DNA of 41,771 bases from an uncultured Acidobacteriota bacterium (GTDB lineage: Bacteria; Acidobacteriota; Thermoanaerobaculia; Gp7-AA8), in NCBI GenBank assembly GCA_937870635.1, contig CALMZP010000094.1, positions 1-41,771 of the forward strand, written 5' to 3'. Every line of letters starts with the position of its first letter. Position 1 is the stretch's first letter. The position numbers were made by a program, and so were the translations under genes. Positions 1 to 41,771 of this stretch are shown in pieces. Under the pieces are notes generated by a model that saw only the letters and a program-made list of their open reading frames with translations, made no database searches and was not told the origin of the DNA.

Positions 1-35
1 TGACGGCCGCGATCGCGGCGAAGGAGCGCCGTTGA
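1..35 (+). CDS. C-terminal end of an upstream gene (partial)
   Basis: Read in the frame of positions 3-35, the first bases encode TAAIAAKERR followed by TGA at 33-35. This stop overlaps the TTG start of cdaA as TTGA, the same stop/start overlap used by the next two gene pairs. The family cannot be recognised from about ten residues. folP often precedes cdaA in bacteria, so dihydropteroate synthase is a guess only. Confidence 0.35.
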   Translation, partial: TAAIAAKERR

Positions 36-802
36 ACACCATCGAGCGCCTGCTCGCCGTGCAGCCGACGTGGCGCGATGTGGTCGACATTCTCCTGGTC
101 GCATTCATCATCTACAGCATCCTCAACCTGATCCGCGGGACGCGGGCGATGCAGATCTCGATCGGGCTGGTGCTGCTCGCTTCGCTCTTTTTCGTGGCGC
201 GCGCGTTCGATTTCCGCGCGCTGGAGGTCATCTCCGGGCAGATCCTGTTCTACCTGCCGTTCGCGGTGATCGTCCTGTTTCAGGCGGAAATCCGCCGCGC
301 ACTCGCCGGAATGGGTGCGAATCCATTTCTGGCGATCTTCCGGCGGCGGTCCACCCGCGTACCGTACGACACGATCATCACGGCGGCGGAGATCCTCTCG
401 TCGAAGAAGATCGGCGCGCTCGTCGCGATCGAGCGGTCGCAGACATTGCGGTCATACGAGGATGGCGCGAAACAGGTCGATGCCGCGCTCACGGTCGAAC
501 TGCTGGTCTCGATCTTCATGCCCGGCGCACCGATGCACGACGGCGCGGTGATCGTGCGAGGCAATCGCATTGCCGCGGCCGGATCATTCCTGCCCCTCAC
601 GCCAACGCCCGATCCGACGCTCGCGCACGGCACGCGCCACCGCGCGGCCCTGGGGCTGAGCGAAGAGAGCGATGCGCTGGTGGTGATCGTGTCGGAAGAG
701 AACGGATCGATCGCCGCCGCCAGCGAAGGCGTTCTGCACGAGAATCTCGACAGGCCGACGCTCCTGCAGCTGCTCACCGAACGGTTCGGAGCGGCCGCGT
801 GA
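32..802 (+). CDS. cdaA: Diadenylate cyclase CdaA (DisA_N/YbbP family)
   Basis: Membrane-bound enzyme condensing two ATP into cyclic di-AMP. The 256-aa protein has three predicted membrane helices (about residues 15-35, 40-58 and 66-84), then a cytoplasmic cyclase domain (about 100-235). Both catalytic signatures are present: DGA at 170-172 and RHR at 202-204 in the GTRHR motif. Length and architecture match CdaA rather than soluble DisA, which carries extra DNA-binding domains. The start is TTG at 32, chosen because AAGGAG lies five bases upstream (21-26). The stop overlaps the GTG of cdaR, so the two are translationally coupled. The cdaA-cdaR-glmM order is known from Firmicutes, where CdaR and GlmM control CdaA activity. 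Confidence 0.96.
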   Translation: MNTIERLLAVQPTWRDVVDILLVAFIIYSILNLIRGTRAMQISIGLVLLASLFFVARAFDFRALEVISGQILFYLPFAVIVLFQAEIRRALAGMGANPFLAIFRRRSTRVPYDTIITAAEILSSKKIGALVAIERSQTLRSYEDGAKQVDAALTVELLVSIFMPGAPMHDGAVIVRGNRIAAAGSFLPLTPTPDPTLAHGTRHRAALGLSEESDALVVIVSEENGSIAAASEGVLHENLDRPTLLQLLTERFGAAA

Positions 803-1536
803 AGAACCTCGGCCTGAAAGTCGTCTCGCTTCTCCTGGCGATCGTGGTGTGGGCGGTGGTGTCTGCACCGCGCAGCGGCCGCATCGTGGAGAGGGCGCTC
901 TCGGCATCGGTGTCGCTCGTTGGAATGTCGAGTGACTTCGTCATCGTCACGCCGACGACCATCCCGGAGAAAGTCAGCATCCGCGTGCGGGGAAGGAAGC
1001 CCGATCTCGATGCGCTGACGTCGCGCACCCTCGAGGCGACCGTCGACCTTCGCTGGCTGCAGCAATCGGGCGAGGCGACGATCACCCTTCGGCCGCACGT
1101 CTTCAATGTCCCACAGGAAGTGGAGGTGGTCTCGATCGAGCCGAGCAAGTTCCGCTTTCGTGTCGAGGCGCTGCGCCAGCGCGCCGTCACGATCCGCCCG
1201 GCGCTCGTCGGCGATGTCCCGGACGGCTACGTCGTGGGTGCGCTGACCGTGAATCCCGACCGCGCGCTCGTGTCCGGTCCTGCCTCGCAGATCCTGGCCA
1301 TGGAGGAGGTTGGGACGGAACGGATCATCATGACCGGGCGCACGGCGACGTTCGTGCAGAACCCAGCGGTCGTGACAGACTCTCCCCTCGTTCGCGTGAT
1401 CTCGCCTTTGACGGCGCAGGTGACGGTGAACATTTCGTCGGTGATCGGTCCGGAGCTTCCGGCATCGCCGCCGGGCACGACTGATGAAACCGGGACCGCA
1501 CCGCCGGTCGAGAACAGGAGCCCCACCCCGCAGTGA
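799..1536 (+). CDS. cdaR: YbbR-domain protein, likely CdaA regulator CdaR
   Basis: A 245-aa protein with one N-terminal membrane anchor (about residues 4-22) followed by an extracytoplasmic region with two YbbR-like beta repeats (roughly 35-120 and 125-225) and a Pro/Thr-rich tail. YbbR proteins encoded beside cdaA bind the cyclase in the membrane and modulate it. The GTG start at 799 overlaps the cdaA stop as GTGA. Although the frame is open further upstream, that part is antiphase to cdaA and the membrane anchor begins exactly at this GTG. The stop overlaps the glmM GTG. CdaR in Firmicutes can have four YbbR repeats; this one appears short. Confidence 0.88.
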   Translation: MKNLGLKVVSLLLAIVVWAVVSAPRSGRIVERALSASVSLVGMSSDFVIVTPTTIPEKVSIRVRGRKPDLDALTSRTLEATVDLRWLQQSGEATITLRPHVFNVPQEVEVVSIEPSKFRFRVEALRQRAVTIRPALVGDVPDGYVVGALTVNPDRALVSGPASQILAMEEVGTERIIMTGRTATFVQNPAVVTDSPLVRVISPLTAQVTVNISSVIGPELPASPPGTTDETGTAPPVENRSPTPQ

Positions 1537-2870
1537 GAACCCTTTTTGGAACAGACGGCATTCGCGGCAAAGCCCGCGAATATCCCCTCGACGTGGCCAC
1601 GATGTTCGCGATGGGTGAATCGCTCGCCCACCGCCTCAAAACCTCCGGCCCTCCCACCGTCCTCCTCGGAATGGACACCCGCGAGTCGGGTCCGGAGATC
1701 GCGCGCGCTCTCGCGGCCGGGCTGGCGGCCGGAGGAGGGAAGGCGATCTTCATCGGCGTGATCCCGACGCCCGGCGTCGCCTATCTCTGCCGCACGACCG
1801 ATGCGGTCGCGGCGATCTCGATCTCCGCGTCCCACAATCCGTTCGAAGACAACGGCGTGAAGATCTTCGGCCACGACGGGATGAAAGTGCCCGACGCGAT
1901 CGAGGAACAGATCGAGGACGAGCTGCGCGCGATCCGCCGCGAAAGCGTTCACGTCGACGATGAGAGCCTCGCTGATTCGCCGGAGCTCGTCGAAGCTTAC
2001 GAACGGTTTCTCCTCGCGGGCGTCAAGCCGAATGCGCTGGCCGGGAGAAGAGTCGTCCTCGACACCGGGCATGGCGCCGCGTACCGGATCGGTCCGGATG
2101 CGTTCCGCCGCGCCGGCGCCGAAGTCATCGTGATCAACGATCAGCCGGATGGAAGGAACATCAACGAGAAGTCGGGCGCTCTCCATCCGGAGCACATGGC
2201 CAGGGTGGTCGTCGAGCGGAAGGCGGATTTCGGCGTCGCGTTCGACGGCGATGCGGACCGCGCCATCTTTGTCGACGACAAAGGCAAAGTCCGCGACGGC
2301 GATGAGGTGATCTATCTGTGGGCGCAGCATCTCCGCAAAGAGGGGAAGCTCACCGGGAATCTCGTCGTCACCACCGTCATGTCGAACTTCGGTTTCGAGA
2401 AGCAGCTCGAGGCCGATGGACTGCGGCTGATCCGCGCACAGGTCGGCGACAAATACGTCCTCGAACAGATGCTCGAACAGAACGCCATCCTCGGCGGTGA
2501 GCAGTCGGGACACATCATCGATCGAACGGTACACACGACCGGCGACGGCATTCACACCGCGCTGGTGTTCGGCGAGATCCTGTCCGGCTCCTCGGCGAAG
2601 TTCTCCGAGCTGAAAACGTTCGAGCCGATGCCGCAGCTGCTCATCAACGAGAAGGTCGCGTCGAAGCCGCCGCTGGAGTCGCTGCCCGAGTATCAGAAGG
2701 CGCAGAGCGAAGCGCTCGCTCAGCTGGCAGGGCGTGGCCGGATCCTGGTCCGGTATTCAGGAACGGAGAATCTAGTGCGGGTGATGGTGGAAGGGGAGGA
2801 CGCGGCGCAGATCCGGAAGATCGCCGAGCACCTGCGCGATGTGCTGAGGGATGAGATCGCGAAATTTTAG
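1533..2870 (+). CDS. glmM: Phosphoglucosamine mutase
   Basis: Interconverts glucosamine-6-phosphate and glucosamine-1-phosphate, the step feeding UDP-GlcNAc and thus the Mur pathway downstream in this window. The 445-aa protein begins FGTDGIRG. It has the phosphoserine loop SASHNP with the catalytic Ser at about residue 100, the metal-binding DGDADR near residue 240 and the C-terminal RYSGTEN phosphate-binding motif. Length is normal for GlmM. The GTG start at 1533 overlaps the cdaR stop. The last codons and the TAG stop lie inside an ATTTTAG unit of the period-7 repeat that follows, so the repeat touches the end of the gene. In Firmicutes GlmM can bind CdaA and inhibit it. Confidence 0.97.
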
Positions 2871-2946
2871 ATTTTGGATTTTGGATTTTGGATTTTCACG
2901 ACAATCCGAATCCAAATTCAAAATTCAAAATCCAAAATCCAAAATC
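2863..2946. repeat. Heptamer inverted repeat (ATTTTGG / CCAAAAT), locus 1
   Basis: Left arm at 2863-2896 has four to five 7-bp units of ATTTTGG type, the first being ATTTTAG, which holds the glmM stop codon. Right arm at 2903-2946 is built of TCCAAAA-type units with some TTCAAAA variants. The arms are complementary and separated by about six bases. The element fills the whole gap between glmM and the SDR gene and stops one base before the ATG at 2948. Confidence 0.93.
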
Positions 2947-2947
2947 A

Positions 2948-3697
2948 ATGAGCCCGCCCAGCCGCTACCGCCTCGACAACAAGACCGCGCTCGTCACCGG
3001 GTGCACGAGCGGGATCGGCCTGGCCATCGCCGATGAGCTGATCGCGCTCGGCGCGAAGGTCATCGGCGTGGCGCGGACCGAGGATCGCCTCATGGCCTGG
3101 TCGGGGGAGAGGGTGGGGACGCGGTGCATTCCGGCCGACGTCACGCGCGACGCCGAGCGGATCTTCGATGGGCTCGATCGCCTCGACATCCTCGTCAACA
3201 ACGCCGGCATCAACATTCGGAAGGCGACGGCCGATTACTCGGAAGAAGAGTACCGGCGGATTTTCGAGACGAACGAGAGCGCGCCGTTCGCGATGTGCCG
3301 CGCCGCGTATCCGCTTCTTCGCGCGTCGGGGGAGGCGTCGATCGTCAACGTCGTCTCGGTCGCCGGGATCCGGAACGTGGGCACGGGATCGCCCTACGCG
3401 ATGACCAAGGCGGCGACCGTCCAGCTGACGGTGGTGTTGGCGGCGGAATGGGCGAAGGATGGAATCCGGGTGAACGCGGTGGCACCGTGGTACATCCGGA
3501 CGCCCCTTGTCGAGCCCATCCTTGGGGATCCGGTTCGCCTCGAAAAGATCCTCTCCCGTACGCCCATGCGGCGCGTGGGCGAACCGTCGGAAGTTGCTGC
3601 AGTGGTTGGGTTTCTGGCCATGCCGGCAGCGTCCTACGTGACCGGGCAATGCATCGCCGTGGATGGCGGTTTCATGGCAGGCGGCGTGTTCGGTTGA
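2948..3697 (+). CDS. Short-chain dehydrogenase/reductase (SDR)
   Basis: NAD(P)-dependent oxidoreductase of the classical SDR family, 249 aa. It has the cofactor motif TGCTSGIG at 17-24, NNAG at 84-87, the catalytic Ser at 137, the YxxxK pair Tyr150/Lys154, and a C-terminal GQCIAVDGG. Overall it resembles tropinone-reductase-like and 3-oxoacyl reductase-like SDRs; the substrate cannot be assigned. The frame is open upstream through the heptamer repeat, but the conserved protein starts at the ATG at 2948, immediately after the repeat, so the extra 20 residues are repeat translation. No Shine-Dalgarno sequence precedes this ATG because the repeat abuts it. Confidence 0.9.
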
Positions 3698-3734
3698 GCC
3701 ACATGTTTTAGTGGCGGAACGGATGAGCCGCTGC

Positions 3735-3740
3735 TATATT
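3735..3740 (+). promoter_or_regulatory. Possible -10 box for the H1-like gene
   Basis: TATATT lies in the 84-bp gap before the H1-like gene, about 40 bases from its ATG. No good -35 hexamer is visible at 16-18 bp, so this is a weak inference. A GGGAGAG ribosome-binding site follows, about ten bases before the ATG. Confidence 0.3.
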
Positions 3741-3781
3741 GCGCCATCCATTTTCAGGCTGGCCTGGGAGAGAGCTCATCG

Positions 3782-4660
3782 ATGGCTAAAGTGCAGGGGA
3801 AAAAGGCTGTCAGCGCGGCCCGCCGCGCGACCGGAAAGGTCGCCGCTCGTGCCAAATCGGCCGCCCGCGCTACCAAGAAACATGTCGCAAAACGCTCCGC
3901 GGCTCCAGTGAAAGCCGCAAAGAAAGCCACGAAGGTCGTTGCCCGCAAGGTAACCGCGGTGAAGAAGGCGGCGAAGGCCTCCAAACCGGTGAAGCCCGCC
4001 GCGCGTCGCGCCGCCCCGGCGCCGAAGCCCGTCGCCGTTGCTCCTCCGAAGGCCAAGGCTCCCGTCGCGCCCAAGGTTCCGGCCGTACCGCGCCCGGCGG
4101 ATGCGAAACGCGCCCGTACCCGGCGTCCCCGTCCGCGCATTCAGTCGGACGGCGCACCCGTGGCCGCATGGCTGCCCCAGGGTGAGAAACCTCGTCCTTC
4201 TTCGTTCATCCCGGCGCCCGCTCGTGCGGAAGCCCCATCTCTGATCGCAGCTCCGCCCGCGTCGTCGGACCGGTTGATCCGTCCCGAGGATGTAACGGAG
4301 TTCGTCACGCGAACCGTGCCGGTGCGCGTCGACATCGAGATGGGTGGTGGCCGCGTCTACATCGGAGTGAATCCTGAGGAAGTGACGCTCCGCCCCGGCG
4401 AAGGAATCGAATGGGACTTCCGCTACCTCGGCGGCGCCGACGTCACGGTCGACGAGATCATCATCGAATTCGAGAAGCCTGCGCCGTTCTCGACGGCGGC
4501 GTTCAAGTCTCGCAAGCCGGGCGCCGCGCGTCCGCACCGCCAGCTATCCGGTCCGGCGCAGAAAACAGCGGCGGGCAAGCGCGTACGTTACGCGATCAAG
4601 GCGATGACCGCGTTCAAGACCGAGCTGGCCTCGACGCGGCCGTATATGACGATCGCTTGA
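3782..4660 (+). CDS. Histone H1-like Lys/Ala-rich protein with C-terminal beta-rich domain
   Basis: A 292-aa protein of unknown function. Residues 1-75 are Lys/Ala/Arg repeats of AKK and AAR type, like the tails of bacterial H1-like and AlgP-type proteins. Residues 75-175 are Pro/Ala-rich and include KRARTRRPRPR. Residues about 178-270 form a different, less basic segment, predicted beta-strand-rich, with VYIGVNPEEVTLRPGEGIEW. That stretch loosely recalls the first strands of cupredoxin-like sandwiches but lacks visible copper ligands. The basic tail suggests binding to DNA or RNA; this is inference. The ATG at 3782 has GGGAGAG upstream. The TGA stop is shared with the first unit of the following heptamer repeat. 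Confidence 0.82.
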   Translation: MAKVQGKKAVSAARRATGKVAARAKSAARATKKHVAKRSAAPVKAAKKATKVVARKVTAVKKAAKASKPVKPAARRAAPAPKPVAVAPPKAKAPVAPKVPAVPRPADAKRARTRRPRPRIQSDGAPVAAWLPQGEKPRPSSFIPAPARAEAPSLIAAPPASSDRLIRPEDVTEFVTRTVPVRVDIEMGGGRVYIGVNPEEVTLRPGEGIEWDFRYLGGADVTVDEIIIEFEKPAPFSTAAFKSRKPGAARPHRQLSGPAQKTAAGKRVRYAIKAMTAFKTELASTRPYMTIA

Positions 4661-4742
4661 TTTTGGATTTTAGATTTTGGATTTTGGATTTGGATCCTGG
4701 ATTGTTGTCAGTCCAAAATCCAAAATCGCAAATCCAAAATCC
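4659..4742. repeat. Heptamer inverted repeat (GATTTTG / CCAAAAT), locus 2
   Basis: Left arm units GATTTTG, GATTTTA, GATTTTG, GATTTTG start inside the stop codon of the H1-like gene. The right arm at 4713-4740 has CCAAAAT units with one CGCAAAT variant. The repeat occupies the entire gap between two convergent genes and ends three bases from the lipoprotein stop. It has no T-tract of the normal terminator type. Confidence 0.92.
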
Positions 4743-4744
4743 GA

Positions 4745-4990
4745 TCACTGGCCGGCCTGCAGCCTGTTGAAGTAATTTTCCATCTCGCGCTGGCGCTGAT
4801 TGATCGTCTGCAGCGCCTGCTGCTGCGCGATCAGCTGCTTCTCCGCGGCGAGCAGGTTGTCCTCCAACGTCTTCACGCGCTGCGTCAGATCCGCGTTCTT
4901 CTTTTCGAGGTCCGCGATCTGCGTCGCCGCGTCGCCGCCGCATGAAGCCAGAAGTCCCAGGCAGAGGATGAGGGGGATGATTCGCTTCAC
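4745..4990 (-). CDS. Small coiled-coil lipoprotein
   Basis: An 81-aa protein with a type II signal peptide (MKRIIPLILCLGLLASC; lipobox LLASC, acylated Cys17) followed by a single helix with heptad spacing (residues 22-78: ADLEKKN, RVKTLED, AAEKQL), like Lpp or YajI-type small envelope lipoproteins. It probably sits in the outer or inner membrane; Gly-Gly at +2/+3 gives no Asp retention signal. It lies 15 bases downstream of the M20 amidohydrolase on the same strand and may be co-transcribed. No enzymatic motif is visible. Similarity to Braun's lipoprotein is by architecture only. Confidence 0.8.
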   Translation of the reverse strand: MKRIIPLILCLGLLASCGGDAATQIADLEKKNADLTQRVKTLEDNLLAAEKQLIAQQQALQTINQRQREMENYFNRLQAGQ

Positions 4991-5005
4991 AGAAATCTCC
5001 TTCGC

Positions 5006-6448
5006 TTATCGAGTCGGCGGCGGTTGTGGCGCGCCTTCAGGGATGTAGAAGCGGAACTTCGTGTGCTTCGTGTCGGCCGTGAACTCGTCGCGCATCGCCT
5101 GGATGTCCTGCGGCCGCCGGAAGAGATCGATCATGGTGGCGGCGAGCGCTTTCGACGCGTAGATCATGCCGGTGTGGCCGATCGACATGCCGCCGCACGC
5201 AACCACACTCCATCCATGCCACGGTGCCCCGGCCGGCGCAGTCGTGACGGAGAGATTGATCGTGGGTATGTTCCAGCTGATGTCCCCCACGTCGGTCGAT
5301 CCTCCTTCGGCGGGGCCGGGCTTTTCCTCGAATGGCTCGACCTTCGTATTCAGGCCGGCCTCAGCGACACCGGTCGCTTTCTGGATCGATTTTGCGAAGG
5401 CCTGTTCTTCAGCGGTGAACGTCAGCGGTCCGAGCCACTCGAGGTTGCGATACAGGACACGCTGGCCGGCCGTGTTGACGAGCATGTTCCAATCACCGCC
5501 GCGAATGTTGAATTTCGATTCGACGTCCGCCGCGAGAGCCGCTCCGTCGGCGATCTTCCTCAGGCGGCTCACCATGCCCTCCACCTCGGTCATCTCCAGG
5601 TCGCGGAGCCAGATCCAGACCTTCGCGTATTCGGGGATGACGTTCGGAACATCGCCTCCGCGCACGATGGTGTAATGCATGCGCGCGGTGGGAGGAATGT
5701 GCTCGCGCATGAGATTGACCGCGTGCGTGAAAATCTCCGCCGCGTCGACCGCGCTCCGGCCGTTCCAGGGGTCGAAGGCTGCATGCGCCGCTTTTCCTTT
5801 GAACTCGACGTCGATGTCGACGAGCGCCTGCGAGCTCTTCATGTCCGCGCGCGTTTTGTCGGCCGGGTGCCACGCGAGCATGACGTCGACGCCCTTCATC
5901 ACGCCGTCGCGCAGCATGTAGATCTTGCCGCCGACCGCTTCTTCGGCAGGGGTCCCGAAGAATCGGACCGTCCCTTTGAGTTTTCCGGCGGCGATCAGCT
6001 CCTTGACCGCGATCGCGGCGCCGAGAGAGCCGGCGCCGAAGAGGTTGTGGCCACACCCATGGCCCGCCGCTCCAGGCTCGAACGATTCCTTGACCGGTTG
6101 CGCCTTCTGCGAGATGCCGGGCAGCGCATCGAACTCACCCATGATTCCGATGACGGGCTGGCCGCTGCCGTACTCCGCGAAAAAAGCCGTGGGCATGCCG
6201 GCCACGTTCCGCGTCACGCGGAAGCCGTTTTTCTCGGCGTGATCGGCGAGAGCCTTCGAGGAGCGCGTTTCCTTGAGCGCCGTCTCGGCATAACGCCAGA
6301 TCTCGTCACTCAGGGCGATGAGATCGGCGCGATGAGCCTCGACGATCTTCGCCGCTTCGTGCTTCTCAGCGAGGTTGGGAACGCGCGCCGCGGCAAGGAC
6401 GCTGCCCGTGAAAAGCAGCGTGAGGAGGACCATCGAGCGGTAGTGCAT
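5006..6448 (-). CDS. Secreted M20-family metallo-amidohydrolase (AbgB-like)
   Basis: Zinc-dependent amidohydrolase of the M20D group, similar in layout to p-aminobenzoyl-glutamate hydrolase subunit B and related aminoacylases. Counting from an ATG at 6463 the protein has 485 residues; I place the start five codons later (6448) because MHYRSMVLLTLLFTGSVLAAA is a compact Sec signal peptide, but neither ATG has a clear Shine-Dalgarno. Metal and catalytic motifs are GEFDALPG (about 109-116 in the long numbering), HGCGHN (135-140) and the TPAEE glutamate pair (174-175). The dimerisation domain follows, with FKGKAAHAA. It is presumably periplasmic. The substrate is unknown; folate catabolites or N-acyl amino acids are possible. 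Confidence 0.87.
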   Translation of the reverse strand: MHYRSMVLLTLLFTGSVLAAARVPNLAEKHEAAKIVEAHRADLIALSDEIWRYAETALKETRSSKALADHAEKNGFRVTRNVAGMPTAFFAEYGSGQPVIGIMGEFDALPGISQKAQPVKESFEPGAAGHGCGHNLFGAGSLGAAIAVKELIAAGKLKGTVRFFGTPAEEAVGGKIYMLRDGVMKGVDVMLAWHPADKTRADMKSSQALVDIDVEFKGKAAHAAFDPWNGRSAVDAAEIFTHAVNLMREHIPPTARMHYTIVRGGDVPNVIPEYAKVWIWLRDLEMTEVEGMVSRLRKIADGAALAADVESKFNIRGGDWNMLVNTAGQRVLYRNLEWLGPLTFTAEEQAFAKSIQKATGVAEAGLNTKVEPFEEKPGPAEGGSTDVGDISWNIPTINLSVTTAPAGAPWHGWSVVACGGMSIGHTGMIYASKALAATMIDLFRRPQDIQAMRDEFTADTKHTKFRFYIPEGAPQPPPTR

Positions 6449-6476
6449 CCGGGAATGGTACATGGAGTGCGGCAGA

Positions 6477-6679
6477 GTGCTTGGTGCTGCGTGCTCAGTG
6501 GCATGTCATCCCGAGCGTGAGCGAGGGATCTGGGGTGAAGGGGGCGCGAAGATCCGGCCGCGTGCCGCCCGGCCCCCCAGATCCCTCGCTCACGCTCGGG
6601 ATGACCGGTTGGCCACCGTCACTCGCAAGACCAGCGCGCAACACCCAGCACCAAGCACTGAGCACCAAGCACCAAGCAC
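6477..6679. repeat. Nested palindrome: heptamer outer arms, 31-bp perfect inner arms
   Basis: Outer arms at 6477-6500 and 6656-6679 match at 22 of 24 positions and are made of 7-bp units (GTGCTTG, GTGCTGC, GTGCTCA on the left; AGCACCA, AGCACTG, AGCACCA on the right, with more units starting near 6641). Inner arms at 6505-6535 and 6575-6605 are a perfect 31-bp inverted repeat containing GAGCGTGAGCGAGGGATC, with a 39-base loop. The element fills the 222-bp gap between the 70-aa gene and the M20 gene; no gene is seen in it. Confidence 0.93.
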
Positions 6680-6685
6680 CCAGGG

Positions 6686-6898
6686 TCACGCGTCGGCGCG
6701 TTCGCCCGCGTCTTCGCCACTTTCGATCAGGTCGGCGAGGTATGCCGCCTCGTTCGCGCGTGCCCGCGCTTCTTCGCGTGCGGACGCAAGCGTCGACGTG
6801 GCAAGCGACGTCGTGCGCCAGGTCTGGCTGCGCCGGCGGCAAAGCTCCGCGCAGCGAGCCCGTTCCCGCAGTACCGCGTCTTCGACTTCTTTTCTCAT
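6686..6898 (-). CDS. Conserved-looking 70-aa hypothetical protein downstream of carB
   Basis: A small charged, helical protein beginning MRKEVEDAVLRERARCAELC and ending in an acidic GEDAGERADA tail. It is rich in Arg, Glu and Ala and has two cysteines spaced three residues apart. No family is recognised. Evidence that it is real: its ATG at 6898 lies ten bases after the carB stop, AGAGG stands seven bases before it, and codon bias matches the neighbours. It would be translated from the carB message. The ERxRC pattern followed by a helix suggests a small regulatory or structural protein, but this is speculative. Confidence 0.65.
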   Translation of the reverse strand: MRKEVEDAVLRERARCAELCRRRSQTWRTTSLATSTLASAREEARARANEAAYLADLIESGEDAGERADA

Positions 6899-6907
6899 GA
6901 TGAACCT

Positions 6908-10141
<3,234 letters not shown>

Positions 10142-10190
10142 TGGGCGACGCGCATAATAAGGTGCCCGGACCCGAGTGACTAGTGTGGTG

Positions 10191-10649
10191 ATGAATCGCC
10201 TCGTAGAGTGGGACTCCTTCGACCTTCGGGTGAACGGCGAAAAGCTGAACGCGTTGGTTCAGTCGATGCTCGGCGGAGCGACCCCGATCGAGTGGTTGAG
10301 GATCGAGTTCCGCAATGGTCTGATGCGCGTCACCGGCTCGATCCGGAAGTTCATCAGCGTCCCCTTCACGGTCGACATCACCGAGATTCAGGCCCGCGGG
10401 ACGACGATCCGGATCCCGTTGCGCAGCGCGTCCGCCGCCGGTTTTCCGGTGCCGATGATTCTCTTCGGTCTCCTGCGCAGCCAGCTGCCGAAGGATCTCG
10501 TCTCGTACGAGGAGCCGGCCACGCTGGTGATGTCACTGGACCGATTTTTGCCATCGTTCATCGCAGCAGAGGTACAAACCATCTGGATCATCGACGGCGG
10601 TCTCGCGGTCACCCTCGGCAGGGGTGGAGCGGATCTGCCGCAGCAATGA
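10191..10649 (+). CDS. Hypothetical protein, possible lipid/envelope-binding fold
   Basis: A 152-aa protein with no signal peptide and no family I can name. The middle (about residues 30-80) is strand-rich with [18 protein letters not shown] and [17 protein letters not shown]. The part after residue 90 ([15 protein letters not shown]) is hydrophobic. The alternating-strand pattern recalls DUF2993/LmeA-like proteins, but this is weak. I chose the ATG at 10191; GTG codons at 10176, 10185 and 10188 are in frame. It is divergent from carB across about 50 bp and is followed nine bases later by the DUF1232 gene, probably in one operon. Confidence 0.7.
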
Positions 10650-10658
10650 GCGCAAACC

Positions 10659-11105
10659 ATGACCATCACCACGAATGAGGTTTCACACGAGCAGGCTCAG
10701 CGGTTTTACGACCGCCTCCGCGAGCGGATGGCATCGCGGCTCGGCGAGACGCCGGCATCGCTGCTGCTCCTGGTTCCCGACGTCTTTCTCCTCCTGTGGC
10801 GCCTTCTGAACGATCCGCGCGTCAACGGCGCCAACAAGGTGCTCCTCGGAAGCGGCATCGCCTACTACTTCCTTCCCCTCGACGTCGTCCCCGAACTCTT
10901 CCTCGGCCCCATCGGATTCGTCGACGATCTGATCATCGGCGTCTACATGCTGAACAAGATCCTGAGCGACACCGACCCGGAGATCCTCCGCGAACACTGG
11001 AGCGGCAGCGAGGACGTGCTGAAGATGATTCAGCGCGTGCTGGATGCGGCAGACAGGATGGGCTCGGGCGACCTGCTCGAAAAGTTGAAGAAGGTCGTCA
11101 AGTAG
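10659..11105 (+). CDS. DUF1232 (YkvA-like) membrane protein
   Basis: A 148-aa protein with the DUF1232 signature: two hydrophobic helices around YYFLPLDVVPELFLGPIGFVDD (about residues 68-90), preceded by a cytoplasmic helix and followed by an acidic helical tail ending in LLEKLKKVVK. DUF1232 proteins are small integral membrane proteins of unknown function; family members include YkvA of Bacillus. It follows the hypothetical gene at 10191-10649 by nine bases, so they are likely co-transcribed. The ATG at 10659 is preceded by no strong ribosome-binding site. Confidence 0.85.
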   Translation: MTITTNEVSHEQAQRFYDRLRERMASRLGETPASLLLLVPDVFLLLWRLLNDPRVNGANKVLLGSGIAYYFLPLDVVPELFLGPIGFVDDLIIGVYMLNKILSDTDPEILREHWSGSEDVLKMIQRVLDAADRMGSGDLLEKLKKVVK

Positions 11106-11118
11106 GGAAGACCTTCTC

Positions 11119-11136
11119 CCCCAGCGAAGACTGGGG
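11119..11136. repeat. Short hairpin after the DUF1232 gene
   Basis: CCCCAG and CTGGGG (11119-11124 and 11131-11136) form a six-base stem with loop CGAAGA shortly after the stop. The surrounding GAAGG and GGATGAGGGG text resembles dispersed intergenic repeats of many GC-rich genomes. No T-tract follows, so it is not a clear terminator. Confidence 0.4.
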
Positions 11137-11194
11137 CGCCCCGAAGGCCGGATGAGGGGGGCCGTTTCAGGGGAGGTTCGAGCGAGACGGCCTA

Positions 11195-11387
11195 GGGAGA
11201 CGGTGTTTAATGTTGAATGGTGGATGGTGAATGTTGAATGGTGGATGGTGAATGTTGAATGGTGAATGTTGAATGGTGGATGGTGAATGTTGAATGGTGG
11301 ATGGTGAATGTTGAATGGTGAAGTTGACCTTCATTCAACATTCAACATTCAACATTCAACATTCACCATTTACCATTCCCGTCTCCC
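11195..11387. repeat. Large heptamer array, 16 units plus inverted 7-unit array
   Basis: Sixteen uninterrupted 7-bp units occupy 11209-11320: AATGTTG, AATGGTG and GATGGTG, mostly cycling as 21-bp triplets. The inverted right side at 11332-11380 has CATTCAA four times, then CATTCAC, CATTTAC, CATTCCC. GGGAGACGG at 11195-11203 pairs with CCGTCTCCC at 11379-11387, giving an outer boundary. The element lies in the 489-bp gap before mraZ. From 11388 to 11509 the gap holds C- and G-runs and a weak hairpin, but no gene. Confidence 0.94.
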
Positions 11388-11479
11388 CTCAAAGTTCCAT
11401 CCTCCATCCTCGACCCTCCGACGCGTCCCCCCCCCATCCGCCGCTTCGCGGCACTCCCCCGTGTTCGCGGGGGGGGGGG

Positions 11480-11500
11480 AAGGGATCACCCCTTTTTTTT
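11480..11500 (+). terminator. Weak possible terminator upstream of mraZ
   Basis: AAGGG (11480-11484), loop ATCAC, CCCTT (11490-11494), running into T8 at 11493-11500. The stem is only five bases but is preceded by a ten-base G-run, so a short intrinsic terminator insulating the dcw cluster is possible. Confidence 0.35.
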
Positions 11501-11509
11501 CTCCTCCCC

Positions 11510-11553
11510 GTGGTTTTTTGTGGACTCCAGTGGTCAATGGTGGTAGAACAGGG
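11510..11553 (+). promoter_or_regulatory. Predicted MraZ operator: four GTGG repeats at 10-bp spacing
   Basis: GTGG occurs at 11510, 11520, 11530 and 11540, exactly one helical turn apart, with a degenerate AGGG at 11550. MraZ is known to bind tandem direct repeats with GTGG/TGGG cores at 10-bp periodicity upstream of its own gene in E. coli and Mycoplasma. The array ends about 40 bases before the mraZ start, where a promoter should lie. The sites are seen directly; the function is inference from family knowledge. Confidence 0.75.
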
Positions 11554-11594
11554 ACCATAGTTGCAGAACCAGGGGCGGAAGGACTCTACGGACC

Positions 11595-12047
11595 GTGGAA
11601 TTGAGCGTCTTGATGGGGCATGCCCCGGCCACGATCGACGACAAAGGTCGTCTGAAGGTCCCTGCGAACTTCCGCAAGGTCATTGAAGAAAAATACGGGC
11701 GCGACTGCTTCATCACCTCCACCGACGGCCGGCGGGCTCTCGTCTACCCACTGCCGGTCTGGTTCGACTATCAGGAACGCCTCGCGCGGGTGCCCTCCGC
11801 GTCCATGGCAAAGGCCAAATTCATGGAGCGGGTGAACTACTTCGGTCAGGTCAGCTCCATCGACGCGCAGGGGCGCGTTCTCGTCCCGAACATCCTCCGC
11901 GAAGTGGCGGGCATCAAAGACGACGTCGTGGTGATCGGCAACCAGGATCACCTCATCGTCTGGAACGAAGGACGGATTCAGAAGCGGCTCGAAGAGTCGC
12001 CGATGACCGACGAAGACTTCAAGGAGCTGGAGCTCCACGGCGTGTAA
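11595..12047 (+). CDS. mraZ: Transcriptional regulator MraZ
   Basis: First gene of the dcw cluster. It is a ring-forming DNA-binding protein with two tandem SpoVT/AbrB-like (swapped-hairpin) domains, which in E. coli represses the cluster. The 150-aa protein shows both repeats: ATIDDKGRLKVPANFR (about residues 12-27) and SSIDAQGRVLVPNILR (about 87-102). The start is uncertain: GTG at 11595 has GGAAGGA 11 bases upstream; in-frame TTG (11601, 11610) and ATG (11613) are alternatives. The N-terminus MGHAPATI departs from the common MFxGxxxHxID start. Four GTGG repeats upstream are likely its own operator. Confidence 0.95.
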   Translation: MELSVLMGHAPATIDDKGRLKVPANFRKVIEEKYGRDCFITSTDGRRALVYPLPVWFDYQERLARVPSASMAKAKFMERVNYFGQVSSIDAQGRVLVPNILREVAGIKDDVVVIGNQDHLIVWNEGRIQKRLEESPMTDEDFKELELHGV

Positions 12048-12050
12048 GTA

Positions 12051-12120
12051 ATTTTGGATTTTGGATTTTGGATTTTGGATTAGCGCGGCAATCCAAAATC
12101 CAAAATCCAAAATCCAAAAT
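12051..12120. repeat. Heptamer inverted repeat, perfect 31-bp arms, locus between mraZ and rsmH
   Basis: Left arm 12051-12081 is four ATTTTGG units plus ATT. Right arm 12090-12120 is its exact reverse complement, AAT plus four CCAAAAT units. The loop is eight bases (AGCGCGGC). The element begins three bases after the mraZ stop and ends six bases before the rsmH ATG. Confidence 0.96.
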
Positions 12121-12126
12121 CGAAAG

Positions 12127-13044
12127 ATGCACGAGCCAGTTCTTTTAAAAGAGATTCTCGAGGTCCTCCGCCCCCCGCGCGAAGACGGAACGCTGGTCGA
12201 CGCGACGGTGGGACTCGGCGGTCACTCGGAGGCGCTGCTGCGGGAACATCCGCGACTTCGCCTCCTGGCGATCGACCGCGACCCGGCGGCTCTCGAACAA
12301 TCGCGCGAGCGGCTCCGGCCGTTCGCCGATCGCGTGACGTTCGCCAGAGGGCGCCACGAAGAGCTCATTGACATTCTGAAGCAGCACGGAATCACGGAGA
12401 TCAGCGGCCTGCTCGCCGATCTCGGCGTCTCATCCATGCAGCTCGACGATGCGCAGCGCGGGTTCTCATTCCGCCATGACGCGCCGCTCGACATGAGGAT
12501 GGGGTCCGAGGGGGTGAGTGCGGCGGATCTGGTGAGGACGCTGGAGGAGAGCGATCTCGCGAGAATTCTTCGCGACTACGGAGAAGAGCCGATGGCCAAA
12601 CGGATCGCGCGAGCGATCGTGGAAGCCAGGAGCGAAGCGCCGATCGACACGACAGCGCGCCTTGCGGAAGTGATCCGCAGCGTGAAGCGAGGCCGGCCGC
12701 ACGAGATCGATCCGTCCACCCTCACGTTCCAGGCGCTTCGCATCGCCACGAACGAGGAGCTGGTGGGGCTCGAGACGTTCATCGACGACGCGGTCTCGGC
12801 GCTGGAGCGCGAGGCACGCATCGCGGTGATCTCCTTTCACTCGCTCGAGGATCGGATCGTCAAGCAGGCGTTCCGCCGCCTCGAAGGCGAGTGCACCTGC
12901 CCGCCGGGCATGCCGGTGTGCGGATGTGGCGCAGTGGCGATCGTGCACGTGATGACAGGACGGCCTGTGACTGCTTCGGAGGAAGAGATTGCGAGAAATC
13001 CGCGGTCGCGCAGCGCGAAGCTGCGGGTCGCGGAAAAGTTGTAG
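12127..13044 (+). CDS. rsmH: 16S rRNA m4C1402 methyltransferase RsmH (MraW)
   Basis: SAM-dependent N4-methyltransferase acting on C1402 of 16S rRNA, the usual second gene of the dcw cluster. The 305-aa protein starts MHEPVLLKEIL. It has the SAM-binding loop DATVGLGGHS, the LADLGVSSMQLDD motif, and the C-terminal FHSLEDRIVKQAF and NPRSRSAKLRVAEK motifs. The conserved MHxPVLLxE N-terminus fixes the start at the ATG at 12127; the frame continues upstream only through the heptamer repeat. No Shine-Dalgarno is visible between repeat and ATG. The ftsL gene follows after a 169-bp gap containing a palindrome. Confidence 0.97.
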   Translation: MHEPVLLKEILEVLRPPREDGTLVDATVGLGGHSEALLREHPRLRLLAIDRDPAALEQSRERLRPFADRVTFARGRHEELIDILKQHGITEISGLLADLGVSSMQLDDAQRGFSFRHDAPLDMRMGSEGVSAADLVRTLEESDLARILRDYGEEPMAKRIARAIVEARSEAPIDTTARLAEVIRSVKRGRPHEIDPSTLTFQALRIATNEELVGLETFIDDAVSALEREARIAVISFHSLEDRIVKQAFRRLEGECTCPPGMPVCGCGAVAIVHVMTGRPVTASEEEIARNPRSRSAKLRVAEKL

Positions 13045-13048
13045 CACC

Positions 13049-13200
13049 GGAGCCAGGTAGCAAGGGTGAAGGTTGGGGAAGGGTTGGGCGTGTGTGCGGT
13101 AACGGGGACTCGGGAGGGGTGGCGAGTGCGGGGTGGGTGTAAGTGGATGGTTCTCGGAATCGTGCTTGTAGGCAGATCTTCACCCTTGTTTTCTGGCTCC
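13049..13200. repeat. Inverted repeat flanking the rsmH-ftsL gap
   Basis: Arms at 13049-13071 and 13178-13200 (GGAGCCAG then CAAGGGTGAAG on the left) match at 20 of 23 positions around a 106-bp G-rich spacer. It fills the 169-bp gap; no gene or terminator is seen in it. Confidence 0.85.
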
Positions 13201-13213
13201 TTGTCAGTCCGTC

Positions 13214-13573
13214 ATGTACACGCAGAAAAAACCAATCGAGAACGCCCACATCGTCCGGGAGCGCGACCGCCGCAGATTTCGTGAGCTGCTGGCCGTCTTC
13301 GCGCTCGGCGTGCCCATTGGTCTTTTCCTGCTCCTTTTCACCTGGCAGAACCTCGAAGTCATCCGCCTGGGCCGCGAGGCGACGCATCTTCAGAAAGTCC
13401 GCAAGGAAATCGGCGAGGACAACAAGCGCCTCCAGTACGAGCTGGACCGACTCACCGCGCTCGAAGGCGTGGAGAAGCGCGCCGTCCACCTCGGTTTTCA
13501 GCCCACTCCTCCGAAGTCGATCGTGATGGTGCAGGCGCCACCGGCTGCGCCATCGGACCGGGTGGCGAGATGA
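13214..13573 (+). CDS. ftsL: Cell division protein FtsL
   Basis: A 119-aa bitopic protein with a basic cytoplasmic N-terminus (to about residue 25), one membrane helix (about 26-45: LLAVFALGVPIGLFLLLFTW), then a periplasmic coiled coil (about 52-85, with the pattern LQKVRKEIGEDNKRLQYEL) and a short Pro-rich tail. Sequence conservation in FtsL is low; the call rests on this architecture and the position between rsmH and ftsI. FtsL bridges FtsQ/FtsB and the FtsWI synthase. The stop overlaps the ftsI ATG as ATGA, implying coupled translation. Confidence 0.85.
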   Translation: MYTQKKPIENAHIVRERDRRRFRELLAVFALGVPIGLFLLLFTWQNLEVIRLGREATHLQKVRKEIGEDNKRLQYELDRLTALEGVEKRAVHLGFQPTPPKSIVMVQAPPAAPSDRVAR

Positions 13574-15501
13574 CTCTCTCGCAGAGGCGTGTCCTCATGA
13601 TCTCCGCGATCCTCGCCGCGTGGGCGGTCGTGGTCGTGGCGCGGCTGGCGCAGGTCCAGCTCGTGCGGAACAGCCATTACACGAACCGCGCGCAGCGCCA
13701 GCAGGAGCGCACACTCGCGCTCAATCCCGTGCGCGGATCGATTCTCGACGCGCAGGGCCGCGTCCTGGCCGAGAGCGTGGCGGGCGAATCGATTTACGCC
13801 GATCCGCAATCGATCCCGAACCACGCCGCGGTGGCGAAGAAACTCGCTTCGGTGCGCGGGCTGCGGGTGACCGCCTCCGAGATTCAGGCAAAACTCCGCA
13901 GTCAGTCCGCGTTCGTCTGGATCGCCCGGCAGGTTCCGAAGGACGTCGCCGATGAAGTGCGCCGCCTCGGTATCCCCGGCCTCGATTTCATCGAAGAACA
14001 TCGCCGCGCGTATCCGCGCGGAGCGCTCGCGGCCAACGTTGTCGGTTACGTCGGCATCGACGGCGACGGTCTCGCGGGAATCGAACATTCGTACGACACC
14101 CACATTCGCGGGAAGGCGGGCAAAGTCACAGTCCTCAAGGACGCGCGCCGCGGCATGTACCTCGTCGGCGGAGAGGGCCCGAACCGTCCGGTGGATGGTC
14201 ACGATCTCGTCCTGACCATCGACTCGGTCGTCCAGTTCATCGCGGAGAAGGCGCTCAGCGGCGCGGTGGAGCGCTATCGTGCGGCCGGCGGCGCAGCGAT
14301 CGTGATGGACGCCAGGGACGGCGCCATCCTGGCAATGGCTTCGGTACCGACTTTCGATCCTAATCGGTTTTCGGAAGCGGGGCCTGCTGCCTGGCGCAAT
14401 CGCGCCGTGCAGGACAGCTACGAACCTGGGTCGACGTTCAAGATCGTCACGGCGGCGGCGGGACTTGAAGAAGGCATTGTCACCCCCTCGCAGATGCTCG
14501 ACTGCGGCGACGGATCGATCCGCATCGCCAACGTCGAGATCCGCGAGCACAGCGGCAAGCGTTTCCAGTTCCTTTCGTTCTCCGACGTGATCGCGCATTC
14601 CTCGAACGTCGGCATCATCCGCGTCGCCCTGTCGCTCGGCGAACGGCGCCTCTATGACTACGTGCGCCGCTTCGGTTTCGGCGAGCGGACCGGGATCGAC
14701 CTTCCCGGCGAAGCGATCGGGCTGCTCCGGCGCCCCAATCGCTGGAGCCAGGTATCGAGTGCGAGCATCTCCATCGGCCAGGAGCTCAGCGCCACCCCGT
14801 TGCAGGTCGTGCGCGCGATGGGAGTCGTCGCGAACGGCGGCGTTCGCGTCGAGCCTCGCATCGTCGATCGCGTGGTCGATGCGGAAGGACGCACGATCTA
14901 CAAACCGAAACGCGTCGCCCCGCTCCGCGTGGTCTCCGAGCGTACCGCCGCCGTCCTGAACGAATTGTTGAAAGGGGTCGTGGACCACGGCACCGGTTCG
15001 GCCGCGGCGCTCGAGGAGCATGTCGTCGCGGGAAAGACCGGTACGGCCCAGAAGGCCATGCGCGGCGGATACTCGCCCGATCGCGTCCTGGCGTCGTTCG
15101 CCGGGTACGTTCCGGCCGACCGGCCGCGGCTGGTGATTCTCGTCTCGGTGGATGAGCCGAGGTTGGAGCAGTATGGGGGGAAGATTGCGGCGCCGGCGTT
15201 CCGGGAAATTGCCGAAGGCACCCTCCGCTACCTCGGCGTGGCACCCTCGGTGCCGCAGAGATCGATTGATATCGACGGGCTGGCGCTGGCCGCATTTTCG
15301 CAACGACCCGCGCCAGCAACCAGGACGGCAGTACCGGACCTTCTGGGGCTGGATGCGCGGGCGGCAGTCGCCGCGGCGACGGCGTCCGGGCTGCTGGTCG
15401 AGGCTGTCGGAAGCGGAGTGGTCAAATCACAACAACCAACAGCGGGCGAAGCTTTGCCGGGGAACCGCCGGATCGCACTGGTTTTAGCGGAGGCGCGATG
15501 A
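13570..15501 (+). CDS. ftsI: Septal transpeptidase FtsI (PBP3) with PASTA domain
   Basis: Class B penicillin-binding protein crosslinking septal peptidoglycan. The 643-aa protein has one N-terminal membrane anchor (about 8-28), the pedestal domain with RGSILDAQGRVLAES (55-69), and a transpeptidase domain with SxxK = STFK (288-291), SxN = SSN (344-346) and KTGT (489-492). A C-terminal PASTA-like module covers about 587-643 (AVPDLLGLDARAAV). PASTA domains are common in Gram-positive PBPs and also occur in some Acidobacteriota, Deltaproteobacteria and others. The ATG at 13570 overlaps the ftsL stop and its own stop overlaps the murE ATG. Confidence 0.97.
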   Translation: MTLSQRRVLMISAILAAWAVVVVARLAQVQLVRNSHYTNRAQRQQERTLALNPVRGSILDAQGRVLAESVAGESIYADPQSIPNHAAVAKKLASVRGLRVTASEIQAKLRSQSAFVWIARQVPKDVADEVRRLGIPGLDFIEEHRRAYPRGALAANVVGYVGIDGDGLAGIEHSYDTHIRGKAGKVTVLKDARRGMYLVGGEGPNRPVDGHDLVLTIDSVVQFIAEKALSGAVERYRAAGGAAIVMDARDGAILAMASVPTFDPNRFSEAGPAAWRNRAVQDSYEPGSTFKIVTAAAGLEEGIVTPSQMLDCGDGSIRIANVEIREHSGKRFQFLSFSDVIAHSSNVGIIRVALSLGERRLYDYVRRFGFGERTGIDLPGEAIGLLRRPNRWSQVSSASISIGQELSATPLQVVRAMGVVANGGVRVEPRIVDRVVDAEGRTIYKPKRVAPLRVVSERTAAVLNELLKGVVDHGTGSAAALEEHVVAGKTGTAQKAMRGGYSPDRVLASFAGYVPADRPRLVILVSVDEPRLEQYGGKIAAPAFREIAEGTLRYLGVAPSVPQRSIDIDGLALAAFSQRPAPATRTAVPDLLGLDARAAVAAATASGLLVEAVGSGVVKSQQPTAGEALPGNRRIALVLAEAR

Positions 15502-16988
15502 AACTCGCGGATCTTCTTCGCGATGTGCCGGTGGTCTCGGTGTCGGGTTCGACCGACGTCCAGGTCACGGGCGTCACGGCCGACTCGCGCCTCGTGCGCA
15601 AGGGCTCGGTGTTCGTGGCGATCCCCGGAACGCAGCAGGATGGCTCGAAGTACATCCCCCAGGCGGTCCAGAAGGGCGCCGCCGCTGTGGTCCTATCCTC
15701 CCAAGGTCCAGGGTCCAGGGTCCAGGGTCCCGAGGTGGTGGTGGAAGACGCTCGCGCCGCGCTCGCTCTGCTCGCGGCAAACTTCTACGGCCGCCCGGCC
15801 GAGTCGATGTCGCTGGTCGGTGTGACGGGGACGTCGGGCAAGACCACGACGACGAAGATGATCGAGTCGATCTTCGACGCGACGGGGAAGCCGGTGGGTC
15901 TGATCGGCACCATCGAGTATCGGGCCGGGGAAGAGCGCCTTGTCGCAGATCGAACGACGCCCGACGCGGTCGTGCTGCAGGAATGGTTTGCGAAGATGCG
16001 CGATGCCGGTGTCCGTCACGCGGTGATGGAAGTCTCGTCGCACGCGCTGGCCCTGAAGAGGACGCATGGCCTGCACTTTCACGCGGCTGTGTTTACGAAC
16101 CTCTCGCGCGATCACTTCGACTTCCACAGGGATTTCGACGACTACTTCGCGGCCAAGCGGATCCTCTTCGATCAGATCGATCGGGGCAAGCAGACCGCCG
16201 TCGTGAACATCGACGACACGTACGGCCGCCGGCTCGCCTCCGATCTGGGCAAGACGACGATGTCGTTCGGCCAGAGGGCCGAAGCGGAGATCCATCCGGC
16301 GCCGGGCTTCGAGATCTCGGTGCGCGGCCTTCGCGGCACCGTCGTCACTCCTGCCGGCGAGGTGAAGATCGAATCCGATCTTCTCGGATTGCCAAATCTC
16401 TACAACTGGCTGGGAGCAATTGGTGCGGCGATCGTGGTGGGTATTCCGCTCGACACGATCGCTGCGGGCGTCCGGAATCTTCGGTCGGTGCGCGGCCGGT
16501 TCGAGCGCGTGCCGGCCGGCGCCGGTCCGACGGTGATCGTCGACTATGCGCACAAACCGGATGCGCTCGAGAAGCTGCTGCGCGCGGTGCGGGAACTGGC
16601 CGGCGGCAAGCGGGTGGTGTTGCTCATGGGTTGCGGCGGCGACCGCGACAAGGGGAAGCGGCCGGAGATGGGTGCCATCGCCGGGCGGCTCGCCGATTAC
16701 ACGGTGCTCACGAGCGACAACCCGCGCGGAGAAAAGCCGGAGGCGATCCTCGACGACATCGAAGCGGGCATGAAGGAAGTTCCTCGCGAGCGGTACACGC
16801 GCATTGCCGATCGTCGCGATGCCATCACCGGGGCGATCGCGGAAGGGTCGGACGACGACGTCATCGTGATCGCGGGGAAGGGGCACGAGACGTATCAGGT
16901 GATGGGCGACCAGGTGATTCATTTCGACGATCGTGAAGAAGCGGAGCTCGCGCTGAAAAAGCGAGCGGAAAATATACTTCGAAAGTAA
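15498..16988 (+). CDS. murE: UDP-MurNAc-tripeptide synthetase, meso-DAP-adding
   Basis: ATP-dependent ligase adding the third residue to UDP-MurNAc-L-Ala-D-Glu. The 496-aa protein has the P-loop GTSGKTTTT (111-119) and the motif DNPR at 407-410, which marks the meso-diaminopimelate-specific enzymes, hence a Gram-negative-type stem peptide. Residues 69-79 (QGPGSRVQGPE), in the N-terminal domain, are encoded by a translated GGTCCAG heptamer array, an in-frame expansion in a loop of variable length. The ATG at 15498 overlaps the ftsI stop as ATGA. A 442-bp gap follows before murF, the largest break inside the cluster. Confidence 0.97.
   Translation: MKLADLLRDVPVVSVSGSTDVQVTGVTADSRLVRKGSVFVAIPGTQQDGSKYIPQAVQKGAAAVVLSSQGPGSRVQGPEVVVEDARAALALLAANFYGRPAESMSLVGVTGTSGKTTTTKMIESIFDATGKPVGLIGTIEYRAGEERLVADRTTPDAVVLQEWFAKMRDAGVRHAVMEVSSHALALKRTHGLHFHAAVFTNLSRDHFDFHRDFDDYFAAKRILFDQIDRGKQTAVVNIDDTYGRRLASDLGKTTMSFGQRAEAEIHPAPGFEISVRGLRGTVVTPAGEVKIESDLLGLPNLYNWLGAIGAAIVVGIPLDTIAAGVRNLRSVRGRFERVPAGAGPTVIVDYAHKPDALEKLLRAVRELAGGKRVVLLMGCGGDRDKGKRPEMGAIAGRLADYTVLTSDNPRGEKPEAILDDIEAGMKEVPRERYTRIADRRDAITGAIAEGSDDDVIVIAGKGHETYQVMGDQVIHFDDREEAELALKKRAENILRK
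15705..15730 (+). repeat. Translated GGTCCAG heptamer array inside murE
   Basis: Three complete GGTCCAG units and a partial fourth (GGTCC) lie at 15705-15730. Twenty-one bases equal seven codons, so three units keep the frame. The peptide is QGPGSRVQGP. This is the only heptamer array in the window that lies wholly inside a gene. Confidence 0.9.
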
Positions 16989-17238
16989 GCTGAATTAACA
17001 CGAAAATCTGCTTGTAATTAGTTATGAAATCGTCATATCCTTTGTTCGGTTCAATCGGGTGTCGTGTTCCGGCTCCGTCGGTCGGTTTCGGCGTGGGTGC
17101 GTGGATGGTGATCGCCAGGCAGTTTCCGTGGGGGAAGGGGGCGATCGCCGGGGAAGAAGCGCGGCGGGGCCGGAAGACCATACCCGAGAATCTCACCTCG
17201 TCCTTTGTGAGTTGGTCTGTCTCGGACTCCGGCCTTGA

Positions 17239-17385
17239 TTCGACCTTCGGCCTTCGGCCTTCGACCTTCGGCGTTTCACGCGGAGCCGCGGAGTTCGCGG
17301 AGGAAGGTTCGTCGCGATCTCCGCGTCTCCGCGTGAAACGCTTCTCAGAAACCCGAAGGTCGAAGGTCGAAGGTCGAAGGTCGAA
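17239..17385. repeat. Nested palindrome between murE and murF
   Basis: Outer heptamers are TTCGACC, TTCGGCC, TTCGGCC, TTCGACC, TTCGGC (17239-17272) opposed by four GAAGGTC units (17355-17382) plus GAA. Inner arms 17272-17293 and 17319-17340 (CGTTTCACGCGGAG on the left) match at 21 of 22 positions. The remaining part of the 442-bp gap (16989-17238) starts AT-rich and shows no credible gene; an open frame at 17024-17443 is repeat-derived. Confidence 0.93.
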
Positions 17386-17430
17386 CCGCGGCCAACGTCC
17401 GCGCTCGCAAATGCTCAACGGAGGCGCGCA

Positions 17431-18810
17431 ATGCCGACGTTGACCTTCCGCGACATCGCCAACATGACCGGCGGTCAGGTCATCCAGGGCGCCGAGGTCG
17501 TCACGACCTCCGTCGTGATCGACAGCCGTGAGGTGAAACCTGACTCCGTCTTCTTCGCCATCAAGGGCGAGCGACTCGACGGGCATCAGTTTCTCGCACA
17601 GGCGCTCCAGACCGCGCGCGGTGCCGTCGTCTCGGAGATTCCCGCGAATGTCGATCCCGGCAAGGGGATCGTCCGTGTCGGCGATACGACCGTTGCCCTG
17701 CAGATGCTGGCGCGCTCGATCCGCCGGCGCATGGACTTCACGCTCATCGGCATCACCGGCTCGGCGGGAAAGACGACGACGAAAGAAATGATCGCCGCTC
17801 TCACCGCCACCGAGCGGCGCACCTTCAAATCCTGGGGCAACTTCAACAATCTCATCGGCTGCCCGCTCTGCATCGACAACACGCCCGATGATGCGGAAGT
17901 CGTCGTCTCCGAGATGGGTATGAACCACAAGGGCGAGATCGCCCAGCTGGCCGGCCTGACCCGCCCCGACGTCGGTGTCTACACGAACATCGCTCCCGTC
18001 CACATCGAGTTCTTCGGCACCGTCGAGAAGATTGCGGAGGCGAAGAGGGAGCTTCTCGAGAATCTGCGAGAGGGCGGAACGGTGATCGTCAACGTCGACA
18101 ACGAGCACGTCGTCAACATCAGCCGCGATTACGACGGGCCGAAGCGCTCCTACGGCATCGAGCATCCCGCCGACTACCGCGCCACGAACATCCGCGAGCG
18201 CGGGCTCCTCGGCACCCGTTTCACGCTCGAGGCGGAAGGAGAGAAGCGGGAGTTCGATTTCATCCTCCCCGGTCGCCACAATCTCGAGAACCTTCTCGCC
18301 GCCATCGCCACGGCGCGCGCCATCGACATCTCCTGGCAGGGCATCGAGCGCGGCGTGCACGACATCAAGCCCGCGTATCACCGAGGGGTCATCGTCCCGT
18401 GGCGCGGCGCAACGATCTACGACGACACCTACAACTCGAATCCCTACGCGCTCGGACGCGCGATGGAGCTGATGACGCAGGCGGACGTCAAAGGACGTCG
18501 CATCGCCGTCATCGGCGACATGCTGGAGCTGGGCGACCGTGAGCTCGACTACCACCGCGACGCCGGCCGGGCCATTCCGCGCGGCGTCGACGCCGTCATC
18601 GGCGTCGGCAAACGTTCGCAGGCCCTTCTCGACGGGGCACGCGAGGCGGGACACAGCGAGGTTCATCACTTCGACGACGCGAAGGCGGCCGGAGAATTCG
18701 TCCGCGATTTTGTACGCGAGGGAGACCTCGTGCTGATCAAGGCTTCCCGAGGGATCGGGCTCGACAAGATCGTGTCGATGCTCGAAAACAACGCTGAGGG
18801 CGGAAACTGA
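17431..18810 (+). CDS. murF: UDP-MurNAc-tripeptide:D-Ala-D-Ala ligase
   Basis: Adds D-Ala-D-Ala to complete the UDP-MurNAc-pentapeptide. The 459-aa protein has the P-loop GSAGKTTTK (110-118), the MurF-type SWGNFNNLIG and EMGMNHKGEI motifs, and the C-terminal domain motif YDDTYNSNP. Length is normal. The ATG at 17431 is supported by GGAGG at 17420-17424, one of the clearest ribosome-binding sites in the cluster. This fits a fresh translation start after the 442-bp repeat-filled gap. The stop overlaps the mraY start as TGATG. No ddl gene, which makes the D-Ala-D-Ala substrate, is present nearby. Confidence 0.97.
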   Translation: MPTLTFRDIANMTGGQVIQGAEVVTTSVVIDSREVKPDSVFFAIKGERLDGHQFLAQALQTARGAVVSEIPANVDPGKGIVRVGDTTVALQMLARSIRRRMDFTLIGITGSAGKTTTKEMIAALTATERRTFKSWGNFNNLIGCPLCIDNTPDDAEVVVSEMGMNHKGEIAQLAGLTRPDVGVYTNIAPVHIEFFGTVEKIAEAKRELLENLREGGTVIVNVDNEHVVNISRDYDGPKRSYGIEHPADYRATNIRERGLLGTRFTLEAEGEKREFDFILPGRHNLENLLAAIATARAIDISWQGIERGVHDIKPAYHRGVIVPWRGATIYDDTYNSNPYALGRAMELMTQADVKGRRIAVIGDMLELGDRELDYHRDAGRAIPRGVDAVIGVGKRSQALLDGAREAGHSEVHHFDDAKAAGEFVRDFVREGDLVLIKASRGIGLDKIVSMLENNAEGGN

Positions 18811-19898
18811 TGCTGTATCACTTCCTGTATCCACTGCGGGACGTCATCTCCGGCTTCAACGTATTCCGGTACGTCACCACCCGCACCGCATTCGCCGCGC
18901 TCACGGCGCTGATGATCTCCTTCATCCTCGGTCCCTGGCTGATCGAGCGCATGCGGCGCATCAAGCTCGGCCAGTTCATCCGCGAAGAGGGGCCGCGTTC
19001 GCATCAGCAGAAGGCCGGCACGCCCACCATGGGCGGCATCCTCATCAACGTCGCCATCCTGATCCCGACGATCCTGTGGGCGGACATCCTCAACCCGTAC
19101 ATCTGGATCGTGCTGTTCGTGACGTTCGCCTACGGCGTGATCGGATTCATCGACGACTACCGCAAGCTGGCCAAAAAGCAGAACCTCGGCCTCACCGCGA
19201 AAGAGAAGTTCACGGCGCAGTTCGGCGTGGCTCTTCTGGCGGGCCTGGCGATCGCTTATCTGCCGAGCATTCACAACAACTACTCGACCGTCATCACCTT
19301 CCCGTTCCTCAAGGAGATCGTCCTCGACCTCGGGCCGCTGTACATCCTGTTCGTCATGATCATCATCGTCGGCGCATCGAACGCCGTGAATCTGACGGAT
19401 GGTCTCGACGGCCTGGCGATCGGGACGACGCTGATCGCCGCGGTGACGTACACGGCGCTGACGTACGCGGCCGGACACTTCCGCATTGCCGATTACCTGA
19501 AGATCGCCTGGGTTCCCCAGACGAGCGAGCTGGCGGTGTTCTGCGGCGCGATGGTGGGCGCGTCGCTCGGCTTCCTCTGGTTCAACGCCCATCCCGCCGA
19601 GATCTTCATGGGCGACGTAGGTTCGCTCGCTCTCGGCGGCGCGATCGGCACGCTGGCGGTCATGATCAAACAGGAGCTCCTGCTCGTGCTCGTCGGCGGC
19701 CTGTTCGTCATCGAGGCGCTGTCGGTCATCCTGCAGGTGGCGTCGTTCAAGCTGACCGGCAGGCGGATTTTCAAGATGTCGCCGATTCACCATCATTTCG
19801 AGCTGTCGGGCTGGCGGGAGACGAAGGTCGTCGTCCGCTTCTGGATTATCGCAATCATCTTCGCGCTGTTGAGTCTTGCGACACTGAAGCTGCGGTAA
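18810..19898 (+). CDS. mraY: Phospho-MurNAc-pentapeptide translocase MraY
   Basis: Integral membrane enzyme transferring phospho-MurNAc-pentapeptide from UDP to undecaprenyl phosphate, giving lipid I. The 362-aa protein has about ten membrane helices. Conserved motifs are the early PTMGGI, the aspartate motif GFIDDYRKL, NLTDGLDGLA, and the C-terminal PIHHHFELSGW histidine motif. The start overlaps the murF stop. The TAA stop at 19896-19898 runs directly into a heptamer array. Confidence 0.97.
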   Translation: MLYHFLYPLRDVISGFNVFRYVTTRTAFAALTALMISFILGPWLIERMRRIKLGQFIREEGPRSHQQKAGTPTMGGILINVAILIPTILWADILNPYIWIVLFVTFAYGVIGFIDDYRKLAKKQNLGLTAKEKFTAQFGVALLAGLAIAYLPSIHNNYSTVITFPFLKEIVLDLGPLYILFVMIIIVGASNAVNLTDGLDGLAIGTTLIAAVTYTALTYAAGHFRIADYLKIAWVPQTSELAVFCGAMVGASLGFLWFNAHPAEIFMGDVGSLALGGAIGTLAVMIKQELLLVLVGGLFVIEALSVILQVASFKLTGRRIFKMSPIHHHFELSGWRETKVVVRFWIIAIIFALLSLATLKLR

Positions 19899-19958
19899 AC
19901 GAGTAACGGGTGACGAGTAACGAGTGACGAGTGGAGCCGCGGGCGATCCCGCCCGCGG
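19899..19958. repeat. Heptamer array plus GC palindrome between mraY and murD
   Basis: Five 7-bp units (ACGAGTA, ACGGGTG, ACGAGTA, ACGAGTG, ACGAGTG) at 19899-19933 directly follow the mraY stop. They are followed by a copy of the 24-bp-type element with a perfect nine-base stem, CCGCGGGCG / CGCCCGCGG, at 19937-19958. Units carry TAA or TGA, so the array stops all three plus-strand frames. Confidence 0.9.
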
Positions 19959-19976
19959 ACAAAGAGTCAGGGGCAA

Positions 19977-21296
19977 ATGAAGAATCTGGTGGTGGGTGCG
20001 GGGAAGAGCGGGGTGGCCGCGGCCAATTTTCTGGCGCGCCGCGGGGAGGGCGTCGTCCTTTCCGACAGCAACCCGTCTCCCTCCCTTCCATACGAGATCG
20101 ACAGCGCCGTGGTGCGCCTCTTCGGCCCGCAGGACTCCGGTCTTCTCGACAACGTCCATCGAATCGTTCTCAGCCCGGGCGTTCCGACGACGATCCCGCT
20201 CCTTCGCGAAGCGGCGGCGCGCGGGATTCCGGTCGTGGGTGAGATCGAGCTCGGATTCCAGCATCTCAACGGCAGCGTCATCGCCGTGACCGGCTCGAAC
20301 GGCAAGTCGACGACGACGGCTCTCATCGGAGAGATTCTCCGCATTGCCGGCCGCCAGCCGATCGTGGCCGGCAACATCGGAGAGCCTCTGATCGCGGTGA
20401 TCGATCCGGAGAAGCCGCGGACGTACGTTCTCGAGCTCTCGTCGTTCCAGCTGGAGACGGTGGAGACGTTCCGTGCAAACGTGGCGCTCCTTCTCAACAT
20501 CACGCCTGATCACATGGACCGTTATCCGAATTTCGACGCCTATGCCGCGGCGAAGTATCGGATCTTCCGCAACCAGCAGCCGGGGGACGTGGCGATCGTG
20601 AACGCGTCCGACCGCCGTGCGGATACGCGCGACGGCAGGATCCGGGTGTGGAAGTTCTCCGCGACGCAGAAGGTCGAGGAAGGGGCGTGGCTCGACGGCG
20701 AGGAGATGGTGCTTTCCATCGATGGAGAGGAGCGCCGGATCCCGCGTGTTGCGCTGAAGCTTCAGGGAAACGCGAACGTCGAGAACGCCCTCGCGGCGTG
20801 GCTGGCGGCGCGCGCCGCGGGTGTCGGCGACATCGAGGTGCAGATTGCCTTCGGCACGTTTGCCGGCCTGCCGCACCGCATGGTCCTCGTCCGCGACCAG
20901 GGTGGCGTGAAGTGGATCAACGACTCCAAAGGCACGAATGTCGACGCCACGCTCAAATCGCTCGAAGGCTTTCCGCCGGCCAGCGTGATTCTGATTCTCG
21001 GCGGCAAGGACAAGGCGGGAGAGTTCGAGAAGATGCGTGACCTCGTGTCGTCTCGGGCCCGCGCGGTGCTGACGATCGGCGCCGCCGCCGGCCGCATCGG
21101 CTCCGCTCTGCAAGGCTCGACCGAGATCGTGAACGCCGGCGACATGCAGCACGCCGTCGATTGGGCAGCGAAGAACGCGCGCAAGGGAGAGACGGTGCTG
21201 CTCTCACCGGCATGCGCAAGCTTCGATCAGTACAGAAACTTCGAGCATCGCGGTCAGCACTTCGAGGAGTTGGTCAGTAACATCGGTGAACGGTGA
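19977..21296 (+). CDS. murD: UDP-MurNAc-L-alanine:D-glutamate ligase
   Basis: Adds D-glutamate to UDP-MurNAc-L-Ala in the cytoplasm. The 439-aa protein has a Rossmann-like N-terminal domain, the P-loop GSNGKSTTT (106-114), the NITPDHMDRY motif, and a C-terminal domain with NDSKGTNVDAT and SPACASFDQYRNFEHRG. The ATG at 19977 has a modest AGGGGC upstream. The last codons (GGT GAA CGG TGA) lie inside the first two GGTGAAC heptamers of the following array, so the C-terminal GER and the stop codon are formed by repeat sequence. Confidence 0.97.
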   Translation: MKNLVVGAGKSGVAAANFLARRGEGVVLSDSNPSPSLPYEIDSAVVRLFGPQDSGLLDNVHRIVLSPGVPTTIPLLREAAARGIPVVGEIELGFQHLNGSVIAVTGSNGKSTTTALIGEILRIAGRQPIVAGNIGEPLIAVIDPEKPRTYVLELSSFQLETVETFRANVALLLNITPDHMDRYPNFDAYAAAKYRIFRNQQPGDVAIVNASDRRADTRDGRIRVWKFSATQKVEEGAWLDGEEMVLSIDGEERRIPRVALKLQGNANVENALAAWLAARAAGVGDIEVQIAFGTFAGLPHRMVLVRDQGGVKWINDSKGTNVDATLKSLEGFPPASVILILGGKDKAGEFEKMRDLVSSRARAVLTIGAAAGRIGSALQGSTEIVNAGDMQHAVDWAAKNARKGETVLLSPACASFDQYRNFEHRGQHFEELVSNIGER

Positions 21297-21319
21297 ACGG
21301 GTAACGGTGAACGGGTAAC
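21285..21319. repeat. GGTGAAC/GGGTAAC heptamer array overlapping the murD stop
   Basis: Five 7-bp units: GGTGAAC, GGTGAAC, GGGTAAC, GGTGAAC, GGGTAAC. The murD stop codon (21294-21296) lies in the second unit. No inverted partner is visible here. The array fills most of the 33-bp gap to ftsW. Confidence 0.9.
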
Positions 21320-21329
21320 GATTGAGATC

Positions 21330-22427
21330 ATGAGCAGAAAACTAACCTACGACACGTGGCTGTTCGGCGCGGCGATGCTCATCGTCGTGGTCGGCATCGT
21401 CATGATCTACAGCGCGTCGGCGATCATCGCCACGCAGCGCTTTGGCGCTGGCTCGCCGTACTACTTCATGACGAAGCAGCTCGTGTGGCTGGGCGCGGGT
21501 GCGCTGGCCATGTTTCTTCTCATGCATCTCGACAGCTCGCTTCTCGCGGAGCGCCGGCTGATCTATCTGGCGCTGGTGGTCGTGGTGATCGGCCTGACGG
21601 CGGCGCTTTTCCAGTCGCCGATCAACGGCACCCATCGCTGGATCGTCACTCCGTGGTTCCACCTCCAGCCTTCGGAGTTCGCGAAGCCGGTGCTGATCGT
21701 GTTCGTCGCGTCGTATCTGGCGCGGCGCGAGGATCGGATCAACGAGCTGACGGTCACGCTGCTGCCGCTTCTCTGCGTGGTCATCCTCGTTTCCGGCCTG
21801 ATCGTTCTCGGCCGCGACTTCGGCACCGCATCGCTGCTGATCGTGGTCTGTGCGGCCATGGTCTTCGCGGCCGGCCTGTCGTGGCGCCTCATCGGACTTT
21901 TCGGGGCGGCGTTCATCCCGGCTGCGATCGCGCTGGTCTTCGGCGCGGCGTACCGGCGCGACCGGCTGTTCGCATTCCTGAATCCGGAAGCCGATCCGCT
22001 GGGCAAGGGCTTCCAGGCGCTGCAGTCGCTGATCGCGCTCGGCACCGGCGGCTTTCATGGCCTCGGCCTCGGCAACGGCCGGCAGAAACTCTTCTTCCTG
22101 CCGGAGCCTCACACCGATTTCATCTTCTCGATCATCGGGGAGGAGCTCGGCTTCATCGGCGCGGCCCTGCTCCTGGCGCTGTTCGGATTTCTGGCGTGGC
22201 GCGGGCTTCGGATCGCGCAGCGCAGCAACAACCGCTTCGCGTTCTACGCGGCGCTGGGGCTGACGCTGATGATCGTGATGCAGGCGCTGATCAACATGAG
22301 CGTGGCGCTGTGCCTTCTTCCGACGAAGGGCATTTCGCTGCCGCTGGTCAGCTATGGCGGGTCATCGCTGATCGCCAGCCTGGTGGCGATCGGAATTCTT
22401 CTGAATCTTTCGCAGCAGACCAACTGA
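21330..22427 (+). CDS. ftsW: Septal peptidoglycan polymerase FtsW (SEDS family)
   Basis: SEDS-family lipid II glycosyltransferase that works with FtsI at the septum. The 365-aa protein has about ten membrane helices. Family motifs include SPINGTHRWI, FHLQPSEFAKP, GRDFGTASLL and PEPHTDFIFSIIGEELG; the Asp of HTDFIF corresponds to the catalytic aspartate of the SEDS family. The C-terminus has PLVSYGGSSL. It is distinguished from RodA by its place in the dcw cluster; a second SEDS protein (RodA) is encoded at 31508-32608. murG starts seven bases after its stop. Confidence 0.95.
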   Translation: MSRKLTYDTWLFGAAMLIVVVGIVMIYSASAIIATQRFGAGSPYYFMTKQLVWLGAGALAMFLLMHLDSSLLAERRLIYLALVVVVIGLTAALFQSPINGTHRWIVTPWFHLQPSEFAKPVLIVFVASYLARREDRINELTVTLLPLLCVVILVSGLIVLGRDFGTASLLIVVCAAMVFAAGLSWRLIGLFGAAFIPAAIALVFGAAYRRDRLFAFLNPEADPLGKGFQALQSLIALGTGGFHGLGLGNGRQKLFFLPEPHTDFIFSIIGEELGFIGAALLLALFGFLAWRGLRIAQRSNNRFAFYAALGLTLMIVMQALINMSVALCLLPTKGISLPLVSYGGSSLIASLVAIGILLNLSQQTN

Positions 22428-22434
22428 GGGCGAC

Positions 22435-23610
22435 ATGGGCGAGATGGGCGGGACGAAGACACTGATGATCGCCGGCGGCGGCACGGGGGGGCACATCTAC
22501 CCGGCCATCGCCATCGCCCGAGGCTATGTCGAGCGCGATCCGTCGCGCCGGGTGGTCTTCGTCGGGACCGAGAAAGGCCTCGAGAAGACGATCGTCCCGA
22601 AGGCTGGTTTTCCGCTCGAGTTCATCTCCGTGGGAGGGCTGAAGGGAAAAGGCGGACTCGACCTGCTTCGCAACCTGGCGCGCCTGCCGGTGGGATTTTT
22701 CCAGGCGTGGAGGGTGGTCGGACGGCACAAGCCGTCGATCGTTCTCGGAGTCGGCGGCTATTCGTCCGGGCCCGTCCTCGCGGCTGCGTGGATGCGGGGG
22801 ATTCCCACGATGATTCACGAGCAGAACGCGTATCCCGGCCTGACGAACCGGATGCTCGCAAAGTTTGTGAGGGCGGTGGCCGTGGCGTTCGCCGATGCGT
22901 TGCCGCGCCTGAAGCGGACAGACGGTGTCGTCACCGGAAACCCGATCCGCAGAGAATTCTTCGAAGCAGGTGGAGCGCGGGCGATCCCGCCCGCAAACAG
23001 TGGAGCGCGGGCGACCCCGCCCGCGGGTTCTTCGTCCCAGGGCGCGGGCGGGGTCGCCCGCGCTCCAAAGCGTCGCCTTCTCCTCTTCGGTGGCAGCCAG
23101 GGATCCCGGATCCTGAACGACACGATGACCGGCGCGCTGCTCTTTCTGGCGCGCCTGAAGGACGAGCTGGAGATCGTTCACCAGACCGGGCCGGACGAAC
23201 TGAAGAAGGTGCAGGAGGCCTACCGCAGCTCGCCGTTCACGAACGCGCGTGTGGTGCCGTACCTCGATCCGATCGTCGGCGAGATTGCGGCGGCGGATTT
23301 CATCGTGTCGCGCGCCGGTGCGATGACGATCGGCGAGCTCTCCGCGATCGGACGGGCGGCCATCCTCGTGCCCTTTGCGGCGGCCACGAACAACCATCAG
23401 GAGCTCAACGCACGCGTCGTGGAGTCGGCAGGCGGCGCGGTGGTGATCACCGAAAAGGAGCTCACGCCGGAGCGCCTGGCTGCAGCGATCACGAGCATCG
23501 CCAGCGATCCGGAGCGCGCCCGGCGGATGGGCGAAGCTTCGCGAAAGCTCGCCAGTCCCGAAGCAACCGACAGAATCGTCGATTTCATTGAAAAGATTCA
23601 GAGAAATTAA
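22435..23610 (+). CDS. murG: UDP-GlcNAc:lipid I GlcNAc transferase MurG
   Basis: GT28-family enzyme at the inner face of the membrane making lipid II. The 391-aa protein has the glycine loops GGGTGGHI (14-21) and FGGSQGSR, and the acceptor/donor motifs GVGGYSSGP, HEQNAYPGLTNR and NNHQELNA. Between the two Rossmann domains, after VTGNPIRREFFEA, there is an extra Ala/Pro/Gly-rich stretch (about residues 179-211). It is encoded by two direct copies and one inverted copy of the 24-bp palindromic element, so the linker is about 25 residues longer than usual while catalytic motifs are intact. ATG 22435 or the in-frame ATG 22444 may be the start. Confidence 0.97.
   Translation: MGEMGGTKTLMIAGGGTGGHIYPAIAIARGYVERDPSRRVVFVGTEKGLEKTIVPKAGFPLEFISVGGLKGKGGLDLLRNLARLPVGFFQAWRVVGRHKPSIVLGVGGYSSGPVLAAAWMRGIPTMIHEQNAYPGLTNRMLAKFVRAVAVAFADALPRLKRTDGVVTGNPIRREFFEAGGARAIPPANSGARATPPAGSSSQGAGGVARAPKRRLLLFGGSQGSRILNDTMTGALLFLARLKDELEIVHQTGPDELKKVQEAYRSSPFTNARVVPYLDPIVGEIAAADFIVSRAGAMTIGELSAIGRAAILVPFAAATNNHQELNARVVESAGGAVVITEKELTPERLAAAITSIASDPERARRMGEASRKLASPEATDRIVDFIEKIQRN
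22971..23067 (+). repeat. Triple 24-bp palindromic element inside murG
   Basis: Direct copies at 22971-22994 and 23001-23024, six bases apart, and an inverted copy at 23044-23067 that is the exact reverse complement of copy 2. Each direct copy is read as GARAIPPA or GARATPPA, the same frame as the carB copy; the inverted copy reads GGVARAP. The total insertion is in frame. Confidence 0.93.
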
Positions 23611-23664
23611 TTGCTTTGCATGAATCGCATACTTAAAATTCAAAATAACGACGCCACGAATCGA

Positions 23665-25017
23665 ATGAATTTTGGTGATATAAAAAAAGTGCATTTCGTC
23701 GGCATCGGCGGAATCGGCATGAGTGGCATCGCCGAGATTCTCTCGGAGGCCGGCGTATCCGTGTCCGGTTGCGATCTGAAACCCTCCGCCGCGGGCGACC
23801 TGCTGCGAAGCCGCGGCATCTCCGTCTCCGCCGGCCATGATCCTTCGCACCTCGATGGCGTCGACCTGGTGGTCATGACCGCCGCGGTCAAAGGCGTGAA
23901 CCGCGAGATCGACGAAGCGCGCAAGCGCGGCATCCGCGTGATGCGCCGCTCGGAGATGCTCGGAGAGCTCGTCAATGCCAGGCGTTCCATCGGCGTCTCC
24001 GGCACCCACGGCAAAACGACGACGTCATCGATGATCGCGGTCATCCTCGGCGAAGCCGGCCTCGATCCCACGGTGCTCATCGGAGGCATGCTCCGGAACA
24101 TCGGCGGCAACGCGAAAACCGGCGGCGGCGAGTTTCTCGTCGTCGAAGCGGATGAATACGACCGCACGTTTCACCACCTCCATCCCGAGCTGGCCGTGGT
24201 GACGAACATCGAGGCGGATCACCTCGAGTACTACGGCAGCTTCGAGAACATCCTCGAGGCGTTCCGCGTCTTTCTCGAGGGCATCCGTCCCGGCGGCTCT
24301 GTCATCGCGTGCGTCGACGATCCCTCTGTTGCGGAGCTGGTGAAAGAGATCAAGGGACGCGTCATCGGCTACGGATTGTCGGCCGAAGCTGAGCTGCGCG
24401 CGACGAACCTTCAGTTCGACGAGCGCGGCTCCACGTTCGACGTGTCGGGTGTGGGCTCCTTCCGGCTCTTCGTTCCCGGCGAGCACAACGTCCGCAATGC
24501 GCTCGGCGCCATCGGCGCCGCCCGCGAGCTCGGCCTCGACGCCGCCGTGATCGCCCGCGGCCTTACCCGATTCCTCGGCGTCGACCGCCGCTTCCAGATT
24601 CTCGGCGAGTATTCAGGCGCCATCGTCGTCGACGATTACGCGCATCATCCTACCGAGATCCGGGCGACGCTCAGCGCCGCGCGGCGCGGTTATCCCGAGC
24701 GCCGCATCGTGGCGCTCTTCCAGCCGCACCTCTATTCGCGTACGCGCGATTTCGCCGGCGACTTCGCCGCGGCGCTCCGCGTGGCCGACGTCGCTCTCGT
24801 CTCTCCGATCTACGCCGCGCGCGAAGAGCCGATCTCCGGCATCACGGCCCGGCTGATTGCCGAGGCGGCGGAGGGGATCGAGTTCATCGAGAAGACGAAT
24901 GAGGAGATCGCGGCGGACATGCGCACACGCCTCCGCGCGAACGACGTCTTCATCACCATGGGTGCCGGCGACGTCCATACCATCGCCGAGGCGCTCGTCG
25001 CCGGAGGTGCCGCGTGA
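23665..25017 (+). CDS. murC: UDP-MurNAc:L-alanine ligase
   Basis: Adds the first L-alanine of the stem peptide. The 450-aa protein has the N-terminal loop HFVGIGGIGMSGIAE, the P-loop GTHGKTTT (113-120), the EADEYDRTFHHL motif, and a C-terminal DDYAHHPTEI motif. The frame is open upstream; in-frame ATG 23620 would add 15 residues (MNRILKIQNNDATNR) encoded by an AT-rich stretch resembling decayed CAAAATT repeats, so I prefer ATG 23665. Neither start has a clear Shine-Dalgarno. The stop overlaps the ftsQ GTG. murB, often next in dcw clusters, is missing. Confidence 0.96.
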   Translation: MNFGDIKKVHFVGIGGIGMSGIAEILSEAGVSVSGCDLKPSAAGDLLRSRGISVSAGHDPSHLDGVDLVVMTAAVKGVNREIDEARKRGIRVMRRSEMLGELVNARRSIGVSGTHGKTTTSSMIAVILGEAGLDPTVLIGGMLRNIGGNAKTGGGEFLVVEADEYDRTFHHLHPELAVVTNIEADHLEYYGSFENILEAFRVFLEGIRPGGSVIACVDDPSVAELVKEIKGRVIGYGLSAEAELRATNLQFDERGSTFDVSGVGSFRLFVPGEHNVRNALGAIGAARELGLDAAVIARGLTRFLGVDRRFQILGEYSGAIVVDDYAHHPTEIRATLSAARRGYPERRIVALFQPHLYSRTRDFAGDFAAALRVADVALVSPIYAAREEPISGITARLIAEAAEGIEFIEKTNEEIAADMRTRLRANDVFITMGAGDVHTIAEALVAGGAA

Positions 25018-25844
25018 ACGGCATGGACTCGACGCAGCCGCGTTTCCTCAGGCCGATCGATGTTGCGCGCATCCGGCGCAATCAGAACAAGATTCACGTC
25101 CAGCAGGTGCTGCGCATCGCGCGGACGGTGGTTCTCGTCCTCGTGGCAATTCTGGCCGGCTTCTGGATCTACCGCCGCACGCAGTCCGATCTCCGCTTCG
25201 CGGTGAAGTCGATCGAGGTCGCCGGCATCGTGCACACGCCGCGAGCCGAGATCGACCGGATCACGGAGCGCTACGTCGGGACGAATCTCTTCCGCATCGA
25301 CATCGCCAACGTGCAGCGGGACCTCCGCGAACTCTCGTGGATCAGCCGCATCGAGATCGAGAAGAAGCTTCCCGACACGCTCAAGATCCGCGTCATGGAG
25401 CGCACGCCGATCGCGCTCGCGCTCATGGGCTCGGAGCTTCGCTACGTCGACGAGCACGGAATCGCCTTCGCGACGCTCTCCCCGGCGGTCGGGAATCCCG
25501 ATCTTCCCCTCATCAGCGGAGCAAAAGATGCGGACCTCGAGCGCTGTGTGGCGGTGCTGCGCGAGATCGCGCGCCTCGATCCTCTCGTCTACTCGCGAAT
25601 CTCCGAAGTGAAACCGCTTCCTCCCGATGCATTCGCTCTTTTCGACCGCGAACTGGGCGCCTTCGTCTACGCATCGGCGAAAGACCTGTCAGCCAAGTGG
25701 CGCTCGCTGCACGCCGTCGCGCGCGCCGAGCGCCTGGGCCGCGGATCGATCGCTTATGCGGACCTGCGATTCAACGACCGGATCGTCATCAAACCTCGAG
25801 AGGGTAGTGCCCTCGACCAAGGAGCCACCCATGGCACGAACTGA
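25014..25844 (+). CDS. ftsQ: Cell division protein FtsQ
   Basis: Bitopic divisome protein recruiting FtsL/FtsB and FtsWI. The 276-aa protein has a basic cytoplasmic N-terminus (1-35), one membrane helix (about 36-54: TVVLVLVAILAGFWIY), a POTRA domain (about 62-131, ending LKIRVMERTPIA) and an FtsQ beta domain to about residue 245, then a short polar tail. The GTG start at 25014 overlaps the murC stop as GTGA; an ATG at 25023 is an alternative. The 3' end overlaps the start of ftsA by 14 bases and carries its AAGGAG ribosome-binding site. Confidence 0.93.
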   Translation: MNGMDSTQPRFLRPIDVARIRRNQNKIHVQQVLRIARTVVLVLVAILAGFWIYRRTQSDLRFAVKSIEVAGIVHTPRAEIDRITERYVGTNLFRIDIANVQRDLRELSWISRIEIEKKLPDTLKIRVMERTPIALALMGSELRYVDEHGIAFATLSPAVGNPDLPLISGAKDADLERCVAVLREIARLDPLVYSRISEVKPLPPDAFALFDRELGAFVYASAKDLSAKWRSLHAVARAERLGRGSIAYADLRFNDRIVIKPREGSALDQGATHGTN

Positions 25845-27060
25845 AGACCGCTACGTTGTCTCCCTCGACCTCGGTACCTCCAAGGCCTGTGTGCTCGTCG
25901 GCGAAGTGAACGACCGCGGCCAACTGGAGATCATCGGCAAAGGCACCGCGCCGATGAAAGGTACCCGCCGAGGCAACATCATCAACCTCGATCAGGCCAT
26001 CGACGCCGTGAAGAAGGCGGTCGACGAGGCGGAGGTGATGGCGGGAGTGCAGATCGAGTCGACGTATGTGGGGGTGGCCGGCGATCACATCCGCTCGGTC
26101 AACTCGCGCGGCGTCGTATCCATCGCCGGAAAGAATCGCGAGATCAGCCGCGAGGACATCGACCGCGTCATCGAAGCGTCGAAGTCGATCAATGTCCCGG
26201 CGGAGCTCGAGCTCCTGCATGTGATCCCCCGCGAGTTCGTCGTCGACGGGCAGGATGGCATCCACGACCCGGTGGGGATGACCGCGCAGCGCCTCGAGGC
26301 GAACGTGCACATCGTCACCGGCGCGCGCACGCACAATCAGAATGTTCTGACGTGCGTGAACAAGGCCGGGATCGCCGTGCAGGAGCTCGTGCTCGAGCAG
26401 CTCGCGGCGGCGGAAGCGGTCCTCACTCACGACGAGCGCGAGATGGGAGTGCTTCTCATGGACCTCGGCGCCGGAACGACGGACTACGCCGTGTTTCTCG
26501 AAGGCAACGTGGTGCACACCAACGTGCTGCCGGTCGGTGCGGGTCATTTCACCTCGGACATCTCGGTCGTGCTGCGGACGCCGATGGAGGATGCGGAGCG
26601 GATCAAGAAGCGCTACGGCTGCGCGCTGTCATCGCTCGTGACGAGCGACGATCCGATCGAGGTGCCGACCGTCGGCGGCCGCGCGCCGAAGATCCTGTCG
26701 CGGCAGGAGCTGACCGGCATCCTCGAGCCGCGCGCGGCGGAAATCGCTAAGCTCGTCTATCGCGATCTCGAGAAAGTAGGCCTGGACAAGGAGATCCGCT
26801 CCGGAGTGGTCGTCGTCGGCGGAGGAGCGGAGATGGACGGCATGACCGAGATGATCGAGCAGTGCTTCGATCAGCAGGCGCGCAAGGGTGTGCCGCGCGG
26901 CCTGGGCGGTCTTGCCGACACGGTCAATGGACCCGAGTGGGCGGCGGCCGCGGGGCTGCTGCTGTGGGGATTCCGGCACCAGAAGGCAGTGCGCAAGCGT
27001 CCGCGGCGCGGGCTGGCGAAAGTCGCCGAGTCCGTACGTTCGTGGTTCATCGCTGAATGA
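25831..27060 (+). CDS. ftsA: Cell division protein FtsA
   Basis: Actin-like ATPase that tethers FtsZ to the membrane. The 409-aa protein has the phosphate 1 motif SLDLGTSK (11-18) and phosphate 2 motif DLGAGTTD (211-218). The inserted 1C domain contains the conserved VTGA and NVLTCVNKAG region. The C-terminal end (about 393-409, LAKVAESVRSWF) is the usual amphipathic membrane-targeting helix. The start is the ATG at 25831 because AAGGAG lies six bases upstream (25819-25824) and the protein begins with the family N-terminus; the open frame upstream belongs to ftsQ in another phase. ftsZ follows after 59 bp. Confidence 0.97.
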   Translation: MARTEDRYVVSLDLGTSKACVLVGEVNDRGQLEIIGKGTAPMKGTRRGNIINLDQAIDAVKKAVDEAEVMAGVQIESTYVGVAGDHIRSVNSRGVVSIAGKNREISREDIDRVIEASKSINVPAELELLHVIPREFVVDGQDGIHDPVGMTAQRLEANVHIVTGARTHNQNVLTCVNKAGIAVQELVLEQLAAAEAVLTHDEREMGVLLMDLGAGTTDYAVFLEGNVVHTNVLPVGAGHFTSDISVVLRTPMEDAERIKKRYGCALSSLVTSDDPIEVPTVGGRAPKILSRQELTGILEPRAAEIAKLVYRDLEKVGLDKEIRSGVVVVGGGAEMDGMTEMIEQCFDQQARKGVPRGLGGLADTVNGPEWAAAAGLLLWGFRHQKAVRKRPRRGLAKVAESVRSWFIAE

Positions 27061-27071
27061 GACGCAAAAAA

Positions 27072-27113
27072 TTGATTTGAAACCAGTATCGAAATCTGTA
27101 AGATCCCAGGAGA
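27072..27113 (+). promoter_or_regulatory. Possible ftsZ promoter and strong ribosome-binding site
   Basis: The AT-rich ftsA-ftsZ gap holds TTGAAA (27077-27082), 16 bp, TAAGAT (27099-27104), and an overlapping alternative TTGATT (27072-27077), 17 bp, TCTGTA. AGGAGA at 27108-27113 sits six bases before the ftsZ ATG. The ribosome-binding site is convincing. The promoter is moderate because transcription would start very near it. Confidence 0.45.
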
Positions 27114-27119
27114 CGGTAA

Positions 27120-28427
27120 ATGATCACGTTTGACGATACGGCCGACAGTAAGCTGAAGGTCATGCTTCAGGAAGAGCAGCTCACGGCCCGGATCAAGGTC
27201 ATCGGGGTGGGTGGTGGTGGTGGCAATGCCGTCAACCGGATGATTCAGGCCGGCATCAAGGGCGTCGAGTTCCTCGTCGCCAACACCGATGTCCAGGCCA
27301 TGCGCGCCGCGCTCGCCCCCGTGAAGCTTCAGATCGGGGCCAAGCTCACCAAAGGACTCGGCGCAGGCGCGAACCCGGACATCGGTAAGGAAGCCGCGCT
27401 CGAAGACACCGACCGGATCCTGGAAGCGCTCTCCGGCGCGGACATGATCTTCATCACGACCGGCATGGGCGGCGGTACCGGTACCGGGGCGGCGCCGATC
27501 ATCGCCTCGCTCGCAGCGGAGCTGGGAGCGCTGACCGTGGCCGTCGTCACGAAGCCGTTCAACTTCGAAGGGAAGCGACGCCGCGTTCAGGCCGAGCAGG
27601 GCATCCGCGCGCTGCGCGACACCGTCGATACACTCATCACGATCCCCAATGAGCGTCTGCTCAACTTCGTCGAGCGCGGAACATCTCTGGGCGACGCGTT
27701 CAAGATCGCCGACGACATCCTGCGCCAGGCGGTGCAGGGCATCTCCGACCTCATCACCGTTCCCGGCGAGATCAACCTCGACTTCGCCGACGTCAAGACG
27801 ATCATGCACGGCATGGGCATGGCGCTCATGGGCACCGGCGTTTCGTCGGGCGAGCATCGCGCGGTCGAGGCCGCGCAGCGCGCCATCTCGTCGCCGCTCC
27901 TCGAAGAGGCGTCGATCGAAGGCGCCAAGGGTGTGCTGATCAACATCACCGGCGGCCCGGAGATGACGCTGTTCGAAGTCCACGAAGCGGCGTCGATCAT
28001 CCAGGAAGCGGCCGACGACGAAGCAAACATCATCTTCGGCACCGTCATCGATCCGAAGATGAAGGACGAAGTGAAGGTCACGGTCATCGCCACCGGGTTC
28101 GATGCCGCGACCAAGGGACTGCTCAACGCGCGAGGCGAGCAGCTCGCGGGGCCCACGCGGCCCACCCAGCCGCAGCATCAGCCGCATCACCAGCCCCAGC
28201 AGGCCAGTGCTGCGCAGCAGCGCCCCACCGCTCATCAGATCGCGGCTCGCCACGAAGAGCCGGCACCGCTGCCGCAGATTGGCGCGGAGGGGGAGATTTA
28301 CGATCCCCCGTTTTTTCGCAAGAACTTCTCCCGTCCTGACGGTTCGGGTGGATTTGGGCCCATGGCGTCGAGCGATTTCGGCAATGACCTCGATATTCCG
28401 ACGGTGATCCGCAATTTGAGCGATTAA
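27120..28427 (+). CDS. ftsZ: Cell division GTPase FtsZ
   Basis: Tubulin homologue forming the Z ring. The 435-aa protein has a 24-residue N-terminal extension, then the GTPase domain with [13 protein letters not shown] (29-41) and the tubulin signature GGGTGTG (117-123). The T7 loop region NLDFADVK supplies the catalytic acidic residues. A Gln/His/Pro-rich linker (about 345-400; [12 protein letters not shown]) leads to the conserved C-terminal peptide [10 protein letters not shown] (about 424-433) that binds FtsA. The ATG at 27120 has AGGAGA at ideal spacing, and a strong terminator follows the gene, making it the last gene of the cluster. Confidence 0.98.
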
Positions 28428-28503
28428 AGACTCTTTCGAAAGGCGCGCCCCTCATGCGCGCCTATGGCGATCCTGGGGAGAGGGCCCCGGGATCATCTGC
28501 TCC

Positions 28504-28536
28504 GGGGCACGGTTCTTCCGACCGTGCCCCTTTTTT
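28504..28536 (+). terminator. Rho-independent terminator of the dcw cluster
   Basis: Perfect ten-base stem GGGGCACGGT (28504-28513) / ACCGTGCCCC (28521-28530), seven-base loop TCTTCCG, then T6. It lies about 75 bases after the ftsZ stop. Confidence 0.93.
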
Positions 28537-28652
28537 GTTTTGAGGGTCACGTCTGCACTTCGCACTTTCTCCACGAACCGTAGATCGCGTGTTTCGACTA
28601 TTGATCTACGGTTCGTGGAGAAAGTGCGAAGTGCAGACGTGACCCTCAAAAC
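28537..28652. repeat. Perfect 50-bp inverted repeat between ftsZ and guaA
   Basis: Arms 28537-28586 and 28603-28652 are exact reverse complements over 50 bases with a 16-base loop (GCGTGTTTCGACTATT). The left arm begins right after the ftsZ terminator T-tract; the right arm ends in the first base of the guaA stop codon. Part of the arm (AGTGCGA AGTGCAG ACGTGA) has a 7-bp rhythm. An open frame on the minus strand across it is only palindrome translation. Confidence 0.95.
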
Positions 28653-30202
28653 TACTCCCACTCGATCGTGCTGGGGGGCTTCGACGAGATGTCGTAGACC
28701 ACGCGGTTGATACCGCGCACCTCGTTTACGACGCGGCGGGCGATGCGGTCCAGCACGTCGTGCGGCATCCGGTACCAGTCGGCGGTCATGAAGTCCGTCG
28801 TCTGCACGGCCCGCACGGCCAGGACGTTCTCGTAGGTCCGCTCGTCGCCCATCACGCCGACGCTGCGGATCGGAAGCAGCACGGCGAAGGCCTGCGCCGT
28901 CTCGCGATAGAGATCGGCCTTGCGGATCTCGTCGATCACGATCTCGTCGGCGTTCTGAAGGATCTCCACCCGCTCCGCCGTCACTTCGCCGAGGATGCGC
29001 ACCGCGAGGCCGGGGCCGGGGAAAGGATGGCGCCAGACGAATTCCTCTTCGAGGCCCAGCTCGATGCCGAGGCGGCGCACTTCGTCCTTGAAGAGCTCGC
29101 GCACCGGCTCGATGAGCTTCAGACCCATCTTCTCCGGCAGTCCGCCGACGTTGTGATGCGTCTTGATGACTGCCGACGGTCCCTTGATCGAGACCGACTC
29201 GATGACATCCGGATAGAGCGTTCCCTGCACCAGGAACTCGACGTTCGCGATGCGCTTCGCCTCTTCCTCGAACACCGCGATGAACTCGTTCCCGATCCGC
29301 TTGCGCTTCACCTCGGGGTCTTCGATGCCGGCCAGCTTCTCGTAGAAACGCTGCCGTCCGTCGACCGCCACGATATGCATGCCGAGGCCTTCGGAAAGAC
29401 GCGACACGACTTGCATCGCCTCGTTCTTCCTCAGGACTCCGTTGTCGACGAAGATCGCCGTCAGCTGGTCGCCGATCGCCTCCGCCACCAGCAGCGCCGC
29501 AACCGACGAGTCGACGCCGCCGCTGACCGCGGCGATGACATGCCGGTCACCGACTGCAGCGCGGATCTCTTCGACCTTGCGACGTCGAAAGTCGCCGAGG
29601 TCCCAGGAGGGCTTGCAGCCGGCGATGTCGAAGAGAAAGTTCTTCAGGATCTGCCCGCCCGCCTCGGTATGCGTCACCTCGGGATGGAACTGGATGCAGA
29701 AACACTTCCGCTCACGATTCTCGAAGGCGGCAATGGGCGCGTTCGGCGACGTGGCCGTGAGCAGGAATCCGGGAGGTTCTTTGACGATGCGGTCGCCGTG
29801 GCTCGCCCAGACGCGTTGCTTCTTCGGCGTATCGGTGAAGAGTGGCGACTTCGCCGTGACCTCGACCTCGGCGCGACCGTACTCGCGTTCGGTGGCCGGT
29901 TCGACCTTTCCATCGAGCAGGTAGGCAGTGAGCTGCATCCCGTAGCAGATCCCCAGGATGGGAATTCCCAGCTCGAAGACCTCGCGCGAGCAGATCGGAG
30001 CGTTGTCGGAGTAAACGGACTGCGGCCCGCCGGAGAGAATGATGCCCTTCGGCTGCAGCTCGCGGATCTTCTCCACGGACCAGTCGAACGGGTGGACGAC
30101 GGAGAACACGCTGTTGTCGCGAATGCGTCGAGCGATGAGCTGCGTGTACTGCGATCCGAAATCGAGGACGAGGATGGTTTCGTGGGAGCTGGCGACCGTC
30201 AC
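28652..30202 (-). CDS. guaA: GMP synthase (glutamine-hydrolysing)
   Basis: Converts XMP to GMP using glutamine and ATP. The 516-aa protein combines a class I glutamine amidotransferase domain (about 1-200; catalytic Cys86 in GICYGMQ, His in FHPEVTHTE), an ATP-pyrophosphatase domain with AVSGGVDSS, and the C-terminal dimerisation domain ending SKPPSTIEWE. Length is standard. The start is GTG at 30202; TAGTAT eight bases upstream and no Shine-Dalgarno suggest a possible leaderless start, which is weak inference. It converges on ftsZ and has no obvious T-tract terminator; the 50-bp palindrome stands at its 3' end. Confidence 0.97.
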   Translation of the reverse strand: MTVASSHETILVLDFGSQYTQLIARRIRDNSVFSVVHPFDWSVEKIRELQPKGIILSGGPQSVYSDNAPICSREVFELGIPILGICYGMQLTAYLLDGKVEPATEREYGRAEVEVTAKSPLFTDTPKKQRVWASHGDRIVKEPPGFLLTATSPNAPIAAFENRERKCFCIQFHPEVTHTEAGGQILKNFLFDIAGCKPSWDLGDFRRRKVEEIRAAVGDRHVIAAVSGGVDSSVAALLVAEAIGDQLTAIFVDNGVLRKNEAMQVVSRLSEGLGMHIVAVDGRQRFYEKLAGIEDPEVKRKRIGNEFIAVFEEEAKRIANVEFLVQGTLYPDVIESVSIKGPSAVIKTHHNVGGLPEKMGLKLIEPVRELFKDEVRRLGIELGLEEEFVWRHPFPGPGLAVRILGEVTAERVEILQNADEIVIDEIRKADLYRETAQAFAVLLPIRSVGVMGDERTYENVLAVRAVQTTDFMTADWYRMPHDVLDRIARRVVNEVRGINRVVYDISSKPPSTIEWE

Positions 30203-30216
30203 GGCTGCGAATACTA

Positions 30217-30381
30217 AAGGATGAAGGATGAAGGATGAAGGATGAAGGATGCCCGATCCACGTCATCCTGAGCTGCGAAGACAGCGAAGGACCTCAGAAT
30301 ACGTAACTTGAGGTCCTTCGCCGTCTTCGCGGCTCAGGATGACGTGCTGGCTTGTCCCCGTCCTTCATCCTTCATCCTTCA
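30217..30381. repeat. Nested palindrome upstream of guaA
   Basis: Outer heptamers: five AAGGATG units at 30217-30251 opposed by three TCCTTCA units at 30361-30381. Inner arms at 30259-30296 and 30309-30346 (CACGTCATCCTGAG at the left end) match at 36 of 38 bases around a 12-base loop. Similar CATCCTGAGC-type inverted repeats are widespread in intergenic DNA of several phyla. No gene lies here. Confidence 0.93.
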
Positions 30382-30383
30382 AG

Positions 30384-30414
30384 AAAAAATGGCCGCCGGA
30401 GCCCACCGGCGGCC
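30384..30414 (-). terminator. Rho-independent terminator, minus strand
   Basis: On the minus strand a nine-base stem GGCCGCCGG / CCGGCGGCC with loop TGGGCT is followed by ATTTTTTC. On the plus strand the stem is 30391-30399 and 30406-30414 with A6 at 30384-30389. It ends the small lipoprotein transcript. Confidence 0.9.
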
Positions 30415-30485
30415 TGCCTGACGAGAGGAAGGTGAGAGGGGCTATCGTGCACCGCGGGACGCGGCGCAGGTTGAAACCCGTTTCG

Positions 30486-30712
30486 TCACTGCGCGACGAT
30501 CGCTCGTGACGCCGGCTGGAATCCGCTGCCGGCCGCGCACCCCAGTATGTACGGCGCAACCGGCGTCTGGTTTTCCCCGGCCTTGTGAACTTTGAGAGTC
30601 CCGAGGTCGAATTGGCGGTTGCGCCGGCATCGCCGCCGGACGATCCGAGCGGATTGGAAGCGCAGGCCACGGTCAGAAACAGGGCAAGGGCCACGGACGA
30701 TTTCTTGATCAT
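30486..30712 (-). pseudogene. Small lipoprotein gene, apparently frameshifted
   Basis: A start at 30712 with AAGGAG five bases upstream gives a lipoprotein signal peptide (MIKKSSVALALFLTVACAS, acylated Cys17) and a Gly/Ser/Ala linker. In the starting frame the sequence then turns Arg-rich (KTRRRLRRTYWG) and runs on through the terminator hairpin to 30365. Shifting by one base around 30615-30635 gives QFDLGTLKVHKAGENQTPVAPYILGCAAG and a stop at 30486, before the terminator, with codon use like the neighbours. I infer a single-base indel (mutation or sequence error) in a protein of about 75 residues. An intact 115-aa read-through product is the alternative. No family is recognised. Confidence 0.6.
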
Positions 30713-30800
30713 GCATTCTCCTTCGTTGGAGCGTGTGAAACGCGGGAAGGAGAAGAGGGTTTCGGGCTTTGCCGGAAGCTGACCGCGTTGAAACTGAAAG

Positions 30801-30821
30801 GGGACGCTGTTCGCGTCCCCG
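30801..30821 (-). terminator. Terminator of the HU gene
   Basis: On the minus strand the eight-base stem GGGGACGC / GCGTCCCC with loop GAACA is followed by TTTCAGTTTC. It lies six bases after the HU stop. The T-tract is imperfect. Confidence 0.7.
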
Positions 30822-30826
30822 TGACA

Positions 30827-31096
30827 TCAGAGCAGGTTCCGGAGCTCTTTCCCCGGTTTGAATCGAATGGTATTGCCGGGCGGAATCTTGACCTCGACGC
30901 CCGTTTTCGGGTTGCGGCCGATTCCCTTCTTGCGCTGCTTGACCTGGAAGACGCCGAAGCCGCGGAGCTCGATGCGCTGTCCGCGGGCGAGCGCGTTGCG
31001 CAGCCCTTCGATCACGGTATCCACCGCCTGGGCCGCCTTGACGCGCGAAATTTCGGAGACTTCCGCTACCTTGTTGACGATGTCCGCCTTGATCAT
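30827..31096 (-). CDS. HU/IHF-family DNA-binding protein
   Basis: Small histone-like nucleoid protein, 89 aa, normal for HU. It shows the helical N-terminal dimerisation part (MIKADIVNKVAEVSEISRVK), the GFGVFQVKQRKKGIGRNPKTG motif at the base of the DNA-bending arms, and the intercalating Pro in the arm tip (VKIPPGNTIRFKPG). The ATG at 31096 is supported by GGAGG five bases upstream and a TATAAT -10 box before that. Whether it is an HU homodimer or an IHF-like subunit cannot be told. It is divergent from the S4-domain gene with only 33 bp between starts. Confidence 0.95.
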   Translation of the reverse strand: MIKADIVNKVAEVSEISRVKAAQAVDTVIEGLRNALARGQRIELRGFGVFQVKQRKKGIGRNPKTGVEVKIPPGNTIRFKPGKELRNLL

Positions 31097-31116
31097 GTGA
31101 CCTCCGAAGAGCTTGG

Positions 31117-31124
31117 ATTATATA
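31117..31124. promoter_or_regulatory. Back-to-back -10 boxes for HU and the S4 gene
   Basis: On the minus strand TATAAT (31122-31117) lies 20 bases before the HU ATG with GGAGG between. On the plus strand TATATA (31119-31124) lies five bases before the ATG of the S4 gene. The boxes overlap, so the two genes may exclude each other's transcription. No good -35 boxes are seen. Confidence 0.5.
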
Positions 31125-31129
31125 CGTTT

Positions 31130-31495
31130 ATGGACCGACACCGCGTTGACCACTGGCTGAAGCTGGTCTGCCTCTACAAAACCCGCAGCGACGCCGCCGA
31201 AGCCATCCGTGGCGGCCATGTGAAGGTCAACGGTCAGCGGATCAAGCCCGCCAGTGACCTGAAAGAGGGAGACGTCGTGGAGTTCCTCAAGGGCGACTGG
31301 GAGCGCCGGGTGGTGGTCGTCGTCCTCCCGGACCATCAGCTATCCAAAGAAATCGGCAGGACGGCCTACGTGGATGAGAGCCCGCCGCCGCCCGTGCGCG
31401 AAGTCACCGCCCGTCCGGAGTTCCGCGACGCCGGAGCGGGGAGGCCCACCAAACGCGATCGGCGTGAGCTGGACCGGCTCAAGCGGGGACGCTAG
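31130..31495 (+). CDS. S4-domain RNA-binding protein (Hsp15-like)
   Basis: A 121-aa protein whose first about 60 residues form an S4 RNA-binding domain (DHWLKLVCLYKTRSDAAEAI, GGHVKVNGQRIKPASDLKEGD), followed by a strand and a charged Arg/Pro-rich tail. It resembles Hsp15 and RqcP-type proteins, which bind the large ribosomal subunit with stalled nascent chains. Length matches Hsp15. The start is the ATG at 31130, matching the domain N-terminus; there is no Shine-Dalgarno, and a -10-like TATATA ends five bases before the ATG, so the mRNA may be leaderless. It converges on rodA with a 12-bp gap and no terminator. Confidence 0.85.
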   Translation: MDRHRVDHWLKLVCLYKTRSDAAEAIRGGHVKVNGQRIKPASDLKEGDVVEFLKGDWERRVVVVVLPDHQLSKEIGRTAYVDESPPPPVREVTARPEFRDAGAGRPTKRDRRELDRLKRGR

Positions 31496-31507
31496 GGTCC
31501 AGACCCG

Positions 31508-32608
31508 TCACGCGTTCACAAACCTGCGCATGTCCACGTTGGCCATCAGCCCGACCGCGATGAAGAACATCAGCGTCGAGGATCCGCCGTACGAGATCAG
31601 TGGCAGCGGGATACCGGTCGTCGGGAGGACGCCGATCTGCATCGCCACGTTGATGATCACGTGGAAGATCACGAATGAGATGAGGCAGATGACCAGAAAC
31701 GTGCCTCCCCGGTCACGCGCGTGCTTGGCGAATGTCAGCGCCTGCACGATGAGGAAGAGGTAGAGTCCGAGGACGATCACGACGCCGATGAATCCCCACT
31801 CTTCGCCGAGGACGGAGAAGATGAAGTCGGTGTGATGCTCAGGGATGAAGTCGAGACGCGCCTGCGTCCCCTGTTTGAATCCTTTGCCGTGAATGCCGCC
31901 GGAGCCGATGGCGATCTTCGCCTGCGTCACCTGATACCCGGAGCCTAGCGGGTCGCGCTCCGGATTGAGGAAGATCACGATGCGCTCGCGCTGGTACGGC
32001 TTGAGGAAGAAGAAGTAGCCCGCCGGGATGGAGATGAGCGCGGCGAGGATCATGGCCGCCCATACGCGGGGCCGGATTCCGCCGAAGAACATCGCCACCG
32101 CGATGAGCGGGAAGAATGACGCGGCGGTACCGAAGTCGGGCTGGATGATGATCAGCCCGACCGGGGCCCCGATGATCGCCATCGCCGTGAAGAACGACTT
32201 GAAATTCAGATAGGCGCGGTCGTTCGACTCGAAATACCGCGCGAGCATCAGGGCCGTGAAGATCTTCATGAACTCCGACGGCTGAAACTGAAAAGCGCCG
32301 ATGTGAATCCACGAACGCACGTTCGCGGTCACCTGCCCCCAGACGAGGAGATAGACGAGGAGCAGGAGGCCGATGCCGTAGAGGATTGGCGCGATGTCGA
32401 AGAGGATGCGGTAATCGACGACCATGAAGGCGATGAGCAGGGCGATGCCGATGCCCACCCAGATGATCTGCCGTTTCACGACCGTCAGATTCGGGTCCGT
32501 GAACCACGTCGCGCTGTAAATCAGAACGACTCCGATCGCGGCGATGACGATCGCCGTCCCGATGAAGTTCCAATCCAGTGTCGGTAGCGACCGTTCGCGA
32601 ATGATCAT
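31508..32608 (-). CDS. rodA: Elongasome peptidoglycan polymerase RodA (SEDS family)
   Basis: SEDS glycosyltransferase that pairs with PBP2 in side-wall synthesis. The 366-aa protein has about ten membrane helices. Motifs include WIHIGAFQFQPSEFMK, IIQPDFGTAASF, PEHHTDFIFSVLGEEWGF (Asp of HTDFIF is the catalytic residue of the family) and PLISYGGSS. The ATG overlaps the mrdA stop, so the synthase partners are coupled. It is the last gene of the mre operon here. Confidence 0.97.
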   Translation of the reverse strand: MIIRERSLPTLDWNFIGTAIVIAAIGVVLIYSATWFTDPNLTVVKRQIIWVGIGIALLIAFMVVDYRILFDIAPILYGIGLLLLVYLLVWGQVTANVRSWIHIGAFQFQPSEFMKIFTALMLARYFESNDRAYLNFKSFFTAMAIIGAPVGLIIIQPDFGTAASFFPLIAVAMFFGGIRPRVWAAMILAALISIPAGYFFFLKPYQRERIVIFLNPERDPLGSGYQVTQAKIAIGSGGIHGKGFKQGTQARLDFIPEHHTDFIFSVLGEEWGFIGVVIVLGLYLFLIVQALTFAKHARDRGGTFLVICLISFVIFHVIINVAMQIGVLPTTGIPLPLISYGGSSTLMFFIAVGLMANVDMRRFVNA

Positions 32609-34557
32609 CGTGTCGGAGTGGGGAGGGGCAGGTCGCCCTCCTTGATCTGCTCCAGCGTTTCAGGATTGTCGAGATTCAGCCGCGCGCTCATGACCTTGTC
32701 GCGGAATCGCGACTCGAAGAGCAGTTTGGCGAGCGGAGCGGCATCGCTTCCGCCGCCGCCACCATGCTCGACGAAAACGACGACGACCATCGACGGGGTC
32801 TGCCCCGGATCGCCCGGGCCATAGGCTGCGAACCATGCGTGATCTTTGTGCTTGAAGGGAAGGCTGGCCGACTTCACCCAGCCGATCTGACGGATGACCT
32901 GGACGGTGCCGGTCTTGCCGGAGATTCCCAGGCCTTCGACCATCGCGTTCCGGCCCGTGCCTCCGACGTCGTTGACGACTTTCCACAGGCCGCGGCGAAC
33001 GGCATTGAGCGCGGGCGGCTCGAGCTTCACTTCCTTGCGCACTTCGTTGGCGACGCGCAGGCGTTTCGCTTTTCCGTCGGGGCTGACCTTCTCGATCACG
33101 CGCACGACGTGCGGGCGATAGACCTTCCCGCCGTTTGCGATGGCGGCCATCATGTTCGCCACCTGCAGAGGGGTCACGAGGAGCGGCCCCTGACCGATGG
33201 AGACGGAGATGGTCTCGCTGGGATACCACTTGCCGCTGCCCTTCACGGGATTTTCGGCGCGCCACTTCTCGGAAGGAACGAGGCCGGCTTTCTCGCCGTC
33301 GAGATCGATCCTGGAGATCTCACCGAATCCGAGCTTCACCGACGCATCGTGGATCTTGTTGACGCCCAGCCGCGCGCCGGTGTTGTAGTAGAAGATGTCG
33401 CAGGAGACTTTGAGCGACCGCTCGACGTCGACCGAGCCGTGGCCTTCGCGCTTCCAGCAGCGGAACCGGCGGCCGAAGAACGTACCGCTTCCGCCGCATC
33501 CGAACGTCGTCGCGTGGTTGATCGCGCCGTCCATCAGGCCGGCCAGCGCCATCACGTTCTTGAAGACGGATCCGGGTGAGTACAGGCCCTGGATGGCGCG
33601 ATTCACTTCCAGCTTGAACGGATTCGACAGAATCGTCTTGTAGACCTCGGGCGTGAACCGCTTCGAATAGACATTGGGGTTATAGGCGGGCGAGGAAACC
33701 ATCGCCAGGACCTCGCCGTTCCGTGGATCGAGCACGACGGCGGCGCCGACCATCTCGTTCTCGATGAAGTACTGCTCCGCGCGGCGCTGCAGCTCGAAGT
33801 CGATCGTGAGGTAGACGTTGTCGCCGGCAACCGCGGTCTTGCGCGCGGGCTCGTATTCCTTGAGCCGGCGGCCGTGGCTGTCGTACTCCCAGTACTCCGC
33901 GCCGTCCTTGCCGCGCAGATAGTTGTCGTACATCAGCTCGACGCCGCGCTTACCGATCAGGTCACCCTGCTCGAGGTCGGGATACTGGGCGAGGTCCTTG
34001 TCGTTGACTTCGCCGATGAACCCCATCACGTGCGCGGCCATCGTGCCGTAGCCGTAGTTACGGCGCTGCACGGGCGTGACGTTCAGCTCGGGGAAAAGGA
34101 TCGCTTCGGACTGGATGGCCGCGACCTGCGGCATGGTCAGGTCTTCCGCGAGCGGAAGCGGCTTGGCGCTCGGGATCGATTTACCCTTCTCGAAACGGGC
34201 CTCGATCTCCCGCGGCGGCAGTCCGAGGACGCCGGCGAGAAATGAGACGAGTTTCTGACGGTGGTTCGGATCGCGCTTCACGATCGGCCGCATGACCACG
34301 CGGTCAACCACGAGTGAATAGGCGGGCTGGTTGTCCGCGAGGATTTTGCCGTTGCGGTCCATGATCAGGCCGCGCTTGGCCGGCACCTTCAGCTCCCGCA
34401 GCGAGTTGGCCTCGGCGAGCCCGCGGTATTTCTCCGCCTGCACTCCCTGCACGAACCAGAACGATCCGGCAAGGAAGACGAAGACCGCGGCCATGCCCCA
34501 GATCAGAGCATTGATGCGGAACTGCAAAAACTTCTGATCGTCTCTGTATACGCGCAT
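32605..34557 (-). CDS. mrdA: Penicillin-binding protein 2 (elongation transpeptidase)
   Basis: Class B PBP crosslinking side-wall peptidoglycan with RodA. The 650-aa protein has an N-terminal membrane anchor (about 17-37), the pedestal motif KRGLIMDRNGKILADN (61-76), and a transpeptidase domain with SxxK = SVFK (330-333), SxD = SCD (385-387) and KTGT (548-551). The use of SCD rather than SxN is normal for PBP2. Two cysteines between the first two motifs (about 354 and 367) lie where some PBP2 enzymes bind zinc. The gene starts 16 bases after mreD. Confidence 0.97.
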   Translation of the reverse strand: MRVYRDDQKFLQFRINALIWGMAAVFVFLAGSFWFVQGVQAEKYRGLAEANSLRELKVPAKRGLIMDRNGKILADNQPAYSLVVDRVVMRPIVKRDPNHRQKLVSFLAGVLGLPPREIEARFEKGKSIPSAKPLPLAEDLTMPQVAAIQSEAILFPELNVTPVQRRNYGYGTMAAHVMGFIGEVNDKDLAQYPDLEQGDLIGKRGVELMYDNYLRGKDGAEYWEYDSHGRRLKEYEPARKTAVAGDNVYLTIDFELQRRAEQYFIENEMVGAAVVLDPRNGEVLAMVSSPAYNPNVYSKRFTPEVYKTILSNPFKLEVNRAIQGLYSPGSVFKNVMALAGLMDGAINHATTFGCGGSGTFFGRRFRCWKREGHGSVDVERSLKVSCDIFYYNTGARLGVNKIHDASVKLGFGEISRIDLDGEKAGLVPSEKWRAENPVKGSGKWYPSETISVSIGQGPLLVTPLQVANMMAAIANGGKVYRPHVVRVIEKVSPDGKAKRLRVANEVRKEVKLEPPALNAVRRGLWKVVNDVGGTGRNAMVEGLGISGKTGTVQVIRQIGWVKSASLPFKHKDHAWFAAYGPGDPGQTPSMVVVVFVEHGGGGGSDAAPLAKLLFESRFRDKVMSARLNLDNPETLEQIKEGDLPLPTPTR

Positions 34558-34573
34558 AGGGTCCCCCTTGATG

Positions 34574-35080
34574 TCACCAGCCGGCGGCGCGTTTGGTCGC
34601 TTCGATCGGTTCCTCGCGGAAAAGTATCGCCAGGAGTTGATACACGAGCATGCCGAAGAGCGTCGTGAAGATCATTTTGACGATGAGTCCCTGTTCGAAC
34701 ATCTCGATCCGCTGGCGGAGCAGGATGTTGACCAGGATGTAGATCACGAGCTCGTTGACGATCACGGCCCCGCCGAGGTTCGCACCGAAAGCGAGCGTTC
34801 CCCGGAGCATGAGGCGCGAGTTGATGTAGGCGACGATGTAGGCACAGACCGTCAGCGAGAACGCGTGCAGGCCGAAGATCGCGCCGGAGAAGGCGTCCTG
34901 GACGAGCCCGGCCATCACGCCGGCCACGATGGCGCCGAGGACGTTGCCGCCCATGGAGTAGTAGACGACGAGGATGATGTACGGATCGAAAAACGCGAGC
35001 GCGTTGGGAAAGAAGCTGTCGAGCAGCGAATGCAGCGTCAGCGCGATGAGCAGCCCGATGATGAACCGCAACCACCTCAA
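34574..35080 (-). CDS. mreD: Rod-shape protein MreD
   Basis: A 168-aa integral membrane protein with about five helices, of the MreD family: an N-terminal helix with LHSLLDSFFPN, FFDPYIILVVYYSM, and the GLVQDAFSGAIFGLHAFS loop typical of the family. It links MreC and MreB to PBP2/RodA. The start is probably TTG at 35080, which overlaps the mreC stop as TTGA and encodes the family-like start MRWLRFIIG. The same TTG start and stop overlap is used by cdaA in this window. Confidence 0.93.
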   Translation of the reverse strand: MRWLRFIIGLLIALTLHSLLDSFFPNALAFFDPYIILVVYYSMGGNVLGAIVAGVMAGLVQDAFSGAIFGLHAFSLTVCAYIVAYINSRLMLRGTLAFGANLGGAVIVNELVIYILVNILLRQRIEMFEQGLIVKMIFTTLFGMLVYQLLAILFREEPIEATKRAAGW

Positions 35081-35931
35081 GGTGCGTACCTCACGACTTC
35101 CGTTGGGATCTTGCGCGTGTGGATGACGATCACTTCTTCGATCGTCCCGAAGTCGACCGAGGGCCGCACTTCAATGTGTTTGAAAAGATTCGGACCCTGC
35201 TCGGCTTTGATCACGTTTCCGATGGGGATGCCTTTCGGATAGATCCCGTCGATCCCGGCGGTGAGGATGCGGTCGCCCGGCTTCACGTCGGCGAGCGTGG
35301 GAATGTCGTGCATCTCCACGATGCCGGTGCCGTCACCGCGGACCACGCCCTGACGGCGCGTTCTCTCGATCAACGCTCCGATGGCCGAGTTGTTGTCGGT
35401 GACGAGCTGCACTTTCGCCAGATCGTTCGTGGTGAGGATCACGCGGCCGATCAGGCCGTTGGCGTTCACGATGGCGTCGTTGACTTCGACTCCGTCGCCC
35501 GATCCGCGATCGATGATCACGGCCTTGAAGCGGCCCGACGTGTCGATCATGATCGTGTGGGCCATCGACGTCTGCATGTTGAACTGCTCGGAGTACTGGA
35601 GCAGGTTGCGGAGCCGGCGGAGGTCGCTGTCCGTCTGCCGCAGCTTGACGTTCTCCGTGGTCAGGCTGGCCACCTTGCGGCGCAGCTCGAGGTTCTCGTT
35701 CACGGCCCGGCGCATGTCCAGATACCCGTGGTACATGTCCTCGGCACTGCCGCCGGCCCAGTTGACGGCTTTCGGGACGGGGGAGAAGAGGGTCATCACG
35801 GTCCGCTCGAAGAGGGTGCGCGTATCGCCGATGTAGCGCGTCCGGCTGCTGAGACTCATCAGCACGAACAGCAGCGACAGGACGACGATGAATAGAAGTG
35901 TCGGTCGGCGAGGGATTACTTCGGCAGCCAT
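35077..35931 (-). CDS. mreC: Rod-shape protein MreC
   Basis: A 284-aa bitopic protein with one membrane helix (about 11-28), a periplasmic coiled coil (about 72-112: NENLELRRKVASLTTENVKL) and the MreC double beta-barrel (about 118-275, with GSGDGVEVNDAIVNANGLIGRV and GDRILTAGIDGIYPKGIPIG). It activates PBP2 in the elongasome. The gap from mreB (101 bp) holds a GC palindrome, unlike the tight coupling of the genes after it. Confidence 0.95.
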   Translation of the reverse strand: MAAEVIPRRPTLLFIVVLSLLFVLMSLSSRTRYIGDTRTLFERTVMTLFSPVPKAVNWAGGSAEDMYHGYLDMRRAVNENLELRRKVASLTTENVKLRQTDSDLRRLRNLLQYSEQFNMQTSMAHTIMIDTSGRFKAVIIDRGSGDGVEVNDAIVNANGLIGRVILTTNDLAKVQLVTDNNSAIGALIERTRRQGVVRGDGTGIVEMHDIPTLADVKPGDRILTAGIDGIYPKGIPIGNVIKAEQGPNLFKHIEVRPSVDFGTIEEVIVIHTRKIPTEVVRYAP

Positions 35932-35968
35932 TGGTTACTTCCTGCGGCTTGAGCAGTTTTCGGGCCAG

Positions 35969-36031
35969 TGGAGGCGCGGGCGATCCCGCCCGCCGGAACG
36001 ATGAAACGCGGGCGAGATCGCCCGCGCTCCA
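35969..36031. repeat. 24-bp palindromic element pair between mreB and mreC
   Basis: A copy at 35969-35993 (one base longer than 24) and an inverted copy at 36008-36031 around a 14-base spacer. The second differs by one base from the carB copy. It ends one base before the mreB stop codon. Confidence 0.9.
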
Positions 36032-36032
36032 C

Positions 36033-37073
<1,041 letters not shown>

Positions 37074-37165
37074 CTATTGATGATGGTCCGCAGCAGGATC
37101 GAGCAGGTGCAAAACGTTTGCCCTATGGAAATTACGTGTCGCCCGGCCCGCGCGCCGGCGCCACG

Positions 37166-38608
37166 TCAGTCTTCGACGAAGACGCTTTCGGATTTTACCG
37201 TCTGATTGCCGGAAGGATCGACGGCTTTCACGACGACCGCATTCTGGCCTGTCCGGTTGAAGCTCACAAGCTTCTTGAACAGCCCATCGCGGCTGACGTC
37301 CACCTCTTCGTCGTTGATGAAGACCGTGGCCCCCGCTTCGGTCCGCCCTTCAACCATGAAGAATGGTCCGCCCAGCGAGGCCGGTTTGTTGATCTGCAGG
37401 GCCGGCGGAGTCGTGTCCGTCGTCGCCCCGCCGCCTTTCGATCCCCCCGAGACGCGGAACCGCCGGAATGACGAGAACGGGCCGATATCTCCGTCGGGTC
37501 CGACCGACGCAACCCGCCAGTAGAACGCTCCTTCGCCGGTCACATTTGCCGAAGCGTTGTTCCTCTGCCGCCGGGAATTGATCTCCAGTGTCGAGAACAG
37601 CCGCGACCGCGACACCTGGAGGATGTAGGAGGTTGCTCCCGCCTTGTTGTCCCACGTGAAGGCTACCCGCAGGCCCCCGGACGGGAGCTGGAAGGCCTGG
37701 TTGTCCGACGGCGAGAGAAGTGCCGGCGCCGCCACCAGTTTCTTGACCGGGGAAATCTCTCCGGTGGGTGTCGAGGTCACCTTTTCTCCGGAGGCGAGAC
37801 GAATTGCGTCGCCGCCGCTGGTCGACGTGACCGACGCCGTACCCTTCGTCGCGACGACAGATGTCGCTTTGCCGCGGTCGACGCCGACCTGCGTGGTCGA
37901 CTCGGACTCGACGACGACCTGGCTGCCTGGAGTCCGGACGGTCGAGCTGTCGTCGGTGGTTGCGACCTCGACCGAGCCGACCTGCATCTGGACCGCGTTG
38001 GTCTTCCGCGACGTCTGCGGGTTCACGGACGCGTAGATCTCGAGCAGGGCGTTCCCGCCGACTGTGTAAAGAGAGCCGTTCGAAAAGATGAGCTCGGCAG
38101 ACGCGCGATCGCCGGTCTTGACCCAGTCCCCATTAAAGAGAGGTGTACGGGGGTCGGCGGGTTTCCAGTCGCCCGACGAACCCTTCTGAAACTGGACATC
38201 GCCTTCCACAGTGAGGAACTGGGCGTCGTTCTCTGCCTCGCCCGCCCCGCTCATGGCCGCGCGGCTGATCGTCTGCGATTCGACCGCGGCGCTTTGTGCC
38301 TGCAGGAACTGGCTGGACGTGAAGAGAGTGTTCGCCTCTTCCAGCTTTCGCTGGGCGCGGTCGAACTGGCTGCGGTAGATCGCGAAGTCTTTCGATGCGG
38401 CGAGCTGGTTCAGGGCCTGACGCGCGTCGGCAATGGCCGACTCCGCATTGGTGCGTGGATTTCCCTTCGACTGTTCCCAGAACCAGTAGCCCGCCCCGGC
38501 AAGCGCGAGAAGGAGGACGACGAGGCCGATCTGCTTCAGCCGGTCGATCGAGATCAGGTACCAATCGATCTCGGCATTAGAAACTGCTTTGCTGCGCTTC
38601 TTCGCCAT
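37166..38608 (-). CDS. FecR-domain membrane protein with C-terminal adhesin-like module
   Basis: A 480-aa protein of unknown role. It has a cytoplasmic start (MAKKRSKAVSNAEIDW), one membrane helix (about 27-45), a helical coiled stretch (about 50-120) and a FecR domain (about 132-190, GDWVKTGDRASAELIF) continuing into beta repeats. These are followed by a fibronectin-like segment (about 285-375) and an Ig-like domain at 395-480 (TPPALQINKP, ending VFVED). Unlike classical FecR proteins, no ECF sigma or TonB gene is adjacent. The preferred start is ATG 38608; an open frame 13 codons longer covers the promoter. The location upstream of mreB hints at a cell-wall or envelope role, which is inference. 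Confidence 0.8.
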   Translation of the reverse strand: MAKKRSKAVSNAEIDWYLISIDRLKQIGLVVLLLALAGAGYWFWEQSKGNPRTNAESAIADARQALNQLAASKDFAIYRSQFDRAQRKLEEANTLFTSSQFLQAQSAAVESQTISRAAMSGAGEAENDAQFLTVEGDVQFQKGSSGDWKPADPRTPLFNGDWVKTGDRASAELIFSNGSLYTVGGNALLEIYASVNPQTSRKTNAVQMQVGSVEVATTDDSSTVRTPGSQVVVESESTTQVGVDRGKATSVVATKGTASVTSTSGGDAIRLASGEKVTSTPTGEISPVKKLVAAPALLSPSDNQAFQLPSGGLRVAFTWDNKAGATSYILQVSRSRLFSTLEINSRRQRNNASANVTGEGAFYWRVASVGPDGDIGPFSSFRRFRVSGGSKGGGATTDTTPPALQINKPASLGGPFFMVEGRTEAGATVFINDEEVDVSRDGLFKKLVSFNRTGQNAVVVKAVDPSGNQTVKSESVFVED

Positions 38609-38626
38609 CACGCCCCGTGTCGCGCT

Positions 38627-38635
38627 TTTATAGCA
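38627..38635 (-). promoter_or_regulatory. Extended -10 promoter of the FecR-domain gene
   Basis: Minus strand TGCTATAAA: an extended -10 (TGn) followed by TATAAA, 18 bases before the ATG at 38608. No strong -35 is visible, as expected for extended -10 promoters. Confidence 0.55.
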
Positions 38636-38652
38636 TAGCGGGAGCAAGGTTT

Positions 38653-38840
38653 ATCCCGAGCGAAGCGAGGGATCTCCTGAAGCACCGGCAGGATGCTGCC
38701 AGGGTGGAGCGCGGCGACCTCGCCCCCGCTCGCGGCAATCACGGGGGACGACGCGGGCGGGGGCGCCCGCGCTCCCCTGATTTTCGCCTGTGGGCCCCAT
38801 CCTGCCGGTGGTACCTGAGATCCCTCGCTTCGCTCGGGAT
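38653..38840. repeat. Triple nested palindrome upstream of the PpiD-like gene
   Basis: Outer arms 38653-38676 and 38817-38840 are a perfect 24-bp inverted repeat containing CCGAGCGAAGCGAGGGATC. The middle arms 38683-38695 and 38798-38810 (CACCGGCAGGATG) are a perfect 13-bp repeat. Inside are degenerate copies of the 24-bp GC element (about 38705-38729 and 38753-38776). It occupies most of the 322-bp gap between divergent genes; the rest (38841-38930) shows only a weak GAAAGG ribosome-binding site. Confidence 0.92.
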
Positions 38841-38930
38841 TTCAGCGGGAAGCCATTCCCACGAGAGGTTGGAATAGGTAGACTGCGCCGTTCTTTTTGA
38901 GTCCCTGACACGTCCGAAAGGTAGTTTTCC

Positions 38931-40886
38931 ATGCTCAACGTCATGCGCGAGCGGTTCAACCAGCTGAAGTGGATTCTCATCGCCATCGTGGCGGCCTTCG
39001 TCTTCGGCTTCGTCTTCATCGATATGGGTATGGGGGGCGCCGGAGGTGGCGCCGGCGCCGACGATCGTGCCTATGCGGCCCGCGTCAACGGCGAGACCAT
39101 CACCTATCGTGATTTCGATCGCGCCCTCTATTACACCGAACAGAACTACCGCCAGATGTACGGCGACCAGTTTTCCCCCGAGATGCTCCAGACCCTCGGC
39201 CTCGAGAAGCAGGTTCTCGACGGACTGATCGATCAGCGGCTGCTCATCCAGGAGGCTCGCCGCCTCAACATGGAAGCGACGCCGGAAGAGGTGCGCCGGC
39301 GGATCATGCAGATCCCGACGCTCAATCCGGACGGCAAGTTCGTCGGCACGGAGCTGTACACGCGTTATGTGACTGGACAGCTCGGTTACCAGAGCGCGGC
39401 GGAGTTCGAGGACGAGCTCGCGCGCGACATCACCACGTCGAAGATGGAGAGCGCGCTGCAGAGCTCGATCATCGTCTCTCCGAAGGCGGCCGAGGCGGAG
39501 TATCGCCGGATGAATGAGGTGGCAAAGATCCGGTACGTGCTCTATCCCGCGGCGCGCGAAGTAGCCAATGTCAGCGTCACTCCGGCCGAAGTCGACCAGT
39601 TCTACAAGGAAAATCAGGCGAAGTACGCGCACGGCGAACAGCGCCTCCTCAAATACCTCGTCGCAGACTTCGCGCGCCTGCGCACGATGATCCAGCCGAC
39701 CGACGCGCAGCTGCGGCAGCGATACGAGGCGAACAAGGAACAGTACAAGTCCGGCGAGGCCGCGCGGATCCAGCACATTCTCATCAAGGTCGACCCGACC
39801 GCACCGCCGGAAGCCGATGCGGCCGCGAAAGCGAAAGCCGACTCGCTCGTCGCGCAGCTTCGCGGCGGAGCTGATTTCGCCGCGCTCGCCAGACAGCATT
39901 CGGCCGATCCTTCGTCTTCGGCGCAGGGCGGAGACATGGGCTTCGTCGAGCGCGGACAGACGGTCGAGCCGTTCGACCGCGCCGCATTCTCGATTGCCCT
40001 CAATCAGATCAGCGATCCGATCCGCTCTCAGGAGTACGGCTACCACATCATTCGCGTGAGCGAGCGGCGTCCGCCGGCGGTGCGCTCGTTCGAGGAAGTG
40101 CGGCCGATGCTTCTCTCGCAGGCCACCGACGAAATGGCGAAGGATCAGGCCCGCCAGGAGGTGGCCCGGATCACTTCGATCATCCGCAGCAAGAAGCCGG
40201 CGACGGCCGACGAGTTCGCGGCGCTGGCCAGCGACAAGATCAGCTCGAATGACACGCAGTGGTTCGCCCGCAACGATTCGATTCCTGGCATCGGCAACAA
40301 CGCACAGCTGACGCAGTGGGTGTTCGGTTCGAAGCAGGGCGATGTCGGCGACCCGATCGGCACGCAGCGCGGCATCGTGATCCCGTATCTGGCTGGAATC
40401 CGTCCGGCCGGTGTGGCGCCTCTTGCCGAGATCCGTCAGCGGGTCGAAGCCGATGCGAAGGCCGCGAAGGCTCGGGACATCGCCGCGAATGCGCTGCGCA
40501 CGGCGATGGCCGGCGCGCCCGCGGTCGATGCGGTGGCGGTGAAGACCGGACTCACGGCGGCGGACACGCAGGTCTCGCGTCAGGCGGCCATCGGTGGATT
40601 CACCGGCGACACGACCGAGCTCGTGAAGGCGGCGATGGCAGCGAAGCCGGGCGAGATGGTCGGCCCGGTTCCTGTCGGTGAAGGAGCAGTCGTGTTCCAG
40701 GTGACGGAGCAGACGAAGGTCACGCCTGAAGAATTGAAGGAGCGCGCGTCGCAGTATCTCGAAGCGCTGCGCGGCCAGCAGGCGCGGAGCCTGCGCATCG
40801 TGCTTCTGGAGCGTCTCCGGAAGAGCGCTGCGATCGACATCAATCAGCAGGCGCTTCGCAGCGCGACGAGTCAGCCGGCAGCGTGA
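38931..40886 (+). CDS. PpiD-like periplasmic chaperone with parvulin domain
   Basis: A 651-aa membrane-anchored folding factor. It has one N-terminal helix (about 12-31: [17 protein letters not shown]), a SurA_N/PpiD-type chaperone region (about 45-250) with [19 protein letters not shown], a parvulin peptidyl-prolyl isomerase domain (about 277-385: [26 protein letters not shown]) and a helical C-terminal chaperone half with a second rotamase-like part. The layout matches PpiD/SurA proteins that help outer-membrane protein maturation. ATG 38931 has GAAAGG about ten bases upstream. Its stop overlaps the thioesterase GTG. Confidence 0.93.
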
Positions 40887-41293
40887 CGGAGATCTCGCCG
40901 AAATGGAATGAGCCCGCCATTCGCGTGCTCATGATGCCGCGCGATACGAATGCGCACGGCACCATCTTCGGCGGCGTCATCCTGTCGTACGTCGACCAGG
41001 CCGGCGCCATCGAGGCGCGCCGCCAGGGTCTGCGCTTCATGGTCACGGTGTCGCTCGACAAGGTCGTCTTTCACGAGCCGGTATTCGTCGGCGACCTGGT
41101 GAGCTTCTGGACTGAGACGATCCGTATCGGGAACACCTCGATCACGACGAAGGTCGTGGTCGAAGCCATCCGCGGCGGCGATCCCGGGCAGAAGGTCCTC
41201 GTGACGGAGGCACAGGTCGTGTACGTGAATGTCGGCGAAGACCGCCGCCCGAAGCCGATCGTGCAGAAGGCGAACGCGTACTCCGCCGAATGA
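40883..41293 (+). CDS. Acyl-CoA thioesterase (hotdog fold, YciA/BFIT type)
   Basis: A 136-aa hotdog thioesterase of the YciA-like acyl-CoA hydrolase family. Characteristic features are [26 protein letters not shown] (here about residues 18-43; the Asn-His-Gly and the later Asp shape the active site), then [15 protein letters not shown] and the strands [23 protein letters not shown]. It hydrolyses acyl-CoA; chain length is not predictable. The GTG at 40883 overlaps the stop of the PpiD-like gene and its own stop overlaps the next ATG, so the three genes form a coupled operon. Confidence 0.93.
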
Positions 41294-41676
41294 GACATTC
41301 AGCGCTCGTTCTTGCAGCCGTCCTCGCGCTCACGACCGCCGGTTGCGGCATGTTCGGCGGAGGTGCGCAGAAAGCGCCGAAGGCCGACCCTGCGCCGCCG
41401 CCATTCATCAACCGCGTGTGGCAGGTCGTGGACGCAGCCGACATCGCGCGTGGCACGTATTACGTGTTCGTGTCGGACAACACTCTGCTCGTGACGGCGC
41501 CCGGCGCGCCAAAGCCCGTGCTCGGCCGATGGCACTTCGCCGGGGGCGGCCTCGTGCTCATCGAAGAGGGATTCCGCTACCCGGCGGACATTCTCGAACA
41601 GGGCGAAGAGCGTTTCGTCATCCGCCTGCATCGGCCGGGCGGGGCGGTGGATGTGCGGATGGTGGCGGTGCGGTGA
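41290..41676 (+). CDS. Small lipoprotein
   Basis: A 128-aa protein with a type II signal peptide ([19 protein letters not shown]; acylated Cys19) and Gly-Met-Phe-Gly after it, then a Pro/Ala linker and a beta-rich domain (about 40-128) with [21 protein letters not shown] and [16 protein letters not shown]. This pattern resembles META/HslJ-like or lipocalin-like small envelope domains but is not assigned. It is coupled to the thioesterase gene. The stop is followed three bases later by a heptamer repeat. Confidence 0.8.
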
Positions 41677-41679
41677 AGC

Positions 41680-41769
41680 ATTTTGGATTTTGGATTTTGG
41701 ATTTTGGATTTGCGCCAATCCAAAATCCAAAATCCAAAATCCAAAATCCAAAATCCAAAATCCAAAATC
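41680..41769. repeat. Heptamer inverted repeat at window end
   Basis: Left arm 41680-41710 has four ATTTTGG units; right arm 41717-41768 has seven CCAAAAT units, so the right arm is longer than the left. The loop is short (TGCGCC). The repeat may continue beyond the window. Confidence 0.93.
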
Positions 41770-41771
41770 AC

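Follow-up and report, generated by a model that had tools for sequence, protein, structure and literature searches.

The window analysed here (the whole stretch of 41,771 nucleotides, from an uncultured Acidobacteriota bacterium) carries on its forward strand an intact murE at 15498..16988, which encodes a UDP-MurNAc-L-Ala-D-Glu:meso-DAP ligase of 496 amino acids. Throughout, G000 denotes the genome of the window, G001 and so forth its relatives, and L followed by a number a locus. The product has full Mur ligase domains and matches NCBIfam NF001126 over its full length (562 bits, cut-off 373). Its best PDB fold is a chain of a plastid RNA polymerase complex, named by sequence matches as the MurE-like PAP11, followed by the MurE structures 2xja, 2wtz and 1e8c. 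Within the gene the heptamer GGTCCAG is repeated 3.7 times without interruption at 15705..15730 (forward strand, read from the bases), and the tract encodes QGPGSRVQGP, residues 69-78 of the protein; TRF called it at 15701-15730 with period 7, 4.3 copies and 95% matches. The claim of an earlier note on this DNA, that a heptamer array is translated inside murE, is therefore borne out. The array is beyond chance: its 19-match period-7 run was reached by none of 5000 synonymous-codon shuffles, the longest shuffled run being 16.

The array does not stand alone in the genome. In the 4.52 Mb of G000, GGTCCAGGGTCCAG gave 69 matches (overlapping registers of one array counted apart) and its reversed control none, and this tandem unit was absent from the other 18 genomes of the order, being present in 1 of 19. 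When up to 3 mismatches were allowed, a 25-mer across the arm, CTCCCAAGGTCCAGGGTCCAGGGTC, gave 86 matches at 58 places in G000, five of them exact and murE among these, against none for its reversed control and none in G001, G002, G011 and G015. The identity with dispersed copies extends beyond the tandem units into a non-repeat boundary, CTCCCAA, and the stretch 15698..15731 (forward strand), boundary included, is identical over all 34 bases to the intergenic copy L192. Aligned copies disclose the layout of a hairpin element, in which a CTGGACC/TTGGACC arm, an inner TTGGGAG, a spacer and an inner CTCCCAA are followed by a GGTCCAA/G arm; in every two-armed copy the CTGGACC arm precedes the GGTCCAG arm. 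What murE holds is the 3' arm of such an element, the 5' arm being missing. Among 47 fetched loci, 32 of the 45 elements other than murE were two-armed and 13 one-armed, so a lone arm is not unusual. Three two-armed elements had fold z scores from -5.0 to -11.8, and the murE stretch, as one arm and not a palindrome, folded no better than shuffles (z +0.94). Some spacers contain nested families of another kind, namely CGAAGGT heptamer arrays and in some copies other palindromes (L191, L194, L201, L203, L206).

A two-sided codon test, applied to 46 of the 58 places, placed 45 of them outside genes and left murE as the only gene-internal copy; among control positions the test returned a coding call for 89% of the 1077 that lie within genes and for 10% of the 304 that lie between them. 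Two further elements (L002, L203) fell inside open reading frames of a cruder gene caller, and were rejected as coding copies because by eye they lie upstream of the real protein start and the codon test did not flag them. A role as terminator was likewise rejected, as the 45 elements outside murE occupy tandem (19), convergent (16) and divergent (9) settings, with one unclear, and are not confined to gene ends.

As the earlier note had also stated, the frame is preserved only for units in multiples of three. In silico, removal of one unit gave a truncated product of 106 amino acids and addition of one an out-of-frame product of 481, while the frame was kept when three units were gained or lost. 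This dependence on unit number is what would be expected of a phase-variable switch, in which slippage by one heptamer toggles MurE in part of the population, and heptamer tracts do phase-vary in Haemophilus at the hmw promoters, according to the part of that report available to us (PMC2651432). There the likeness is a tandem heptamer tied to one gene. However, the hmw tracts number 13-38 units and, in the same part of the source, sit upstream of adhesin genes, whereas the murE tract has 3.7 units and lies within a gene taken as essential. MurE is taken to be essential, and no second murE was seen among the matches in G000, where the five others are partial and share 26-37% identity; cells switched off should thus die. 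Moreover, the unit belongs to a dispersed family, of which 45 of 46 examined places lie outside genes by the codon test. Given the short tract, the apparently single murE and the dispersed unit, we set phase variation aside as very improbable, and the switch proposed in the earlier note is not supported.

Period-7 arrays are abundant in G000 as a whole. In sampled contigs totalling 280 kb, arrays with 14 or more matched bases and a period between 2 and 24 numbered 47, of which 35 had period 7; none had periods 2-6, and all other periods up to 24 together accounted for 12. One dinucleotide shuffle of the sample yielded no period-7 array. When arrays of at least 12 matched bases were counted in 322 kb of G000 (the sample plus the window), 47 of 59 had the reverse-complement unit within 300 bases and none had the reversed unit; in G018 the paired fraction was 3 of 13. 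Hairpins with the architecture of the GGTCCA element and other units also lie in the window itself, recognised by TRF and pairing and assigned to neither strand. One, with an ATTTTGG arm and then a CCAAAAT arm, occupies 2864..2946 in an intergenic position, overlapping the end of the upstream open reading frame by a few bases, and another ATTTTGG/CCAAAAT hairpin is intergenic at 12051..12125. The murE-murF gap holds a TTCGGCC arm followed by a CGAAGGT arm (17239..17385), an intergenic hairpin at 30217..30381 has an AAGGATG arm and then a TCCTTCA arm, and an ATTTTGG arm followed by an AATCCAA arm stands at the window end (41680..41769).

Arm order was identical in all scored pairs of each unit family, also across genomes that share a unit, which suggests that elements were copied and argues against slippage having occurred separately at every site. 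This bears on the possibility that the murE tract grew where it stands, by slippage starting at a GGTCCAGGGTCC that happened to be in the loop, and without relation to the intergenic arrays. Seven-base slippage may be favoured, since no other tandem period comes close to period 7 in the sampled 280 kb, and unit counts do differ among the GGTCCA elements. Against growth in place, the non-repeat boundary CTCCCAA falls within the identity to dispersed copies, and the constant polarity of the arms argues for element copying; we consider it improbable as the origin of the tract. Growth of the tract by slippage after its capture from a dispersed element is possible.

Across the order the density of period-7 arrays differed, with 16 per 100 kb in the samples of G013 and G016 and 1 in that of G011, several samples being too small to judge. 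Two species of one genus, G016 and G017, had 13 and 0 such arrays in 80 kb each, and no Y1 transposase match was found in G017. According to the crude gene caller, 8 of the 59 arrays of G000 lie wholly within genes. Those in PhoU, RuvA, a GlmS-like protein, DUF1802 and one open reading frame without a Pfam match were discarded as coding arrays, because the array falls within the initial residues of the predicted product, ahead of any conserved domain detected, and probably upstream of the true start. The remainder comprises murE and one element, with two arrays, in an Eco57I-type methylase (L139). In this DNA methylase gene of G000 a CGAAGGT-type heptamer hairpin with both arms is present in frame (L139 13354-13502).

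The array lies where MurE varies most in length. In an AlphaFold2 model (37 sequences, the alignment drawn from 36 of 80 loci; mean pLDDT 93.9), residues 69-78 are predicted as a coil between strands 63-66 and 79-82, and this coil is the lowest-confidence block of the model. Among 18 MurE proteins of the order, the site of the array is by far the widest length-variable region, with 23 columns against 1-5 elsewhere, and the aligned span at the loop ranges from 29 to 61 residues. By sequence alignment, the solved E. coli MurE (7b6o) has extra residues at the same place. No GGTCCAG array was found in the 17 other MurE loops nor in a fragment from G014, which has a short loop; several of these proteins, none of which is from the same genus, have other inserts, and among them no loop presented itself as a clean empty site. 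The relatives used for this comparison share 58-74% protein identity, the genus search having returned G000 alone, and a class-wide MurE search at a cut-off of 1e-120 added one further MurE (G032). Two distant acidobacterial MurE proteins (L081, L088) show a longer insertion in another loop, in the middle domain, with residues that look repeat-encoded.

Where the earlier note had looked to relatives for the same residues encoded without a DNA repeat, their loops instead contain other residues, some of which come from other multicopy repeats. The loop DNA of G011 consists of a repeat with defined boundaries, some 48 bases long, which gave 48 matches in G011, 12 of them exact, none for the reversed control and none in G000, G001, G002 and G015; the murE copy folds no better than shuffles (z -0.80). 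In G002 the loop is a whole 52-base GTGGAG...CTCCAC element that forms a double hairpin (z -2.53 for the murE copy), with 8 matches in G002, 6 exact; neither the reversed control nor any of the four other genomes searched gave a match. The G001 loop palindrome has one other match in G001, 12 in the sister genome G002 and 1 in G015, and is probably another multicopy repeat. As the GTGGAG edge is common to the loops of G001 and G002, these two may go back to a single old insertion that changed afterwards. For G015 the results should be interpreted with more caution: its loop is a CTCGCC heptamer-like array with 46 matches in G015 against 34 for the reversed control, the motif being near-identical backwards, and on account of that control we regard repeat capture there as weakly indicated. 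The long loop of G005 was rejected as another repeat, its one match being a single copy. Perfect hairpins numbered 11 in murE over 18 genomes, two of them in the loop. When a MurE tree was built with the loop left out, the five repeat-labelled rows required at least three changes, and well-supported branches alone force only one. Since the loop repeats belong to different families, we argue for separate captures.

New sequence thus fills the loop in several genera, as it might if the added residues were selected, for example for contact with a MurE partner. Yet the inserted residues are unrelated between lineages, MurE of G016 is intact with a very short loop (the 29-residue span), and the predicted structure has its lowest confidence at exactly this loop, all of which makes a functional role of the residues very unlikely. 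We think still less of an assembly artefact, in which the collapse of a repeat placed the arm in murE. The source is indeed a fragmented draft assembly of 171 contigs, but the reading frame continues unbroken on either side of the array and encodes full MurE domains, and other repeats occur in the same loop of separately assembled genomes. In addition, ordinary sequencing reads are longer than 34 bases, the length of the repeat. An error of this kind is extremely unlikely.

Taken together, our results make it very probable that the murE array is an arm of a dispersed, lineage-specific GGTCCA(A/G)-heptamer hairpin, captured in frame in a tolerant loop, and that it is fixed and near-neutral and does not act as a switch. 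A hairpin arm would have been copied or inserted into the loop codons of murE, either arriving alone or left behind when a complete element subsequently lost its 5' arm. In-frame copies would have persisted, since the loop accommodates widely differing sequences and arrays of the GGTCCAG unit are free of stop codons in all frames; the protein would have gained some ten residues, fixed and near-neutral. Similar events, involving repeats of other families, may have reached the same MurE loop in other genera as well as MurG and MurD. Of the two readings in the earlier note, the fixed neutral loop is the better supported, in that the array lies in the most length-variable stretch of the protein and in a low-confidence coil; that the tract is fixed and neutral we infer from these features, as we do the step from an intergenic element to a coding copy. 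Neither of the two readings had recognised the array as the arm of a dispersed element.

Two other genes, murG and murD, contain insertions of a similar kind in the window or in relatives. In the window, murG (22435..23610, forward strand) encodes 391 amino acids, compared with 357-370 in 13 relatives, and contains an in-frame multi-hairpin GTGGAGCGCGGGCG...GCTCCA element at 22970..23067 (forward strand; fold z -7.67) that adds about 27 residues. The element family gave 29 matches in 503 kb of G000, which is not an unbiased sample, with none for the reversed control and none in 775 kb of other genomes. MurG of G001 carries a heptamer array at the same site, and murD of G016 (L272) a full heptamer hairpin in frame, with CAGATGG and CCATCCG arms. 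In a scan of 10 genes, with 12-18 genomes each, perfect hairpins of at least 9 pairs also occurred elsewhere in several genes. In genes this rich in GC, short perfect hairpins are no rarity and by themselves provide no evidence of insertion; the case therefore rests on copy number.

Of the 48 matches of the G011 repeat, 27 were examined, and copies lie inside or between Pfam domains of MurE, ABC-F-like, aminotransferase, ArsA-type and ApbE open reading frames. The codon test flagged 6 of the 27, including those in MurE, the ABC-F-like gene and the aminotransferase, and left the ArsA-type and ApbE copies unflagged. In G011 the test called 27% of 94 intergenic control positions coding, and for that reason the flagged copies L231, L234 and L244 are uncertain. 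The copies inside open reading frames (L227, L230, L233 and L240, and with less certainty the three just named), the ABC-F-like, ArsA-type, ApbE and aminotransferase ones included, occupy more than one reading frame.

A Y1 transposase gene flanked on both sides by a repeat is a hallmark of REP/RAYT units. The murG (TGGAGC) family flanks a Y1 transposase gene in this manner at L278, 127 and 147 bases from the domain match. For the GGTCCA family, a Y1/RAYT transposase was rejected as the mobiliser, given that no GGTCCA element lies within 2 kb of any of the three Y1 matches in G000. It is conceivable, though we hold it as a tentative and rather doubtful proposal, that these hairpins represent a distinct class of dispersed element in this order of Acidobacteriota, with stems of tandem heptamers, in which the sequence is replaced in each genus while period 7, inverted pairing and polarity persist. 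Such elements would be copied by a common machinery other than a REP transposase, and through in-frame capture they would, time after time, change the sequence of particular surface loops in essential cell-wall enzymes. Should the heptamer-armed hairpins have machinery of their own, they would form an element class without a known mobiliser.

These results have some bearing on how short repeats in essential genes are viewed. Dispersed repeats that land in frame probably offer essential enzymes a way to add residues to their loops, and a tolerant site may be hit more than once, by a different repeat family in each lineage. Finding a heptamer tract in an essential gene is not enough to call it a contingency locus, and it should be asked first whether the tract is a copy of a dispersed element. 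Among the open-access matches listed, with the subscription literature mostly outside that set, there was no description of such a combination of heptamer-armed hairpins in Acidobacteria and repeats inside murE.

The closest parallels lie with repeats described elsewhere. Short palindromic RPEs are found in frame within unrelated housekeeping genes of Rickettsia, as stated in the portion of the report at hand (PMC10969869), and the likeness to our case, as far as that portion goes, is a repeat of a palindromic family in frame in a housekeeping gene. The GGTCCA family is a multicopy dispersed repeat, mostly intergenic, and its murE copy is an in-frame insertion in a conserved gene; these are the features by which RPE-like repeats and intragenic REPs are recognised. 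In contrast to RPEs, however, the murE copy is a single heptamer-built arm without a hairpin, the sequence families are others, and the host belongs to the Acidobacteriota. GTAG/CGTC REPs are multicopy hairpins, mostly intergenic and sometimes intragenic, and recB of X. campestris and X. oryzae carries different REPs at about the same site, according to the accessible part of the source (PMC3733652). Two of our families bear some likeness to them: CGTC marks the edge of the G011 element in 18 of 27 rows, and the murG family flanks a Y1 transposase gene. Yet the same source gives CGTC REPs an 8-9 bp stem and a loop of 4-5 bases, whereas by eye the G011 stem is longer than this and its loop has about 3 bases; the GGTCCA family differs further in its heptamer-tandem arms, and no GTAG or CGTC tag was noticed in it.

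Heptamer families of simple sequence repeats are reported from Xanthomonas (GGGAATC), Nostoc (GGGGA(C/T)T) and Beggiatoaceae (TAACTGA, with 169 TAACTGA sets), in the sections of the two papers that were available (PMC4692102, PMC4679880). On that material they share with G000 many dispersed, mostly intergenic heptamer arrays of a favoured unit in one genome. They differ in that here many units coexist, mostly as inverted pairs, and units change between genera while period and architecture recur. Intragenic palindromic repeats are thus already known, and what our analysis adds to them is the heptamer-armed hairpin and the recurrent capture of repeats at one loop of MurE.
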